A stretch of DNA of 64,000 nucleotides from Eubacteriales bacterium mix99 (GTDB lineage: Bacteria; Bacillota; Clostridia; Caldicoprobacterales; DTU083). Of this stretch, positions 1 to 64,000 are shown in pieces. The DNA lies in contig CP121690.1 of NCBI GenBank assembly GCA_038396605.1, forward strand, positions 1,458,500-1,522,499. The letters are read 5' to 3'. Position numbers and translations under genes: made by a program. The notes below the pieces were generated by a model. The model saw only the letters and a program-made list of their open reading frames with translations. It had not been told where the DNA came from and ran no database searches. How positions within the stretch are numbered: position 1 is the first letter of the stretch; the number at the start of each line of letters is the position of its first letter.

Positions 1-72
1 TTGCGATTAAGAATCATTTGTTTTCTGTAACTATCTGTATTATGAAGAAGAAGGAAGAAGGAGGGAATCGAA

Positions 73-1566
73 ATGAATCTATTGTTGGTTGATGATGAAA
101 GAGCGGTACGTGAAGGAATGGCAAGAAAGATAGAAAAGAAGTTTGATATCAGGGTATCTGCAGCCGCGGACGGTAAAGAAGCGTATAATTTATTCTGTAC
201 AAATCATTATGAATTCATTATGACGGATATTAGGATGCCTGTTTGGGATGGCCTGGAATTGATAAAAAGAGTAAGAGAAGAATCAAGCAATGTAATGATT
301 ACTGTGTTTACAGCATATGCTGACTTTAATTATGCGCAGAAAGCAATTAAGTACCATGTAAACAATTTCCTTGTAAAACCGATTTCCGTAAATGCATTGT
401 TAAAAGAAATCGGCAATTTGATTCAAAGCAATAATGAACTGCAAAGGAATCTAAGACTGAAAAAGGAATCTTACTACACAGACTTGCTTCATGGGCTTGC
501 AATGCCATCTCCAAAAGAAGAAAAGCTGCTTTCGCTAGTATTTGGATTTAAGCTGTTTGGGACGGGAGATGATAAAACTGATTTCTCACCGCTGGACTCC
601 GGGCTGATTTATTACGCTTTAAAAAATGTCATGTGGGAATTGTCCTTCAACATATATGAGAAAGTTCAATGGCAGATGGTGAAAGAAACAAACAAACAGT
701 TTTTTTTGATCTTTTTATACCGAGAGGAAATTTCAAGAAGCAAAGTGTTGGAATACGAACGCAATATTAAAGCTGTTGTGACAGAATTGGAACATGTTTT
801 GAACGTAGAACTGCAATTAAATGCTACAATGGTTCAGGATGCGGCTTGCTATTTCAAAGATATTTATCGGTGCTATCTACATCTAAGTGATCAGCTCGAA
901 CATATATCGGTACAATGTCTGATGATCGACCATTTAAGCAGTGAATTTGGCGCTGAAAAGGCAATGGCTTCTGCTGTAAAGAAAAAAGACTTTACGCTGA
1001 TCCATCACATTATTTCTGAATTATATACGGATAAAGAAGACACTTATCATTTAAAATGGAGGTTGATTCGGATGCTTCAGTATCTGTATATCAGTTTTGA
1101 AGACCTTTTTACACAAATTCATATAAGTTTTAAAGACCTTCTGGCCATGTTTGATTTAAAGCATAATGATAAGTCTCTTTCTGATATAGAAGATAAGATA
1201 AAGGCAATCAGTGGGATGTTATCTAATAGGAACATAAAATCAATGCATCCAATTATCCGTTCTATAGAGAAAGATATTCGAACGGATCTTTCCAATACGC
1301 CATTGTTGAAAGAATATGCAGAAAAGTACCATATGAACAGTGCCTATCTGAGTGAGTTGTTTGTAAAAGAAATGGGAGAGTCTTTTTCTGAATTTGTAGC
1401 GGGAATAAAGATTGAGGAAGCAAAGAGGCTTCTTATGATACCTTCCATTAAAGTTTATGAAGTAGCAGATTCCCTTGGATATGTAGATGGCCGGTACTTT
1501 AGCCAGATGTTCAAACGATTCACAGGAAAAACCCCCAAGGAATATCAAGGCATATGTGAGATTTAA
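73..1566 (+). CDS. YesN-type response regulator (REC + AraC-like HTH)
   Basis: Transcription regulator of a two-component system, probably controlling the adjacent sugar-binding protein gene. The N-terminal receiver domain (about residues 1-120) has the acidic pair Asp7/Asp8, the phospho-acceptor Asp52 in the TDIRMP motif and the conserved Lys in FLVKP. A long middle region (about 125-390) has no motif I recognise. The last ~100 residues are an AraC-type double helix-turn-helix ending in the typical SLGYVDGRYFSQMFKRFTGKTPKEY signature (read from about residue 467). The start is supported by an AGGAGGG site ~8 bases upstream. At 497 residues the length is normal for YesN proteins. A partner YesM kinase is not visible downstream, so it probably lies upstream of the window. 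Confidence 0.93.
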   Translation: MNLLLVDDERAVREGMARKIEKKFDIRVSAAADGKEAYNLFCTNHYEFIMTDIRMPVWDGLELIKRVREESSNVMITVFTAYADFNYAQKAIKYHVNNFLVKPISVNALLKEIGNLIQSNNELQRNLRLKKESYYTDLLHGLAMPSPKEEKLLSLVFGFKLFGTGDDKTDFSPLDSGLIYYALKNVMWELSFNIYEKVQWQMVKETNKQFFLIFLYREEISRSKVLEYERNIKAVVTELEHVLNVELQLNATMVQDAACYFKDIYRCYLHLSDQLEHISVQCLMIDHLSSEFGAEKAMASAVKKKDFTLIHHIISELYTDKEDTYHLKWRLIRMLQYLYISFEDLFTQIHISFKDLLAMFDLKHNDKSLSDIEDKIKAISGMLSNRNIKSMHPIIRSIEKDIRTDLSNTPLLKEYAEKYHMNSAYLSELFVKEMGESFSEFVAGIKIEEAKRLLMIPSIKVYEVADSLGYVDGRYFSQMFKRFTGKTPKEYQGICEI

Positions 1567-1637
1567 CAATCTTTAAAAAAGATTTTGCGTATAAAAATGG
1601 AATTTGGATGGAACGACGAGAGTCGGGAGAGGAATTT

Positions 1638-2939
1638 ATGAAAAAGATAATTGCTATATGTCTATTACTTTCAGTATTCATGGTTTCCTGTAGGAAGGAA
1701 AATGTAGATCAGTGCAAGGTCCTTTCCATACATCAACAAAACACTCTTTCCGTAATGTCGTGGCGTCAGGAAGATGCGCCGGCTATGAAAAATTTAATAG
1801 ATGACTTCGAGAGATCTCATCCGGGCATTAAAATGGAAATGGAATGTGTTTCCTTACCTCAATATGCGCAAACGATACAGGTGCGTTTAAGCAGTGGAAC
1901 CGGGGTATCCGATGTTATTTTTCTAAAACCAGATTTGGACTTTTTTCTTTCCCTTACAAACAGGAAGGCTCTTCTCGATTTGTCAGAATGCGACTTTTTG
2001 GATCAGTACCCGAAGGAATTATCCTCTGTTTATGCGGTAAATGAAAAGCAATATGGCATTCCGTATACTGCAAATGTTATAACAACCATCTGTAATAAGG
2101 AAGTTTTGAACAGATTTGATTTGCAAATGCCAAGATGTTGGGAGGAAACAGAGAAGATATTTAACTTCCTAAAAAAGTCAGGTGTCGTCCCCATTGTTTG
2201 CGGTGGAGAACAGACAGATGATATGGATAAAAGTTATTTGCCCATTTTTTTGGCGAATGCAGAACAATATCGCTATCAATCTGCAAGAATTTTCTTTTAT
2301 TATGTCCATACGCAGCAAACCGGTGATATTCTTAGTAATGATATGGTACAGAGTTTCTTAGAGTGTATGAAATCGTTGGCGGATTCCGGTTATTACCCAG
2401 CTGAAAATTTGAATTTATCCAAAACACAAGCAACAGAATTATTTGCAAATGGTAAGGCGGCTTTTTTACTTGGGGATACAGCCTCTGTTTCCACGATATA
2501 TTCTTATAATCCGGACTGTGAGTTTGAGTTTTCTCAACTGCCAATGGAATTTGGTTCTTTAACCGGATATAAGTCAATCGGAACTGTGTTGGGGATTGGG
2601 TCAGATACGCCTGCAAGGGAGGAGTGCAAAGAATTTATTTCGTATTTAAGTCAGCCTGAAGTGGCAACCGCATACGGCGATGCCATTAATCAATTGGTTC
2701 TTGTAAATGGAGTGACCCCACAAAACGAGATGTGTTTAAAAATTAAGGATTTGTTTGATCAGAAGTTATCGTTTGATCCTGCAGCCTGTGTATCAAATTA
2801 TGAGAGTTGGTATCGGAAACCATTTAATGATTTGGTGGCAAGGGTAATTTCAGGACAGCCGGTGAAACTTGCATTGGAATATGGGAAAAAGGCATATGCC
2901 GAACTGATAGCAGTTACCAAATATATTATTTTACCATAG
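1638..2939 (+). CDS. ABC transporter extracellular solute-binding lipoprotein (family 1)
   Basis: Substrate-binding lipoprotein of a sugar ABC importer, 433 residues, 71 bases after the YesN gene. The chosen ATG follows a GGGAGAGG site; an upstream in-frame ATG at 1608 would put 10 polar residues before the signal. The N-terminus is a lysine pair, a hydrophobic run and VSC (lipobox-like, Cys about residue 18). The body has the bacterial extracellular solute-binding pattern: the DDFERSHPGIKMEME segment, GTGVSDVIFLKPD, YGIPYTANV and a C-terminal helical part. No permease follows; the next ORF is cut after 21 codons and the region then turns into insertion-sequence debris. It is either an orphan binding protein or the sensing accessory of a YesMN system. 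Confidence 0.85.
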   Translation: MKKIIAICLLLSVFMVSCRKENVDQCKVLSIHQQNTLSVMSWRQEDAPAMKNLIDDFERSHPGIKMEMECVSLPQYAQTIQVRLSSGTGVSDVIFLKPDLDFFLSLTNRKALLDLSECDFLDQYPKELSSVYAVNEKQYGIPYTANVITTICNKEVLNRFDLQMPRCWEETEKIFNFLKKSGVVPIVCGGEQTDDMDKSYLPIFLANAEQYRYQSARIFFYYVHTQQTGDILSNDMVQSFLECMKSLADSGYYPAENLNLSKTQATELFANGKAAFLLGDTASVSTIYSYNPDCEFEFSQLPMEFGSLTGYKSIGTVLGIGSDTPAREECKEFISYLSQPEVATAYGDAINQLVLVNGVTPQNEMCLKIKDLFDQKLSFDPAACVSNYESWYRKPFNDLVARVISGQPVKLALEYGKKAYAELIAVTKYIILP

Positions 2940-2970
2940 TATAGTAATCAAGAAAGGCGGAAGTCTAGTA

Positions 2971-3036
2971 ATGAAATACAAAAATAAGCTGTTAGTTTGT
3001 GTGCTTATAGATTTGTATACGGATAGCCATATATAA
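2971..3036 (+). pseudogene. Cut-off start of a downstream gene (21 codons)
   Basis: An ATG with an AAGGCGG site 8-14 bases upstream opens a 21-codon frame starting MKYKNKLLVCVLIDLY and then stops. The basic N-terminus and hydrophobic run look like the start of a membrane protein, such as the next gene of the upstream operon. Sequence beyond about 3040 no longer looks coding and carries insertion-sequence remnants, so I read it as the surviving 5' end of a destroyed gene. It could also be a chance ORF. Confidence 0.3.
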
Positions 3037-3163
3037 TGCACTGGCTCATTGATGGATCGGGGGATCAGGGTAAACTTGACAGGGGGTAAAAATATAGTTA
3101 TAGGCTAGAACCTTGAAAGTTCAAAAAAAGCAGAAGTTAACCAGAAACATTCTCTCGATGAGT

Positions 3164-3226
3164 ATTCCGAACATTCAGAGCCAGTGAGTCCGATATAAAG
3201 AGCCACCCATTCCGAATATGAGAGCC
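3164..3226 (+). repeat. Three imperfect ~20-bp repeats like IS21 terminal repeats
   Basis: Three units lie about 22 bases apart (3164-3183, 3187-3205, 3209-3226), each of the form (A)TTCCGAA-AT..AGAGCCA. Short multiple repeats of this kind are known at IS21-family ends. No istA or istB is nearby, so if correct this is one orphan end of a lost element. The rest of 2940-3257 shows no gene. Confidence 0.4.
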
Positions 3227-3257
3227 ATGTCTGTTAAAAGGCTGTTTGTTGCGACAC

Positions 3258-3451
3258 GATCCTGCCCCAAACTCCGTAGAAATTGAGAATGACAGCTCCA
3301 AGTAATTCTGATAGAATAAAGTTGTTCAAAGCAATAAACTATCAAAAACAAAGGAACTGTCATAATGAAAGCATATCAGGAGATAAGGGATCCGTCAATG
3401 AGAATCGAAATAATAAACAGCACAGCACTGCATGAAAAAGCACGATAGGGC
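3258..3451 (+). mobile_element. IS256-family remnant (transposase 5' end only)
   Basis: The first ~190 bases of an element closely related to the intact copy at 9298-10729, in the opposite orientation. It keeps the terminal repeat (GATCCTGCCCCAAACTCCG), the untranslated leader and the first ~28 codons from the ATG at 3365 (MKAYQEIRDPSMRIEIINST). Similarity stops at a TAG within the codons matching HEKARYG. The rest of the transposase is missing and DNA leading to the methyltransferase module follows. From 3452 to 3570 I see nothing recognisable. Confidence 0.75.
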
Positions 3452-3570
3452 TTTTCCCCAATATCTACGTAAAAAAATAAATTGCATTTTTTAACATGCA
3501 AAATCGGAGATATAGAAAAGGAAGGCTCAGGCGAAGGGTAGAAAAAGTCGAGCTTTCACAGGAAATTGTC

Positions 3571-3599
3571 TTGATTTTGCAGTTTGATAGTGTTATAGT
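3571..3599 (+). promoter_or_regulatory. Sigma-A-type promoter of the restriction/helicase module
   Basis: TTGATT at 3571-3576 and TATAGT at 3594-3599 are separated by 17 bases, close to the housekeeping consensus, and lie ~45 bases before the HTH gene. Short ATAGT/ACTAT arms at 3595-3599 and 3617-3621 could be part of an operator for the HTH protein, but this is weak. Confidence 0.5.
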
Positions 3600-3643
3600 T
3601 TATAAAGTGATTCTATACTATGACAGAAAGCGAGGTAAATGTC

Positions 3644-3859
3644 ATGGCCATAAGCTATAAAAAATTATGGAAGCTTTTAATAGATCGCGATATGAAAAAG
3701 AAAGATTTGCAGCAGATCGCAGGTATCAGTTCTGCTTCAGTTACGAAGCTGGGGAAAAAGGAGAATGTTAATACAGAAATAATTGAAAAGATATGTAAGG
3801 CATTCCAATGCGATGTGAGTGACATTATGGAAATGACGGAAGACAATCAAAAGAATTGA
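3644..3859 (+). CDS. Small Cro/CI (XRE, YozG-like) HTH regulator
   Basis: A 71-residue, single-domain helix-turn-helix protein. LQQIAGISSASVTKLGKKE is the HTH core and NTEIIEKICKAFQCDVSDIME is the usual C-terminal helix pair of the YozG-type family. The start at 3644 is chosen because GAGGT lies ~8 bases upstream; an in-frame ATG at 3620 has no good site. It is first in the module and ends 52 bases before the methyltransferase. In type II restriction-modification systems, a small Cro-like C protein in this position delays endonuclease expression until DNA is methylated; the same job is inferred here, not shown. Confidence 0.85.
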   Translation: MAISYKKLWKLLIDRDMKKKDLQQIAGISSASVTKLGKKENVNTEIIEKICKAFQCDVSDIMEMTEDNQKN

Positions 3860-3911
3860 TTGGTATAGATCAAGAAATGCTCTGTCATTTATATATAACG
3901 GAGGAAATTTG

Positions 3912-4901
3912 ATGAGCAATAATGTCTTAATTGTAAAAGACGAACCTAAGATATCTAAATCATTAAAGACCGACAATATTATCTTTAAAATGGATGTTGA
4001 AAAGGTACTTGATGCATTACCTGAAGAGCCGATCTTTGATCTTGTTGTAACTTCACCGCCATATGATATTGGGAAATCATATGAGAAGAAAATGCCGCTT
4101 GATGAATATGTAAATTGGCAAAAAAGGATTATCAAAAAGATATACCTCCGTCTGAAAGATACAGGAAGTATTTGCTGGGAAGTGGGCAATTATATTAATA
4201 AGGACGGTTCAATAATCCCTTTAGATATTGCTTTGGATCCAATCTTCCGAGAATTAGACATGTTTCTTCGAAATAGGATTATCTGGCATTTCGGTCATGG
4301 TCTACATAGCAAGACCCGTTTCAGCGGCCGATATGAAGTAATAATGTGGTATACAAAATCGGAAGATTATGTGTTTAACCTTGATCCAGTCCGCATTCCA
4401 GCTAAATATCCAGGAAAACGTCATTTTAAAGGGCCCCACAAGGGGGAACTTTCGGGGAATCCTCTCGGAAAGAATCCAGAAGACGTGTGGGATGATATAC
4501 CAAACGTAAAGAGTAATCATATAGAAAAAACCATCCATCCATGTCAATTTCCTGTCGGACTTATTGAGAGGCTTGTGCTTTCAATGACAAATGTGGGGGG
4601 CCTAGTCTTTGATCCGTTTGCAGGTGTCGCATCGTCAGGTGTTGCTGCGATAATACACAATCGAAACTTCTGGGGATGTGAAATAGTAAATGATTATGTT
4701 GAAATTGGAAGAGATCGCTTACAGCAGTCCATAAATGGGACTATTAAATACAGAGAAAATAAACCTATTTACGATCATGAAAAGAGTAATCTCTCAAAGG
4801 TTCCAGAGGAGTGGAAGAGAAAGAAGGCGATTGATCATGGTAACTGCAACCCACAGTCACTGCGACGGAATATCGATTGTTCCAGTAGAATATGTAAGTG
4901 A
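3912..4901 (+). CDS. Beta-class DNA methyltransferase (TSPPY type, probably N4-cytosine)
   Basis: Modification enzyme of the module, 329 residues. The catalytic motif TSPPY is at 47-51 and the SAM-binding motif FDPFAGVASSG is near residue 232, so catalytic motif IV precedes motif I as in the beta class. TSPPY rather than DPPY favours N4-cytosine methylation, although some N6-adenine enzymes also have it. HPCQFPVGLIERLVLS just before motif I is typical. A TTG lies directly upstream, but the ATG at 3912 after GGAGG is preferred. Its last 22 codons overlap the start of the endonuclease gene. BglII (AGATCT) and BstYI (RGATCY) endonucleases are paired with m4C enzymes, so a GATC-centred target is a reasonable inference. 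Confidence 0.9.
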   Translation: MSNNVLIVKDEPKISKSLKTDNIIFKMDVEKVLDALPEEPIFDLVVTSPPYDIGKSYEKKMPLDEYVNWQKRIIKKIYLRLKDTGSICWEVGNYINKDGSIIPLDIALDPIFRELDMFLRNRIIWHFGHGLHSKTRFSGRYEVIMWYTKSEDYVFNLDPVRIPAKYPGKRHFKGPHKGELSGNPLGKNPEDVWDDIPNVKSNHIEKTIHPCQFPVGLIERLVLSMTNVGGLVFDPFAGVASSGVAAIIHNRNFWGCEIVNDYVEIGRDRLQQSINGTIKYRENKPIYDHEKSNLSKVPEEWKRKKAIDHGNCNPQSLRRNIDCSSRICK

Positions 4902-5301
4902 ACTCTGCACTGTTATCGAAGGCTACAAGAAGAAGCTCGGCTTTTATAAGATTTCTGATTTTAAGAAATATCTGATACCTTCAATAAAAAGGCACGGTTG
5001 GTCAGATGAATATTATCTGGATAGAACTTCAAAAATAACGATCACGTCAGTGAAGGATAAAACTGGCCTATGCATTCAAACAGGAAATATGGCGAGAGTG
5101 TATGCTGATCTGTTGAAACTTCAGGCTCTCTTTTCTCGGAGAACAATAGACTCTGGAATTCTTATACTTGCTACTGTAAAATGCGGTAGGCAATTTGGAG
5201 GAAACGTAGCATCATATGAGCGAGTTCTTCGTGAGCTGGATATATTTGACAAGGTGGTCACTATGCCGCTGGTGGTTATCGGTTTTAACAACGAAATTTA
5301 A
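4837..5301 (+). CDS. BglII/BstYI-like type II restriction endonuclease
   Basis: A 154-residue protein overlapping the methyltransferase 3' end. I assign it from features shared with the BglII family: an N-terminal HSHCDG block (residues 6-11), KRHGWS (51-56), the LCIQTGN strand (78-84), the helix RVYADLLKLQALF, TIDSGILIL, GGNVASYERVLREL and a C-terminal MPLVVIGF strand. BglII itself uses an acidic Asp...Glu-x-Gln metal site; here the Gln is present (Gln81) but the Glu position appears to be Cys79, so cleavage activity is uncertain. It is shorter than BglII (about 220 residues); an ATG at 4777 would add 20 residues but has a poorer context. The assignment rests on remembered family patterns, not a search. 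Confidence 0.7.
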   Translation: MVTATHSHCDGISIVPVEYVSELCTVIEGYKKKLGFYKISDFKKYLIPSIKRHGWSDEYYLDRTSKITITSVKDKTGLCIQTGNMARVYADLLKLQALFSRRTIDSGILILATVKCGRQFGGNVASYERVLRELDIFDKVVTMPLVVIGFNNEI

Positions 5302-5314
5302 TGGGAGGCTAATC

Positions 5315-6592
5315 ATGGAGTTACAAGATTTGGAACAGCTCGGCGTGAATATTATCAAGCGAACAACCGAGATAGATGCGAAAACCAAAGGCGTGCCTGG
5401 TACGCATCCTATCGAATTTAGGGGGAACCCAGAGAAACTTCCTGTAATTAGGGTCCGGCTTGGATTTCCAGTATATCGGCTAAAGAATGGCCGTACAAGT
5501 ACATACCAGCTGGAGTACCTTGCGCTTCATCCTGATCTTCCGGATGACTTTTTCAAGAAGGATAATGATGCCATTACGGCACAAAAGGCTCAGCATGAGG
5601 TCCTTGGGCAACTCGTCGATGAAGAGAATCTCTTACAGTCATTTAAGGAGAAGGAGCAGCAGGTTCAGCCATTGATCTGCACAAATACAGGTGTTGTTGT
5701 AAATGGCAACCGACGTCTATGCGCGTGGCGAACCCTGTATTTATCCAATCCAATGCGGTATAAAAACTTTGAAACCATTGAAATTGCTATTCTTCCTGAA
5801 TGCGATGAAAAGGAAATAACTGTTCTTGAAGAAAAGCTTCAGATTCAAAAGGAAAAACGTGCTGAATATAAATGGCATGCTAAGGCAATGATGGCACAGC
5901 AGAGGGAGCAAAGCGGTACGAAGCACGCGGATGTTGCCAAGGCCTTTGATCTGAGCTCTCAGAGATTAACTATTCTTGTCGATGCAAAAAACTATGCAGA
6001 TAAATATCTAAAGACTATTGGAAAGCCGAATCAGTGGTCGTTAGTCGATAAGGATTACTATGCCTTTGAAAAGCTCGTAAAGAACATTAAGCAATTTAGC
6101 AATCAAGGTGATCAGGAACTGTTTGAGACGCTTGTGTTTAGTATGATTTCTCAAAGGAGTTCTAATGGACGTCTATACGACGTTATCGATGATGTAGCAG
6201 AACATTTTAATGCGTTAAAAGCAAAATTAGCAGCAAAAAATTACATCAGTGTCGATACTAAAAATGACTTGGGCTTGGATATTCTCGCAGGAGAGCACAT
6301 TGAGGAAGATGTCGGCAGTAAGGTCGCTGATGTAATTCGTACGTCCGATGACGAAGAAAAAGTCATGATCGTAAAGCACGTTATGGATGTAATCGAGAGT
6401 GAAAAGGCCATAAAAAGTGAGATGGAAGCGGCTAACTACTTAATGAAGCAGGTGTCAAAAGCTTCAAGCATATTAAAAGCTGCTGCTGATCAGGCTTTGA
6501 ATGAAAATTCCGAAATAGATGGCGTTCAGGATCAATTGGATTCCATAAAACAAGCCGTTGAGGAAATAGAGACATGGCTGAAGGAAAGATAA
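5315..6592 (+). CDS. ParB/Srx-like domain protein of the module
   Basis: A 425-residue protein starting 13 bases after the endonuclease, with GGGAGG as ribosome site. The key landmark is VNGNRRL at 129-135, the GxRR-type nucleotide-binding motif of ParB/sulfiredoxin-fold domains, preceded by a helix-rich segment and a strand (PLICTNTG). Residues ~170-250 contain EEKLQIQKEKRAEYKW and an HTH-like DVAKAFDLSSQRLTILV. The C-terminal third is acidic, helical and without motifs. It is not chromosome partitioning ParB: there is no parS-type HTH pair and no ParA neighbour. The following helicase start overlaps its stop (TAATG), so the two are translationally coupled. A DNA-loading or recognition role for the helicase is inferred. 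Confidence 0.7.
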   Translation: MELQDLEQLGVNIIKRTTEIDAKTKGVPGTHPIEFRGNPEKLPVIRVRLGFPVYRLKNGRTSTYQLEYLALHPDLPDDFFKKDNDAITAQKAQHEVLGQLVDEENLLQSFKEKEQQVQPLICTNTGVVVNGNRRLCAWRTLYLSNPMRYKNFETIEIAILPECDEKEITVLEEKLQIQKEKRAEYKWHAKAMMAQQREQSGTKHADVAKAFDLSSQRLTILVDAKNYADKYLKTIGKPNQWSLVDKDYYAFEKLVKNIKQFSNQGDQELFETLVFSMISQRSSNGRLYDVIDDVAEHFNALKAKLAAKNYISVDTKNDLGLDILAGEHIEEDVGSKVADVIRTSDDEEKVMIVKHVMDVIESEKAIKSEMEAANYLMKQVSKASSILKAAADQALNENSEIDGVQDQLDSIKQAVEEIETWLKER

Positions 6593-8385
6593 TGAAATGG
6601 ATTATTGATTATGACGGGGTCCGGGATTCTGCCATAGTATTAACTGATTCTACAGAGGATATTCTGTGGAGCACATTTATCCGGATCATGTCTACTTTCT
6701 CGACATCTTTTCAGCAACAGGGAAAGCAATTATTTATTCCCATAAGGACTTTCCTTTCCTTGCGGAGGAATATTGCTCAATTTCTCACTAATCACCATGA
6801 TGAGATATCCGTTTCCTTCACTAATTCTATCAGCGAGAAGTTATCGAGAATAAACACCAGGTCTTACAATACCGCATTGAAATCTACGCCCTTAAGCAAG
6901 GATGTGGTACTTAATAAATTGCGGGCAATTGGATTCCGTCGTGAACTTACAGATAATCAATTGCGAAATGTGTGTAAACTCGGTTCCTTGCCAGCAGGGG
7001 CATCGTTCTCTGTACCTGGAGCAGGCAAAACGACGGAAGCGCTTGCCTATTATTTTTATAATGCAAAAGTCAACGACAAGCTGCTTGTTGTCGCACCTAA
7101 AAATGCATTTGGCGCATGGGAAGAGCAAATACAGGATTGTGTGGGGGACCTTCAATTGCAGTTCATTCGTCTTCGTGGTGGATATACCGCAATTGACAGG
7201 CTATTAAGAGATAAACCTAAGCTTATGCTCATTACATACCAGCAGTACGCAAGGGTGACGGATATTATCAATCGTTATCTAGAGCAGAATTCGGTCTTTA
7301 TGTTTCTTGATGAAAGTCACCGAATTAAAAGTGGCTTTCATGGAGTTACTCCTGAAGCTATTCTCTCTTCTTGTACTCTGCCAGTACGTAAACTGATTCT
7401 CAGTGGTACGCCTATGCCGCAAAGTGTAGCGGATCTAATTCCGCAGTTCACTTTTTTATATCCAGACAGGCAAACCGATGCAGATTCAGTCGTCCATCAA
7501 ATACAACCGGTGTATGTGCGAACCACAAAAGCAGAACTCGGATTGCCTGAAGTAAACCGCAAAACTGTAATGCTGGATATGTCCTCATTACAGCTAGAAA
7601 TATATAGGTCCTTAAAGTCCGAAATGAAGCGGCAGCTTATTCCCATACTTTCCGATGCGTCCAAATCCTCACTTCGGGAACTCGGAAAACGGATCATAAA
7701 AGTAGTTCAGTTTGTGTCCAATCCTTCGCTGTTAGCCTCTGATATGGACTATGTGTTTGATCAGAGGATAGGAGAATTATTAGCAAAAACTGATGGGCCA
7801 AAAATAGATTATGCTTGTAATAGAGCGATGGAGTTAGCCTCGCAAGGCAAGAAAGTCATCATCTGGTCCCAGTTTGTGAGAAACGTTGAAATAATAAGTG
7901 ATCGATTAAAGTTCCTTGGGGCAGATTTTATCCATGGTGGAGTCGATACTGGTGACGAGGAAGAAAGCGATACTCGTGAATGGAAGATTAAGCAATTTCA
8001 TGAAAATCCTGAAAAAATGGTATTAGTAGCTAATCCTGCTGCAGCTTCTGAAGGAATTAGCTTACATAAGATCTGCCAAAATGCAATATATGTAGATAGA
8101 TCATTTAATGCTGCGCACTACCTTCAATCTGAGGATCGTATACATAGGCTTGGGCTTAAACCTGATCAGCATCCGGAAGTAGAGATACTTGAATGTAAAA
8201 ATACGATAGATCAAGTGATAGATCGTCGTTTGAGACAAAAAATAAATCTGATGGCGCAGTCATTAAATGATACTTCTTTAAATGTTGATACGGTTCACTA
8301 TGATCCGGACATTGATGTTGAAGAGTCCTTATCTATTGATGATATAGAAGAAATCGAGCGATACTTTGGAGACGATAGTCTATGA
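6592..8385 (+). CDS. SNF2/superfamily 2 helicase-like ATPase
   Basis: A 597-residue two-RecA-domain motor. Visible motifs are the Walker A GAGKT (143-147), the Walker B/DEAH-like DESH (240-243), LILSGTPMPQ (motif III), a second RecA domain with VIIWSQFVRNVEI, ASEGISLHK (motif V) and QSEDRIHRLG (motif VI, near 514). The order and QxxRxxRxG ending are typical of the SNF2 group, which translocate on double-stranded DNA rather than unwind it. The start at 6592 is preferred over 6574 because AAGGAAAG is correctly spaced and the ATG overlaps the upstream stop. The extra N-terminal ~120 residues are module-specific and unrecognised. The acidic C-terminus ends in ATGA overlap with the next gene. Confidence 0.88.
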   Translation: MKWIIDYDGVRDSAIVLTDSTEDILWSTFIRIMSTFSTSFQQQGKQLFIPIRTFLSLRRNIAQFLTNHHDEISVSFTNSISEKLSRINTRSYNTALKSTPLSKDVVLNKLRAIGFRRELTDNQLRNVCKLGSLPAGASFSVPGAGKTTEALAYYFYNAKVNDKLLVVAPKNAFGAWEEQIQDCVGDLQLQFIRLRGGYTAIDRLLRDKPKLMLITYQQYARVTDIINRYLEQNSVFMFLDESHRIKSGFHGVTPEAILSSCTLPVRKLILSGTPMPQSVADLIPQFTFLYPDRQTDADSVVHQIQPVYVRTTKAELGLPEVNRKTVMLDMSSLQLEIYRSLKSEMKRQLIPILSDASKSSLRELGKRIIKVVQFVSNPSLLASDMDYVFDQRIGELLAKTDGPKIDYACNRAMELASQGKKVIIWSQFVRNVEIISDRLKFLGADFIHGGVDTGDEEESDTREWKIKQFHENPEKMVLVANPAAASEGISLHKICQNAIYVDRSFNAAHYLQSEDRIHRLGLKPDQHPEVEILECKNTIDQVIDRRLRQKINLMAQSLNDTSLNVDTVHYDPDIDVEESLSIDDIEEIERYFGDDSL

Positions 8386-9266
8386 AAAAATATATTTCAG
8401 ACAGCTTAATCTCTGAAGCTTTACTCGTGATGAGAGCTATGAAGCAGTACGGTTGTTACACTATAGCTCAAATTAATAACATGAAGATGTATTATGGAAT
8501 AAACAAGGATGCGGCCCTTAGTCTGGCTGAGCAATGTAACTGGATTGTTCTAAAAAATGAGACCACGTATGAGATCACTAATTATGGTGAAAATTTGCTA
8601 CAGAACTTTAATGGTATGGAGCTTCGATTGAGCCTGTATAGAGACATTTTAAAGAAATACATTGTTACCTGTAAACCAATATGGGCCCGAAAAATCCCTT
8701 ATGGTCGTAATGAGGCTTATCAGATTATGTCTGATGAGGAACAAGTATGTTTTAAAAAAGCCGGACTTATGGGTACCCCCGTTACTCTTGAAGAGGTGGA
8801 GTGGTGGGATTCACTTGCTGAGCGAGAACGGCAGGAGATAGAAAGAAAACAAGACGATGTTGGACGTAAAGGAGAAAAATTAACTATCCGATATGAACAC
8901 CTTAGGACACAGGCTAAGCCTATTTGGGAATCTATTGAATCAAATCTCGCTGGATTCGACATCATTTCCCAGGTTAGCGATACAAACACAAAACAGATAT
9001 TGATAGAGGTTAAATCATCAACTCATGGATTACAAGATGCATTTCTCTATGTATCCCATAACGAATGGAACTTTGCTTCAGCAGCATATAATCAAGAACG
9101 CTATTATTTCTACTTGTGGTTGTTAGAAACAACCCCGCAGTTAGCTGTAATTTCTTATCCGGATATGTTAAAACACATACCTTTTAACAATGGCTTGGGC
9201 GAATGGAATGAGGTAAGTATACCATTTGCTGCCTTTAAAGATGATTTCAGTCCACGAGATATTTGA
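8382..9266 (+). CDS. DUF3883-type protein with PD-(D/E)XK-like nuclease fold
   Basis: A 294-residue last gene of the module, start overlapping the helicase stop (ATGA). The N-terminal ~100 residues are a winged-helix-like segment (ALLVMRAMKQYGCYTIAQIN...YEITNYGENLLQ). The C-terminal half matches the DUF3883 pattern: RKGEKLTIRYEHLR, then GFDIIS with Asp near 191, ILIEVKSS with Glu209/Lys211, and a helix starting VSHNEWNFA followed by YYFYLWLL. The Asp...Glu-x-Lys arrangement is that of PD-(D/E)XK nucleases. DUF3883 domains are common in defence islands, often beside helicases. A DNA-cleaving effector distinct from the BglII-like enzyme is inferred. Transcription apparently ends before the IS256 element inserted 31 bases later. 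Confidence 0.78.
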   Translation: MKKYISDSLISEALLVMRAMKQYGCYTIAQINNMKMYYGINKDAALSLAEQCNWIVLKNETTYEITNYGENLLQNFNGMELRLSLYRDILKKYIVTCKPIWARKIPYGRNEAYQIMSDEEQVCFKKAGLMGTPVTLEEVEWWDSLAERERQEIERKQDDVGRKGEKLTIRYEHLRTQAKPIWESIESNLAGFDIISQVSDTNTKQILIEVKSSTHGLQDAFLYVSHNEWNFASAAYNQERYYFYLWLLETTPQLAVISYPDMLKHIPFNNGLGEWNEVSIPFAAFKDDFSPRDI

Positions 9267-9297
9267 TATCACGATTGTACTATCTTTGAAACGGTAA

Positions 9298-10729
9298 GAA
9301 CGTGTCCCTAGCTCCGTAGAATTTGCTATTTCATAGTATTGCTCCAAATATCTTCTGAAAGCTACGACTTATGCAGTTTTGATTTCTGAAGTACCGGTTG
9401 ATTGAGTAGCAAGTGTTGCTATGAGCATTGGCAATTGCTTGTACCCTTTGATTCTACGGAATCCACGTTCTGCTTCAATGAAGCCGGCCGCTGCGTGTCG
9501 GAGAGCCATTCCGCCATCTCTGAAGTTAGACACCCTGCGGATGATACCACGGCAGGCGGAGTTGGCTGATTCCATAGGGTTCGTGCTGCACAATGTTTCA
9601 CGAAGCATGCCGGGGATCTTGATCCGGTGCACTGTCAATGTCTCCTCAAGCCCTTCCAGAAGGCTTGCTGCTGCTTTTGGATATCGATACTCCAGGTTAT
9701 TGGCAATGCTCATAAGCTTGCCTTTAGCGGCCTCATACTCGAACTCCCTGTAAGCCATGGTCATAGCGACAGATACATTCGCCTGCTCCGATTCCGGGAG
9801 GTATGACAGTACGTTACGTTTCTTGTGCACCTGGCAGCGCTGAACGAGAGCTTCTGTGCCGAATATATCCGTAACAGCTTTGTGGAGGGCTTTTCCACCG
9901 TCCAGCACATAAAGCCTTGGGCGAGCAGCATCCAGTCCTCTATGAATCAAGTCTTCCAGCAAGCCTTTTACAACGGTACTGTTTTCAGAGCCACCTTCAG
10001 CAATCCCTAAGATGCGCTTTCTGCCATCGCTGTCTATACCCATGGCGGCCAGTACGGTCAGCTTCCCGAGTTCCAGGCCATCGATCATCATAACCGGATA
10101 ATCCTGGTCCAGCGTTCGTGTGAAGAATTCCTGCATAAGGCTGTCCATGCCTTCGATGAACCGCCGGCTGACCTCACTCTTGCTTGTGCATACCGCATCT
10201 GCGGTGTCTCCTTCCACTGTGCGGGAATATTTCCGTGTGCTTACTCCTGAAAGCAGCTTTGCCATGATTGCCTTGTTTAACGGATCTTCGGATTGAAACA
10301 AGCTGAGTGTTTCCAGTGGTAGTTCACCACTGCCATCAATGGCCCTAACCCTGGGGCGGTCTACCCTAACCTTCTTGCCGCCCATGACCACTGTAGTCTT
10401 GTCGGTACCGTGGCGGTATCCGGTGCGCTCCTCCGTATTGTGCTTTCCTTTGGGGCCGGCGTACTGTGCTACATCTTCTTCCAACATCATCCGCATGACA
10501 TCAAGACCCAGCGCCATCGAGAGTTCCATCAACCCATAGCGCGCTTTTTCATGTAGTACGGTGCTGTTTATTATTTCGATACTCTCATTGACGGATCCCT
10601 TGTTCTCCTGATATACTTTCATTGTGACAGCTCCTTTGTTATTTGATAGTCTATTGCTTTGACAACTTTATTCTATCAGAACTACTTGGAGCTGTCATTC
10701 TCAATTTCTACGGAGTTTGGGGCAGAATC
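9298..10729 (-). mobile_element. Complete IS256-family insertion sequence with 8-bp target duplication
   Basis: The ends read inward as GAACGTGTCCCTAGCTCCG (left) and GATTCTGCCCCAAACTCCG (right), an imperfect inverted repeat matching 15 of the first 22 bases. The element is flanked on both sides by AACGGTAA (9290-9297 and 10730-10737), an exact 8-bp duplication as expected for this family. It holds one transposase gene on the minus strand. Because the duplication surrounds this single copy, it entered on its own, not as one arm of a composite transposon. Confidence 0.92.
9369..10622 (-). CDS. IS256-family (mutator-type) transposase
   Basis: A 417-residue DDE transposase, uninterrupted and of full family length. 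The acidic triad is visible as MMIDGLELG (first Asp), LYVLDGGKAL (second Asp, followed by the QRCQVHKKRN block typical of the mutator superfamily) and NPMESANS (Glu). The start has an AAAGGAGCTGTCACAATG context on the minus strand. The reading frame is intact, so this copy may still be active and may act on the shorter related copies at 3258 and 10856. Confidence 0.95.
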   Translation of the reverse strand: MKVYQENKGSVNESIEIINSTVLHEKARYGLMELSMALGLDVMRMMLEEDVAQYAGPKGKHNTEERTGYRHGTDKTTVVMGGKKVRVDRPRVRAIDGSGELPLETLSLFQSEDPLNKAIMAKLLSGVSTRKYSRTVEGDTADAVCTSKSEVSRRFIEGMDSLMQEFFTRTLDQDYPVMMIDGLELGKLTVLAAMGIDSDGRKRILGIAEGGSENSTVVKGLLEDLIHRGLDAARPRLYVLDGGKALHKAVTDIFGTEALVQRCQVHKKRNVLSYLPESEQANVSVAMTMAYREFEYEAAKGKLMSIANNLEYRYPKAAASLLEGLEETLTVHRIKIPGMLRETLCSTNPMESANSACRGIIRRVSNFRDGGMALRHAAAGFIEAERGFRRIKGYKQLPMLIATLATQSTGTSEIKTA

Positions 10730-10776
10730 AACGGTAAACCTATTAAGCTTTCTTGATTAGGAAAGGAGGCGCAGGT

Positions 10777-10857
10777 GTGATGATGTCAGTAGCAAGAACA
10801 ATATACCAGACCGGATTTGCAGGTTGGACTCTGTCCACCGGAAGCTGTAAAGGCCGA
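10777..10857 (+). pseudogene. Cut-off gene start between two IS256 copies
   Basis: A strong AAAGGAGG site at 10762-10769 precedes GTG/ATG codons opening a frame MMSVARTIYQTGFAGWTLST that runs straight into the end of the degenerate IS256 copy and stops a few codons inside it. I read this as the 5' stub of a gene truncated by that insertion. The product is not recognisable. Confidence 0.3.
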
Positions 10858-11360
10858 ACGTATCCCTAGCTGCGTAGAATTTGATATTTCGTAATATTGC
10901 TCCAAATATCTTCTAAAAGCTATGTTATGCAGTTTTGTTTTCTGAAGTACTGGTTGAATGAGTCACAAGTTGCTATGAGCATTAGCAATTGCTTGTATCC
11001 TTTGATCCTGTGAAATCCGCATTCTGCTTCCATGAAGCCGTCCGGCTGCGTGTCGGAGAGCCATTCCACCATCCTTGAAGTTGGACACCCTGCGGATAAT
11101 GCCACGGCATGCGGAATTAGCTGATTCCATAAGATTTGTGCTGCACAATATCTCGCGAATCATGCCGGGAATCTTGAGCCTGTGTACTATCAGTGCCTCC
11201 TCAAGACCTTCCAGAAGGCTTGCTGCATCGATATTGCAGGCTATTGGCAATGCCCATAAGCCTGGCTTTGGCGGCCTCATACCCGAACTCCCTATAGGCC
11301 ATAGTCATGGCGACAGACACATTAGCCTGCTCGGATTCCGGAAGGTAGGACAGTACATTC
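10856..11360 (-). pseudogene. Degenerate IS256-family copy (transposase C-terminal third)
   Basis: About 500 bases closely similar to the 3' third of the intact element at 9298, including the terminal repeat (GAACGTATCCCTAGCTGCG) and the segment encoding LRETLCSTNPMES, here IREILCSTNLMES. Frameshifts split the frame (pieces at 10920-11105 and 10963-11280), and the copy ends abruptly near 11360 in the stretch encoding the LSYLPESEQA region. It is inactive but could be mobilised or recombined by the intact copy 130 bases away. Confidence 0.85.
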
Positions 11361-11422
11361 ATGGTTGCTGAACAACGCTGGAAGCCTCGTTAGCGTAAAG
11401 TTACCGTTGATGGAACAGGAGG

Positions 11423-11597
11423 TTATAGGTAGGGGTCGCTGAACAAAGTTAATCGATCAAGAACCAGCGGCCAATATCCACATATTGTTAGGATGTAAAA
11501 GTCTCTGCGAGCATTTTTGCGGTAGGTTCTTGGTTTCTTACGGATGCCTATGTAAGGGAAGTGCAAAACATCTATGATTTCTTCCAGGGCTTCTCTT
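11423..11597 (-). pseudogene. IS5-like transposase fragment
   Basis: On the minus strand a frame encodes EALEEIIDVLH, then KKPRTYRKNARRDF, a pattern familiar from the middle part of IS5-type DDE transposases, and then runs into unrelated sequence and a stop at 11423. Only ~55 codons survive and no terminal repeats were found. Together with its neighbours it marks 10.7-12.3 kb as a layered insertion-sequence graveyard. The bases 11361-11422 show nothing else. Confidence 0.42.
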
Positions 11598-11659
11598 ACT
11601 AATCCCCCAGCTATGCTGGGGAGAATAGAGTAAACGGTAGTGTTACGTATGTTTTAAAA

Positions 11660-11715
11660 CGCCTCCTATGTTAAAATGATATCGGTGTCGTAAGCCAATA
11701 TCGACATAGGAGGCG
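11660..11715 (+). promoter_or_regulatory. Hairpin masking the tnpA ribosome-binding site
   Basis: A perfect 12-bp inverted repeat, CGCCTCCTATGT (11660-11671) and ACATAGGAGGCG (11704-11715), with a further paired inner stem around ATATCGG...CCAATAT. The right arm contains the AGGAGG Shine-Dalgarno of tnpA, 7 bases before its ATG. IS200 elements are known to keep transposition low by such 5' structures, and this fits that pattern. Confidence 0.7.
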
Positions 11716-11721
11716 GTCCAA

Positions 11722-12145
11722 ATGGACAGCTCAAGTTTATCACATACAAAATGGAAATGCCAGTATCACATTGTGTTTATACCAAAGTATAGATAGACGG
11801 AAGGTGATGTACGGAAAGATTAAAGTGGATGTAAGAGAAATATTAAGGAAATTATGCAAATATAAAGGGGCTACGATTGTAGAAGGTGCAATATGCTCGG
11901 ATCATGTACATATATGTGTAAGCATTCCTCCAAAACTGTCAGTATCCCAGTTTGTTGGGTACCTAAAGGGAAAAAGTGCACTGATGATATTTGATAAGGA
12001 TCCTGAGTTTGGCAGTAAGTGGATGAAAGCGTTCTGGGCTAGAGGATATTATCTATCGACAGTAGGAAATATCACTGAAGATGCAATTAAGAAATATATC
12101 CAAGAGCAGCAGGAGAAAGCAAAGAAAGAAGAAATCAGTAAGTAA
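11722..12145 (+). pseudogene. tnpA: IS200-type Y1 transposase TnpA, frameshifted
   Basis: The ATG at 11722 starts the usual IS200 N-terminus (HTKWKCQYHIVFIPKYR), but the frame hits TAG at once because TAGA is duplicated (TAGATAGA, 11790-11797). Removing four bases restores KYRRKVMYG and the remaining ~115 codons, which carry the HUH metal motif (SDHVHICVS) and the catalytic Tyr in ARGYYLSTVG. The downstream part is intact to the natural end near EEISK. The gene is thus inactivated by one tandem 4-base duplication, apparently recent, since the rest is undamaged. Confidence 0.85.
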
Positions 12146-12337
12146 GAGCCTCTTTTAGAGGCAGATGGCAGTATTGCTTGCGGCACCAACATCTTTTAGG
12201 TGTAGCAGGTAATCAGCCCTTATAGGGCTAATATCAAGCCACCACTTGAAGTGGTGGTTAATGACTAGAAGAACCATCGCCAATAGCAAAAGCATTCAAA
12301 TGAAATCTTTAAATGGGAATGTAGGAGCGGGTATGAA

Positions 12338-12514
12338 GTGAAAAAAGTATTGATTCCCGATGAATATATACCGGATTACAATCTATCAAAAGAGGAAGAA
12401 AAAAAGAGATTAGAGAGATATTTCAACGAATTAGAAAAAGCTTTGGAAGAGCTTTTCAGTATGCAAGATACTGGGTCTGAAATAGAGGGAACCGAGGCAG
12501 ATGAAGGAGAGTGA
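12338..12514 (+). CDS. Small acidic protein of unknown function
   Basis: A 58-codon frame from GTG at 12338, preceded by AGGAGCGGG, reading KKVLIPDEYIPDYNLSKEEE and then a strongly charged helix (RLERYFNELEKALEELF). Its stop overlaps the start region of the following response-regulator gene, so it could be co-translated with it. I do not recognise the family. It may be a short accessory protein, or the surviving tail of a gene cut by the IS200 insertion just upstream. Confidence 0.4.
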   Translation: MKKVLIPDEYIPDYNLSKEEEKKRLERYFNELEKALEELFSMQDTGSEIEGTEADEGE

Positions 12515-12518
12515 GAGC

Positions 12519-13820
12519 ATGAGTATGAGCTTGTACGTAATAGACGATGAATATCTGGTGCGGCTTGGAATCCGTGAGACCATCGAGTGGGAGAAATATG
12601 GGTTTTCCGTCGTCGGGGAAGCATCGGACGGAAAGCATGCATTGGATGAAGTGCTCAGGCTGAAGCCGGATGTCATACTGACGGATATCCGTATGCCGTT
12701 TATGGATGGACTGGAGTTTATGCGGCTGATCCGGGAAAAAGGTCTGGACTCTAAGGTCGTTGTCCTGTCAGGGTATGCAGAATTTGAATATGCAAAATCC
12801 GCTCTGGACAACGGAGCCTCTTCTTATCTCCTGAAACCCATCGATAATGACAAGCTGATTCGGATTGTCACCCGGCTGGGGAAGGAGATCACGCAGCAGC
12901 GGAAAAAGCAGAAGCAATATGATGGGCTGAAAGAAGGAATCCCCGTGCTTCGTGAGAAGTTCTTTCAGGACCTGCTGGGCGGTAAATATGAAGATCAAGA
13001 TGTGATTCAGGAAAAAAGCAGATTGCTTGGCATTACCTATGAGGGGAATCATCTGGTCATTCTGATCCGGATGGATCATGAAGCAGGACTATCAGATGCA
13101 GTTCCCCGGGATCCAAGGGTTCCGGGAAGTCCCACTGGCGGAGAAGACTCATCTGTGGAAAATCTTCTGACCCGTCAGGTGCCAGACATCTGGGGCAGGG
13201 ATGGGATGTTGATTCCCTGGAAACCGGGCCAATGGATGATTCTTTTATCTGTTTCCAATCCTTCTGATTCGACGATTTCCCATGTGAAGAAAAAGTGTCT
13301 GGAAATGATTGGCGAACTGGAGAATGCCTGCAATACTTCTTTTTCTGTCGGGATCAGCGGCATATGCCGGGCGTGGACGGATCTTCCCCTCGGAAGCCGC
13401 CAGGCGAATGAAGCTTCAGAGGTGAAATGGATGCCGGGTATCAACAGCGTCGTATCCTATGAGGAAATGGACGATACAGATTCCCGGGGAGATCGGAGCG
13501 GCTGCCACCGAGAGATACGAAGCGCTCTGGAGTATATCAGGGACCATTATTCCGAGGATATTACCATAGAGGACACAGCGGAGGCGGTTTATCTCAGCCC
13601 AAATTATCTGATGCATCTTTTCCGTTCGGAACTGGGCAGGACTTTTAATCAGTGTCTGACCGGATACCGCATGGAAATGGCGAGGAAGCTCCTGAAGAAC
13701 CCAAAATACCGGATCAATCAGGTTTCCGGAATGGTTGGATATCAGGATGCAAAATATTTCAGTCAGCTGTTCCGGAAAGCAACGGGAATGCTACCGAAGG
13801 ACTATATGCGGCAAAAGTGA
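12519..13820 (+). CDS. YesN-type response regulator of the polysaccharide locus
   Basis: A 433-residue regulator with an N-terminal receiver domain (Asp9/Asp10, phospho-acceptor Asp56 in LTDIRMP, Lys in YLLKPID) and a C-terminal AraC-type DNA-binding domain (about 335-433, ending in VSGMVGYQDAKYFSQLFRKA, then TGMLPKDY). The start at 12519 follows AAGGAGAG; an ATG at 12501 lies in front of that site. It is 9 bases upstream of its YesM-type kinase and, by position, should activate the sugar transporter and enzyme genes from 16.8 kb on. Confidence 0.93.
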   Translation: MSMSLYVIDDEYLVRLGIRETIEWEKYGFSVVGEASDGKHALDEVLRLKPDVILTDIRMPFMDGLEFMRLIREKGLDSKVVVLSGYAEFEYAKSALDNGASSYLLKPIDNDKLIRIVTRLGKEITQQRKKQKQYDGLKEGIPVLREKFFQDLLGGKYEDQDVIQEKSRLLGITYEGNHLVILIRMDHEAGLSDAVPRDPRVPGSPTGGEDSSVENLLTRQVPDIWGRDGMLIPWKPGQWMILLSVSNPSDSTISHVKKKCLEMIGELENACNTSFSVGISGICRAWTDLPLGSRQANEASEVKWMPGINSVVSYEEMDDTDSRGDRSGCHREIRSALEYIRDHYSEDITIEDTAEAVYLSPNYLMHLFRSELGRTFNQCLTGYRMEMARKLLKNPKYRINQVSGMVGYQDAKYFSQLFRKATGMLPKDYMRQK

Positions 13821-13829
13821 GGCAATCAA

Positions 13830-15575
13830 ATGACGGAATTTTTCAGGCGTTTTCGGATCCGGAACCGAATCGGGGCAGTCTTGCTTGTTGGCCTTCTTTT
13901 GTTTTCCATGATGATCTTTCAGACGGCCAAATTCGCTTCCCAAAAAATTATATATGACTACATGCATGGATATATTGCTGTGACCCATACGGAAATGATG
14001 GAAGGAATCGAGCTTCTGATGGATGAGGCCAATATGTTTGCCGTCCGGCTGCTGGCCAGTCCGGAAATATATAATCTGTTCAATGATCCGCTGTCCTTTT
14101 CGGAGCGGCAGGGGAAACTGTCAACAATTCTGGGCCGGCTTTTGATCCATGATGATACTGTCGGCGGAATTGACATTATCGGCGAAGACGGGGAGCAGCA
14201 TGGTTATTTTCCCGATGGCAATTCTATCTCGGGTCCGGATGAGGAATACCTCCAGAGGATACGGAAATCCCGTTCTCCGGTGGTGGGTTCTGTGAAAAAG
14301 GATGCAGAAGGAAATTCCTTTATCCAGCTGGGGCGCAGGTATCGAAACTTTTATACCGGACAGGAGATTGGATATCTGATTCTTCTGATACGGGAGTCCG
14401 CTATTCGGGATATTTATGGAGAAGCCATGAAGGAATGGGGATATTCCTTTCTCATTTCAGACAGCGGGGAGATCCTGTCTCATCCGGATCAAAGTAAAAC
14501 AGGCAAAATACTGTTAAGCGAAGGGCTTTTCGGATCCGATGAGCTTTCCGGATCGGATCATCCCTTTGATCACCAGGTGATCCGGGACGTCGGAAAATCC
14601 ACGATTCTGGCAGTCTACCCTTTTGAAGGAAAACTGAAAAAGATGGGAATGAACTGGACCATCGTCAGCTTCATTTCCAAAGAGATCCTTGCGGATGTCA
14701 TCAATGAAATCAATAAATATATCTTTCTGTCGGAAATCGCAATTATGTTGGCGGTTGTCTTTCTCGCTGTGCAGCTCTCTTCCGGGATCACGAGACCCAT
14801 TACGGATCTTCGGGATGATGTCATCGCATTGGGATCCGACAATATGAATGTGAAATATGAGGGAAATTCCGGAGATGAAATCTGGGAGCTGGAAAAAAGT
14901 TTCAATGAAATGACACAAAAGATCCGCAATCTGATCCGCCGCAACAATGAAGAAAAGGAAAAACAAAGGGAAATGGAGCTGACCGCTCTGCAGGCGCAGA
15001 TCAATCCTCATTTTGTTTACAACACTCTGGACGCCATCGGATGGATGGCAAAATTAAAAAAGCAGCCGGAAATTGAACGGATGATTATGGCTTTGTCCAC
15101 TTTTTTTCGTATCAGTCTGCATAAGGGCGAGAAATACATCACGGTGCGGGATGAGCTGGACCACGTCCGAAGCTATGTAACCATTGAGGAAATGCGGTTT
15201 CCGGACATGTTTGACATCCAATACCATGTCAGCAGTGAAATGCAGGAAGGCAGGATGATCAAAATCATTCTGCAGCCTCTGGTGGAGAATGCCATCAGGC
15301 ATGGGATCAGCGAAAAGGAAGGAAAAGGCCATATTGTCGTAAATGGCAGGCAGGATGCGGACGACCTGCTGTTTGAAGTGATCGACGACGGAGTCGGTTT
15401 TGATACCAGCAGCAAGGACTTTCAACTCACTTATTTTCGCGAAAAGCATAAAGGATACGGGCTGCGCAATGTGGATGAGCGCATTCGTCTGGAATATGGG
15501 CCGGAATATGGCCTGACCGTAGAAAGTGAAAAAGGCAAAGGAACCAGGGTATCGGTTCGATTGAAGGTAAGATGA
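13830..15575 (+). CDS. YesM-type sensor histidine kinase
   Basis: A 581-residue membrane sensor kinase. One transmembrane helix near 13-32, a ~260-residue extracellular sensor, a second helix near 292-315, then HAMP (SSGITRPITDL...), a coiled linker and the His_kinase domain with His394 in QINPHFVYNTLDAI. The ATPase domain shows VENAIRHGI (N box), DDGVGFD (G1) and KGYGLRNVDERI (G2). It pairs with the preceding regulator in one operon. The likely signal is an oligosaccharide or a loaded solute-binding protein, as for other YesMN systems next to family-1 sugar transporters. Confidence 0.94.
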   Translation: MTEFFRRFRIRNRIGAVLLVGLLLFSMMIFQTAKFASQKIIYDYMHGYIAVTHTEMMEGIELLMDEANMFAVRLLASPEIYNLFNDPLSFSERQGKLSTILGRLLIHDDTVGGIDIIGEDGEQHGYFPDGNSISGPDEEYLQRIRKSRSPVVGSVKKDAEGNSFIQLGRRYRNFYTGQEIGYLILLIRESAIRDIYGEAMKEWGYSFLISDSGEILSHPDQSKTGKILLSEGLFGSDELSGSDHPFDHQVIRDVGKSTILAVYPFEGKLKKMGMNWTIVSFISKEILADVINEINKYIFLSEIAIMLAVVFLAVQLSSGITRPITDLRDDVIALGSDNMNVKYEGNSGDEIWELEKSFNEMTQKIRNLIRRNNEEKEKQREMELTALQAQINPHFVYNTLDAIGWMAKLKKQPEIERMIMALSTFFRISLHKGEKYITVRDELDHVRSYVTIEEMRFPDMFDIQYHVSSEMQEGRMIKIILQPLVENAIRHGISEKEGKGHIVVNGRQDADDLLFEVIDDGVGFDTSSKDFQLTYFREKHKGYGLRNVDERIRLEYGPEYGLTVESEKGKGTRVSVRLKVR

Positions 15576-15590
15576 AGACTATCTATCCAT

Positions 15591-16628
15591 TTATAAATCG
15601 GTATCCGGGAGAGGAGATTTCATTTTCCGATACAGATGGTTCAATGGATTGATGATGCTTTCTGTCAGCGCTCCGGATATTCCAATGGAGAAAAGGATCA
15701 GAAGAACAGATAACAGGGTCAGCCAGGTTCTCAACCCGGACAATTTGCTGTTTAATGGATCCATAAGGACATGAACAACAATATTCCCGCTGGAAGACGG
15801 TATGGAACTGACTGCGGTGAGATCCTTTCCATTCTGCCGGAAAATCCGGATGCCACTGTCGGCCTCTTTATCCCCGTCACTGGATTTTTTGCTGTTTCTG
15901 TCTGCTGTGAGGCTTTTTACCTTTTTCCGTTCCGCTTTGGACGGTAACTGCTTTGCCAGAGCTCTTCCACTTTCTGTGACGAGATACGATTCATGCAGAT
16001 CAAAATATTCGCTGAGTTCATTTTGGTAAAAACGGTTCAGGGCATCCACATCGGTGTCTACAATCATGATTCCGATAAGACTTCCGTCGGAGTTCATAAT
16101 TTTATGGAGGAAAGACAGTATGCCGGTTTTTCGTTTTCCATAACCAGTATAATAGAAATGATCCATGAACTTATATCGCAGCATCCAACCGGACTGCTGG
16201 TTGGGATCCTTTATAAAATCGGGAGGAATCTCGTTATCGAGGATCCATTGCAGGGGTGGGGCATTTGATACATTGTTGGAAGTATAGGCCATGTTATTTT
16301 GGCTATATACGGATACACCCAATATATTCAGATTCATATTCTTCAGGCCATCCAGTATCGCAATAATCCGGCTGTCAAATTTTCCTTGCTTCAGAAAATG
16401 GACCAGACTGGAATCCGCCGCAAAATAATTGGTCTCCTCCTCGATAAGATACATATAAAGGCGGGCATTCTTATTGGACTGTTCGATGCATTGTGTCACC
16501 AGCAGTTTATAGTGGTTGTATATGATGCTTTTCAGCATGGTATAGGCAAGTATGGAGGTAGACAATATAACAAGGGACAAAGCAATACTGATAATGAGAT
16601 TGATCTTTCGCTTCAGCCTTTGGAACAT
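15591..16628 (-). CDS. Kinase-less YesM-like sensor (extracellular sensor + HAMP stub)
   Basis: A 345-residue membrane protein with the sensor half of a YesM kinase: a transmembrane helix at ~10-30, a large extracellular region (~31-295) and a second helix at ~300-320 followed by the first residues of HAMP (ALTESIINPLNHLYRKM). It then stops 10 residues later; no His box or ATPase domain follows. It is transcribed convergently with the complete kinase, whose stop is only 15 bases away. It is either a truncated kinase gene or a real sensor-only modulator. The sensor part is free of stops and the region between 195 and 245 is lysine/serine-rich. Confidence 0.75.
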   Translation of the reverse strand: MFQRLKRKINLIISIALSLVILSTSILAYTMLKSIIYNHYKLLVTQCIEQSNKNARLYMYLIEEETNYFAADSSLVHFLKQGKFDSRIIAILDGLKNMNLNILGVSVYSQNNMAYTSNNVSNAPPLQWILDNEIPPDFIKDPNQQSGWMLRYKFMDHFYYTGYGKRKTGILSFLHKIMNSDGSLIGIMIVDTDVDALNRFYQNELSEYFDLHESYLVTESGRALAKQLPSKAERKKVKSLTADRNSKKSSDGDKEADSGIRIFRQNGKDLTAVSSIPSSSGNIVVHVLMDPLNSKLSGLRTWLTLLSVLLILFSIGISGALTESIINPLNHLYRKMKSPLPDTDL

Positions 16629-16807
16629 ATGGATCCCTCCTTGTTCCCCGTTTTCTTCACGATGACCTTTACAATTCCAATCTTCTCCATCATTATAATA
16701 TAAATTCTGCTTCTGATCAATACTGCTGTAATTATATGTAAGTAGTTTTGCAAACCTTTTAGTAGTTTTATTACCGTTTCCTAGTTGCTATTTTGTGCTA
16801 AAGTAAT

Positions 16808-16826
16808 AGTACCGGTCCGGTATACT
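16808..16826. promoter_or_regulatory. Near-palindrome AGTACCGG-T-CCGGTATACT, candidate operator
   Basis: The core ACCGG-T-CCGGT (16811-16821) is a perfect interrupted palindrome 38 bases upstream of the binding-protein start, in the divergent region between the kinase-less sensor and the transporter operon. TTGCTA at 16783 and AT-rich bases before it could form a promoter. Binding by the upstream regulator is only a possibility. Confidence 0.35.
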
Positions 16827-16858
16827 GGTTATAAGGAAAAATATGAGGAGGTTTGGAG

Positions 16859-18331
16859 ATGTATAAAAAGATATTTTCCGTTTTACTGTGTCTTGCTCTG
16901 ATGACAGGCATAATTACCGGCTGTTCCTCTTCAGGAAAGAAAGTCAGCGAAAATGGGAAGGTTTCTCAGAAGCCCTCTGAGGACAATACTTCATCCGAAG
17001 GAAAGGAAAAACCCATTACCATCACTGTAGGGATGTGGCCTGCGGAAGACGATGCGCCTGGATTGGAACTGAATGAAAAAAGACTAAAGGAAATGAAGGA
17101 GAAGTACCCCTGGATTACGATAAAGCCGGACAGATTCCCTTATGATGTGAAGTCTTTCCTGCCCAAAGCAGAATCCGGTCAACTCCCCACTGTTTATGAT
17201 ACCTATATTACGGAGCCCCAGAAAATTATGAGTGGTGGTTATGCGGCGGACATTACCGATGTCATGAAAGAGTGGGGGTATGACAAATCGATTAATAAAC
17301 AGCTGCTGGATATCGTGACAAAAGATGGACGGTACTATGGATTGCCGTCTTATGTCTATACCATGGGCCTGAATTACAATATCAAAATGATGAAAGAAGC
17401 CGGATTGGTGGATGAGGATGGCAAACCACAGATCGCAAGTACATGGGATGATGTACTGGAGTTTGCAAAGAAGATCAAGGATGCCACAGGACAGGCCGGT
17501 TTCAGTTTACCAAGCATGAACAATCAGGGCGGTTGGCAGTTCCTCAACGTTGCCTGGGGATATGGCGCCGATTTTGAAAAGCAGGGAGAAGATGGCAACT
17601 GGACCGCCATATTCAACAGCCCGGAAGCTGTGGAAGCCATGCAATGGGTAAAGGATCTGAAATGGGAACACGATGTCATTCCTGCAAACACACTGTTGGG
17701 CATAGATGATCAGGACCAGTTTTTTGCCACCGATCAGCTGGGCATGAAACTGCGGGACTTTGGAGCGATTAACGGGATGATCCAGAACTTCGGCCTGGAC
17801 AAGGACAATGTTGCCATATCCAGGATGCCGGGGGGAAAAGCCGGTACCTTCGCACAGCTTGGCGGGGGAGCGGTGATGTTCAATCCAGAGGACACGAAGG
17901 AAGAGATCGATGCGGCGTTTAAATGGCTGGAAATTACCGGATTCTCGGACAAGATTGATGAGGAAGCCATGAATTCTTTCCGGGAAGGTCTGGAAGCAGA
18001 CGCAGCGAGCAACAAAATTGTAGGTCCGTACGGTGTTCCTGAAATCTGGCCAGATTCAGAGCGGTTTGTAGCAGAACAAAAGGTTCGGAAAGAGCTTGCC
18101 AACGTTGATTTGTCCTTATATGAAGATTATCTGAACGCCGGGGATGAGATCACGGTCTATCCGGAACCTCCGATAAATGGTCAGGAAATGTACAAATTGA
18201 TTGACAACGTAATCCAGGCGGTCTGGACGGATAAGAATGCGGACCCCAAGACCTTGCTGGATAAAGCGGCGGAGGATTTCCAGAGAGATTATCTGGATCC
18301 CTACAACAAAACACAAGGTGGCTCAAAATAA
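16859..18331 (+). CDS. Sugar ABC transporter solute-binding lipoprotein
   Basis: A 490-residue family-1 extracellular binding protein. The signal peptide ends in the lipobox ITGC (Cys22), followed by a Ser/Lys/Glu-rich tether (~23-50) and the mature domain (starting KPITITVGMWPAEDD). TVYDTYITEPQKIMSGGYAADITDV and YYGLPSYVYTMGLNYN are typical of oligosaccharide binders. The start follows GAGGAGG by 7 bases. It is the first gene of an importer with two permeases at 18415 and 19368. Its own ATPase is absent, as usual for these clostridial systems, which share an MsmX-like ATPase encoded elsewhere. Confidence 0.94.
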   Translation: MYKKIFSVLLCLALMTGIITGCSSSGKKVSENGKVSQKPSEDNTSSEGKEKPITITVGMWPAEDDAPGLELNEKRLKEMKEKYPWITIKPDRFPYDVKSFLPKAESGQLPTVYDTYITEPQKIMSGGYAADITDVMKEWGYDKSINKQLLDIVTKDGRYYGLPSYVYTMGLNYNIKMMKEAGLVDEDGKPQIASTWDDVLEFAKKIKDATGQAGFSLPSMNNQGGWQFLNVAWGYGADFEKQGEDGNWTAIFNSPEAVEAMQWVKDLKWEHDVIPANTLLGIDDQDQFFATDQLGMKLRDFGAINGMIQNFGLDKDNVAISRMPGGKAGTFAQLGGGAVMFNPEDTKEEIDAAFKWLEITGFSDKIDEEAMNSFREGLEADAASNKIVGPYGVPEIWPDSERFVAEQKVRKELANVDLSLYEDYLNAGDEITVYPEPPINGQEMYKLIDNVIQAVWTDKNADPKTLLDKAAEDFQRDYLDPYNKTQGGSK

Positions 18332-18414
18332 AATGGTATTCAGAAATAATGAAGAGGACAGGGTGGGCTGCATTGCTGCAGCCCGCCCTTCCACAGATTT
18401 AAGGTGGTGAAAAT

Positions 18415-19353
18415 ATGTCTGTGAAAAAGAATATCGCTTCCAGTGGGCAGGTCTCTGTCGGAGTCAGAAAACCTTCCTTCCGGACTACTTTGAAGCGGGA
18501 CTATAAGGCATGGCTTTTGATTCTGCCCAGCCTGGTCCTGTTTGCTGTCTTTTCCTGGCAGCCATTGATTTCAGGTGTCTATCTGTCCTTCTTCGAAACA
18601 AAGGGATACAGCGCAGTTCGTTTTGTGGGGCTGGACAACTATAAAGCAGTTATCTCGGATGCGGCGTTTTTGTCGGCATTGGGCAACTCCTTCAAATACA
18701 CTTTCTGGTCTCTGCTCATCGGCTATTTTCTTCCGATTATAGCAGCGATATTGATAAATGAAATGGTTCATTTAAAACCATTTTTCCGTTTTTCAGTCTA
18801 CTTTCCCGGTATGGTACCGGGAATGGCGACAGCGATCATGTGGAAAATCTTTTTTGATCCGAACCCGACAGGGTTGCTGAATGCGCTGCGAACGCACCTT
18901 GGAATGGAACCATCCATGTGGCTCGCCAATCCCAGGCTAACCATACCACTGATTGTGTTCACCATGACATGGAGCGGATTTGGATCGACAACTATACTCT
19001 ACCTTGCAAATTTACAGGGAGTAAATCAGGAATTATATGAAGCTGCTGAAATTGATGGTGCTGGATTGTTTTCCCGGTTAAAAAACATTACCATCCCGAC
19101 GATATCCAATTTGCTATATCTGTTTCTGGTTCTTCAGATCATTGGGGTTTTCCAGGTAATGGAGCAGCCTCTCGCCATGACGGAAGGCGGGCCCAATAAT
19201 GCGTCTATTTCTCTGATGCTTCAATCCTATTTCTATGCGTTCCGGTATTTCCGTGCAGATCGGGCCATGGCAGTGGGGACGATTACGTTCCTTATTCTGA
19301 TCGGACTAACGGTTCTTTATTTCCGGGTCAATCGGAATTCCGATTCAGACTGA
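18415..19353 (+). CDS. Sugar ABC transporter permease (MalF/UgpA type)
   Basis: A 312-residue inner-membrane permease with about six transmembrane helices (first near 38-58). The cytoplasmic EAA loop is visible as ELYEAAEIDGAGLFSRLKNITIP at about 205-227, which docks on the ATPase. A poly-basic N-terminus precedes the first helix. It begins 83 bases after the binding protein; that gap has a GC-rich hairpin (GGGCTGCATTGCTGCAGCCC) that may dampen transcription, as often seen after binding-protein genes. Confidence 0.95.
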   Translation: MSVKKNIASSGQVSVGVRKPSFRTTLKRDYKAWLLILPSLVLFAVFSWQPLISGVYLSFFETKGYSAVRFVGLDNYKAVISDAAFLSALGNSFKYTFWSLLIGYFLPIIAAILINEMVHLKPFFRFSVYFPGMVPGMATAIMWKIFFDPNPTGLLNALRTHLGMEPSMWLANPRLTIPLIVFTMTWSGFGSTTILYLANLQGVNQELYEAAEIDGAGLFSRLKNITIPTISNLLYLFLVLQIIGVFQVMEQPLAMTEGGPNNASISLMLQSYFYAFRYFRADRAMAVGTITFLILIGLTVLYFRVNRNSDSD

Positions 19354-19367
19354 AGGGAGGAATTTCA

Positions 19368-20252
19368 ATGAGTCGATTTCAAAACAAGAGAACCGGAATC
19401 ATTAATTCCATGGAGTTGAAAAAAACCCAAATGCGGCTTTTATATTGGGCGATTTTTGCTGTTCTGATGGTCCTGGTACTGATTTGTATCCTGCCGCCGC
19501 TATGGGTCATTGTATCCAGCATGAAGGATCTGAAGGAATTTCTGCAGGTACCGCCTACCATTATCCCCAGAAGCTTTCACCCGGAAAAACTGGTAAAATC
19601 GTGGAAAATGCTGGATTTCGGGAAGTATTATTTGAATACCTTTATCCTGGCCATAGGCAATGTCATTTTTTCCATTACCCTGAATGGGCTGGCGGGTTAT
19701 GTACTGTCCCGGTTAAAACCAAAGGGAAGCAATGTTGTGTTTCTGCTGATGCTCTGGACCATGATGCTTCCCAATTCGGTAGCGATGGTTCCTGTGTTCA
19801 AGAACATCGTGGATGTTCCGTTGCTGCACATCAATCTGACCGACAGCTATATTCCCATGTGGTTGATGTCAGGGGCCAGTGCTTTCAATGTTATGGTATT
19901 CAAAAGCTTTTTTGACGGGATTCCCAAAACCTTGATTGAGGCAGCAAGGCTGGATGGCTGCAGCGATTTGGGTATCTTTTTCCGGATCGTGATGCCTCTC
20001 AGTGTGCCGGTTCTTATGACCATGCTGATTCTTACCATCAACGGCACATGGAAGGATTTTTTCTGGCCATACCTTACCTTAAGAAATCAGGATATGTTTA
20101 CGGTTATGGTGAAGATCTTTTCCATGGAGAACAGTACTATTGATCTTCAAATGATCGCTTTGACGTTTTCCATTATTCCACCGGTCATTCTGTTTTTGAT
20201 CTTCCAGAAATATATTATGGAAGGCTTTACATTGAGCGGAATAAAGGGCTGA
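19368..20252 (+). CDS. Sugar ABC transporter permease (MalG/UgpE type)
   Basis: A 294-residue second permease, 14 bases after the first, with GGGAGG as ribosome site. Six predicted transmembrane helices; EAA motif at TLIEAARLDGCSDLGIFFRI (about 185-204). The N-terminal PPLWVIVSSMKDLKEF and C-terminal KYIMEGFTLSGIKG are hallmark segments of the MalG family. It pairs with the 18415 product to form the channel. Confidence 0.95.
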   Translation: MSRFQNKRTGIINSMELKKTQMRLLYWAIFAVLMVLVLICILPPLWVIVSSMKDLKEFLQVPPTIIPRSFHPEKLVKSWKMLDFGKYYLNTFILAIGNVIFSITLNGLAGYVLSRLKPKGSNVVFLLMLWTMMLPNSVAMVPVFKNIVDVPLLHINLTDSYIPMWLMSGASAFNVMVFKSFFDGIPKTLIEAARLDGCSDLGIFFRIVMPLSVPVLMTMLILTINGTWKDFFWPYLTLRNQDMFTVMVKIFSMENSTIDLQMIALTFSIIPPVILFLIFQKYIMEGFTLSGIKG

Positions 20253-20337
20253 TGGAAGCTGAACCACAGTAAAAGGAAATATGGGGCTTATATATGGGGC
20301 TTCATAGAAGAAAAGTATATAGGGGGGAACAGTTTTT

Positions 20338-21120
20338 ATGGGCAAAGTAGTGCTTGTAACAGGGTCCGGCCGGGGGATCGGCCGGGGCATTGCCCTGGAG
20401 TTTGCCAGACAGGGATACGATGTGGCAATTCATCATCGCAGGGAGCCGGAAGGCTCAGAGCGGACAGCACGGGAAATCCGGGATCTCGGCAGAAAGGCGG
20501 AGATCCTGACAGGTGATTTAAGTGACAGGGAAACCCCCTTTCGGATCGTAAACGAGACTTGTGAGCGGATGGGCAGACTGGATGTCCTGGTAAACAACGC
20601 CGGGATCACGATCCACAAGTCTTTTCTGGAAATGGGGCTGGAGGAGCTGGAACAATGCTGGAAAGTGGATTTTCTGGCTGCCTATCTCTGCGCACAGCAA
20701 ACTGCCCGGAAAATGGTGGAGACCAGCATCAAAGGAGTGATCCTGAATATCACGTCGGTACATCAGGAACGGACAAATGACGGAGATACGGTTTACGGGC
20801 CCATGAAGGCTGCGCTGGCCAGAACCACGGAAAGCATGGCCTATGAGCTGGCGCCGTATGGAATCCGGGTGAATGCGGTGGCACCGGGAATGACGCTGCT
20901 GGAGGAAACCAAAGGGCTGCATTGGCGGCAGACTGCCGAATCGGTGCAAAGTGCCATCCCTCTGGGAAGAGCAGGAAGTGTGAAGGATGTGGCCCAGGCT
21001 GTGGCTTTTCTGGCGTCGGATCAGGCACAGTATATTACCGGGATCACTCTGCGCGTGGACGGCGGCATGAATCTTCCCATGATGCGAGCTTTGACAAACG
21101 GGCAGCAGGTCTTTATCTGA
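20338..21120 (+). CDS. Short-chain dehydrogenase/reductase (classical SDR)
   Basis: A 260-residue NAD(P)-dependent oxidoreductase. The dinucleotide motif TGSGRGIGRGIA is at 7-18, the NNAG motif near 84-87, the catalytic Ser in ITSVHQE and the YxxxK pair in VYGPMKAA. The C-terminus AQYITGITLRVDGGM is standard for the FabG-like group. It has a GGGGGG-type ribosome site. Sitting between a sugar importer and a sugar-acid dehydratase, it probably oxidises or reduces a sugar or keto-sugar acid. A uronate-pathway reductase is the first guess, but SDR sequence alone does not define the substrate. Confidence 0.88.
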   Translation: MGKVVLVTGSGRGIGRGIALEFARQGYDVAIHHRREPEGSERTAREIRDLGRKAEILTGDLSDRETPFRIVNETCERMGRLDVLVNNAGITIHKSFLEMGLEELEQCWKVDFLAAYLCAQQTARKMVETSIKGVILNITSVHQERTNDGDTVYGPMKAALARTTESMAYELAPYGIRVNAVAPGMTLLEETKGLHWRQTAESVQSAIPLGRAGSVKDVAQAVAFLASDQAQYITGITLRVDGGMNLPMMRALTNGQQVFI

Positions 21121-21174
21121 CCTGACGCCTGATTCTTTATAATAAATTATCTGAAAGGAGAAAGCAGAAGGAAT

Positions 21175-22377
21175 ATGGGACAGCTGAAAATACGTGACGT
21201 AAGGACCATATTGACCGCCCCGGAGGGGATTGCACTGGTGGTGGTAAAGGTGGAAACAACCGAACCTGGATTGTACGGCCTTGGATGTGCGACCTATACG
21301 CAAAGGCCGCTGGCGGTTTACTCTGCAGTCCAGGATTATTTGAAACCATTTCTGATCGGGAAGGATCCCCGGCGTATCGAGGATATCTGGCAGTCGGCAA
21401 TGGTCAGCGCCTATTGGCGGAACGGACCGGTGCTGAACAATGCCCTTTCCGGTGTGGATATCGCTCTCTGGGATATCAAGGGCAAGCTGGCGGGAATGCC
21501 GGTATATGATTTATTGGGAGGAAAATGTAGGGAAGGAGTGGCTGTTTACCGTCATGCGGACGGAAGGGACAAGGAAGAAGTGGAGGATCATGTCCGTGGC
21601 TATATTGAGCAGGGATACCGGTTTATCAGGTGTCAGATGGGTGGCTACGGAGGAAAGGAACAGGCGATTCATAAAACCAGGAATGCTGCGGATGGAGCAT
21701 ATTTTGACCCGGCTGCCTATGCTGCCAGCGTGCCGGTCTTATTTGAGCATTTGAGGAAAGAGCTTGGGTTTGGAGTTCAGCTGCTGCATGATGTTCATGA
21801 GAGGTTGGCCCCCATTGATGCCGTTCAGCTGGCCAAACAACTGGAACCATATCATCTGTACTTTCTGGAAGACCTGCTTGCCCCGGAGCAGATGGATTGG
21901 TTCCGTATGATCCGGCAGCAGTGTGCCACCCCGATTGCCGTAGGGGAGCTATTCAATCATCCTCATGAGTGGACGCCGCTGATTATAAACCGATGGATTG
22001 ATTTTATCCGGCTGCACATCAGTCAGGTGGGAGGCCTTACCCCGGCAAAGAAAATAGCGGTACTGGGAGAGAGTTTTGGTGTCCGTACCGCCTGGCACGG
22101 ACCCGGCGATGTATCTCCTGTGGGACATGCCGCCAATCTTCATCTGGATGTCAGCAGCCCCAACTTTGGAATCCAGGAATGGTGCGGCATGACAGATAAG
22201 CTGAGGGAAGTGTTTCCAGGATGCCCGGAGGTGGAGGACGGGTATGCCTACCTCAATGATAAACCGGGACTGGGGATTGATATTGATGAAAAGAAGGCAG
22301 CGAAATATCCCATTTCAAATGCGCTGCCGGAGTGGACGCTGACGCGGACACCGGACGGAACATCGGTAAGGCCTTAA
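21175..22377 (+). CDS. Enolase-superfamily sugar-acid dehydratase (ManD/RspA type)
   Basis: A 400-residue mandelate racemase/enolase-superfamily enzyme. The capping domain starts KIRDVRTILTAPEG; the barrel shows DIALWDIKGK, VYRHADG, LLHDVHERL, FLEDLLAPEQ (Glu), AVGELFNHP (Glu) and AWHGPGDVSPVGHAANLHLD (catalytic His), as in the D-mannonate/D-gluconate dehydratase family. The likely reaction is dehydration of D-mannonate or D-gluconate to 2-keto-3-deoxygluconate. Many ManD-family proteins are slow or specialised for other acids, so the exact substrate is open. It lies 54 bases after the SDR gene, pointing to a joint uronate or aldonate route. Confidence 0.87.
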   Translation: MGQLKIRDVRTILTAPEGIALVVVKVETTEPGLYGLGCATYTQRPLAVYSAVQDYLKPFLIGKDPRRIEDIWQSAMVSAYWRNGPVLNNALSGVDIALWDIKGKLAGMPVYDLLGGKCREGVAVYRHADGRDKEEVEDHVRGYIEQGYRFIRCQMGGYGGKEQAIHKTRNAADGAYFDPAAYAASVPVLFEHLRKELGFGVQLLHDVHERLAPIDAVQLAKQLEPYHLYFLEDLLAPEQMDWFRMIRQQCATPIAVGELFNHPHEWTPLIINRWIDFIRLHISQVGGLTPAKKIAVLGESFGVRTAWHGPGDVSPVGHAANLHLDVSSPNFGIQEWCGMTDKLREVFPGCPEVEDGYAYLNDKPGLGIDIDEKKAAKYPISNALPEWTLTRTPDGTSVRP

Positions 22378-22542
22378 TAAACCATTTAAAATGAATCATG
22401 TTTTCAGTGTATAGAATTGACTCCAGTAAGTATAAATAATTCCGGCAAGTACATAGGGTAAGCGGATCTCATTCATCGTATAATCTTCGGAAAAAACTTT
22501 GAAAAAAGCAAATAAGTACAAAAGAAGACGAGGAGGATACTT

Positions 22543-25500
22543 ATGAAAATAAAAAAAGTCCATCGATACCTGAGTGTTGTTTTAATGATCGTGCTGGCGT
22601 GGAGCCTTGTTGTCTGCAGCAGTCCTGGAATTGTTATGGCATCGGCAGCTTCCAGGGAGAACGTGACGACTCCCGAGAAGGATGGAATCCCTTCAAAAGG
22701 AGATGTGACGGATTCAAAGGAGAATCATGAAACTTCAACAGAAGATGCAACAACTCCAGAGGATGATAAGACTAATCCGAAGGAAGATATGGTCGCTCCA
22801 AAAGATGATGTGTCGAATCCCAAAGGAGATATAGTAAATCCGGAAGGCTCTCATTCTGCGGAGGATAATGAGGACAATAAGGAAGGGGATTCTGGCGGAG
22901 TTCCTCTCAAGACACCGGCCAGAGATACCGATAAAAATGATGTCAACAGTGAAAATAATGTCACAGGTGAGAATACTACTGCCGGTCAGGATGCGGCGGT
23001 TGAAACTGATACGTCTGTTGACAGTCCCGAAGAAGTCTCTGCAATTCTGGGGGAAACACAAATCAGTGATGGGCTTGTCATGGAGGCAGCGGGGGATCAT
23101 GGAACGCATGAACCATTGGTGAATGATATTGACGGCACCAAATGCTGGACAATGACGCATGAAGACGATGTGGATATGTTTTATCTGCGGGGTACTGTTG
23201 ATCCGGATTTTCTTGGTGGTAAGGCTGAACCCATGCAGGTTCAGGTTACCTATTGGGATTCTCCCCAAAACGGCTTTTTTTCACTGATGTATGATGCTGT
23301 GGATAATGATATCAAGGAATCGGACAAGGTCACCCTTTCCGGAAGCAATACCTGGAAGACCCACACGTTTTTTCTGCCGCAAGCCAAACTGCAGAGTTTC
23401 AGTGGACAATACTTTTCTTTTCGTCTGGGAATCTGGGTGCCGGGAAGCGGATTCAGTGACACACCCGTTTCCATCAGCCGGGTGGCTCTGCAGAAGCCTA
23501 CCTTACTGCCGGGTGTAGCGACTGATGTGCCGGAAGGAATCGTAGATCCTGGTACAGAAGTAAAACTGGAATGTGATGAGGATGGAGTTGCCATTTACTA
23601 TACAACGGACGGTTCGGATCCGGTGAATTCGGACACCAGGGCAGAATACGGTGACAATAATCCAATTGTTCTTCATCAGGCCACGACCATTAGGGCGTAT
23701 GCTGTAAAAAACGATCAACGAAGTCTTGTCCATGCCTTCCAATATTATTTACCTTCTGTAAGCTTTCAGTTTGATGGCCAGAATGGAACCGGAGACGGAA
23801 TGGATGCCTGGTGCGCAGGAGACATTGGCGGGGATCATTTCCTTCGCACCACTTTGGGAGGAAAACCCTGCTGGGTCAGCAAGGTAGAGGATAAATCCGC
23901 ATTGTTCATAAACTGCAATATCGGTGATGGTTTTGTATCAGATGAAGCAGTTGGTTACGACATAACCGTCGAATATTTTGATCAGGGAAGAGGAAGCTTT
24001 GTTGTTCAATATGCTTATGACAATGCCTATGTTTGTCCGCCTGCTCGATTGGGCGATACCGGTGAATGGAAAACCCATACATTTCATTTGAACGATGTGC
24101 AGTTTGACAATGAGCTGAATGGCGCTGATTTTCGTATTGGTGTATGGGGAGGCAATATGGGGCTCAGCAGTGAAGATGTTGCTTTTGCCAGTGTTGCTGT
24201 TCGGAAATCCCCATTGTCTGTTCAGTTTGTCAGCAAAGGGGATAAGCCTGGAAACATATTCTATAACGACGAACCGTTTGATTTGGAATTTCAGCTCTCC
24301 AATAAAGCTCAGAAAGGTCAGGATGCCCAGGTATCCTATACGGTATGGAATGGCAATGGCAACTCACTGTTCTCAGAGGATTTTTACATTTCCGTTCCGT
24401 CTCAAAAAACGATTTATTTTCCAATTGATATGTCAAAGATCCACAATTATGGTACCTATATTATCCAATTGAACGTACATGATGCAGATGGGAAAACAAT
24501 TTTGTCCGGAGAGTATCCTTTCAGCCGGATACTGTCTGAATCCTCAGGGGGTAATGATATGATCGGCACCCAGACCCATTTTGGGCACCGAAGAGGCGAC
24601 CGGGATAAAAATCTTCCAATTGCTGCACAGGCAGGGATCGGATGGATCCGGGATGAAATGTTCTGGGGAGATGCAGAAAAGGTAAAAGGGCAGGTGGAAA
24701 TTCTGCCAGAATGGGATGAATACATCGATACTGCCATTGCCAATGGTTTGAAGCCTTTGGCGGAGCTGGATTTTGGAAACGATCTGTATGGAGGCGGCGG
24801 GCCGGTTACGGAAGAAGCCCTTGCGGCTTTCTGCAATTACTGCGTTGTCATTGCGAAGCATTTTGAAGGGCGTGTCCGTCACTTTGAGATATGGAATGAA
24901 TGGAATGGCGGCATGGACACCAACGGAACAGTGGATCAGTACAGCAGGATGCTGGTAGCTGCCAGCAAGGCGATAAAAGAGGTTGTACCGGATGCCTACA
25001 TCATAGGAGGCGTGACCGCAGGTGCGGATATTGCCTGGCTGCAGCAGATGATTGACTACCCCGGGGCTTATGAAGCTGTGGACGCGATCTCCATGCACCC
25101 GTATTGTTATCCCAGCAGTCCTGAGAATGGAAATGTAGCGGGAAGTGTAGAGCAGCTGAGTCATATTTTCGGAAATCGTGCCGCTAAACCCATTTGGCTT
25201 TCCGAAATCGGATGGCCGACACATACAGGAATCAGTGGGGTATCCGAGACGCTTTCCGGTGCTTATGCCGTGCGGTTGTATACTTGGGCACTTGCCAATC
25301 CTGATAAGGTGGAGCATATCTTCTGGTACGACCTGCAAAATGATGGAACCGATGAAACTTACAATGAAAATAATTTCGGCTTGATACGCAGCTGGCTGCC
25401 GGATGATTCGGTGCCATGGGCGGCAAAAGCGAATTATGCTGCACTCAGTGCTTTTACCAGTATGATTTCCGATGCAGAATTTGTCAGGAAGTGTGACCTG

Positions 25501-27273
25501 GGTGATGATACCTATGCTTATCTCTTTAAGAAAAAAAGTGATGGGCAGGATGTTCTGATTCTATGGGCTAACGGAACCACAACAAATATTGGGATTACAG
25601 TTGGGGATCACCCTCTTCAGCTTTCGGATATGCTTGGAAACAGCCGGAAAGCTGCAACGATAGATGGTACTCTTGTTCTTACACTGACCGATCAGCCAAT
25701 TTATCTGGAAGGAAATTTTGCCGATTCACTGGCGCCTGCAGATCCTATGTTTTCTGTTGATCCGCTGGAAGAAGGTATTGTGGCGGGAAATGAGTTGGCA
25801 GTTACCGTTCATCGTTTTGGTAGTGCGCAGAATCTTTCCGGAAAATATCAGCTTACATTACCAGGCGGATGGAAGACAAAAGATGCTGATTTTTCATCCG
25901 GCAGGGATATGGATATTCTTCAGATTGAAGTGCCTGGTGGAACAAAAGGCGGAACGTATTCCATCAATATTTGTCCAGTATCCGGAGACTCTGTATATGG
26001 CTCACTGGAATTACAGGTACGAATCATTGATCAGGTGGAATATACATTGACTCCTCAACCCGCAAATATTGGAGACTGGAGCAAATGGAAAGTAGCTTTG
26101 AATGTCCGGAACAATACCATATCAAACGATGTAAAGGGTACTGTACGATTGCTTGAACCGGCAGCATGGAGGAGCGATGATGCTGCCGCTGACTTTGACA
26201 TTTCTGGCGGTGAAGAGGATTCCCTCTTCTTTAATGTGCCGGACAATCCTGGACAAAAACTATATACAGTGAAGGTTGAAATTGCGCAGGAGGGCCAGAA
26301 GACAACCATCCTTGAGAAAAAGGTCAGCTTCCTGGCAGCCGCCAAAGCGGAGAAGCCGATCAAAGTGGATGGGAAGATCGATCCCGGTGAATGGAAAAAT
26401 GCAATGCCCTTTACTGCCGATGAGGATGCCAGTTATTTTTCGTTGAATGGAGAGAAGTGGGGAGGCCCGGAGGATCTCAGTGCTGTGGGATATTTGAAGT
26501 GGGATTTGGACAATCTTTATCTGGCTTTGAATGTTATAGATGACAGCCATGTTCAAACAGATAAAGGCAGCGGCATCTGGAGCGGAGACAGTGTGCAGTT
26601 TTGTCTGGATCCTGGGCGGAGCATAGCCCCCGGTTATTATCATACCAATGATGAGATTGGGTTTGCCCTTAATTCACGGGACAATACCGTTTATCACTGG
26701 AAATGGGCTTCTTCTACCGGTGATGATCTCACTATGCCGGATGCGAAGTTTTCGGTTATAAGGAAAGGAACGATTACTTCTTATGAAGCTTCGATTCCAT
26801 GGAGAGATCTGGTGCCTGATCCGGATAGCATTGGTGAAAATACAGACCTTGGTTTCTCCTTACTAGTTAATGACAATGATCTAAATGATGAAGGAACCAG
26901 CGGCCGTAAGGGTTATATCCAGTATATGAGCGGCGTTGGGACAGGGAAGGATATGACCAAATATGGAGATCTTGTGCTCGCGGAAGGGAGAAACAATCCA
27001 CCCGAAATGCCTGAAATGGAAGAAATCATTGAAGGATATATGGAAGATGGCCAGCTAAATTCCAATTTGGGAAGTCAGCTTCTGTATCGTGTATCCATTA
27101 TCCATACGATGGTGGATCAGAAGCAATTTGCGGAAGCTGTGAACTATTTGAACGATTTACGCAGCTACATTTCAGCACCTGCCGTCCTGCAGCAGGGGTT
27201 GATAACGGAGGATGCACTGGATGCCATCAATGCGAAAGCACAGAAATGGATTGATGTACTGCAGGTTAGATGA
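22543..27273 (+). CDS. Giant secreted clan GH-A (GH39-like) glycosidase with carbohydrate-binding domains
   Basis: A 1576-residue exported enzyme. Order: signal peptide (~1-35); low-complexity acidic Pro/Lys/Asp/Thr linker (~36-165); beta-sandwich binding domain (~176-310); chitobiase-C-like domain with IYYTTDGSDP (~321-401); second beta-sandwich (~405-556); Ig-like domain (~558-665); TIM barrel (~673-1005) with acid/base Glu786 in FEIWNEWNGG and nucleophile Glu888 in PIWLSEIGWPTH; further beta domains; CBM9-like domain (~1269-1483, IKVDGKIDPGEW...); helical tail. GH39-like by the NE/E pair and flanking sequence; the exact family is uncertain. No LPXTG or SLH anchor is seen. VVCSS lacks a proper lipobox. 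The next gene is a paralogue. Confidence 0.85.
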   Translation: MKIKKVHRYLSVVLMIVLAWSLVVCSSPGIVMASAASRENVTTPEKDGIPSKGDVTDSKENHETSTEDATTPEDDKTNPKEDMVAPKDDVSNPKGDIVNPEGSHSAEDNEDNKEGDSGGVPLKTPARDTDKNDVNSENNVTGENTTAGQDAAVETDTSVDSPEEVSAILGETQISDGLVMEAAGDHGTHEPLVNDIDGTKCWTMTHEDDVDMFYLRGTVDPDFLGGKAEPMQVQVTYWDSPQNGFFSLMYDAVDNDIKESDKVTLSGSNTWKTHTFFLPQAKLQSFSGQYFSFRLGIWVPGSGFSDTPVSISRVALQKPTLLPGVATDVPEGIVDPGTEVKLECDEDGVAIYYTTDGSDPVNSDTRAEYGDNNPIVLHQATTIRAYAVKNDQRSLVHAFQYYLPSVSFQFDGQNGTGDGMDAWCAGDIGGDHFLRTTLGGKPCWVSKVEDKSALFINCNIGDGFVSDEAVGYDITVEYFDQGRGSFVVQYAYDNAYVCPPARLGDTGEWKTHTFHLNDVQFDNELNGADFRIGVWGGNMGLSSEDVAFASVAVRKSPLSVQFVSKGDKPGNIFYNDEPFDLEFQLSNKAQKGQDAQVSYTVWNGNGNSLFSEDFYISVPSQKTIYFPIDMSKIHNYGTYIIQLNVHDADGKTILSGEYPFSRILSESSGGNDMIGTQTHFGHRRGDRDKNLPIAAQAGIGWIRDEMFWGDAEKVKGQVEILPEWDEYIDTAIANGLKPLAELDFGNDLYGGGGPVTEEALAAFCNYCVVIAKHFEGRVRHFEIWNEWNGGMDTNGTVDQYSRMLVAASKAIKEVVPDAYIIGGVTAGADIAWLQQMIDYPGAYEAVDAISMHPYCYPSSPENGNVAGSVEQLSHIFGNRAAKPIWLSEIGWPTHTGISGVSETLSGAYAVRLYTWALANPDKVEHIFWYDLQNDGTDETYNENNFGLIRSWLPDDSVPWAAKANYAALSAFTSMISDAEFVRKCDLGDDTYAYLFKKKSDGQDVLILWANGTTTNIGITVGDHPLQLSDMLGNSRKAATIDGTLVLTLTDQPIYLEGNFADSLAPADPMFSVDPLEEGIVAGNELAVTVHRFGSAQNLSGKYQLTLPGGWKTKDADFSSGRDMDILQIEVPGGTKGGTYSINICPVSGDSVYGSLELQVRIIDQVEYTLTPQPANIGDWSKWKVALNVRNNTISNDVKGTVRLLEPAAWRSDDAAADFDISGGEEDSLFFNVPDNPGQKLYTVKVEIAQEGQKTTILEKKVSFLAAAKAEKPIKVDGKIDPGEWKNAMPFTADEDASYFSLNGEKWGGPEDLSAVGYLKWDLDNLYLALNVIDDSHVQTDKGSGIWSGDSVQFCLDPGRSIAPGYYHTNDEIGFALNSRDNTVYHWKWASSTGDDLTMPDAKFSVIRKGTITSYEASIPWRDLVPDPDSIGENTDLGFSLLVNDNDLNDEGTSGRKGYIQYMSGVGTGKDMTKYGDLVLAEGRNNPPEMPEMEEIIEGYMEDGQLNSNLGSQLLYRVSIIHTMVDQKQFAEAVNYLNDLRSYISAPAVLQQGLITEDALDAINAKAQKWIDVLQVR
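22996..23227 (+). repeat. 232-bp tract identical to 27956-28187
   Basis: Base-for-base identity between the two glycosidase genes over 232 bases (offset 4960), ending in a single mismatch on each side, within genes that otherwise differ often. A second identical stretch of roughly 95 bases follows after a few mismatches, up to 23332. It covers the start of the first binding domain and looks like a recent gene-conversion tract. Confidence 0.9.
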
Positions 27274-27538
27274 CATGTTTTTTATCGAGTCTGTTTGTAT
27301 GTGCATGTGTTTACCGCTAAAGTGGTGGTCACCAACAGAGTCGGATCGTTGATCGGGATTAGATTTGTTAGGACTCGTAGGAAATGATGTGAACGGATTC
27401 CGGACATACCTTATGTTTCTATGCATTCGGCATGTCCGGATAACACGGAAAAGTAATCCACTCCTTGAATCTAATGATGAAACCTATGAAGAGTGAGAAT
27501 GAGAGAGATATCCAAATAATATGGGGGAGAATGTGGTT

Positions 27539-30500
27539 ATGAAAAAAATGAATCGATACTTAAGCATTGCCTTAATGATTGTACTGATGTGGAGTCTTGT
27601 TGTCTGCAGCAATCCGGGAATTGTCATGGCAGCGGCAGCTTCCAAGGAGAACGCAACAACTTCCGGGGAAGATGGCATCCCTCCGAAAGAAGATGTGATG
27701 GATTCGGAGAAGGATAATGTAACTTCAACAGAAGATGCATTAATCTTGGAGGATGATACGACTAATCCAAAGGAAAATATAGACGCTCCAAAATGTGGTG
27801 CAGAAACTTCGAAGGAGGATGAAGTAAATCCGAAAGGTTTTCATTCTGCGGATGGTAAGGAAGCGGATTCCAGCGAAACATCTCACAAGATACCGATCAA
27901 GGATACGGATAAAAACAACGTCAATGATAAAGAGGATGCTGCCGATCAGGATGCAGCGGTTGAAACTGATACGTCTGTTGACAGTCCCGAAGAAGTCTCT
28001 GCAATTCTGGGGGAAACACAAATCAGTGATGGGCTTGTCATGGAGGCAGCGGGGGATCATGGAACGCATGAACCATTGGTGAATGATATTGACGGCACCA
28101 AATGCTGGACAATGACGCATGAAGACGATGTGGATATGTTTTATCTGCGGGGTACTGTTGATCCGGATTTTCTTGGTGGTAAGGCTGCACCCCTACAGGT
28201 TCAGGTTACCTATTGGGATTCTCCCCAAAACGGCTTTTTTTCACTGATGTATGATGCTGTGGATAATGATATCAAGGAATCGGACAAGGTCATTCTTTCC
28301 GGGAGCAATACCTGGAAGACCCATACGTTTTTTCTGCCGGAAGCCAAACTGCAGAGCTTCAATGGGGAGTACTATTCTTTTCGCCTGGGAGTATGGGTTC
28401 CGGGAAGTGATTTCAGTAAGACGCCTGTTTCCATCAGCCGGGTGGCTCTGCAAAAGCCCGACTTACTGCAAAATGTAACGGCTGATGTACCGGAAGGGGT
28501 TGTGGAGTCCGGCACAGAAGTGAAACTGGAATGTGATGAGAATGGAGCTTCCATTTACTATACAACGGACGGTTCGGATCCGGCGACTTCGGACACCAGG
28601 GCAGAATATAGCGATAATGCGCCGATTGTTCTCAGCCGGGCCACAACCATTAAGGCCTATGCTGTAAAGGATAATCAGCGAAGCCTCGTTCAGACCTTCC
28701 AGTATTACTTGCCGTCGGTAAGCTTTCAGTTTGATGGCCAGAATGGAACCGGAGACGGAATGGATGCCTGGTGCGTGGGAGATGTCGTCGGGGATCATTT
28801 CCGTCGAACCACTTTGGAAGGGCGATCCTGCTGGGTCAGCAAAGTGGAGGATCATAGCGGGCTGTATATAATGTGTGACATTGGTGATGGCTTCACACCG
28901 AAGGAGTCTGCCAATTACGATATAACGGTCGAATATCTTGATCAGGGGGAAGGCCGTTTTGTTGTACAATATGAGCATTCCAATTCTTTTGTAACTGCGC
29001 CCGTTCAGTTGGAGAATACCGACGAATGGAAGTCCCACACATTCCATTTGGATAATGTTCTGTTGAACAACGGAACAAACGGTGCGGATTTTCGCATCGG
29101 CGTGTGGGGAGAAAATATGGGATTCAGCAGTGCCGATGTTGCCTTTGCCAGTGTTACGGTGAAGCAAACACCTCCGGCTCCCATATCTGTTGAACTTGCA
29201 GGAAGCAAAAGCGGAAATATTTTTTGCAATGAAGAGCCCTGTGAACTGGGGCTTCAACTTTCGAACAGAACACAGGAAAACCAGAATCTTCAGTTATCCT
29301 ATACTGTGCGGAATAGCCATGGAAGTTCGCTGTTGTCACAGGATTTTTCCGTTACCATTCCGTCACAGCAAACAGTTCATTCTCCAATTGACTTATCAGA
29401 TATTCATGACTATGGTACCTATACCCTCCAACTGATCGTTCATGGTGCAGATGACAAAACGATTTTATCCGGGGAGTATCCTTTCAGTCGTGTACTTGCA
29501 CAACGAAACAATCTTTCTGATATGGTTGGAGCTTGTACTCATTTTAATCAGTCCAAGGGGGATCCGGATAAGAATTTCCCGATTGCTGCGCAGGCCGGGA
29601 TCAAATGGATACGGGATGAGATGAGCTGGAGTGCAGCAGAAACGACCAAGGGGCAGGTAAAAGTACTGCCGGAATGGGATGAATATATCGATACTGCCAT
29701 AGCCAGTTGCCTGGAGCCATTACTGATTCTCGATTATGGAAATGATTTATACGGGGGTGGTGGACCGATTACCGATGAGGCGATAGCAGGCTACTCCAAT
29801 TACTGTGCCGTCATTGCAAAGCACTTTGAAGGCCGGATAAAATATTTTGAGATCTGGAACGAATGGAATGGCGGAATGGGTACCGATGGAAAGTTGACTG
29901 CCAAACAATACAGTAAGATGATGGTAGCTGCCAGCAAGGCAATTAAAGAGGTCGTGCCGGACGCCTATATCGTTGGCGGATGCACAGCAGGTGCTGATAT
30001 CAGCTGGCTGCAGCAGATGATTGACTACCCGGGAGCTTATGAGGCGGTGGATGCGGTTTCCCTGCATCCGTATGTTTATCCCAGCAGTCCGGAAAGTGGA
30101 AACGTAATGGGGAGCATAGAGCAAGCAAACCAGATTTTTGGAGACCATCCTGCCAAGCCCATTTGGATTACGGAGATCGGCTGGCCGACACATACAGGAA
30201 TCAGTGGGGTGTCCGAGGCGACTTCGGGTGCTTATGCCGTACGTTTGTATACCTGGGCATTGGCCAATCCCGATAAGGTGGAACATATCTTCTGGTATGA
30301 TCTGCAAAATGATGGGATCGATGAAACTTACAATGAAAACAATTTTGGCCTGATACGCAGCTTTCTTCCGAAGGACCCGGTGCCATGGTCGGCAAAAGAA
30401 AATTATGCCGCACTCAGCGCATTTACCAGTAAGGTCTCCGATACAGATTTTGTAAGAAAGTGTGATTTGGGGGATGGCGTCTATGCTTATCTCTTCAAGA

Positions 30501-32239
30501 AGAAAAACAATGGACAGGATATTTTGATTCTCTGGTCCAATGGAACTGCTAAAAATGTTGGAATTACATTGGGCGATCGGCCGCTTCAGCTTTCAGATAT
30601 GTTTGGAAACAGCCGGAATGCGGCAACGGTGGACGGTACTCTTACCATTACGCTGACCGATCAACCGATTTATCTGGAAGGAACTTTTGCCGATTCACTG
30701 GCGCCTGCGGATTCTGCGTTTTCCATTGATCCGTTGAAGGAGGACGTTGTAGCAGGAAACGAGTTTACTGTTTTCATTCACCGCTCTGACAGTGCTCAGA
30801 AGCTGTCCGGAGAGTATCAGGTCACATTGCCGGAAGAATGGACTGCAAAAGATACTACCTTTCCATCCGGCCGAGATACGGATGTTTTACGAATTGAAGT
30901 GCCCGAGGGAACGAAAAGTGGAACGTATTCCATCAACATCCATCCGGTTTCGGAGAATGTTGTGTATGGATCCCTGACGCTGCCGATTCGTGTTATCAGC
31001 CAGATGGAATACAGGCTGATCCCATCTGTAACGAATGGTGATTGGAGAAAATGGAAGGTAGCTCTGAATATTCAAAACAATACAGCATCAAAAGAAATGA
31101 AAGGCTCTGCACGATTGCTCGAACCGGCGAAGTGGAATAGCAATAATGACGTCATTGATTTTGACATTCCTGCCGGCAAAGAGAATTCCATTTTGTTCGA
31201 CGTGCCGGACAACCCCGGTCCAAAACTGTATACTGTAAAAGTTGAAATTACACAGGAAGGCCAGAAGCCAACCGTCCTTGAGAAAAAGATCAGTTTTCTG
31301 GCAGCTGCCAAGGCGGAATGTCCAATTAAAGTGGATGGTACCCTCAGTCCTGAGGAGTGGGAAGATGCCATGCCATTTACCGCGAATGACAAGGCAAGCT
31401 ATGTTCCACTGAACGGTGGGCAATGGGGTGGCCCGGAGGATATCAGCGCGACCGGATATCTCAAATGGGACAAGGACAATCTTTATCTGGCAATGAACGT
31501 TATGGATGACAGCCATGTTCAGACAGACAAAGGCAGCGGTATCTGGAGCGGAGACAGTGTGCAGTTTTGCCTGGATCCCGGGCGGAGCATAGCTCCCGGT
31601 TACTATCATACCAATGATGAGATTGGCTTTGCCCTCAATTCACAGGACAATGCCGTCTATCACTGGAAGTGGGCTTCTTCTGCCGGCGATGATCTCACCA
31701 TGCCGGATGCCGGGTTTTCGGTGGTACGGAAAGGAACGATCACTTCCTATGAGGCTTCCATCCCATGGAGCGATTTGGTACCTGATCCGAATGGGATTGG
31801 TGAAAATGTGGATCTGGGTTTCTCCCTGTTGGTCAATGACAGTGATCCCAATGAGCAGGGAATTGGTGAGCGAAAAGGATTTGTTCAATATATGAGTGGT
31901 GTTGGTATCACGAAGGATATGGCTCAATATGGGGATCTGGTGCTTGCTGAAGGAACAAACAATCCGCCGGAAACACCTGAAATGGAAGAAATTATTCAAG
32001 GATACATGGAAGATGGCCAGCTGAATTCCAATTTGGGAGATCAGCTTCTTTATCGTGTATCCATTATCCAGACAATGGTGGACCAGAAGCAGTTTGCGGA
32101 AGCTGTGAACTATTTGAAGGATTTGCGCAGTTATATCTCAGCACCTGCCGTCCTGCAGCAGGGATTGATAACAAAGGATGCTTTGGATGCCATCAATGCA
32201 AAAGCACAGGAATGGATTGATGTATTGCAGGCAAAATGA
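27539..32239 (+). CDS. Second giant secreted GH-A glycosidase, paralogue of the preceding gene
   Basis: A 1566-residue protein with the same domain order as its neighbour: signal peptide, shorter acidic linker, beta-sandwich, chitobiase-C-like domain, second beta-sandwich, Ig-like domain, TIM barrel with Glu775 (FEIWNEWNGG) and Glu879 (PIWITEIGWPTH), CBM9-like domain and helical tail. The start at 27539 follows GGGGGAG; the ATG at 27521 precedes that site. Both catalytic Glu residues are kept, so both copies should be active. Differences concentrate in the linker and in surface parts of the binding domains (for example ALIAGYSNYC in the barrel), suggesting related but shifted substrates. The 265 bases between the two genes show no clear promoter or terminator. 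Confidence 0.85.
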   Translation: MKKMNRYLSIALMIVLMWSLVVCSNPGIVMAAAASKENATTSGEDGIPPKEDVMDSEKDNVTSTEDALILEDDTTNPKENIDAPKCGAETSKEDEVNPKGFHSADGKEADSSETSHKIPIKDTDKNNVNDKEDAADQDAAVETDTSVDSPEEVSAILGETQISDGLVMEAAGDHGTHEPLVNDIDGTKCWTMTHEDDVDMFYLRGTVDPDFLGGKAAPLQVQVTYWDSPQNGFFSLMYDAVDNDIKESDKVILSGSNTWKTHTFFLPEAKLQSFNGEYYSFRLGVWVPGSDFSKTPVSISRVALQKPDLLQNVTADVPEGVVESGTEVKLECDENGASIYYTTDGSDPATSDTRAEYSDNAPIVLSRATTIKAYAVKDNQRSLVQTFQYYLPSVSFQFDGQNGTGDGMDAWCVGDVVGDHFRRTTLEGRSCWVSKVEDHSGLYIMCDIGDGFTPKESANYDITVEYLDQGEGRFVVQYEHSNSFVTAPVQLENTDEWKSHTFHLDNVLLNNGTNGADFRIGVWGENMGFSSADVAFASVTVKQTPPAPISVELAGSKSGNIFCNEEPCELGLQLSNRTQENQNLQLSYTVRNSHGSSLLSQDFSVTIPSQQTVHSPIDLSDIHDYGTYTLQLIVHGADDKTILSGEYPFSRVLAQRNNLSDMVGACTHFNQSKGDPDKNFPIAAQAGIKWIRDEMSWSAAETTKGQVKVLPEWDEYIDTAIASCLEPLLILDYGNDLYGGGGPITDEAIAGYSNYCAVIAKHFEGRIKYFEIWNEWNGGMGTDGKLTAKQYSKMMVAASKAIKEVVPDAYIVGGCTAGADISWLQQMIDYPGAYEAVDAVSLHPYVYPSSPESGNVMGSIEQANQIFGDHPAKPIWITEIGWPTHTGISGVSEATSGAYAVRLYTWALANPDKVEHIFWYDLQNDGIDETYNENNFGLIRSFLPKDPVPWSAKENYAALSAFTSKVSDTDFVRKCDLGDGVYAYLFKKKNNGQDILILWSNGTAKNVGITLGDRPLQLSDMFGNSRNAATVDGTLTITLTDQPIYLEGTFADSLAPADSAFSIDPLKEDVVAGNEFTVFIHRSDSAQKLSGEYQVTLPEEWTAKDTTFPSGRDTDVLRIEVPEGTKSGTYSINIHPVSENVVYGSLTLPIRVISQMEYRLIPSVTNGDWRKWKVALNIQNNTASKEMKGSARLLEPAKWNSNNDVIDFDIPAGKENSILFDVPDNPGPKLYTVKVEITQEGQKPTVLEKKISFLAAAKAECPIKVDGTLSPEEWEDAMPFTANDKASYVPLNGGQWGGPEDISATGYLKWDKDNLYLAMNVMDDSHVQTDKGSGIWSGDSVQFCLDPGRSIAPGYYHTNDEIGFALNSQDNAVYHWKWASSAGDDLTMPDAGFSVVRKGTITSYEASIPWSDLVPDPNGIGENVDLGFSLLVNDSDPNEQGIGERKGFVQYMSGVGITKDMAQYGDLVLAEGTNNPPETPEMEEIIQGYMEDGQLNSNLGDQLLYRVSIIQTMVDQKQFAEAVNYLKDLRSYISAPAVLQQGLITKDALDAINAKAQEWIDVLQAK
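27956..28187 (+). repeat. 232-bp tract identical to 22996-23227
   Basis: Second member of the identical pair described at 22996, in the downstream glycosidase gene. Confidence 0.9.
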
Positions 32240-32277
32240 TACGCTTTATAGTACGATATGTTTTTAATTTCTGAATT

Positions 32278-32331
32278 TACCACGGAGTATCAGCATAAAC
32301 CGAAAATGCCGGTGCTTCCGTGGTATTTTTG
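32278..32331 (+). terminator. Rho-independent terminator after the glycosidase pair
   Basis: TACCACGGA (32278-32286) pairs with TCCGTGGTA (32317-32325), with a partly paired 30-base interior, followed by a T run. It is 39 bases after the stop and probably ends the operon. Confidence 0.75.
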
Positions 32332-32557
32332 TGGAGGCAGGCAAGGGGAAAAGTGAGGCAAAAGAAAGGAAAAGAGGGAAAAATGGAGAAGTGATACAGG
32401 TAAGTTGTTCAGTATGCGACGACAGGTGCACGCAAAATCGACCATGAGTTTTAAAGTTCCGGTGTAAATAAACGGACCGCATAAAGAAAACGAAGCGCAG
32501 CAACAGACGCAGAAGATGCCGGCAGAAATAAAGGCATCAGATCAAAAAGGAGATGGA

Positions 32558-33631
32558 ATGTCAGTGAGCCCTGTTATTTTCTATATAGGAACCTATACGA
32601 ATAAGTCCAGCAAAGGTATTTACGGAATCAAAAGGAACCCGGAGACCGGGGAGTTCAGCGATCCGGAGCTTTATGCAGAGGCAGTGTCCCCCACTTATCT
32701 GGCCTTCAATCCGGAGCGGACGGTGCTGTATGCCGCTTGTGAACCGACAGACGGCAGCAATGGGCGGGTAGCTGCCTATAAGATCGAGCCATCGACCGGA
32801 CATTTGAAAAAAATCAATGAGGTACAGGCTCCGGGGCGGGGACTGTGTCATATTTTAATGGATGTTTCCGGTTCCTGGCTGTTCGGAATATCGTACGCCG
32901 ATGCGATGGTGCAGGTATATCCTTTGGGAAAGGACGGCAGCGTTGGGGAGCTGGCATGTATGCGGCAGCATTTTGGGCAGGGAGTCCATCCTGTACGCCA
33001 GGAAAGAGCCCATACGCATTTTGCCTGTCTGACCTCGGAAGGGAAGTATCTGTGTATCTGTGATCTGGGACTGGACATGGTGGTGGTTTATCGGTTCAAC
33101 AGGGAAACCGGACAGCTGGAGAAGGACAGCGAGCGTACCCTTCACTTACCGGCAGGCTGTGGTCCGAGACATATGGTGTTTCATCCAAATGGGAAAATCG
33201 CCTATGTGGTGACCGAACTGTCTTCTCAGGTGATTGCATTGTCTTATTCCGCAGAGAAGGGATTTGACATTCTGCAGATTGTAAATGCCTTGCCGGCTCC
33301 CAATCCGGATGCAACGGCAGCTGCCATTCGGATTGACCGGGCTGGCCGGTATCTGTACACCTCCAATCGGGGAGAAGACAGCATTTCCCTGTTTCGGATC
33401 GACGAGGATACCGGGGATCTGACGCACATCAGCAATACTTCCACACATGGGAAGACTCCCAGGGATTTCCTGCTGGATCACACCGGCTCTCTTTTGTTTT
33501 GTGCCAATCAGGATACGGATAATCTGATCATTTATCGTATCTCCGGACAAGACGGTACCATTGTCCCCATCAGGGAAATCAAAGGAATTTCCATGCCGGT
33601 ATGTATTTTGGAGAATTCCGGCCGGGCATGA
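32558..33631 (+). CDS. Lactonase-family beta-propeller (6-phosphogluconolactonase-like)
   Basis: A 357-residue cytoplasmic seven-bladed propeller of the YbhE/CMLE lactonase family: VIFYIGTYTN at the N-terminus, repeats of the form GIYGIKRNPETGEF, LAFNPERTVLYAA, RHMVFHPNGKIAYVV and YLYTSNRGEDSISLFRID. The start at 32558 has AAAAAGGAG upstream; ATG 32516 lacks a site. The family hydrolyses sugar lactones, including 6-phosphogluconolactone. In this locus a lactone formed by the dehydrogenase is an equally good substrate. It lies upstream of a glycerate kinase gene. Confidence 0.87.
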   Translation: MSVSPVIFYIGTYTNKSSKGIYGIKRNPETGEFSDPELYAEAVSPTYLAFNPERTVLYAACEPTDGSNGRVAAYKIEPSTGHLKKINEVQAPGRGLCHILMDVSGSWLFGISYADAMVQVYPLGKDGSVGELACMRQHFGQGVHPVRQERAHTHFACLTSEGKYLCICDLGLDMVVVYRFNRETGQLEKDSERTLHLPAGCGPRHMVFHPNGKIAYVVTELSSQVIALSYSAEKGFDILQIVNALPAPNPDATAAAIRIDRAGRYLYTSNRGEDSISLFRIDEDTGDLTHISNTSTHGKTPRDFLLDHTGSLLFCANQDTDNLIIYRISGQDGTIVPIREIKGISMPVCILENSGRA

Positions 33632-33750
33632 TCCAGAATGGCAGATGTTGAGGAGCCGATTGCAGGCAGAGACGTGACACACTGGTTTCCGCGTCATAAG
33701 CGAGGCTCCTGATTGTGAAGGGAACGGTGGAATCACGAAAGGAGAAGATC

Positions 33751-34890
33751 ATGAGAAAAGCAGTCATCATTCCCGATTCTTTTAAGGGGACATTGAGCTC
33801 TGTGGGAATATGCAGAATTTTAGGCGATAAAATAAGGGAACATTTCCCGCACTGTGAAGTCGTCACCATTCCTGTGGCGGATGGCGGGGAAGGCAGCGTC
33901 GATTGTTTTCTGGAAGCATTGGGCGGAGAAAAGGTTTCCGTTTCGGTAAAGAATCCCTTTTTTGAAGAGTTGGATTCCTTTTACGGACTATTGCAGGATG
34001 GCAGGACAGCGGTGGTTGAGATGGCTGCCTGTGCAGGACTGCCCCTGGCAGAAGGCCGGAAGGATCCCTGCAAAACCACTACCTATGGAGTTGGGCAGCT
34101 TATTCTGGATGCGGCAGAAAGAGGGGCCGGAAAGATCATTGTCGGGCTTGGCGGCAGCAGTACAAATGATGGTGGCTGCGGAGCTGCTGCTGCGGTCGGC
34201 GTGAAGTTTTACAATGCGGAAAATGAGGAATTCGTTCCGGTTGGCGGAACCCTGAAGGAGATTGAGCGGATTGATCTGTCCGGCCGGGCAGGAATTCTGG
34301 ATGGCATTGAGATCATTACGATGTGTGACATTGACAATCCGATGTACGGGCCAGCAGGGGCTTCTCATGTGTTTGGACCGCAGAAAGGTGCGGACCCCCA
34401 AATGGTTTCGCAGCTGGAGGAAGGAATTCGGCATCTGGCGGATGTGATCAAAAGGGATCTCCATCAGGATTTGGGAGAGACTCCGGGAGCCGGGGCAGCA
34501 GGCGCCATGGGAGCGGGAATGATCGCATTCTTTCGTTCGAAGCTGCAGATGGGCATCGAAACGGTTCTGGATACAGTTCATTTCGATTCTGTCATTTCAG
34601 ATGCGGATATGGTATTTACCGGGGAAGGGAAAATGGATGGGCAGAGCCTCCGGGGAAAGGTTGTGATCGGGGTAGCCGGGAGAGCCCAAAAGCAAAATGT
34701 CCCGGTTACCGTGATTGTCGGCGGGGCGGAGGAAGGTATTGATGCGGCATATAACCTGGGAGTATCCTCTGTCTTTACGATTAACCGAATGCCGGAAGCT
34801 TTTGAGACCAGCCGCTGCAAAAGTGAGGAAAACCTGGCTTTCACGATGGATAACATACTGCGGTTGATGAAAAGTGTGTCCAAAACCTGA
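33751..34890 (+). CDS. glxK: Glycerate kinase (type I, GlxK family)
   Basis: A 379-residue kinase producing phosphoglycerate from glycerate and ATP. Signature segments: VIIPDSFKGTLSS at the N-terminus, VADGGEGSVDCFLEALGG, LGGSSTNDGGCGAAAAVG, DIDNPMYGPAGASHVFGPQKGAD and FTGEGKMDGQSLRGKV. The start follows AAAGGAGAAG; the in-frame ATG at 33715 has no site. Glycerate is an end product of several sugar-acid breakdown routes, which fits the dehydratase and lactonase upstream. The preceding ~120 bases show no strong terminator, so co-transcription with the lactonase is possible. Confidence 0.93.
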   Translation: MRKAVIIPDSFKGTLSSVGICRILGDKIREHFPHCEVVTIPVADGGEGSVDCFLEALGGEKVSVSVKNPFFEELDSFYGLLQDGRTAVVEMAACAGLPLAEGRKDPCKTTTYGVGQLILDAAERGAGKIIVGLGGSSTNDGGCGAAAAVGVKFYNAENEEFVPVGGTLKEIERIDLSGRAGILDGIEIITMCDIDNPMYGPAGASHVFGPQKGADPQMVSQLEEGIRHLADVIKRDLHQDLGETPGAGAAGAMGAGMIAFFRSKLQMGIETVLDTVHFDSVISDADMVFTGEGKMDGQSLRGKVVIGVAGRAQKQNVPVTVIVGGAEEGIDAAYNLGVSSVFTINRMPEAFETSRCKSEENLAFTMDNILRLMKSVSKT

Positions 34891-34911
34891 AAATCCAAAA
34901 CCTGAAAATTT

Positions 34912-35238
34912 CTATGCTTTTGGATCCCTGCCTGTCTCCACTCCAAGAAGAATATTGACTGCATGCTGAAGTTCCGGCTTTCTTCGGTATTCCATGATAA
35001 CCCTGCGTTCCATATCGCTCAGGTCATTTGGTGAAAGATGGACGTCAAGCAATTCACTTGGAGACACGTTGAGAGCAGTACAGATGTCGGCAAGGATATC
35101 CACATCAGGGCGATTTATGCCCTTTTCCCAATTTGACACACGGCTGTTGCTGACACCGATCTTTTCGGCCAGTTCCTTCTGGCTTAAGCTTTGTGCTTTC
35201 CGGTATTTGCGCAGCCGTGAGCCAATATTATAGCTCAC
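34912..35238 (-). CDS. XRE-family HTH regulator
   Basis: A 108-residue DNA-binding protein with an N-terminal Cro/CI domain: RLRKYRKAQSLSQKELAEKIGVSNSRVSNWEKG (first ~40 residues), then SPSELLDVHLSP and a helical C-terminus that may dimerise. Starts at GTG 35238, 7 bases after AAAGGAGGTG; longer readings place that site inside the gene. It is transcribed away from the LplABC-type operon, so it is a candidate repressor of itself and of that operon through the palindrome at 35321. Confidence 0.88.
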   Translation of the reverse strand: MSYNIGSRLRKYRKAQSLSQKELAEKIGVSNSRVSNWEKGINRPDVDILADICTALNVSPSELLDVHLSPNDLSDMERRVIMEYRRKPELQHAVNILLGVETGRDPKA

Positions 35239-35320
35239 AGTATCACCTCCTTTTGTCATTGACTAATAAACTGCCAGGCAACACTTGCTCCATCCCCATA
35301 TACTCATCTTACTTTAAATG

Positions 35321-35339
35321 ATAAACTTTCATTGTTTAT
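35321..35339. promoter_or_regulatory. Inverted repeat ATAAAC-N7-GTTTAT, candidate XRE operator
   Basis: A perfect 6-bp inverted repeat 83 bases upstream of the XRE gene start, in the 416-base divergent region; a further ATAAAC half-site is at 35266. Spacing and AT-rich arms suit a Cro/CI-type dimer. Apart from this and poorly defined promoter-like stretches near 35460-35500, nothing else is recognisable in 35239-35654. Confidence 0.4.
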
Positions 35340-35654
35340 TATGCTTCAAACATGTCAAAAAATCAAGAAAAACTGAAACATATGGTAAACCGGAAATCTT
35401 TATTGAATTCAAAAGCGTGCAATGAAAGCTGTAAAAGGCGGGGCTATTGTCATATTGTCATTTGCGTATGCATAGCATTTGAATATGGTAGTATGACAAG
35501 CTGTTTTCTGTCAGCTGTCTGTTTGCCGTAAATAAATGCTGTGAAACGAAACCATGGAAATAATGGAAAGGAGGTCCTTGTTACATTTAGAAAGCTGCTT
35601 TCTATAGATCGGCGGATCAATAGTCATTTGGACTTTGGAAAGGAGAAAAGGGCA

Positions 35655-37319
35655 ATGAGAAATAAGAGGAAAGGAACAAACAAGGGACTGATTTGGTTTC
35701 TATGTGGTTTGTTGATAGCAACTTTTGTACTTTCCGCATGTTCTTCCGGAGATTCGGATGTTGCATCGGAGTCTCCGTCACCTAAAAAATCGGAATCGGA
35801 CGATAAGAAAGGTGCCAATGCCGATAAGTCGGGCTCACCGAAAGAGGTGAATCTGGATGGGGTCAAGCTGTCCTATTGGGTGCCATTTGGCGGTACTTCC
35901 AGGCAGGAGATTCAGGACTTTTCCCAGAACCTGGCTTATATGGAAAAGGAAAAGCAGACGGGGGTGAAGGTTGAATGGATTCACCCGCCGGAAGGGCAGG
36001 AGAGTGAAACATTTGCCATTATGATTGCCTCCGACGAACTGCCGGATCTCATTGAAACGGCTGAGAAATATAAAGGCGGGATTGATCGGGCAATTCAGGA
36101 CGGCATTTATATGAATATCAACGAACTCTGTGAGCAGTATGCTCCAAACTATATGAAGATCATCAACTCTGATCCGGAATTGAAAAAGGAAGTGTATTCC
36201 GATACAGGCAATCTGATGGGCTTCAGCATGGTTTGTTCGGATTTGCCGGGTGATGACTGGACGATTACCCGGGAGAACCCCTGGTGCGGTCCATTTATTC
36301 GGGGGGACTGGCTGAAAGAGCTGAATCTGGAGATTCCGGAAACCATTGACGACTGGACGGAAGCTCTGACGCAGATGAAAGAGAAATACCATCCGGAGGT
36401 TGTCATGGCGATTGAAAAAGCCGGCATCCAGAATTCCACTGGTGTATTTGTTACAGCCTTCGGAATTGCACCGGAGTTCTATGTAAAGGACAATAAAGTA
36501 CTGTGGGGTCCGGCACAGCCTGAGTTCAGGGATTACCTGCAGCTTATGCATGATTGGTACAAAGAGGGCTTGATTGATTCGGACTTTCCCACCCGTGACG
36601 GCAAGGAAACTGAATCCCAGTATATGCGCGGCGAGCTGGCCGCCAAAATGCAGGATGGAACCGCACTTCCCTTAAAAACGGAATCGGAAGGCATTCAGTT
36701 TGTGGGAGCGCCTTATCCGAAACGAAGCGATTCATCCGATGACATTCATTGGACGTACCGTAATAATCTGGACCGTGGGTACTGGACTGTGGTGACCAGG
36801 GACTGCAAGAATCCGGAAGCTGCAGTAAAGTGGATGGATTGGGGCTATACGGTGGAAGGCGCCAATATCATGAACTTCGGGCCAAAGGGACAAACCTATG
36901 ACGAGAAAAATGATCTGGGCATGCCGCAGTATTTTGAAGAGTTTGCGCCGCCCAACTGGGACATCAAGAGCGAGGTTTTCCGGCGGCATAACGGTCCGTA
37001 TCTGAAGAGTGATTATCGGTCCAATCCGCGTCGCTCCATAGAACGCCTGGAAAAATTCCGTGTTGTCTGGGAGGAGCAGCAAAAGAATCATGACGACTGG
37101 CATTTGCCGCCCGTTACCCTTACCGCGGAGGAAGGTGCGGAGTCGGCTACCATTCTCTCGGATGCCAATACCTATCGCGATGAAATGCTGGTTAAATTCA
37201 TAACCGGAACCGAACCTCTTTCAAAGTTTGACACCTACCAGTCCACCATCAGGGGATTTGGCATTGACCGGGCCTGCGAGCTGTATGAAACGGCATTGAA
37301 ACGTTACAATGAACGATAG
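35655..37319 (+). CDS. LplA-type extracellular solute-binding lipoprotein
   Basis: A 554-residue binding protein of the LplA/family-1 class. Start chosen at the ATG preceded by AGGAGAAAAGG; a longer frame from 35541 has a polar extension. The signal peptide ends in LSAC (Cys about residue 29) and is followed by a Ser/Asp/Lys tether. The mature part shows WVPFGGTSRQEI, ASDELPDLIETAEKY, WTYRNNLDRGYWTVV and the C-terminal KFITGTEPLSKFDTYQ, which is a good LplA-family hallmark. It heads an operon with two permeases and no ATPase. Confidence 0.93.
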   Translation: MRNKRKGTNKGLIWFLCGLLIATFVLSACSSGDSDVASESPSPKKSESDDKKGANADKSGSPKEVNLDGVKLSYWVPFGGTSRQEIQDFSQNLAYMEKEKQTGVKVEWIHPPEGQESETFAIMIASDELPDLIETAEKYKGGIDRAIQDGIYMNINELCEQYAPNYMKIINSDPELKKEVYSDTGNLMGFSMVCSDLPGDDWTITRENPWCGPFIRGDWLKELNLEIPETIDDWTEALTQMKEKYHPEVVMAIEKAGIQNSTGVFVTAFGIAPEFYVKDNKVLWGPAQPEFRDYLQLMHDWYKEGLIDSDFPTRDGKETESQYMRGELAAKMQDGTALPLKTESEGIQFVGAPYPKRSDSSDDIHWTYRNNLDRGYWTVVTRDCKNPEAAVKWMDWGYTVEGANIMNFGPKGQTYDEKNDLGMPQYFEEFAPPNWDIKSEVFRRHNGPYLKSDYRSNPRRSIERLEKFRVVWEEQQKNHDDWHLPPVTLTAEEGAESATILSDANTYRDEMLVKFITGTEPLSKFDTYQSTIRGFGIDRACELYETALKRYNER

Positions 37320-37424
37320 GAAACTGCAGATTTGACACTGTTGCAAGCGCACATTGTAAAGTAAAGAGCAGGGAGAGGCTGCCTGACAGCCTTTCCCTGC
37401 TGATCAATCAAAGAGGTGAAATAC

Positions 37425-38339
37425 ATGACCCGGGTTATGATTAAAAATGATTTTAAGAGAAATCGCTATATCTATCTGATGGCTTTGCCTGTGCTTGTCT
37501 ATTACCTGCTGTTTCACTATCAGCCCATGTATGGCGCGATCATTGCATTCAAGGACTTTACACCTGCAAAAGGCATTCTGGGAAGTCCCTGGGCAGGACT
37601 GAAACATTTTCGTACTTTTTTTACCGGTCCCTATGCGTTCCGTCTGATCCGCAATACTTTTCTGATCAGCTTTTACGAGTTGATCTTTGGATTTCCCGCG
37701 CCGCTTTTGCTGGCGATTTTAATGAATGAGGTCATGGCGCCTCGCTATAAGCGCGTGATTCAGACACTTTCCTACCTTCCGCATTTTATCTCCCTTGTGG
37801 TGATCTGTGCCCTGATCAAGAATTTTACCGCTTCCACGGGACTTGTAAATGATATCATTGCCCTTCTTTTTGGGGAGGGGGCACGCAGCACGCTGCTGCA
37901 GGATCCGTCCAACTTCCGGACGGTATATGTCGTGTCCGGCATCTGGCAGGGTGTGGGATGGGGATCCATTATTTATCTGGCTGCCATTTCCAAAATAGAT
38001 CAGCAGCTGTATGAGGCCGCAATCATTGATGGCGCCGGCCGGTTTGCCCGTATGTTGCACGTTACGCTGCCGGGGATTCTGCCCACCATCATCATTATGC
38101 TAATTCTCCGTATGGGATCCCTCATGAGCGTCGGCTTTGAGAAGGTGTTTCTGCTGTACAATTCGGGCATTTATGAAACAGCGGACGTTATCTCCACATA
38201 TGTGTACCGGCGCGGCATCATCGATACGGACTGGAGCTTTTCCGCTGCTGTCGGCCTGTTCAATTCGGTGGTGAACTTCATCCTGGTGGTAGCCGCCAAC
38301 TTTATATCCGGGAAAGTTTCCGAAACAAGTCTGTGGTAA
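37425..38339 (+). CDS. LplB-type ABC permease
   Basis: A 304-residue six-helix permease. YLMALPVLVYYLLFHYQPMYGAIIAFKDF at the N-terminus and the EAA loop QQLYEAAIIDGAGRFARMLHVTLPG are diagnostic of the LplB group. The start at 37425 is preferred because AAAGAGGTG sits 6 bases upstream; GTG 37416 is part of that site. The 105-base gap after the binding protein has a hairpin (AGGGAGAGGCTGCC...GACAGCCTTTCCCT) that may partly attenuate expression of the permeases. Confidence 0.94.
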   Translation: MTRVMIKNDFKRNRYIYLMALPVLVYYLLFHYQPMYGAIIAFKDFTPAKGILGSPWAGLKHFRTFFTGPYAFRLIRNTFLISFYELIFGFPAPLLLAILMNEVMAPRYKRVIQTLSYLPHFISLVVICALIKNFTASTGLVNDIIALLFGEGARSTLLQDPSNFRTVYVVSGIWQGVGWGSIIYLAAISKIDQQLYEAAIIDGAGRFARMLHVTLPGILPTIIIMLILRMGSLMSVGFEKVFLLYNSGIYETADVISTYVYRRGIIDTDWSFSAAVGLFNSVVNFILVVAANFISGKVSETSLW

Positions 38340-38351
38340 GGGGGGAACGTT

Positions 38352-39257
38352 ATGGCAGCAATAAAAAAATCAAACGGGGAACGGATATTTGATATATTTA
38401 ACTATATTTTTCTTGCACTGGTTGCTTTTGCGTGTGTCGCTCCCATGTGGCATGTCCTTGCCTCTTCCTTTTCCAATCCGGTGGAACTGATGAAGAATAT
38501 GGGCATGCTTTTCTGGCCCGTCGGAAAGCCGACCCTGGAAGGTTATAAAATCGTTGTGAACAACCCCAATATATGGAGCGGCTATCGGAATACCCTGATC
38601 ATTCTCGTCCTGGGGCTCAGTATCAATCTTTTCATGACGACACTGGGCGGGTATGTACTATCGCGGAGGAATGTGCTGTGGAATAAATTCCTGACGATTC
38701 TGATTGTATTTACCATGTATTTTGGAGGCGGGCTGATCCCAAGTTATCTGCTTATCTCCAAAATCCTGCATATGGACAACACGTTCTGGGCGGTTACGGT
38801 CCCCGGGGCCATCTCCACGTACAATATGATCATCTGCAGGACGGCCTTTCGCGGAATACCGGAGAGTCTGGAGGAATCCGCAAGACTGGATGGTGCAAAT
38901 GATTTTGTCATTCTGTACCGCATTATTATTCCCCTGTCCAAATCCATGCTGGCTGTTATTACATTATGGTATGCAGTGGGGCATTGGAACGCATGGTTTG
39001 ATTCCATGCTTTATCTGCAAAAGGCAAAGCTGCATCCGCTTCAGCTGATTCTGCGCCAGATTCTTATTTCCAACGATATGGGTTCCATGGGGAATCAGGA
39101 AGCGATCATGGGCGGTTCGGAAGATCTGGTGTATATGGCGCGTCAGCTTGTTCAGTACTGTACGATCATTATCGCCACGATACCCATTCTTGTGCTGTAT
39201 CCGTTTCTGCAGAAGTATTTTGTAAAAGGCGTCATGATCGGATCCGTGAAGGAGTGA
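38352..39257 (+). CDS. YtcP/LplC-type ABC permease
   Basis: A 301-residue partner permease, 12 bases downstream, with AAGGGGGG as ribosome site. FNYIFLALVAFACVAPMWHVLASSFSNP and the EAA loop ESLEESARLDGANDFVILYRI (about 173-193) identify the family, as does the C-terminal KYFVKGVMIGSVKE. Together with the two genes upstream it forms a complete membrane importer that needs a shared ATPase. Confidence 0.94.
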   Translation: MAAIKKSNGERIFDIFNYIFLALVAFACVAPMWHVLASSFSNPVELMKNMGMLFWPVGKPTLEGYKIVVNNPNIWSGYRNTLIILVLGLSINLFMTTLGGYVLSRRNVLWNKFLTILIVFTMYFGGGLIPSYLLISKILHMDNTFWAVTVPGAISTYNMIICRTAFRGIPESLEESARLDGANDFVILYRIIIPLSKSMLAVITLWYAVGHWNAWFDSMLYLQKAKLHPLQLILRQILISNDMGSMGNQEAIMGGSEDLVYMARQLVQYCTIIIATIPILVLYPFLQKYFVKGVMIGSVKE

Positions 39258-39388
39258 ATGCGACACCATGTGTGGAAACAGAAAGAATGGGAGAAGCTAA
39301 ATGCGATTATGATATTTTTCGAGAGGATTTTTAAAATAAATGACGAATATGCTTACAGAAGAAGAATTGACAGCAGGAAGGGTATCTC

Positions 39389-40684
39389 ATGGGACAAAGC
39401 AAGCAATGGAGCCGGTTGGACAATGCCGCGAAGATTTTCCCCCCTACCAGTTCGAAGCGGGGTACAAAGGTTTTCCGCTTTGTCTGTGAGCTGACGGGAC
39501 CGGTTGACGGGGCTGTGCTCCAACACGCGTTGGATAAAACAGTCGAAGTCTTTCCCTTATATCGCTCCATATTAAAGAAGGGATTATTCTGGTACTATTT
39601 TGAAGAGAGCAGTCTGCAGCCCGAGGTGCTTGAGGAAAGCCTGCCGGTTTGCGCTCCAATTTACGATCCCGACAGACCGGGATTATTGTTCCGTGTGTCC
39701 TATTATGGGAAAAGAATCAATCTTGAAGTTTTCCACGCCCTTGCGGACGGAACCGGCGCCTTGCATTTTATGCGCACTATGGTTTTTGTCTACTTGGCGG
39801 AGATGTATGGGATATTGGGCCGGCTGCCGGATGATGACATTGCGCCGGATCAAAAAGGTCTGGATGCCTTTCATAAATACTATGACAAAAGGGAGAACAC
39901 TCTCAAAGCGAAGCGATACCGGCCTTTCCGTATCCGCGGGGAAAGATTGCCCGATAACCGCATAGGCATTATCGAAGGTTTTCTGTCTGTCCGTGCGGTG
40001 TTGAAAAAAGCGCATGAACATCATGCCACTCTCAGCGAGTTTTTAGTCTCGGTGCTGATATGTTCCATTTATGACGGTATGACGGTTCGGGAGCGGGCCC
40101 GTCCGGTGGTTATTACCGTTCCGGTGGATTTGCGGCGCTTTTTTCCTGCCCAGACCGTCCGCAATTTTTTCGGTTTGATTCAGGTCACCCATAATTTTTG
40201 CCAGGATGGACAGGAGTTTGAGCAGGTTCTCGCCCATGTAAGGAAGTCGTTTGAACAACAGCTGACGAAAGAATACCTGTCTGGTATTATCAGCCGCTAC
40301 TCGGCTATGGAGAATAACCCCTGGATCAAAGCCATCCCCCTGGTGATCAAGATTCCGATTCTTCGTCTGGCAGGATTTTGCCAGGACAGGGGAGATACCG
40401 CGGCTTTTTCCAACGTTGGGCGAATCGCCATGCCGGCTGAAGCGGCAGGTACGATCCGACTGTTTGACGTGTTTCTGAGTGCCAAACGTCCCCAGCTCTG
40501 TCTGTGTTCCTTTGGGGATACCCTGTCAGTCAGTGTGTCATCTCCACTGGTTGATACAGGGTTTCAGCGGCGCTTTTTCCGCAGCTTGACCGATCTGGGG
40601 TTTTCCGTGCAGATGGTATCCAATCTGGAACAAATCCGCAGAGGGGAGGAGTTCCATGCTCCGATGCGACCGTTGTGGAATTGA
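39389..40684 (+). CDS. Condensation/acyltransferase-fold protein (alcohol acetyltransferase-like)
   Basis: A 431-residue protein of the chloramphenicol acetyltransferase/condensation superfamily. The catalytic HxxxDG motif is HALADGTG at about 120-127, preceded by the family's opening WSRLDNAAKIFPP and HALDKTVEVFPLYRS. A later VDLRRFFPAQTVRNFFG segment matches the DFGWG-region equivalent. Substrates in this family range from alcohols to lipids and peptides; none can be assigned. The next gene overlaps its end by 29 bases, so the two proteins are probably made together and may act as one membrane-associated unit. Confidence 0.8.
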   Translation: MGQSKQWSRLDNAAKIFPPTSSKRGTKVFRFVCELTGPVDGAVLQHALDKTVEVFPLYRSILKKGLFWYYFEESSLQPEVLEESLPVCAPIYDPDRPGLLFRVSYYGKRINLEVFHALADGTGALHFMRTMVFVYLAEMYGILGRLPDDDIAPDQKGLDAFHKYYDKRENTLKAKRYRPFRIRGERLPDNRIGIIEGFLSVRAVLKKAHEHHATLSEFLVSVLICSIYDGMTVRERARPVVITVPVDLRRFFPAQTVRNFFGLIQVTHNFCQDGQEFEQVLAHVRKSFEQQLTKEYLSGIISRYSAMENNPWIKAIPLVIKIPILRLAGFCQDRGDTAAFSNVGRIAMPAEAAGTIRLFDVFLSAKRPQLCLCSFGDTLSVSVSSPLVDTGFQRRFFRSLTDLGFSVQMVSNLEQIRRGEEFHAPMRPLWN

Positions 40685-41321
40685 TTTGCCGGGGAATCCG
40701 CTTCGCTGTCCCCTTTGCCAAAGTGCTCTTTCCGGGACGCCCGACAACACCGGAAATCGCTTTCCTGTGCCGAATACCCTTCCAAAAGCCAGCCGGAAGT
40801 TACTTGCCCTGATTGCTTTTGGGACTGTCTGTGCTTCCGTCATCAGCGTCGTCATCAATCTGATCCGGCCGGCGGGCGGCTGGTGGTCCCTGTTTGTTAT
40901 CACTGGTTTTGCCAGTCTGTGGATCGACTTTGCTGTCCTGATCCGGAAACGGAATAATCTTACGAAAGACGTCCTGTGGCAGGCGGTGGTCGTATCCCTC
41001 CTCGCTTACCTGTGGGATCGCTTTACAGGCTTCCATGGCTGGTCGCTGGATTATGTGCTTCCGATCCTTTGTACCTGCGCCATGATTGCCATAACGTTGA
41101 TTGCTCAAATACAGAAACTACACATTCAGGATTATATCCTGTATCTCTTTATGGACTGTATGCTGGGAATTATCTCGTTTGTGCTGATTCGGGCGAGGAT
41201 CGTCCGCGTGATAACCCCCTGTGCGATTTGCTTCGGGGCCTCTGTTATTTTCCTTGCAGCCTTGTTGTTCTTTGAAAGGAAAGCATTATGGGAAGAAATC
41301 CAGAGAAGGCTGCATTGGTAA
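40656..41321 (+). CDS. Zinc-ribbon membrane protein (DUF6320-like)
   Basis: A 221-residue protein with an N-terminal CxxC...CxxC zinc ribbon (CDRCGIDLPGNPLRCPLCQ, 4-22), a short linker and about six hydrophobic helices spanning residues ~48-212. It matches what I recall as DUF6320, a family commonly found after condensation-fold acyltransferases in clostridia. The start overlaps the end of the preceding gene. The function is unknown; a membrane scaffold or substrate carrier for the acyltransferase is an inference from gene pairing. Confidence 0.72.
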   Translation: MLRCDRCGIDLPGNPLRCPLCQSALSGTPDNTGNRFPVPNTLPKASRKLLALIAFGTVCASVISVVINLIRPAGGWWSLFVITGFASLWIDFAVLIRKRNNLTKDVLWQAVVVSLLAYLWDRFTGFHGWSLDYVLPILCTCAMIAITLIAQIQKLHIQDYILYLFMDCMLGIISFVLIRARIVRVITPCAICFGASVIFLAALLFFERKALWEEIQRRLHW

Positions 41322-41407
41322 AAGAGATCCCTTATGAATGGCGGATCCAGGGCCTTGAAGGAACATGTATTCTGCAGAATTTCAATCTTGTCAATGATAA
41401 AATGCGA

Positions 41408-41437
41408 TTGACTTTGTCCCGGCCGCTGCGGTATAAT
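41408..41437 (+). promoter_or_regulatory. Sigma-A promoter of the ECF-S operon
   Basis: TTGACT (41408-41413), an 18-base spacer, and a perfect TATAAT (41432-41437). Transcription should start near 41444, about 215 bases before the GTG start, leaving a long leader with an intrinsic terminator. Confidence 0.75.
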
Positions 41438-41443
41438 GAATCC

Positions 41444-41650
41444 AATGATTGACAGAAGTCAATGCCGCCGGCGCGTTGGTGTTCCATGATGCGTTGGAAA
41501 GAACGAAAGTATTTTGAAATAAGATCAGGAAGTATTTTAAAAGAATTTTTCAGTGGAAACGAAAAGTACATACCATGAATCATAATACCACGAAGGTATT
41601 TGTTTTTGAGAACCAAAAACAACTGCTTCGTGGTTTATTTTTTTAAAGGA
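41444..41650 (+). other. Attenuated leader RNA before the ECF-S gene (riboswitch candidate)
   Basis: The leader runs from the expected transcription start to a strong two-part terminator hairpin: ACCACGAAG (41587-41595) with CTTCGTGGT (41626-41634) and inner TTGTTTTT (41600-41607) with AAAAACAA (41615-41622), then a T run to 41645. The ribosome site AAAGGAGG follows at once. About 140 bases upstream of the hairpin are available for a ligand-binding domain. I do not recognise TPP, cobalamin, THF, preQ1, FMN, lysine or T-box signatures. The T-rich terminator just before the gene means expression must depend on antitermination. Confidence 0.5.
41587..41645 (+). terminator. Intrinsic terminator in the leader of the ECF-S operon
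   Basis: Nested 9-bp and 8-bp stems followed by TTATTTTTTT; ends directly before the Shine-Dalgarno of the GTG start at 41659. Confidence 0.8.
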
Positions 41651-41658
41651 GGATACTC

Positions 41659-42189
41659 GTGAAAAAATCAACGACGCTTCAGCTTGTCCTGGCTGCCATG
41701 TTTACCGCACTGGGTGTATTATTGCCCATCGCTTTGCATCCCCTTGGCCCGGTTGGTCAGGTGCTTCTGCCCATGCATATTCCTGTCCTGCTCTGTGGGT
41801 TTCTCGTCGGATGGAAGTACGGTGCTCTGGTGGGATTCCTTGTTCCGTTCCTTTCCAGCTTTACAACCGGTATGCCTCCCATTTACCCGGCAGGGATCTC
41901 CATGGCACTGGAGTTGGCAGCCTATGGCTTTTTAGCCGGTTTCCTGTCCCGGAAGCATTCCATCATGGTATCTCTGGTGGGAGCCATGCTGGCGGGACGG
42001 GTGGTAATGGGGGTTGCCAATCTGGTCCTGCTGGGGATGTCAGGAAAGCCCTATCTGTTTTCGACTTTTCTGTCCGGCGCTTTTGTTACGGCTCTGCCCG
42101 GCATACTCCTTCAGTTGATCCTGATCCCGGCCATTCTGTTTGCCCTGGAGAAAAACGGGATATGGGAGAGGCCGTCTTTTCATGGCTGA
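41659..42189 (+). CDS. ECF transporter S component
   Basis: A 176-residue, six-helix substrate-capture subunit of an energy-coupling factor vitamin transporter. The N-terminus has the AxxxA-type helix (LVLAAMFTALGVLLPI) that contacts the T component, followed by LPMHIPVLLCGFLVGWKYGALVGFLVPFLSSFTTGMPP, typical of this group of S components. GTG start after AAAGGAGG. No EcfA or EcfT genes are near, so it is a group II S unit sharing a common module. The ligand is unknown. A kinase-like gene follows with an 8-base overlap, which suggests the imported compound is phosphorylated on entry. Confidence 0.85.
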   Translation: MKKSTTLQLVLAAMFTALGVLLPIALHPLGPVGQVLLPMHIPVLLCGFLVGWKYGALVGFLVPFLSSFTTGMPPIYPAGISMALELAAYGFLAGFLSRKHSIMVSLVGAMLAGRVVMGVANLVLLGMSGKPYLFSTFLSGAFVTALPGILLQLILIPAILFALEKNGIWERPSFHG

Positions 42190-42787
42190 GAGGGAGGTGC
42201 AGCCGGATGACCGGTTTCTCCAGGCAGTACTGGGCGCAATTGAGAAAAAGCTCGATCAGAAGCAGAAGGTGACCGTTGCCATAGAAGGGAACAGCGGAGC
42301 CGGCAAAAGCGATCTGGCCGGCCGGGTTGCCGGACGCTGCGACTGCAATGTCATCCATATGGATGATTTCTTCCTGCAGCCTCATCAACGTACGAGGGAA
42401 CGTCTCTGCCAGGCCGGAGGGAACATTGACCATGAACGATTTCAAAGCGAAGTCGCGGATCATCTGAATGGGGACAGGGAATTCCATTATCGGATCTACG
42501 ATTGTCATCAGGCAGCGTTGACGGATACGGTCCGTGTTGTCCCGAAAAGGCTTACTGTCGTAGAAGGCGTATATAGTATGTATCCTTTATGGCAGGACGT
42601 TTTCGATCTTCGGATTTTTCTTTCCATTGCGCCGGATATTCAGATGGAACGGATCCGGCGAAGGAACGGGGTGACCATGGGAAAGCGTTTTCAGGACGAG
42701 TGGATTCCCATGGAAAACAGGTATTTTGAAACGTATCGGATTGCGGACCAATGTGATTTGGTCAGAAGCACCGGTTTTCCGACATGA
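42182..42787 (+). CDS. P-loop kinase (uridine kinase-like)
   Basis: A 201-residue small-molecule kinase. Walker A is EGNSGAGKSDLAG near residue 36-48; HMDDFFLQPHQRTRERL gives the Asp pair of the uridine/pantothenate kinase-like group, followed by GGNIDHERF, a VVEGVYSMYP (Walker B-like) strand and RIRRRNG lid arginines. It overlaps the S component by 8 bases and is probably translated with it. True uridine kinases are not usually tied to ECF transporters, so a vitamin or vitamin-like substrate is more likely. Its 3' end overlaps the convergent DUF3842 gene by 26 bases. Confidence 0.8.
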   Translation: MAEREVQPDDRFLQAVLGAIEKKLDQKQKVTVAIEGNSGAGKSDLAGRVAGRCDCNVIHMDDFFLQPHQRTRERLCQAGGNIDHERFQSEVADHLNGDREFHYRIYDCHQAALTDTVRVVPKRLTVVEGVYSMYPLWQDVFDLRIFLSIAPDIQMERIRRRNGVTMGKRFQDEWIPMENRYFETYRIADQCDLVRSTGFPT

Positions 42788-43184
42788 TTTCCCGGACCTT
42801 TGCCACAACCAGGGATACATACTCTGAAAGGTTTAAGTTCTGTGTGCTCACCACATAGCTGTTGCATTTGCTGCTGGGGATGAGGATTTTGGCAGCCCGG
42901 CACCCGCCGACTGCGGCAGCCATCCGGGGGGTTACTTCGCCCAGCAGGGAATTGGCAGCGGTAATGCCGATGGGGCCGATGATGATATCGGCGTCTGCAC
43001 TGTTGTAAACAATGGGGTTCTCTCCTGTTGCTCCCTTGTCGGCACCAGCTTTCAGCATAGTGGAGGTGGCAATGCTGTTGGTTCCGATGGCAATCAGTTC
43101 CTGTTCCGGAAAGCTTGCTTTCAACTGTTCCACAACGGTCTTGCCCATTTTTCCTCCCTGTCCGTCCAGTACCAGGATTTTCAT
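42762..43184 (-). CDS. DUF3842 family protein
   Basis: A 140-residue protein starting at the ATG after AAGGAGAGATTC. It begins with a Rossmann-like strand-turn MKILVLDGQGGKMGKTVVEQL and continues ELIAIGTNSIATSTMLKAGADKGATGENPIVYNS, typical of DUF3842. Two glycine-rich turns suggest nucleotide binding, but no activity is known to me. GPIGITAANSLLGEVTP and SKCNSYVVSTQN are conserved-looking. It is transcribed against the kinase gene. The ATG at 43202 would add six residues but lies upstream of the ribosome site. Confidence 0.82.
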   Translation of the reverse strand: MKILVLDGQGGKMGKTVVEQLKASFPEQELIAIGTNSIATSTMLKAGADKGATGENPIVYNSADADIIIGPIGITAANSLLGEVTPRMAAAVGGCRAAKILIPSSKCNSYVVSTQNLNLSEYVSLVVAKVREIMSENRCF

Positions 43185-43265
43185 CTGAATCTCTCCTTCC
43201 ATTGCCTTACTTTTTTATATGGAATTCATTTTTCTCCCTTATTCCCGTCTGATCACGGGATTTCT

Positions 43266-43304
43266 GCCATCCTGCACTCATCTTATATCAGGATGGCTTT
43301 TTTT
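43266..43304 (+). terminator. Intrinsic terminator with no gene directly upstream
   Basis: GCCATCCTG (43266-43274) pairs with CAGGATGGC (43289-43297), followed by seven T. The nearest plus-strand gene upstream ends 480 bases away across an antisense gene, so it may end read-through transcripts or a short RNA from 43185-43265. Confidence 0.7.
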
Positions 43305-43398
43305 GCAATCTGTCTCACTGCCTTTCTGTCCTACGGAAATCCACCGGCTTTCGTCGTGTGAAGCAGTCACTGCGTATGGAGCGTATGGAATTCCATCT

Positions 43399-43426
43399 TT
43401 GCATCCCTGCCCTTTTTTGATATAAT
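43399..43426 (+). promoter_or_regulatory. Promoter before the small membrane protein/MFS/RlmA genes
   Basis: TTGCAT (43399-43404), 16-base spacer and TATAAT (43421-43426), 36 bases upstream of the ATG at 43463. Confidence 0.6.
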
Positions 43427-43462
43427 GTACCCATTGCATCGGAAAAAGTGGAGGGATTTAAA

Positions 43463-43702
43463 ATGTGGTTAACCTTTTGGGGCGTTTTCCTGGTATCCTC
43501 CGGTTTGTTTCTCATTCTGAAATACAGTTTCAAATGGAATGTTTCCACCGGTAAGGTGCTGATCGGTTTGTTTTTGATATCCTGGGGTCTTTCGGTTCTG
43601 ATCGGACGGGCAGGAATTGGCTTTCCGGATAATGGCGGCAATTATCTTTTCCGGAGCAGCGGGGGGGCAGGCAGCCTGACCTGCAGATGGGGACGACTTT
43701 GA
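43463..43702 (+). CDS. Small two-helix membrane protein (LiaF/DUF5668-like N-terminus)
   Basis: A 79-residue protein: MWLTFWGVFLVSSGLFLILKY and VLIGLFLISWGLSVLI are two transmembrane helices of the kind found in LiaF-type or DUF5668 proteins. GTGGAGGG lies 8 bases upstream. The last ~15 residues follow a run of seven G and turn unusual (SLTCRWGRL); with six G the frame would end after GGQAA, so a frameshift or phase variation in the G tract is possible. It overlaps the MFS start by 16 bases. Confidence 0.6.
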   Translation: MWLTFWGVFLVSSGLFLILKYSFKWNVSTGKVLIGLFLISWGLSVLIGRAGIGFPDNGGNYLFRSSGGAGSLTCRWGRL

Positions 43703-44952
43703 CATTCACTTATAAACATACCCGAAACGCCAGTTACATCGGTTATATTACGCAGGCGATTATCAATAATCTGTCCCCTCTTTTGTTTGTCACGTTTCAA
43801 AGGGAATTTGGAATTTCCCTGGAGCAGATTGGGCTGCTGATCTCCCTGAACTTCATCATTCAGATTCTCGTGGATCTTGCAGCGGCTCAATTTGTGGATC
43901 GGATTGGTTATCGCACCTCTGCCGTTCTGGCTCACATCCTGTGTACCGCAGGTCTGATTTGTCTTGGCATTTTACCCAATGTTCTGCCGAATCCCTATGC
44001 GGGGCTGCTGGCAGCCGTGATTTTGAATGCGATCGGAGGCGGCACGATTGAAGTGATTATCAGTCCCATTGTGGAATCCCTGCCCGGTGAGGAAAAAGCT
44101 TCTGCCATGAGCCTGCTGCATTCCTTTTACTGTTGGGGACATGTGGCGGTTGTGACGATTTCGACCCTGTATTTTCAGATGGCAGGAACGGAGCGCTGGT
44201 TTCTTTTGCCGCTGCTTTGGGCATTGGTTCCGTTTTGCAACACTTTTTTATTTTGGAAGGTACCGCTTCGGAATCTGGTGGAAAAACAGGAGCAGACCCC
44301 CGTTCGGACACTGTTTTCCTCCGGAATGTTCTGGATTCTGTTTGTTCTGATCCTCAGTGCAGGAGCATCAGAGCAGGCTATGTCCCAGTGGTCTTCCCTG
44401 TTTGCGGAAACAGGGCTCGGGGTATCGAAAACCCTTGGGGATCTGCTGGGTCCCGGTGCATTTGCCGCGCTTATGGGAGTATCCCGCGCTTTTTACGGAT
44501 GGAAGGGGAGCGGGCTGGATCTGCACAGGGCACTTGTCATCAGCAGCGTCTGCTGTGCGGCAAGTTATCTGTTGGCCGTCTTTTCGCCCCTGCCCCTGGT
44601 TTCTCTCATCGGATGTGCTCTGGTGGGGCTTTTTGTGGGGATTATGTGGCCCGGCATTATAAGTCTGTCCGCGGAACTCTATCCACAGGGAGGAACGGTT
44701 CTGTTTGCTGTACTGGCTTTGGCAGGGGATGTGGGCTGCTCTGCCGGTCCCGGCCTTGTAGGTCTGGTATCCAGTGCCGTGCAGGGTGCGGGGTATTCTT
44801 CTCTCTTTGGCCGGCTTCCCGGCAGCAGCGGTACGGAAACCGGCCTGAAGGCGGGGCTCCTGCTGGCCGTCCTGTTTCCGGTTCTGATGGTGCTGGGAGT
44901 CCGGGCGCTTCGCAGACGCCACAACACTTCGGAAAACCAGGTGGAAATATAG
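43687..44952 (+). CDS. Major facilitator superfamily transporter
   Basis: A 421-residue protein with about 12 hydrophobic helices in two halves. The first half has QFVDRIGYRTSAVLAHILC, the MFS loop 2-3 equivalent; the C-terminal half holds GIMWPGIISLSAELYPQGGTVLFAVLALAGDVGCSAGP, typical of sugar/drug MFS members. NLSPLLFVTFQREFGISLEQIGLLISLNF at the N-terminus resembles fucose permease-like proteins. The substrate is unknown. The start overlaps the preceding small gene, and a methyltransferase gene follows after 11 bases. Confidence 0.85.
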   Translation: MGTTLTFTYKHTRNASYIGYITQAIINNLSPLLFVTFQREFGISLEQIGLLISLNFIIQILVDLAAAQFVDRIGYRTSAVLAHILCTAGLICLGILPNVLPNPYAGLLAAVILNAIGGGTIEVIISPIVESLPGEEKASAMSLLHSFYCWGHVAVVTISTLYFQMAGTERWFLLPLLWALVPFCNTFLFWKVPLRNLVEKQEQTPVRTLFSSGMFWILFVLILSAGASEQAMSQWSSLFAETGLGVSKTLGDLLGPGAFAALMGVSRAFYGWKGSGLDLHRALVISSVCCAASYLLAVFSPLPLVSLIGCALVGLFVGIMWPGIISLSAELYPQGGTVLFAVLALAGDVGCSAGPGLVGLVSSAVQGAGYSSLFGRLPGSSGTETGLKAGLLLAVLFPVLMVLGVRALRRRHNTSENQVEI

Positions 44953-44963
44953 GAGGGAAGATC

Positions 44964-45836
44964 ATGTCCTTTGAAGGACTGCAGAAAAGTGAGGGGCTGT
45001 TCCGATGCCCCATATGTTCCGGCGCCATGAAGCTGGAACAGGAAAAGAGCCTGATCTGTGGGAAAGGGCATTGCTTCGATCTGTCCCGGAAAGGCTATAT
45101 CAATTTTCTGCTGCGTCCTGTCCGGACGGAGTATAACAAGGCGATGCTCCAGGCAAGGAACCGGATCCTGACAGGCGGCATTTTTCTGCCCCTGGCACAG
45201 CGAATATGCGGGATTCTGGAAAGGGAAACCAGCTCTGCCGGTCAAAATCCGATCAGGATATTGGATGCGGGATGCGGAGAAGGCACCTTTCTGGCCCAGA
45301 CGGCGGATTGCCTCAGGAATCTGGTGCCTGCCGGCGTCAATGGCATGGGAATGGACATTTCAAAAGAAGGAATCCGGATTGCCTCCGGAAAGCATCGGGA
45401 TTTCCTCTGGTGCGTCGGTGATCTTGCGAACTGTCCGTTTCAGGACTACAGGATGGATGTGATTCTGAATCTCCTGTCGCCGTCCAATTACGGGGAATTC
45501 CACAGGATCCTGGCAGACGGAGGGCTGCTGATCAAGATAGTGCCCGAAAGCGATTATCTGAAGGAATTGAGGGAAACATTGTATGACCGGACGGAGAAGC
45601 AGACCTATTCCAATGAAAAGGTTCTTCGGCATTTTCAGGAACATTTCCATTTGTCCGGCCAGGAACGGGTCCGTTATTCCGTAGCAATGGATCCGGAAAA
45701 GCTGGGGGATTTGATCCGTATGACGCCTCTTTCCTGGAGCGCTTCCCGTGAGAAAATCCAGGGCGCATTGCATTCCGGTATGGACAGTGTAACGGTGGAT
45801 ATGATGGTGCTGATTGGGAAAAACAGCGGGATCTGA
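44964..45836 (+). CDS. rlmA: RlmA-like 23S rRNA guanine-N1 methyltransferase
   Basis: A 290-residue SAM-dependent enzyme. The N-terminal four-cysteine zinc site (RCPICSGAMKLEQEKSLICGKGHCFDLSRKGYINFLL) and the SAM motif RILDAGCGEGTFL are the family pattern; a late NLLSPSNYGEFHRIL segment is the catalytic NxxxP-like region. The family methylates G745 or G748 of 23S rRNA; members can affect macrolide or tylosin response. Which position is targeted here cannot be told. Start after AGGAGGG. Readings extending further upstream overlap the MFS gene in another frame and are rejected. Confidence 0.85.
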   Translation: MSFEGLQKSEGLFRCPICSGAMKLEQEKSLICGKGHCFDLSRKGYINFLLRPVRTEYNKAMLQARNRILTGGIFLPLAQRICGILERETSSAGQNPIRILDAGCGEGTFLAQTADCLRNLVPAGVNGMGMDISKEGIRIASGKHRDFLWCVGDLANCPFQDYRMDVILNLLSPSNYGEFHRILADGGLLIKIVPESDYLKELRETLYDRTEKQTYSNEKVLRHFQEHFHLSGQERVRYSVAMDPEKLGDLIRMTPLSWSASREKIQGALHSGMDSVTVDMMVLIGKNSGI

Positions 45837-45844
45837 TTCCATGA

Positions 45845-45882
45845 AAAAAGGAGACGGTCCCCTAAAAGGTTCCGTCTCCTTA
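45845..45882. terminator. Bidirectional terminator between rlmA and the M16C peptidase
   Basis: AAGGAGACGG...CCGTCTCCTT stem. The minus-strand transcript has a T run (TTTTTTC) after the stem, so it serves mainly the peptidase gene; rlmA ends 9 bases before it. Confidence 0.7.
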
Positions 45883-45908
45883 TCTGTTTCCTCATTTGTT
45901 CCAGAGTT

Positions 45909-48842
45909 TTATTCCTGTCCGAAGACGCGGATCCGTTTTTTGAACAAATCCTTATTCGCTTCAATCTTGCCTTCTCCACCCAGCACGCAGATAAAGTTGT
46001 TCTTTGTAATATCCCGTGCCAAACCGGCCAGTGCTTTGATGTCTTCTGCCTTTGTACGGAGAATCTCATGCCTTTCCTGCTGGATCTGGCTTCGGGAAAG
46101 GCCGGTGAAGTAGTTGATATCCGCCCGGTCGCCTTTCATCTGCGGGGTCAGGGGCGCATCGATACTGCTGATGGTACCGATGATGTATTTCTTCATTTCC
46201 CTCTCGTCCGCTTCAAAGTCGGACAGATAATCGGACAGCCCGTCATAGTTTTCCAGGGTTTCCCGCAGACTGGGGTCCCGGTAAGAGGTAAAGATCATCA
46301 TCCCGCTTCGGGTAAAGACGACAGACACGCCGTAAGCACCGCCCTGGATCCGGACGCGGTTCCAGAGGTAATCCATATTGGCAATGGTCCGAAGCACCTG
46401 CATGGACCCGGTATAGTGATAGCCCATCTTGAGGAAGCTGTATCCCTTGGCCACATACTGCACCTTGCTGGGGGTCATCAGGCCTTCATTTTCTGCCGAA
46501 ATCCGGAACGGGAACGGTGCGGGAGCCGATTCTTCCTGTTTCAGGCTGTCAGCAAAGCGGTCGAACGGCCCGGCAAATTTCGGATAATCCTCTTCGGGCA
46601 GGGTAACGCTGGCGACCAGATTGCTTTTCTGAAAGATCAGATTGGCGGCCTGTTCCAGTTTCTGTACCAATGTTTCTTTTTCACTGTCAAAGTTGCGTTC
46701 CAGATGGCTCAGGAAGCGGTAATATTCGATTCCGGAAACCAGCTCCGTATATTTCCCCGCAGGGGAGAAATAGGAGCTGACGCGGTTCAGCGCTATGATA
46801 TTGCCGGACTGATTGATTACCATTTCCATGCGGGAACGAACCTCCTGCACGATTTCCCGGAGCCGACCGGTATCCTGATACAGGGTTTCATTTACCAGCT
46901 CGCACAAAAGCTCCATCAGTCTGGGAAGCTTGTCCGCCAGTGATTTGGCCTGGATCAGCAGCTTGGGCTTGAATTCCCCGTCCTTTGCATTCAAAGCCAG
47001 GGATTGGTTGGAGTATTCAATTCCGCCGGTGTGGATGTTGATTTCGTTGGACAGCTCCTCATAGCTGTAATTTTTGGTGTTGATCTGGCCCAGTACATTG
47101 ACCAGCAGCCCGGCATAGGGAAGCAGATCCACGGGTACGGCATCGGTGTTGAACCATAAGTTTACATAAGATATCCCATTGGTGAACAAAGGATGATGCA
47201 GTACCGGAATGCCGGATTGTGTTTTCTCGGTCAGAGGCAGCTCCTCCGCTTTGGGTTCAATGTCGGACAATTCCACCGTCGGAATGGTGGCCAGTGCTTC
47301 CGCGGAATCGGGTTCGGACTGTTTCCGCTTCAATTCCCTGGTATGATGGATGATCTCCTCCACCTGGGATTCCGTCAGCGTTTTTTTGTAGTCCCGCAGT
47401 TTGTTTTCGGTTTCCTGGTCCTTCTTCTCCGCCAGACCGGGTTTGGGCTTTGCAATCACCATACTGCTGTGAGCATTGTTCAGTATGTATTTTTCAATCA
47501 GCTCTTCAAAGAGCGGCTCGGTGAGGGCTTTCCGGATCTTTGCCAGGGTGTCTTCGAAATACAGGTGCATGGTGGGGTCTTCCCCGTAGAGCCAGCTGTC
47601 CATGCAGCGGATGCCATAGATCAGACCCTTGGGGCTGCCGCCGAAATCTGCTTCCCGGAGTTTGAATTCCCGGAAATTGATGGCGGCTTCCACCAAACGC
47701 TTGTCAATGCCCTTTGCTGCCAGGTCCCTCAATGTGGTTTCCGTGACCTGCCGGAATTTTTCCGCGTCTTCTTCATTGGCATCCTTTACGATAATGCTGA
47801 AGAAAGGCTGTTGAATCGAATTTTCAAAGGATCCGAAAACATCCTTGCCGATTCCCGCTTCCAGCAGGGCTTTTTTCAGGGGGGCGGCGGGGTTGTCCAG
47901 CAGCAGGTATTCCAGGATGTTGAACGCCAGGTAAAGGAAAGGGTCGGTGGATTGACCGATGGAATAGTTCAGGCTCAGATAGGCCTTGCCTGCAGGGTTG
48001 TCCTGGGCGGAAACAGAATATTCCGCATCCATCCTTGACATTTTGGAAAAGGGCTTCTGCACCGGGATCTCAGAGTGCACCGTCTGCCGGTCAAAATGGC
48101 TCAGATATTCTCCGTCGATAAAGCGCAGGTGGGCGTCCATGTCACCGTTTCCATACAGATAAATGTAGCTGTTGGAGGGATGATAGTATTTTTTATGGAA
48201 TGCTTCAAAGCGCTCCTGGGTCAGATCCGGGATAAAGTCGGGATCTCCGCCGGATTCATAGGCATAAGGGGTATCCGGATACAGGGATTCCTGGATTTTC
48301 GCAAAAAGGACCTGCTCCGGGGAGGAATAAGCTCCCTTCATTTCATTATATACAACGCCTTTGTAGGCCAGGGGCTGATCCTTATCTTCCAGTTCGTAAT
48401 GCCAGCCCTCCTGCATCATGGTTTCCGGCCTGGTATGGAGGCTGGGATAAAAAACAGCGTCCAGATAGACGTCCATCAGATTGGTGAAATCCTTGTCATT
48501 GCGGCTGGCAATGGGATATACCGTTTTATCCGGGTAGGTGATGGCGTTCAGGAAGGTATTGAGAGATCCTTTGACAAGCTCGACAAAAGGTTCCCGCAGG
48601 GGAAACTTTCTGGAGCCGCACAGCACCGAATGTTCCATAATATGCGGTACTCCCGTGTTGTCCGGCGGCGGTGTGCGAAAAGATATGGAGAATACTTTAT
48701 TGTCGTCATCGTTTTGCAGATAAAGCAGCCTGGCGCCGCTTTTTTCATGAAAGAACAGGTTTGCAGTGGCATTTAATTCCTTGATGGCTTTCTGTTCTTC
48801 CAACTGAAAGCCATGGTATTGCTTTCCTTTTTCCAGGTTCAT
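45909..48842 (-). CDS. M16C (PreP/insulinase-family) metallopeptidase
   Basis: A 977-residue zinc peptidase of the presequence-protease type. The inverted zinc motif HxxEH is HIMEH at 67-71 (His67, Glu70 catalytic, His71) and the third ligand region is VVYNEMKGAYSSPEQ (~145-159). Two homologous halves are present, the second inactive. The C-terminal half carries the conserved IQGGAYGVSVVF. It lacks a signal peptide, so it is expected to degrade peptides in the cytoplasm. The start at 48842 follows AAAGGAG; the ATG at 48863 precedes that site. Long plus-strand ORFs inside it are antisense shadows. Confidence 0.93.
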   Translation of the reverse strand: MNLEKGKQYHGFQLEEQKAIKELNATANLFFHEKSGARLLYLQNDDDNKVFSISFRTPPPDNTGVPHIMEHSVLCGSRKFPLREPFVELVKGSLNTFLNAITYPDKTVYPIASRNDKDFTNLMDVYLDAVFYPSLHTRPETMMQEGWHYELEDKDQPLAYKGVVYNEMKGAYSSPEQVLFAKIQESLYPDTPYAYESGGDPDFIPDLTQERFEAFHKKYYHPSNSYIYLYGNGDMDAHLRFIDGEYLSHFDRQTVHSEIPVQKPFSKMSRMDAEYSVSAQDNPAGKAYLSLNYSIGQSTDPFLYLAFNILEYLLLDNPAAPLKKALLEAGIGKDVFGSFENSIQQPFFSIIVKDANEEDAEKFRQVTETTLRDLAAKGIDKRLVEAAINFREFKLREADFGGSPKGLIYGIRCMDSWLYGEDPTMHLYFEDTLAKIRKALTEPLFEELIEKYILNNAHSSMVIAKPKPGLAEKKDQETENKLRDYKKTLTESQVEEIIHHTRELKRKQSEPDSAEALATIPTVELSDIEPKAEELPLTEKTQSGIPVLHHPLFTNGISYVNLWFNTDAVPVDLLPYAGLLVNVLGQINTKNYSYEELSNEINIHTGGIEYSNQSLALNAKDGEFKPKLLIQAKSLADKLPRLMELLCELVNETLYQDTGRLREIVQEVRSRMEMVINQSGNIIALNRVSSYFSPAGKYTELVSGIEYYRFLSHLERNFDSEKETLVQKLEQAANLIFQKSNLVASVTLPEEDYPKFAGPFDRFADSLKQEESAPAPFPFRISAENEGLMTPSKVQYVAKGYSFLKMGYHYTGSMQVLRTIANMDYLWNRVRIQGGAYGVSVVFTRSGMMIFTSYRDPSLRETLENYDGLSDYLSDFEADEREMKKYIIGTISSIDAPLTPQMKGDRADINYFTGLSRSQIQQERHEILRTKAEDIKALAGLARDITKNNFICVLGGEGKIEANKDLFKKRIRVFGQE

Positions 48843-49056
48843 AAAAAAACTCCTTTCACTCAAATAGGAATTGTCTATTCCATTCTTGTTTTTAGTATAA
48901 CCATAATAGTTATTCTACATTTCCGATGGGAATCCTTTCTTTTTCTTTCCAACGAATGAATTCCTGCATGATAAAGCATCAGAGGCTGGGAAAAAAGCAG
49001 GGCCGTTTCTACTTTTTTATAGGAACAGAACCAAGCAGAATGTTGCCGCAGCACGC

Positions 49057-49093
49057 AAATCAGGTCCTGTCCGAAATGGACAGAGCCTGATTT
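49057..49093. repeat. Stable hairpin in a gene-free region
   Basis: AAATCAGGTCCTGTCC and GGACAGAGCCTGATTT pair with two mismatches around a GAAAT loop. There is no T run on either strand, so it is not a normal terminator. The remaining 48843-49256 interval holds only AT-rich promoter-like sequence near 49210-49235 (GTTAAAATG) for the ABC genes. Confidence 0.55.
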
Positions 49094-49257
49094 GAAGCCG
49101 CACTTTTCATTGACAGCATCCTCATTATTATCACTATCGCAGATATCTCGCTATGCAAGCTTTCCAGTCAGCCGGAGGCACGCCTACGGCATACATCACT
49201 TTTTTTTATAGGCAAAGTATGTTAAAATGATTTAACAAAAAGGCAAGGAGAAACCGT

Positions 49258-49980
49258 ATGATAGAAATCAAGCATCTTTCAAAGAGTTATAACAGAGGTT
49301 CCGAAAAAGCTGTGGACGATTTGAATCTGAATGTCCGTCCCGGAGAGATCTTTGGGTTTTTGGGTCCCAACGGAGCAGGGAAAACCACTACCATTAAAAT
49401 GATGGTGGGTCTTTTAAATCCCGATAGCGGGACCATTCGGCTTGCAGGGTTTGATACTGCGGAGAATCCCCTGGAAGCAAAGCGGCAGACAGGATATGTC
49501 CCGGATAACCCGGATGTCTATGACCGGCTCACCGGGATCGAATACCTGAATTTCCTGGCAGATGTCTATGAAGTGCCTGTGAAGGAAAGGCACGGGCGGA
49601 TCCTTCAATTCCTCGACATGTTCGACCTGGCGGACGCGGTGGGAGATCTCATAAAAAGTTATTCTCATGGGATGAAGCAGAAAATTGTATTGACAGGCGC
49701 CCTGCTGCACAATCCTGCAGTATGGATACTGGATGAACCAATGGTCGGGCTGGATCCCAAATCATCCCATCTTTTGAAGGAATATATGAGGAAACACTGC
49801 GATGAGGGCAATACCGTGTTCTTTTCCACTCATGTTTTGGAGGTGGCGGAAAAGCTTTGTGACCGGATTGGTATCATCAACAAAGGAAAACTGATTGCCA
49901 TGGGTACCATGGAGGAGCTCAGACACGGCGACCAGGCCGATTCCCTGGAAAATATCTTTTTGGAGCTGACGGAACGATGA
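49258..49980 (+). CDS. ABC transporter ATP-binding protein
   Basis: A 240-residue ATPase of the exporter (CcmA/NatA-like) type. Walker A GPNGAGKTTT (about 38-47), Q-loop region, signature YSHGMKQKI (about 135-143), Walker B WILDEPMVGLDP and H-loop STHVLEVAEK. The stop overlaps the start of the permease gene by 4 bases (ATGA). The pair probably exports a hydrophobic compound or peptide or modulates the membrane; the cargo is unknown. Confidence 0.94.
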   Translation: MIEIKHLSKSYNRGSEKAVDDLNLNVRPGEIFGFLGPNGAGKTTTIKMMVGLLNPDSGTIRLAGFDTAENPLEAKRQTGYVPDNPDVYDRLTGIEYLNFLADVYEVPVKERHGRILQFLDMFDLADAVGDLIKSYSHGMKQKIVLTGALLHNPAVWILDEPMVGLDPKSSHLLKEYMRKHCDEGNTVFFSTHVLEVAEKLCDRIGIINKGKLIAMGTMEELRHGDQADSLENIFLELTER

Positions 49981-51653
49981 AAAAATTTCTTTCCTTACTC
50001 AAGACCTATTGCAATGTGTATTTTGGGATTTCATTCATGAAATATCAATATACCCGGGAGAAAAAAAGCCTGTGGAAACCGGTCCTCACTGTGGCAGGCG
50101 TGGTAATCGGTATTGGCAGCCTGATCTTTTTGTACTGCCTTATGATTCTGCAGATATTCAGGGGAGCTCAGGCAATCGGACATCCTGAAATCATATTGAC
50201 CATTGCCTTCCTGCTGTGCCAGCTGCTTTCCCTGGTCTTCGGTATCTTTTATATTATGTCGGTATTTTATTTTTCCAACGATATGGATTTACTGGTCCCC
50301 ATGCCTTTACGCCCGGGAGAGGTGCTGGGGGCAAAGTTTATTACTGTGCTGCTGAGTGAGTATCCGGTCGCGCTTTCTCTTCTTCTCCCTGCATTCATTC
50401 TTTATGGCACCACTCCGGGAACCGGCCTTTTTTATTGGCTGAAGGGGATTGTTTTAATCGGGCTGGCGCCTGTTCCGCCTTTGGTGATTGCATCCATCTT
50501 TGTTATCCTGTTGGTGCGGCTTGTCAACATCCGGCGGAACAAGGATCTCCTGATGATTATCGGCAGTCTGTTGGGCGCCTTTCTCGGGATAGGAATCAGT
50601 CTTACTGCACAGAACATACCCGATGGAAAGGAAGCGGAGTATATGGAGAAGCTGGTCCGGAGCAGCACTGCGCTTGTGAAATTCATTGGGAGCAGATTCC
50701 CGGCCAGCATCTGGGCTACCCTGGGTTTATCCCGCCCGGGCTTGCCGGGATGGGGCTATTTTCTGTTATACGCTGGATTCTCCCTGGTATTGCTGGCTGC
50801 CCTGTGGTGGCTGGGAGACCGATTCTTTTACAAAGGCTGCCTGTCCGGTCAGGAAACAAAGCGCAAAGGGAAAGCCTTATCCAGACAGGGTATGGAAAAA
50901 AGCGTCGGCACCATGTCTTCGCCGGTTTTGGCGTTGTTTCGAAGAGAATGGAAGCTGTTTTTGCGTACGCCCATATATGTAATGAATTCACTGGTTGGCG
51001 TTATTATTGTTCCTTTTAGTTTCATTTTGCCCTTTCTGACGCAGTCGGATGATTTGAAACAAGTGTTGGACTATGCCAGAGATTCTCAATATGGTTTCAT
51101 AACTGCTCTGATATCGCTGGGAATTATGCTTTTGGGATCCAATATGAATATGATCTCCTGTACCTCCATTTCCAGGGAGGGCCGCACATTCTGGATCTCC
51201 AGGATGATACCGGTCTCCCCGAAAAACCAGGTTCTGGCAAAGTTGTTCCAAAGCAGCGTTTTATCGTTTGCATGCCTGATTGTGATAGAAATACCCTTAT
51301 CTGTCCTTTTGCGTATTTTGCCCGGCCGATTTCTTGTTATCCTTGTCCTGGGGACCCTGGTCAACATCCTTATGAATATTCTGGGCCTGATCATAGATCT
51401 TCTGCATCCAAAACTTGAGTGGAATGACCCTCAGGAAGCAATCAAGCAAAATTTAAACGTTATGTTCAGTATGTTGCTTTCCTGGCTGGTAATCGCTTTG
51501 CTTGCGGGATCTGCAATTGCCCTGATTCAATACAGCATTTCGGAAGCCTGGATTTATCCGGCCCTGGGTTTGCTTACCCTCCTGCTGATTGCCCCCGGCC
51601 TGTATGGGTTGTTTGCACTTGCCAGACACCGGTATCAGGCTTTGGAAGCGTAA
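49977..51653 (+). CDS. ABC exporter permease (about 12 transmembrane helices)
   Basis: A 558-residue membrane protein with hydrophobic segments throughout (for example LTVAGVVIGIGSLIFLYCLMIL and LVGVIIVPFSFILPFLTQS). FWISRMIPVSPKNQVLAKLFQ is characteristic of the large ABC-2-type permeases found beside CcmA-like ATPases in Firmicutes. Two similar halves suggest it forms the full channel without a second permease. Translation is coupled to the ATPase. Confidence 0.85.
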   Translation: MKKFLSLLKTYCNVYFGISFMKYQYTREKKSLWKPVLTVAGVVIGIGSLIFLYCLMILQIFRGAQAIGHPEIILTIAFLLCQLLSLVFGIFYIMSVFYFSNDMDLLVPMPLRPGEVLGAKFITVLLSEYPVALSLLLPAFILYGTTPGTGLFYWLKGIVLIGLAPVPPLVIASIFVILLVRLVNIRRNKDLLMIIGSLLGAFLGIGISLTAQNIPDGKEAEYMEKLVRSSTALVKFIGSRFPASIWATLGLSRPGLPGWGYFLLYAGFSLVLLAALWWLGDRFFYKGCLSGQETKRKGKALSRQGMEKSVGTMSSPVLALFRREWKLFLRTPIYVMNSLVGVIIVPFSFILPFLTQSDDLKQVLDYARDSQYGFITALISLGIMLLGSNMNMISCTSISREGRTFWISRMIPVSPKNQVLAKLFQSSVLSFACLIVIEIPLSVLLRILPGRFLVILVLGTLVNILMNILGLIIDLLHPKLEWNDPQEAIKQNLNVMFSMLLSWLVIALLAGSAIALIQYSISEAWIYPALGLLTLLLIAPGLYGLFALARHRYQALEA

Positions 51654-51667
51654 GTTTTATCACTCAG

Positions 51668-51692
51668 ACAGGCATTTCACAAGCCTGTTTTT
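51668..51692 (+). terminator. Terminator after the ABC exporter operon
   Basis: ACAGGC (51668-51673) pairs with GCCTGT (51683-51688), followed by TTTTT, 15 bases after the stop. Confidence 0.7.
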
Positions 51693-51761
51693 GGTGTTTC
51701 CCACTCATTCGTTCACCTTTTGAATCATGGTTCATATGCTGATACAGGAGTACATAAAAGT

Positions 51762-52274
51762 ATGGGGGGCGATCATTTGTATCAGAATGATTATTGGACG
51801 AATTGGGAAAACAGAAATGCGGTTGCTTACGTGACAGGCGGACCGCTGCGGCCTCAAATCAACGGAGTGGTAAATTTTCAGAACGTTGCGGGAGGAACCT
51901 GGGTCAGCGTACAGATCACCGGCTTGCCGGAATATAAACCGGCAACGGCAACGGAGGCGCCGATAGGGCCGCTTGGATTTCACATCCATGAAAACGGCGT
52001 ATGCGAAGTGGGCAATCCAAACGATCCGTTTCAGGCTGCCGGTGGGCACTGGAATCCTACGAATCAGCCTCATGGGAACCACGCAGGGGACTTCCCCGTC
52101 CTGTTTTCCAATCAGGGTAGGGCCTGTATGGGATTTTTTACTGACAAGTTTCAAGTAAATGAGATTGTGGGAAAGTCCATTATTATTCACCAAAGTCCCG
52201 ATGATTACCGGACCCAGCCTGCCGGGGACTCCGGAAAGCGGCTGGCCTGCGGTGTGATTCAGTGGGCAGGGTAA
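51762..52274 (+). CDS. sodC: Cu/Zn superoxide dismutase family protein without signal peptide
   Basis: A 170-residue protein with the whole metal site: GFHIHENG (two Cu His), GGHWNPTNQPHGNHAGDFP (bridging and Zn His plus Zn Asp), IIIHQSPDDY (fourth Cu His), and the C-terminal GDSGKRLACGVI with the active-site Arg and disulfide Cys. ATG 51762 is preferred with CAGGAG upstream; a TTG at 51720 would add 14 residues. There is no signal peptide, unusual for bacterial SodC, so it may act in the cytoplasm or be released otherwise. Cu/Zn enzymes are uncommon in strict anaerobes. Confidence 0.9.
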   Translation: MGGDHLYQNDYWTNWENRNAVAYVTGGPLRPQINGVVNFQNVAGGTWVSVQITGLPEYKPATATEAPIGPLGFHIHENGVCEVGNPNDPFQAAGGHWNPTNQPHGNHAGDFPVLFSNQGRACMGFFTDKFQVNEIVGKSIIIHQSPDDYRTQPAGDSGKRLACGVIQWAG

Positions 52275-52396
52275 AAAACATAAAACTTTGTTGATAGCAG
52301 TCGGATAAGCTATTTCAGGAAACGACAATAAGTGCTATAATTTTAATACGGTTTATCATGACCTGTGCCGCAGTGCGGCGGGATGGGGGGGTTCTT

Positions 52397-53281
52397 ATGA
52401 AATTTGTTCTTATTCTACTGCTCTGTGCCGGCTTTATGCTGATCGGCATGCCATACCGCGCATGGGTCGATTATCCTGTACGGGACATTTCCTATCATTC
52501 GGCTTCCATCCCTGTCATCGGGCCGGCGGAACCGGATCATCCGCCGGCCATGGATAGATTTGATCTGTATCTGTTTCTTGGACAATCCAATATGGCCTCC
52601 AGAGCACCCGTTCCGATCTTTTCCACCGGCAGGGTGGACAGGGCCTATCTTTTGAACAGGGAAGACAGATGGGAACCTGCAGGCTTTGGTGCGCTCAGGA
52701 AGGACGGAAGGGGAGTCCAGGGCTACAATCGATACTCAAGCGTTGAACTTCCCAATAAAATCAATGGATTCAGCATGGGGTACCCGTTTGCGCAGGAAAT
52801 TGTGCGGGCCGTTCCCGACAGAAGTATCGGGCTGATTTATAATGCCATAGGCAGAACATCTCTGGGGCAATGGCAGAAAGGTGCGGGCACCAGGTACTTT
52901 GAAGAGGCCGTACGAAGGACAAGGGTGGCCATGAAGTCCGGTACGCTGAAGGCAATTTTATGGCACCAGGGTGAGAGCGACAGAAACAACAAAGAATACA
53001 GGATGCAGCTTCAGAGGTTTGTGAAGGATTTACGAGGGGAGTTGGGCGTTGGGCCCGATGTGCCTTTTCTGGCCGGTAAATTACTGCCGAGGGATCCCTA
53101 TCGCCTCTTTAATACGATGATTTCAGATATCGGACAATGGATCCCCAACTCGGACTGTGTGGATAGCATGGAAATATCGGATATCGGGGATGGGATCCAT
53201 ATCAATGCAGAAGGGCAGAAGGTACTTGGAAGGCGATACGCTGAGAAAGTACTCCGTATGGTTTACGGGAAAGCGGAATAG
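52397..53281 (+). CDS. SGNH-type acetylesterase (SASA/CE6-like), exported
   Basis: A 294-residue carbohydrate or sialate O-acetylesterase. An N-terminal hydrophobic segment (KFVLILLLCAGFMLIG) acts as signal or anchor. Block I FLGQSNMAS with nucleophile Ser, an ALRKDGRGVQGYN segment, block III WHQGESD and the Asp/His pair in GDGIHINAEGQ are those of the SASA domain. The start follows a GGGGGG run. Placed before N-acetylneuraminate lyase and sialidase genes, it may remove O-acetyl groups that block sialidases. Confidence 0.85.
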   Translation: MKFVLILLLCAGFMLIGMPYRAWVDYPVRDISYHSASIPVIGPAEPDHPPAMDRFDLYLFLGQSNMASRAPVPIFSTGRVDRAYLLNREDRWEPAGFGALRKDGRGVQGYNRYSSVELPNKINGFSMGYPFAQEIVRAVPDRSIGLIYNAIGRTSLGQWQKGAGTRYFEEAVRRTRVAMKSGTLKAILWHQGESDRNNKEYRMQLQRFVKDLRGELGVGPDVPFLAGKLLPRDPYRLFNTMISDIGQWIPNSDCVDSMEISDIGDGIHINAEGQKVLGRRYAEKVLRMVYGKAE

Positions 53282-53384
53282 ATCAATTTTATAAGGAATG
53301 AGGCTCTGCATATCTCTCCTATCTCTGCAGGGCTTTATTAATATGTTCGTAATTTGCGTTTCATTCATTTAACATATCACCTTA

Positions 53385-53765
53385 ATGGTGTGTGGGTTAC
53401 CCAGCCTGAAAACCTTACGAATTACAAAGGGAACAGAAGTAATGCTTGCAGCAATTGATCCAAAAGAAGCTGAAGAAAAAGGACTTGTATTTCTTGGTTG
53501 GTCAATGAACGGAGGAGAAATCATAGAAGATAATCGTCTCCTTATAGAGAAAAATACTTATGTCTATATAGAGAAAAATACTTATGTCTATGCACAATGG
53601 GGCATCAAGGATACACTTAAGTTCAGTAACCGTAATGAGCTTTACAATGGTAGGAACCGTGCGATCTTCTCAATTTCCGGCATTGATCCTAAAAAAGATA
53701 AGGTCACACTTACCTATGATGTTACAGGTGGGCGGACCCTTACAGGTAATCCAAATAGAAAATAG
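53385..53765 (+). pseudogene. Remnant of a cell-surface protein with an InlB-type repeat
   Basis: A 126-codon frame whose centre, GLVFLGWSMNGGEIIEDN...YAQWG, matches the Listeria-Bacteroides (Flg_new) repeat, followed by a beta-rich segment. There is no signal peptide or clear ribosome site, and sequence just upstream encodes NGVWVTQPE in another frame, so the gene is truncated and shifted. It also carries an internal 24-bp tandem duplication (53543-53590). Confidence 0.6.
53543..53590 (+). repeat. 24-bp perfect tandem duplication
   Basis: Two head-to-tail copies (53543-53566, 53567-53590) of TATAGAGAAAAATACTTATG plus TCTA, adding eight residues (YIEKNTYV) in frame. Probably a slippage event in a decaying gene. 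Confidence 0.9.
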
Positions 53766-53788
53766 ATTAATTAGGAAGGACTTGAATA

Positions 53789-54661
53789 ATGAAAAATCTC
53801 AGAGGAATCATACCGGCATTACTGACACCGTTTACCTTAAGCGGTGAGGTAAACAAGAAAGCATTGAGGCAGCTTATCGAAATGAATATTCAAAAGGGGG
53901 TATCCGCATTTTACAGCTGCGGCAGCTCTGCGGAAGCCTTTTTATTGACCACGGACGAACGGAAGGACATACTGGAAACAGTTGTGGATGCGGTAAACGG
54001 CAGGTGTGCAGTTATTGCCCATATCGGTGCTATTTCCCAGGATACTGCCATTGAACTGGCCAGGCATGCAGAGAAAACAGGTGCTGATGTCATTTCGTCC
54101 ATCCCGCCTTTTTATTACAATTTTACATTTGAAGAGATAAAATCCTATTACTATAGTATTGCTGAAAAAGTTTCCACACCCATTCTCATTTATAATTTTC
54201 CTGCGTTCTCTGGTGTCACTTTGACGGTGGACAGAGCAAGCCAATTTCTCTGCGATAAACGATTTATAGGAGTGAAGCATACTTCGAGTGATTTTTATGT
54301 GTTGAACCGCTTAAAGAAAACATATCCTGATAAACTGATTTTTAATGGCTATGATGAAATGCTCCTTTCCGGTTTGGCAGCGGGGGCAGATGGAGGCATA
54401 GGCAGCACTTATAATTTCATGGCCGAGAAATACATACGGATTATGAAGCTGTTTCAGCAGGGACAAATGGAAGAAGCCCGTAAAATTCAAACTGAAGCGG
54501 ATAATATTATTGACGTATTGGCCAAGGTGGGAGTAATGCCCGGAGAAAAGGCCATATTGACAATGATGGGCCTGGACTTTGGAGAATGCCGCAAACCGTT
54601 TAAACCCATAACAGCAGAAGAATATGAAATGCTGAAGAAAGCGACAGCCGATTTACTTTGA
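53789..54661 (+). CDS. nanA: N-acetylneuraminate lyase (DHDPS family)
   Basis: A 290-residue class I aldolase. GIIPALLTPFTLSGEVNK at the N-terminus, YSCGSSAEAFLLTTDERK, the Tyr in LIYNFPAFSGV and the Schiff-base Lys in GVKHTSSDFYVL identify the sialic-acid lyase branch; KHTSSDFY distinguishes it from dihydrodipicolinate synthase. It cleaves N-acetylneuraminate to N-acetylmannosamine and pyruvate in the cytoplasm. AGGAAGG precedes the ATG. It is followed after 16 bases by the sialidase gene. Confidence 0.93.
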   Translation: MKNLRGIIPALLTPFTLSGEVNKKALRQLIEMNIQKGVSAFYSCGSSAEAFLLTTDERKDILETVVDAVNGRCAVIAHIGAISQDTAIELARHAEKTGADVISSIPPFYYNFTFEEIKSYYYSIAEKVSTPILIYNFPAFSGVTLTVDRASQFLCDKRFIGVKHTSSDFYVLNRLKKTYPDKLIFNGYDEMLLSGLAAGADGGIGSTYNFMAEKYIRIMKLFQQGQMEEARKIQTEADNIIDVLAKVGVMPGEKAILTMMGLDFGECRKPFKPITAEEYEMLKKATADLL

Positions 54662-54677
54662 ATCAGGAGGTATTAAA

Positions 54678-55886
54678 ATGCAGGAATTATACAAGACATC
54701 CCTGACCCGCTATAATGAAGGCCCATATCCCTATTATCGGATCCCCGGAATGGTGGTTACCGCGAAGGGGACGATACTCACCTATTTTGAAACCCGCATG
54801 GGAGGCAGCGATTGGCAGACCAGGGGTGTAGGCTACCGCCGCAGTGAAGATGGTGGACAAACCTGGTCATCAATTGATATGTTGGCGGAAAGAACAACGA
54901 ATACGGCTGTCAATAATCCCGTCATGATAGCAGCAAGAGATGGTCGCATCTATTTTCTATGGCAGGAAGATTACCACAGGGGATTTCTGCAATACAGCGA
55001 CGATGATGGGATCTCTTTCCACTCTCTGGTTGAGATCACGGAATACCTGGAGCAATTTTATACAAAGTACGGTTATCGATGGGATGTTTTCGCATTTGGA
55101 CCGGGCCATGGCATCGAGTTGAAAAGCGGTACACTGTTAGTGCCAGTTTGGATGGCGAACGGCGGAAAAAGGGTACATCACCCTTCCGTCGTCTCCACCA
55201 TTGTCAGCCATGATTCGGGAAAGACATGGGAAGTGGGGGAGATTATCGGCCCCAGGGATTTATCCGGTAATAATTCCAAAGTTGTTTTGAAAAAAGATAA
55301 GGATTCAGATTGCGAAAGGTTCCACGATGAAGTGCCCTCTCCGGACAGCTTGCGAAATCCAAACGAAACCAGTGCCGTTCAGCTGGACGATGGTTCTGTC
55401 CTTCTCAATATCCGCCACGAAGGAAAGACACATTATCGTGCAATTAGCGTCTCTCCCAATGGCTTGACTGATTTTTCTGAACCGATCTATGACAGGCAAT
55501 TACCGGATCCCATATGCTGCGGAAGTATTACAAGGAGTGGAAAGCCTGTATCCGGGCAGTGCCATGCCATTGCATTTTCCAATTGTGCGGTACGTCCCTG
55601 CCGGGAAAATAATTATTCCAGGGTGCGAGCCAGGCTTACATTAAGGTTATCTCTGGATAACTGCCAAACATGGAATTTTTCCCGCCTGTTGGAGGAACGT
55701 GCAGGATATTCGGACATTGCTTTTTCCAATGATGGTAAATGGCTATACTGTTTTTATGAGCATGATGTGGATGGAGAATTATATACCCAGCCGCGTTATC
55801 TGACATTTGCCCGGGTAAACTTGGAGTGGCTAACCGACGGAGAAACGAACAGTGAAATCATGACACGAGATAAGAAACAAGTATAA
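54678..55886 (+). CDS. Sialidase/neuraminidase family protein, no signal peptide
   Basis: A 402-residue six-bladed propeller. The N-terminal YYRIPGM (FRIP-type Arg motif), GSDWQTRGVGYRRSEDGGQTW (catalytic Asp region plus first Asp box), SDDGISF and SHDSGKTW Asp boxes, NETSAVQLDDGSVLLNIR with the active Glu, and AGYSDIAF with the nucleophile Tyr are all present. No signal peptide or anchor is seen, so it acts inside the cell or leaves by another route. GGAGG lies 7 bases upstream. It pairs with the lyase as a sialic-acid release-and-cleave operon. Confidence 0.9.
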   Translation: MQELYKTSLTRYNEGPYPYYRIPGMVVTAKGTILTYFETRMGGSDWQTRGVGYRRSEDGGQTWSSIDMLAERTTNTAVNNPVMIAARDGRIYFLWQEDYHRGFLQYSDDDGISFHSLVEITEYLEQFYTKYGYRWDVFAFGPGHGIELKSGTLLVPVWMANGGKRVHHPSVVSTIVSHDSGKTWEVGEIIGPRDLSGNNSKVVLKKDKDSDCERFHDEVPSPDSLRNPNETSAVQLDDGSVLLNIRHEGKTHYRAISVSPNGLTDFSEPIYDRQLPDPICCGSITRSGKPVSGQCHAIAFSNCAVRPCRENNYSRVRARLTLRLSLDNCQTWNFSRLLEERAGYSDIAFSNDGKWLYCFYEHDVDGELYTQPRYLTFARVNLEWLTDGETNSEIMTRDKKQV

Positions 55887-55918
55887 CAGGTCTAACATTG
55901 ACTGTTATAGCATGAGTC

Positions 55919-56466
55919 CTAGCACCCAAGGATATTCCTGGCATTTTGATACCCTATTTTCTCTGTTTCTAAAGGCGGCAGTTTCAATTCCATAAAGGCC
56001 TTCCATTCTTTTCCGGGACTCCACATGGGGAAATCCGAGCCGAACAGGATCCGTTCCGCACCATAACCGGATATGTAACGCTTTGTTTGGCTCGGGCCCA
56101 AAAACATCATGCTGCTGGACAGGTCAAGATAGCAGGCCGTATCTTTGAGATATTCAAAAGCCGTATCAAACATGGACTACCCGCCTAAATGTGCGGCTAT
56201 CACAGTCAGTTTGGGGAACCGTTCCAATACCCGCCTCAGGCGCCTGGGATGAGAATAGTCATACCGGGGATCTCCGCAGTGGATCAAGACGGGAAGCCGC
56301 CCCTGCAGCGCGTCATAAACGGGATCCATTCGTATATCGTCAATCGGAAACCGCTGTGTGTTAGGATGAAGCTTAATGCCTTTCAGGCTCAACTTTTCTA
56401 TCCGGTCAATCTCGGAAAGGGGATCCTCCATGGCGGCATGAAGCGTCCCAAAACCAATAAATTCCC
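55919..56466 (-). pseudogene. Amidohydrolase-2 family pseudogene (5' end lost, one stop)
   Basis: About 180 codons of a metal-dependent amidohydrolase: FIGFGTLHAAMEDPLSEIDRI, GIKLHPN, LPVLIHCGDP, VIAAHLGG and the C-terminal RILFGSDFPMWSP with the catalytic Asp. A TAG at 56177-56179 interrupts the frame after HLGG where related proteins have Tyr. The N-terminal third is replaced near 56467 by a piece of a topoisomerase III gene. It is thus both truncated and nonsense-mutated. Confidence 0.85.
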
Positions 56467-56679
56467 TATGGGTAGTTGCTTGGGAACGATGGCGTGATGG
56501 TCGCTGACCTTCGTACTGTCGCAGACCTGACCGGCGTTGAGGTTTTCGGGAACATCCGCGCCGCAGATCGAGGCGACAACGGAAGCAAGCGCCGAGACGG
56601 TCCCTTCCATATCGTTTGTCAGGAAGCGGCTGTCGGTGCGCGGATAGGTACAGAGTTTCTTTGCATAAAGCGATTGCAG
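56467..56679 (-). pseudogene. Topoisomerase III fragment (conjugative element relic)
   Basis: About 70 codons encoding LQSLYAKKLCTYPRTDSRFLT (the active-site Tyr region of type IA topoisomerases) and DSTKVSDHHAIVP. TopB-type enzymes are standard cargo of Tn1549/CTn-type conjugative elements. It is fused out of frame to the amidohydrolase piece on one side and to a VirD4 piece on the other. Confidence 0.8.
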
Positions 56680-56699
56680 ACCGCACCCCCGTGAATGGG

Positions 56700-57103
56700 G
56701 GCGCGGAGTGTTGTGTTTTGGCGTCGTTGCCGATGATCGTGTCGGCGTTGTCTTTGTACAGGGCCTTGAGCTGGCTCTGCGCCTACAAAACAAGGCAGGC
56801 CGAGATTTCACGGCTTCGGATGGTGGCGATCAACTTTTCAAACTTGGAGATCTGCCCGATATTGGCAAATTCGTCAAGCAGGCACCGGACATGAACAGGC
56901 AAGCGCCCGCCGTACACGTCGTCTGCCTTTTCACACAGCAGATTGAAAAGCTGCGTATAGGCCATTGAAACTAAAAAATTAAAAGTGTCGGCGGTATCCG
57001 ATATGATGATGAACAGGGCGGTCTTGCGGTCACCCAGCGTGTCCAGCTCCAACTCGTCGTAGGCCGTCAGATCCCGAAGCTCCTGAATGTCGAACGGGGC
57101 CAT
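56700..57103 (-). pseudogene. VirD4/TraG coupling-protein fragment (conjugative element relic)
   Basis: About 130 codons from MAPFDIQELRDLTAYDELEL through the Walker B region (LLDEFANIGQISKFEKL) to LVL-stop-AQSQLKALYKDNADTIIGND. The TAG at 56783-56785 replaces the Gln expected in the LVLQAQSQ motif of type IV coupling proteins. Both ends are missing. It confirms that the right part of the window derives from a conjugative element. Confidence 0.85.
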
Positions 57104-57149
57104 TCTTGCGCCGCAGGAAATCAGGATCGATTTCGCTGTTTTGCCAGAG

Positions 57150-57168
57150 ACGAATTGTCAAGGACTTT
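57150..57168. repeat. 19-bp direct repeat, left copy
   Basis: ACGAATTGTCAAGGACTTT, identical to 62386-62404. It lies between the VirD4 relic and the AT-rich segment carrying IS66. The following bases to 57240 form a terminator-like stem (AAAAGC...GCTTTT) for the minus-strand gene that once ended near 57295. Confidence 0.85.
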
Positions 57169-57418
57169 GTTATCAGAAAATCAAAAATAAAAGCCCTGCA
57201 GCGGGAAGAATTTCCGTTACAAAGCTTTTATATTGTAATACCCTTTTTGTTGTCATGACAGGACTGATAAAACAAATCAACAGATAAATTATTTATTATA
57301 ACTGTAACCGTCAACCCGGCCGTCACATTGCAGGAAAGGCGTCAGAAAGGGTACAATTTACTTCAAAAGAGTTCAAAACGCTCTAAGAAGTGCTTTGGAC
57401 CAAATTGGAGTGAATTGA

Positions 57419-57777
57419 GTGGATACACAAAAAATTGTGACGCGGTTCCGGCTGTCGGGCTGGGTGAAGAGGTAAAAGAGCGGATCGCCGGCGGGCAGAC
57501 CGTAAACGCATTCTGCGAAGAAAAGGGAATCAGCAAAGCCACCTATTACTACAGACAGAAGAAAGTACGGGAAGCTGCCTGTACGGGGCTATTGGAGAAA
57601 CAAGGCGGCGAGGGCGGTCTTGTGCCGAACGGATGGACGCAGCTTGAGGAGCCTAAACTTGCCGCCGCTACCGAAAGTATGCTGACCATCGAAATCGGCG
57701 GCTGTCATATCAAGGTAACTGCCTCGACGGATTCGGAACTGTTGGCGAAGGTCTGCCGCGTACTGAGGTCGCTGTGA
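57419..57777 (+). pseudogene. tnpA: IS66 TnpA, frameshifted
   Basis: IS66 first ORF. From GTG 57419 (GGAG 8 bases upstream) the frame reads DTQKIVTRFRLSGWVKR, the normal family N-terminus, then stops. One added base near 57471 (GAAGAG-GTAAAA) continues it as VKERIAGGQTVNAFCEEKGISKATYYYRQKKVREA to the end. The longer open frame that starts at 57328 is an artefact of this shift. The last codon overlaps the tnpB start (TGATG). Confidence 0.75.
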
Positions 57778-58127
57778 TGCGCTTCGGTGAAAAGCCCGTG
57801 TATCTGTGCTGCGGATGCACGGACATGAGGAAATCCATCAATGGGCTGATGACGCTTGTGCAGCAGAGCTTTTCTCTGGACCCTTTCGCCGATGCGCTGT
57901 TCGTTTTCTGCAACCGAAACCGTGACCGTATAAAAATACTTGAATGGGACGGCGACGGCTTCTGGCTGTATTTCAAGCGGCTGGAACGCGGACATTTCCG
58001 TTGGCCGTCGTCGGATGGAGAAGCGACAATGGCGCTGAACAGCGAAGAATTATCCTGTCTGATTGACAGTGCAAGGCTTGCAAAGAAGCTCAGCCGAAGC
58101 GAGGTTTCCGAACGTAAAATTTCGTAA
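57777..58127 (+). CDS. tnpB: IS66 TnpB (Orf2)
   Basis: A 116-residue accessory protein with the family signature KPVYLCCGCTDMRKSINGL and NRDRIKILEWDGDGFWLYFKRLERG. Start coupled to tnpA by TGATG. Required with TnpC for IS66 transposition; its biochemical role is not defined. Confidence 0.93.
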   Translation: MRFGEKPVYLCCGCTDMRKSINGLMTLVQQSFSLDPFADALFVFCNRNRDRIKILEWDGDGFWLYFKRLERGHFRWPSSDGEATMALNSEELSCLIDSARLAKKLSRSEVSERKIS

Positions 58128-58191
58128 AATATCGGGTGCGAAAAAGCCGATATTTCTTGATTCCATGCGGTTTTTACGGTATAATTAGAGT

Positions 58192-59724
58192 ATGGAAAAG
58201 CGAGAGAAAACAGTTGAAATTCCGCTGCATGTTTATGAGAATTTTCTCAAGCAGGCGGAGCAGATTGCCGAGCTGAAACAGCAGGTAGAGTGGCTGACGG
58301 AACAATTTCGACTTGCCAGTCACAAACGATTTGGCACGTCCAGTGAGCAGACGGACAACGGACAGTTGTGCTTGTTCAACGAAGCGGAGGAAACCGCCGA
58401 TTTGACCGCACCGGAGCCGGAGATCACTAAAGTCAAAGCGCATTATCGCCGGAAGACCCGTCTGACCACCGACAAGCTGCCGGAAGATTTGCCCGTCGAG
58501 GTCATCCTGCATGAGCTGCCGGAAGAAAAACGTGTCTGTCCTGACTGCGGCTGTCCTCTGCACAAGATGGGCGAAGAGGTGCGCGAGGAACTGAAAATCA
58601 TCCCGGCAAAAGCCGTGCTTGTCCGCCATGTACGGCATATTTACGCCTGCCGGCACTGTGAGGAATCTTCCGACCGTGTGCCGATCGTCAAGGCGAGCAT
58701 GCCGGAACCCGTCATCAAAGGCGGTTTCGCATCGCCCGAATCGGTCGCCCACATCGCTGTACAGAAATTTGTGATGGGCAGCCCGCTTTACCGGCAGGAG
58801 CGGGAATGGGCACAAAACGGCATTCTGCTTTCCCGTCAGACGATGTCGAATTGGCTCGTAAAAGCCAGTGAAGATTGGCTGGAGCCGATATACAAAGAGA
58901 TGAAACGGCAGTTATGCGAGCATCAGGTCCTTCACGCAGACGAAACCACCCTCCAGGTGCTGCATGAGAACGGCAAGCCCGCCCGGAGCAAGAGTTATAT
59001 GTGGCTTTACCGGACAAGCGGCGAGGCGGAACACCAAATTGTGCTGTATGACTACCAAAGGGACCGAAAGTATACCCACCCGGAAACCTTTTTGAAAGAT
59101 TTTTCGGGTTTTCTCCATACGGACGGTTATGACGGCTATCACAAACTCCCTGACCGGATTACCGTTGTGGGCTGTTGGGCACATCTGCGCCGAAAGTTCG
59201 ACGAGGCGCTGCAAACGCTGCCGAAAGAAAAACGTGACTCGTCCGATGCCCAAAAAGGGATCGCCTACTGTGACAGGCTGTTTCATTTTGAGAAACAGTT
59301 TGCTTTGCTGTCCCCGGAAGAACGCCGGGAAAAGCGTGAACAACTCTCCAAACCGATGATGGAGGCTTTTTTCACATGGGCCGATTCGCTTCGCGCGCTG
59401 CCAAAGTCTCTGCTGGGCAAGGCGGTCTATTATGCGCAGAGCCAGCGCAAATATCTCAGAGCTTATTTATTGGACGGCAGGCTTGAAATCAGCAACAACC
59501 GCGCTGAAAATTCGATCCGTCCCTTTGTGATGGGACGCAAAAACTGGCTGTTTTCCAACACCCCTAACGGCGCGAGAGCCAGCGCGGTTTATTACAGTCT
59601 GATCGTTTCCGCCAGAGAAAACGGGCTTGTGCCGTTTGAATATCTCACGAAGATTTTCACTCAAGCTCCGAACGGCGTCGATCCTAAAACCCTTATGCCA
59701 TGGAAGGTGTCACCCTTGGCTTGA
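58192..59724 (+). CDS. tnpC: IS66 transposase TnpC
   Basis: A 510-residue DDE transposase. N-terminal leucine-zipper-like helix (AEQIAELKQQVEWLTEQF), zinc finger CPDCGCPL...CRHC, and the catalytic core with LHADETTLQVL (Asp), HTDGYDGYHKL (Asp) and NNRAENSIRPFVMGRKNWLF (Glu). The gene is intact to TnpC length, so only tnpA is damaged. Confidence 0.95.
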   Translation: MEKREKTVEIPLHVYENFLKQAEQIAELKQQVEWLTEQFRLASHKRFGTSSEQTDNGQLCLFNEAEETADLTAPEPEITKVKAHYRRKTRLTTDKLPEDLPVEVILHELPEEKRVCPDCGCPLHKMGEEVREELKIIPAKAVLVRHVRHIYACRHCEESSDRVPIVKASMPEPVIKGGFASPESVAHIAVQKFVMGSPLYRQEREWAQNGILLSRQTMSNWLVKASEDWLEPIYKEMKRQLCEHQVLHADETTLQVLHENGKPARSKSYMWLYRTSGEAEHQIVLYDYQRDRKYTHPETFLKDFSGFLHTDGYDGYHKLPDRITVVGCWAHLRRKFDEALQTLPKEKRDSSDAQKGIAYCDRLFHFEKQFALLSPEERREKREQLSKPMMEAFFTWADSLRALPKSLLGKAVYYAQSQRKYLRAYLLDGRLEISNNRAENSIRPFVMGRKNWLFSNTPNGARASAVYYSLIVSARENGLVPFEYLTKIFTQAPNGVDPKTLMPWKVSPLA

Positions 59725-59734
59725 CGGTTACATT

Positions 59735-60400
59735 ATAGAGCCCGGCAGATGAAACAACAAAGTCGCTTATTTCGTAAACATTCCCACCTTCTATACGCAT
59801 TTTGCCCATCCGATGAGACCCAAGAGCAGCGGCCGTTTTTTGTTGACATAAAAAGGTTATCCTTTGGTCGCTAACTACATGGTTTTCTTGAGCAAAGTAC
59901 TCTCCGTAAAAAGTGTTATTAATATAAATCCTAATTGGGGAAAGGAGCCCCCAGTTTTTAATTTTATCAGCATCTGCACGGTCAAGCTCATAATATAGGT
60001 AGGAAGAAATTCCATCAAACGCCGCATATGTAAACAGCTTTGGTGTCAGTCGAACATTCTCCAGCATTTCTACTTCTACTGTACTGTCGCACTTATCTAA
60101 ATTAGATGGGTGGAACTGTACAGCTATCATTACAGCATCTGTTAGCTGTACAAATTGAATTGAAGACATAATCTCAATATCTGTTTTTTTGAAATCATTT
60201 ATTGTTTGTTGATATTCTATTGGAAATGGGATTTTTTTAATTGCATAAATAATAGTACTCAAGTCATCTTTAAAAATAGGAATAACTTTTCTGCTCGCAG
60301 AATCCCATTCTATCATCAACAACTTATCAGAACATTCTTTTTCACACAGAACGAGAATATGAATGCAATTATTTATCTGTTTGGTGATTTGCATTTGCAC
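59735..60400 (-). CDS. Unknown AT-rich cargo protein, C-terminus clipped by IS66
   Basis: About 222 residues of the cassette's own reading frame (CIHILVLCEKECSDKLLMIEWDS... to ISDFVVSSAGLYN); the last ~12 codons of the present frame are read from the IS66 end. Without IS66 the frame would stop after about one more codon. No domain is recognised; alternating hydrophobic strands (MIAVQFHP, IRIYINNTFYGEYF) suggest a mainly beta soluble protein. The start is uncertain, since the IS1634-like element lies 22 bases upstream and no strong ribosome site is visible. It could be the second gene after the small ORF at 62031-62115. Confidence 0.5.
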
Positions 60401-60440
60401 TACTAATCACAACTTTTTGGTTTTTTAGGTAGCCTGCCTC

Positions 60441-61892
60441 TCACACCTCGACAGCCATTTTAGTATTAAGCTGATTGAATAGAGTTTGATGACTTTTTTT
60501 GCAATTGCATACGATCCAACAGCCGCGACGTTTATTCGCTTTTACCATTTTTGCATCAAGAATACAGTCCTGAGCCGACTTCCCCTTAATTCCGGCTACA
60601 GCATCCTCAAAGTTTTTATGTATTAGAGCACTGACAAGCATAATGAATGCTAGACCTTGTGTCTTGTAAAAATCGGCTTGATACAGAGCATTGTAGTCTG
60701 CCTTGTTCTTGAAATAGTTGTAATATGTCTCGATAGACCAACGCTTCTTGTATAGCTCGTAAATTTCCTGGGGTGTCTGTGCTGTCAAACTCGTCTGCAG
60801 TACGGTAACTCCCATAAAATCTTTCAGCTTATTGAAGTTTTCATCGGTATACGACTTATCCCCTCGTGCCAGGTGGCGGAGATAGTTTGCCTGCTCCGTT
60901 GAAGCCTCGTTCAGATCCCTGAACGTAAGAACTCTTTGCCCGTCTGTTATCTGTTCCCTATACTCAACCACGGAAGCTTTGCGTCCTTTTTGGTACATAA
61001 ATCTTCCTGTCATCTCAAGACTGCTGACGGCCATCTTGCAGGTTGTGAGGTTTTTGGCAAGCGGTATAATGTATGAGTTGCCATTTGACGTGAACAGATT
61101 GAGGTTGTCGGCACTGTAGAATCCACGATCGACAATAAAGAGCAAATCCTTTAACTCAACCTGAACAAGCAAATCCTTAACGCTGACTTTATCCTGGCTC
61201 CCGCCTTCATATATTCTGGAAATAAGGGGCATACCGGTGTTAACGTCATATGCCATGAGAAGATTGATCTGTGGTTCTCCGATTTTCCAGAATTTATATC
61301 CCTTTTCAGCAAGATCGTTTTCCATAGAGCCACAGCCTATTACGTGCCCATCAATTGCGACTTGCCCTGAGCACTCAGTAACAAGTTTTTCTTCCAGATG
61401 GAGTATTTTTCCCTGGCGACGGCCCAGGCTATCATACAGAGAAGATAATGCGGCGTATCCCAGCTTCAGGGAAGGGTATTTCAGGGATAGATAGCTCATT
61501 TCGTAGTACTTATGTATATCTTTCATGTACAAAAAACCATGTATATAATGAATCAGTGCCACCACATATATTCTGAGGGCATCTACTTGATTGAAGCATT
61601 CTTGAAGAAGCAATAGCGTTTTCTGAGAATTTGAAAGGACAACCGCATATTCGCCAAATTCAAGAGTGGTTATTTCCTCGTCACAATTAAATCCGTTATT
61701 TGGGACGAATCCGACGCCATCCAGGATTGTTCCGATTTCTTTTCCCATTTTTGTTCGTCGTTTTCCGTCAGATCCTTTTACGCTGGAATATTCATAAACA
61801 TAGTAGCGCCCGGAAATAAGCTTCACCATCGTGCCTTTTGGCTTGAATTTTAGTATGGATTCTGGCACAGAATATTTACCCACAGCCAACAC
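60441..61892 (-). CDS. IS1634/IS4-type DDE transposase
   Basis: A 483-residue transposase. N-terminal GRYYVYEYSSVKGSDGKRRTKMGK, then QVAIDGHVIG (first Asp), DLLFIVDRGFYSADN (second Asp, DxGxxS-type) and YELYKKRWSIETYYNYFKNKADY (YREK-like Glu motif), followed by the usual C-terminal helix. The frame is complete. IS1634 assignment is from memory of the N-terminal pattern; the IS4-type catalytic core is clear. Confidence 0.85.
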   Translation of the reverse strand: MLAVGKYSVPESILKFKPKGTMVKLISGRYYVYEYSSVKGSDGKRRTKMGKEIGTILDGVGFVPNNGFNCDEEITTLEFGEYAVVLSNSQKTLLLLQECFNQVDALRIYVVALIHYIHGFLYMKDIHKYYEMSYLSLKYPSLKLGYAALSSLYDSLGRRQGKILHLEEKLVTECSGQVAIDGHVIGCGSMENDLAEKGYKFWKIGEPQINLLMAYDVNTGMPLISRIYEGGSQDKVSVKDLLVQVELKDLLFIVDRGFYSADNLNLFTSNGNSYIIPLAKNLTTCKMAVSSLEMTGRFMYQKGRKASVVEYREQITDGQRVLTFRDLNEASTEQANYLRHLARGDKSYTDENFNKLKDFMGVTVLQTSLTAQTPQEIYELYKKRWSIETYYNYFKNKADYNALYQADFYKTQGLAFIMLVSALIHKNFEDAVAGIKGKSAQDCILDAKMVKANKRRGCWIVCNCKKSHQTLFNQLNTKMAVEV

Positions 61893-61916
61893 CTCGTATA
61901 CCTAAAATATACCTAA

Positions 61917-61945
61917 ATTATACCACAAATTTTTTGTAATGTCAA
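61917..61945 (-). promoter_or_regulatory. Consensus promoter of the IS1634-like transposase
   Basis: On the minus strand a perfect TTGACA (61940-61945) and perfect TATAAT (61917-61922) with 17-base spacing, 25 bases before the transposase start. Confidence 0.85.
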
Positions 61946-61950
61946 TAAGA

Positions 61951-61985
61951 AAAAGCGCCGATATTGCTGATGAAATGGCGCTTTT
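61951..61985. terminator. Insulating hairpin at the IS1634-like element's upstream edge
   Basis: AAAAGCGCC (61951-61959) pairs with GGCGCTTTT (61977-61985), a symmetric terminator just upstream of the transposase promoter. It probably blocks outside transcription from entering the element. Confidence 0.65.
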
Positions 61986-62030
61986 CACACATTATTTGAA
62001 CTATGTTCTATCCCGATACATACCTAAAAA

Positions 62031-62115
62031 TCATTGTTGGTGTGACTAATTTATAAATTTTGTCATTTATATTAAAGTCCCGATTTATAAGGCTAATGTC
62101 ATAAAGGTCATCCAT
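62031..62115 (-). pseudogene. Small ORF start interrupted by the IS1634-like element
   Basis: The ATG at 62115, with AAAGGAG 9-15 bases upstream, begins DDLYDISLINRDFNINDKI; coding continues to about 29 codons and then enters the element, ending at a stop inside it (62008). On the far side of the element the second reading frame (QKVVISSANANHQTDK-stop, 60420-60372) could be the original C-terminus, giving a protein of ~45 residues just before the next gene. The product is unknown. Confidence 0.45.
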
Positions 62116-62179
62116 ATACTTCACACTCCTTTAATAAAACAAATCCTTAACTTATTTCTTCGCATAAAATGTATTCAGC

Positions 62180-62218
62180 TTAACAAAATTTTATAAAGAA
62201 TAATACAGCTTTATACAT
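62180..62218 (-). CDS. 12-residue peptide ORF with strong ribosome site
   Basis: ATG at 62216-62218, GGAGG at 62225-62229 with ideal spacing, reading MYKAVLFFIKFC then stop. It is the first ORF after the promoter at 62338-62366. It could be a leader peptide, a small hydrophobic (toxin-like or signal) peptide, or chance. Confidence 0.35.
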   Translation of the reverse strand: MYKAVLFFIKFC

Positions 62219-62337
62219 ATAATTCCTCCAATTTCAAATGGTTGCTAAACTGAGAATCAGCCATGCTATAGGCGATTACTCAATTAGACTGCGAAATTAA
62301 CCATTCAAACAAAATCCGGCTTATTCTTCCACTAAAC

Positions 62338-62366
62338 ATTATAATAGTAGCACCAAAGCCTCACAA
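62338..62366 (-). promoter_or_regulatory. Promoter of the AT-rich cassette
   Basis: On the minus strand TTGTGA (62361-62366), 17-base spacer and perfect TATAAT (62338-62343), about 120 bases before the 12-residue ORF and 20 bases inside the right 19-bp repeat. Confidence 0.6.
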
Positions 62367-62385
62367 TGTCACTCCGTGCATTTTA

Positions 62386-62404
62386 ACGAATTGTCAAGGA
62401 CTTT
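62386..62404. repeat. 19-bp direct repeat, right copy
   Basis: ACGAATTGTCAAGGACTTT, same orientation as 57150-57168. It lies 18 bases from the end of tnpW. The two copies bracket the AT-rich cassette plus the two insertion sequences that later entered it. Confidence 0.85.
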
Positions 62405-62422
62405 TTTATTGAAAACAGAATA

Positions 62423-62626
62423 TTACATCCGGCTGATCTCGTTGCGGAGCATCCGCTTGATTTTGTCGCTCATGGTTTCCCGGCTGGTGGCGCTAAAATG
62501 GATTTGTACCCGGTAAGTGGTTTTGCCAATTTTCTTCACAAGCACGGGGCATTCGTTCTCCTGTGCAATAAGGGAGACAACACTGTCGGACATGGTGGTG
62601 CTGTTGACGGATTTTTCGTTATTCAT
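62423..62626 (-). CDS. tnpW: TnpW, conjugative-transposon small protein
   Basis: A 67-residue protein; the second half, VLVKKIGKTTYRVQIHFSATS and ETMSDKIKRMLRNEI, matches the TnpW family carried by Tn5397/Tn1549-type elements. Start at 62626 after AAAGGAG; the longer open frame upstream lacks a site. Function unknown. Together with the VirD4 and topoisomerase III relics it marks the same mobile element. The region 62627-62872 holds a TnpV/W-type leader-like segment and a symmetric terminator stem at about 62757-62795. Confidence 0.8.
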   Translation of the reverse strand: MNNEKSVNSTTMSDSVVSLIAQENECPVLVKKIGKTTYRVQIHFSATSRETMSDKIKRMLRNEISRM

Positions 62627-62872
62627 AGGCGCTCCTTTCACAATCATCGAATGAGAATTTATCGACTGTTGGGGGCCGCCTTCCGGACCTTGGGATACAA
62701 ACACACAGGTCCCCCGTTGACATGCACCCGAAAAGCCTTGATTTATAAGGGCACTGAAAAATCCCTGGTTTTTAAAACCGAGGATTTTTTGGTGTATAAA
62801 TATTCGAATAAACATCAGAGAAATTAATACAAAAAACGAGTATCACCGAGGAAACCAAAAAAACAGCCATAA

Positions 62873-63465
62873 TCAGGCCGGATTTGGATCCATTAACTTG
62901 ACTATCCGCTTTACATTAACCACAAAAGCCGTAAAATATGTTTGCAATCGCATAGAGGCAAGACCCACGGAATCGGCTCTGCCGAGGCCGTGGGTCACTT
63001 TCATCTCCCCGTTCTTTTCTTCAATTCTATGCCGGACTTTCATTCGCTCCCGGAAAGCGTCGCTGTTTTCAAACGAAAGTCTTTGTCGGTTCTTCTCGCT
63101 TGGCTGCGTAATGTTGTAGCATTTTCCCTTTGATTTCCCCATACGGCACTGCCCACACATCGGGCATTTCTGGCACTTTTTTTTACTGAAAAAATAGTTC
63201 AGATATGTGTTCCCGTTTTCTGCTGTCCTTTTCTCAACCCGCATCGCAAGCTCACCTGCCGGACATTGAAGTAGTCCGGCGTCCTTGTTGAATGAGAATC
63301 CTTCATCAAGCGACGTTGCAGCTGCCGCTGCAACAGCGGAGTTCGTTCTCGCGTAAAGTGTCACGCCCTTTTCTTCGCAAACATCAAGGTTGTCCTTGCT
63401 GACGTAGGCCATATCGCCAATGGCTTCTTTTACAGCTACACCGTTGTTTATGGCTTTTTCAACTC
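62873..63465 (-). pseudogene. IS1182-family transposase, C-terminal part only
   Basis: About 195 codons: AIGDMAYVSKDNLD, then a four-Cys block (CQKCPMCGQCRMGKSKGKC) and the C-terminal RIEEKNGEMKVTHGLGRADSVGLASMRLQTYFTAFVVNVKRIVKLM with the catalytic Glu. The 5' half is missing; beyond 63465 unrelated sequence and the next insertion sequence begin. Confidence 0.85.
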
Positions 63466-63525
63466 AAACTTCGCAGTTTGAAAAGAGCGATGAACCTTGA
63501 AAATTCAATGAATCCTGGTAAAGAT

Positions 63526-63595
63526 ATAGCATGAGACCCTCGATTTTGGTATAATTGAATTGCTAAAAACAATCATAATCGGAGGCTCATGCTAT
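63526..63595 (+). promoter_or_regulatory. Long hairpin covering the IS4-type transposase start
   Basis: ATAGCATGAG (63526-63535) pairs with CTCATGCTAT (63586-63595), and the stem continues through CGATT (63541-63545) and AATCG (63577-63581). It encloses the Shine-Dalgarno (GGAGG, 63581-63585) and reaches the ATG. A TATAAT-like box at 63549 lies inside the loop, so only read-through transcripts fold the hairpin and are silenced. Confidence 0.55.
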
Positions 63596-64000
63596 GAATA
63601 AAAGTATAACACAAACCACCCAGGATGATAAGCAGAATTCATCAACTGTCCAAAGATTTTTCAAAAGATTTCATGTCGCGTCAGCATTAAAAGCAGCCAA
63701 TGCATATAAGGAAAAAGGATTTTCTGTAGCCCGAATCTTCCAGTATCTGTTTTTGTTGGCTTTCTCCAATCGCTCCATGTACATGAATCTTTTGACAGGA
63801 AAGAATGTGCCTGCTTTTGCAAAGGATACTGCCTACCGGTTCATGAGAATGGCACATATAAACTGGATGCGCTTTACGACAATCCTTTCTTGCAGAATCA
63901 TAAAGGATACGGTTGCTCCCCTTACAAGCGATGATCGGGTCAATGCATTGGTGATTGACGACTCCGTATTCGATCGTAATCGCTCCAAAAAGGTGGAGCT
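63594..64000 (+). CDS. IS4-family transposase, N-terminal part (runs off the window)
   Basis: Open to the window edge for 135 codons. Reads KSITQTTQDDKQNSSTVQRF, FQYLFLLAFSNRSMYMNLL, FAKDTAYRFMRMAHINWMRF and VNALVIDDSVFDRNRSKKVE, where IDDS carries the first catalytic Asp of the IS4-type DDE core. GGAGG lies 8 bases upstream. The element's left end is probably near 63526. Confidence 0.85.
   Translation, partial: MNKSITQTTQDDKQNSSTVQRFFKRFHVASALKAANAYKEKGFSVARIFQYLFLLAFSNRSMYMNLLTGKNVPAFAKDTAYRFMRMAHINWMRFTTILSCRIIKDTVAPLTSDDRVNALVIDDSVFDRNRSKKVE

Follow-up and report, generated by a model that had tools for sequence, protein, structure and literature searches.

The leader upstream of the ECF transporter S component (ECF-S) gene in the window, by which the whole stretch of 64,000 nt is meant, is on sequence comparison a conserved, unclassified, terminator-controlled RNA switch with covarying hairpins in orthologues. 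The reading preferred here, and considered rather probable as a whole, is that the DUF3842 protein operates the two hairpins of this leader (P1 and P2) by antitermination and that the ECF-S protein and the adjacent kinase would salvage a nickel-pincer nucleotide (NPN) compound. It is proposed more tentatively, at a little short of an even chance, that DUF3842 is a new Rossmann-fold RNA-binding antiterminator sensing NPN via tandem C-(A)NGAA-G hairpins, and that the ECF importer and kinase form the first salvage route for such an organometallic cofactor.

Leader anatomy and hairpin conservation

The initial annotation had described a near-consensus promoter, about 140 bases and then a double-stem terminator directly before the ribosome site, and this arrangement was confirmed (Table 1). 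The leader is approximately 200 nt long and ends in a two-tier intrinsic terminator just 5′ of the ribosome site, with transcription inferred to start near 41444, about 143 nt from the terminator, and the ECF-S gene beginning with a GTG codon at 41659. The base stem of the terminator is formed by ACCACGAAG (41587-41595) and CTTCGTGGT (41626-41634), while its cap is an inner stem of TTGTTTTTG/CAAAAACAA and its T tract occupies 41634-41644. A simple terminator scan, designed for single stems whose loops measure 3-8 nt, did not list this two-tiered structure. Leader and terminator together gave a better fold than all 200 of 200 dinucleotide shuffles (z -2.9); the leader without the terminator folds more weakly (z -1.7), 12 of 200 dinucleotide shuffles being equally good. 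Directly upstream of the promoter, at 39389-41321, there is an overlapping gene pair coding for a DUF6320 protein and a 431-aa protein, the latter with no match in Pfam or NCBIfam.

No known class had been recognised for the leader and an Rfam scan had been advised. Rfam (release 15) gave no family at its gathering threshold over the whole window, and a permissive scan gave just three weak matches, all to animal-type RNA families, so that a known riboswitch class was rejected at both curated and permissive thresholds. A T-box, suggested by the terminator sequence ACCACG...CGTGGT, was also dismissed, with no Rfam match.

Table 1. Features of the window locus, and elements found at lar and nickel/cobalt loci of related genomes
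Feature	Position or locus	Strand	Remarks
Sigma-70 type promoter, TTGACT-18-TATAAT	41408..41437	+	11/12 consensus bases
Hairpin P1, AUUGAC-AGAA-GUCAAU	41448..41463	+	Few nt 3′ of inferred transcription start
P1-P2 linker	41464..41583	+	Poorly conserved
Hairpin P2, AAUACC-ACGAA-GGUAUU, putative antiterminator	41584..41600	+	
Intrinsic terminator	41587..41644	+	5′ arm ACCACGAAG belongs to P2
Ribosome binding site, AAAGGAGG	41645..41652	+	
ECF transporter S component (PF12822), proposed importer	41659..42189	+	E 1.7e-18; 67.6 bits, cut-off 30.7
P-loop kinase, uridine kinase/phosphoribulokinase type	42182..42787	+	Proposed to rephosphorylate imported nucleoside
DUF3842 protein (PF12953), Rossmann-like	42762..43184	-	Convergent; proposed trans-acting partner of leader
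Element heading LarE-LarB-LarC	L188		
Element heading larC	L189		
Element of FecCD-type transporter divergent from larC	L189	-	Its own element; R1 E 0.3, accepted on inspection
Element heading CbiM-CbiQ-CbiO-LarE-LarB-LarC	L190		
Element heading two small membrane proteins and LarE-LarB-LarC	L226		
Element of CbiM gene upstream of larC	L197		R1 E 1.9, accepted on inspection
Element at FmdE-ABC transporter-LarE-LarB-LarC cluster	L196		Via relaxed descriptor
Element at or beside lar operon	L239		
Element at lar locus	L307		DUF3842 present, no ECF-S

Relatives of the ECF-S gene are present in 65 of 99 related genomes, and leaders were compared at 80 named ECF-S loci. Many of these leaders possess a pair of hairpins: P1 lies close to where transcription begins and P2 at the terminator. 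Both have (A)NGAA loops, mostly C-G closed, on varied stems. P1 stems include GUUGAC/GUCAAC, GCCGGC/GCCGGC, GUUAAC/GUUAAC and AAGAAUU/AAUUCUU, with a loop of NGAA or ANGAA, while P2 reads UACC-AYGAA-GGUA or a variant of it. The distance between the two loops ranges from 22 to 189 nt in 22 hand-picked leaders. In some leaders (G257, G392) P2 occurs without P1, and many ECF-S leaders are without the element, its strict P2 core being found at 11 of the 80 loci. At L066 (upstream of ECF-S) and at L307 (9643-9726), two P1-type hairpins in succession precede P2.

The covariation check that had been advised for orthologous leaders showed the hairpins to be conserved, with double-sided changes at 5 of 6 pairs of P1 and 2 of 5 pairs of P2 in 14 leaders. 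Among 31 P1 windows, a few of which may be mis-assigned, all 6 of the pairs show such changes and the double-changed cells number 68, compared with 14.7 for shuffled alignments, although the pair count by itself (6 pairs) was equalled in 85 of 500 shuffles; among 32 P2 windows they occur at 3 of 5 pairs. The automatic picks (43 of P2, of which 32 were used further, and 31 of P1) contain some mis-assigned hairpins, and the N-masked locus L002 and duplicate named loci were left out of the counts. Since the hairpins were selected for pairing, pairing percentages are biased, and it is the variety of the stems, not the fraction of paired cells, that is independent evidence for P1 and P2. CsrA sites follow a GGA rule, and this identity was rejected on the loops, most of which lack GGA (AGGAA in 7 of 43 P2 and 2 of 31 P1 picks).

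In 32 of 38 leaders having both P2 and a terminator, bases of P2 are used by the minimum-energy terminator, from either the 5′ or the 3′ side; of the six exceptions, four had their terminator shortened by the script and two had P1 mistaken for P2. Two designs can be distinguished. In the first, which includes the window, the 5′ side of P2 lies within the 5′ arm of the terminator, and in the second (L014, L019, L066, L068, L077, L097) it is the 3′ side of P2 that lies there. P2 and terminator are mutually exclusive in both designs, which argues for a switch between them, and P2 looks like an antiterminator. The apical loop of the terminator is itself C-NGAA-G in several leaders (e.g., L022, L060, L077) and is possibly a third site.

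Genes led by the element and the case for NPN salvage

A covariance model of the element (R1) was trained on 14 leaders with 4-nt P1 loops only, because mixed 4- and 5-nt loops shifted the P1 5′ arm by one in the MAFFT alignment, and it was run on 391 genomes of the class. Types with 5-nt loops are consequently under-detected, and with nine candidates scored per genome and the training leader L010 (G048) unrecovered, the counts of elements are lower bounds. At E ≤ 0.1 there were at least 46 matches (at least 8 of them training sequences), 34 before ECF-S orthologues, five before larE, larC or CbiM and seven elsewhere that look like chance; the at least 34 matched ECF-S leaders compare with 158 genomes possessing the ECF-S gene. 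The five other targets are larE (L142), larC (L153) and CbiM-type nickel/cobalt permeases (L146, L147, L156), of which those of L146 and L156 are CbiM by Pfam, with no lar gene within the surrounding 16 kb.

A scan of 40 larC neighbourhoods (605 kb) gave 16 R1 matches, ten of which look like chance, and three R1 lar matches were seen again inside operons (L188, L189, L190; Table 1). The scan further added the elements of L226, L197 and the minus strand of L189. LarE, LarB and LarC of L188 and L239 score above their NCBIfam cut-offs. Visual inspection showed that the G010 leader of larEBC also contains a P1 (loop ACGAA), and that its terminator encloses an AGAA hairpin. In 0.63 Mb searched on both strands, a relaxed descriptor gave 8 matches where 10 shuffles averaged 2.3, and six of the 8, in five leaders, lie at lar operons; a strict descriptor gave two. 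The genes headed by the element serve either NPN or the uptake of nickel/cobalt. The window locus shares its element with the Lar and nickel-uptake operons (LarE/LarB/LarC, CbiM) of related genomes, but here the element precedes ECF-S and kinase genes and the genome lacks both LarB and LarC. It is worth mentioning that FecCD/BtuC-type ABC transporters occur within or divergent from hairpin-led lar operons (L188, L189, L196), a possible second uptake route for nickel or cofactor, and that L188 and L196 also code for FmdE proteins bearing a zinc finger of the DksA/TraR type.

Both the ECF-S and the adjacent kinase assignments of the initial annotation hold (Table 1). FolT (TIGR04518) was rejected as the identity of the S component at 20.2 bits against a cut-off of 60, as was RibU, matched only weakly by a PDB profile (E 2e-4). 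The accompanying guess that the ligand is a compound both imported and phosphorylated fits a nickel-pincer nucleoside or nucleotide or a precursor. NPN is required by LarA-family enzymes. Its makers are LarB, LarE and LarC, according to the excerpted text of PMC11796402.

LarC, LarA and ECF-S were tabulated in 391 genomes of the class, leaving out 7 with weak LarC and 29 with weak ECF-S matches; the first ECF-S cut-off was about 1e-24, with G214 and G336 also admitted, and the table was made with uniform cut-offs as well. Of the 79 genomes with LarA and without LarC, 64 carry ECF-S, compared with 94 of the remaining 312 (odds 9.9, p 1.7e-16), the genomes being phylogenetically non-independent. 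With uniform cut-offs the former count becomes 61-70 of 76-79 (p 1e-15 or less), for example 63/79 at 1e-24 and 70/79 at 1e-5. ECF-S is also rarer with LarC (43/162) than without it (115/229), and it directly adjoins LarA in L235, L236 and L237 and LarC in L081. Within the family of the window's organism ECF-S is found in 12 of 13 genomes, and the exception, G010, is also the sole genome in which LarB and LarE exceed their cut-offs, with LarC adjoining both. The genome of the window gave no match for LarB or LarC and only a sub-threshold PP-loop match for LarE; it does code for one divergent LarA-like protein with the motifs GTHMPMT, VPHE and TKNILVG, which hold the counterparts of the LarA catalytic histidines and lysine. 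ECF-S is enriched where NPN synthesis is missing, a distribution suggesting that salvage replaces synthesis.

A different cargo would fit the same regulator, with the link between DUF3842 and the hairpins being real and common to lar operons and the imported compound being another pyridine- or nickel-related one, such as a nicotinate derivative. This is regarded as quite improbable. It gains from the 51 of 158 ECF-S genomes with neither LarA nor LarC detected, in which there are either undetected NPN enzymes or another substrate, so that the substrate claim is not a universal explanation; and also from LarB being present in 35 of 43 genomes having ECF-S and LarC, from which it follows that salvage is not needed everywhere. 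Against it are the complementary occurrence of ECF-S with LarB, LarC and LarE, the operons with LarA, and the absence of LarB from the remaining 8 of those 43 genomes as opposed to 1 of 37 with LarC and no ECF-S (p 0.03). The 8 genomes also indicate that a Ni-free precursor may be the cargo in some hosts.

LarA occurs in many Clostridia, and a LarA-like protein in the window's organism, that are without the pathway and yet have kept ECF-S and kinase, headed by a shared RNA switch. The excerpt of PMC11796402 describes genomes with the NPN pathway and no LarA, of which LarA without the pathway is the converse. The excerpts of PMC11770544, PMC7583248 and PMC11796402 contain no account of NPN uptake, an uptake route for NPN by ECF-S and kinase was not found in the papers searched, and the search gave no paper pairing “nickel-pincer nucleotide” with “riboswitch”. 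If the reading is true, an orphan ECF-S family gains a substrate, DUF3842 gains a role, there is a new antitermination code, and cofactor cross-feeding is predicted, with NPN as a shared “vitamin” among anaerobes.

DUF3842 and its association with the hairpins

DUF3842, whose sole Pfam match is PF12953, was surveyed in 80 genomes by category and was found in 0/20 with neither lar genes nor ECF-S, 9/20 with LarC only, 13/20 with ECF-S and LarA and 6/20 with ECF-S only. Expectations for 47 genomes with hairpin leaders and 14 further ECF-S genomes were fixed before a second search, in which the protein was present in 47/47 and absent from 14/14 as expected. It was already known in the locus in 22 of the 47, while the other 25 of 25 were new, 19 of these genes lying on a different contig or at a long distance. 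A C-(A)NGAA-G hairpin of 5 bp or more, taken as the single standard throughout, is present in 30 of 36 ECF-S leaders in genomes with DUF3842, against 0 of 32 in genomes without it and a mean of 0.2/36 after base shuffling. From the set without DUF3842, the genomes G216, G314 and G357 of the first survey were left out, their gene coordinates not being listed, and DUF3842 was the one protein whose presence was compared with that of the element.

In each of four families (f1, f3, f24, f25), genomes possessing protein and element together stand alongside an ECF-S genome that lacks the two, the joint losses being in G007 (f1), G023 (f3), G049 (f24) and G083 (f25); G082 (f24) passes a looser hairpin criterion only. 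The culturable relative Lutispora thermophila (L032) possesses the DUF3842 gene as well as the element. G119 has DUF3842 and ECF-S with neither hairpin recognisable. That the leader is just an ordinary terminator with chance hairpins, giving constitutive attenuation and no specific control, is hardly credible. Terminators before genes are common and GAA-type loops are frequent in stable hairpins, but this explanation is already contradicted by the leader counts and by the excess of relaxed-descriptor matches, most of them at lar operons.

The possible riboswitch of the initial annotation stands in part. A conserved, unclassified, terminator-controlled leader is present, whereas the term riboswitch is unsupported: among the genomes tested the hairpins were never seen without DUF3842, and P2 overlaps a terminator arm, which points to a protein-dependent antitermination site. 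A protein-binding site is the very outcome that had been named as contrary to the riboswitch proposal.

A true small-molecule riboswitch, with P1 and P2 binding NPN, a precursor or nickel and DUF3842 being a co-inherited protein of the NPN pathway, is considered rather unlikely. Its near-identical P1 and P2 loops could pack together, as happens in two-hairpin aptamers such as guanidine-II, and its regulon fits a single cofactor. DUF3842 moreover occurs in both lar and ECF-S loci: in L064 (1972-3213, minus strand) one 414-aa frame runs from DUF3842 into the N-terminal region of LarC (nickel insertion), by its sequence a natural fusion, and in L226 and L303 DUF3842 lies 1-2 kb from larE or larB. 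Among lar loci without ECF-S, the element is found in 1 of 7 with DUF3842 (L307) and 0 of 9 without it, the other six having no element in some 12-16 kb around larC, so that a simple one-to-one rule is weakened and DUF3842 need not be a regulator. What argues against an aptamer is that 32 of 32 ECF-S leaders in genomes without DUF3842 lack the hairpins though ECF-S is kept, that the losses coincide within single families, and that loop distances of 22-189 nt and P2-only leaders are hard to reconcile with a composite aptamer.

On balance DUF3842 probably operates the P2 antiterminator, to go by these co-occurrences, alongside which its fusion to LarC in L064 also counts. Structure prediction (pLDDT 93.7) gives it a Rossmann-like fold, closest to those of UbiX-type and NAD(P)-binding proteins and with matches including a molybdenum-cofactor carrier (Z 8.7); no RNA-binding domain is recognisable, a sequence search of the PDB gave nothing useful and the literature search gave no paper mentioning DUF3842. 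It is reasonable to suppose that the modelled fold suits a pyridine nucleotide such as NPN, a shared fold showing no function, and a role of the predicted structure as an NPN carrier is equally thinkable. Autoregulation was rejected, as 0 of 20 DUF3842 genes have a hairpin of the element type of at least 5 bp upstream; no lar gene lies in up to 8 kb around these 20 genes (there is a kinase in L302; ECF-S was not queried).

Proposed mechanism and related systems

In the antitermination mechanism proposed, DUF3842 would bind the loops of P1 and P2 and stabilise P2 as the antiterminator, and with P2 held the polymerase would pass the terminator into the ECF-S and kinase genes. With NPN plentiful, DUF3842 would be released or never recruited and the terminator would form, a direction guessed from logic; product-sensing ON control is uncommon for importers, a difficulty that falls away if DUF3842 acts in its apo form. 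The ECF-S protein would bring in NPN, its nucleoside or a late precursor, the kinase would put the phosphate back on, and a host without LarB, LarC and LarE could thereby load its LarA-family enzyme.

The closest known design is that of the ANTAR dual-hairpin antiterminators (EutV/AmiR/NasR), in which, in the excerpted text of PMC3369931, two small hairpins are present, the second overlaps the 5′ base of the terminator and protein binding favours the antiterminator. Two hairpins with the second overlapping the terminator are shared, but the hexanucleotide ANTAR loops with A1 and G4 differ from the (A)NGAA loops of 4 or 5 nt found here, and the linkers of 5-12 nt in Enterococcus faecalis eut (same excerpt) differ from the loop-to-loop distances in the 22 leaders. 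A further difference is that the proposed partner here is Rossmann-like.

Tandem near-identical hairpins with short loops and a variable linker are likewise a feature of the guanidine-II (mini-ykkC) riboswitch, whose loop is ACGR. The loop here is (A)NGAA, in which the G follows a variable base, the gene context differs, and the guanidine-II covariance model had no match in the window at curated or permissive Rfam thresholds. RAT sites of the LicT/SacY type consist of a hairpin that is mutually exclusive with the terminator, as P2 is, but the hairpin itself differs and the partner DUF3842 matches just PF12953.

Between DUF3842 and larE in L226 there are two genes for small membrane proteins on the minus strand, at 10109-10534 and 9798-10112, whose products begin MACFLIPAAEAIV... 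(no Pfam match) and MTLLTTVFA.... A similar pair of small membrane proteins lies near larB in L315, and these proteins are possible parts of a nickel or NPN transporter.
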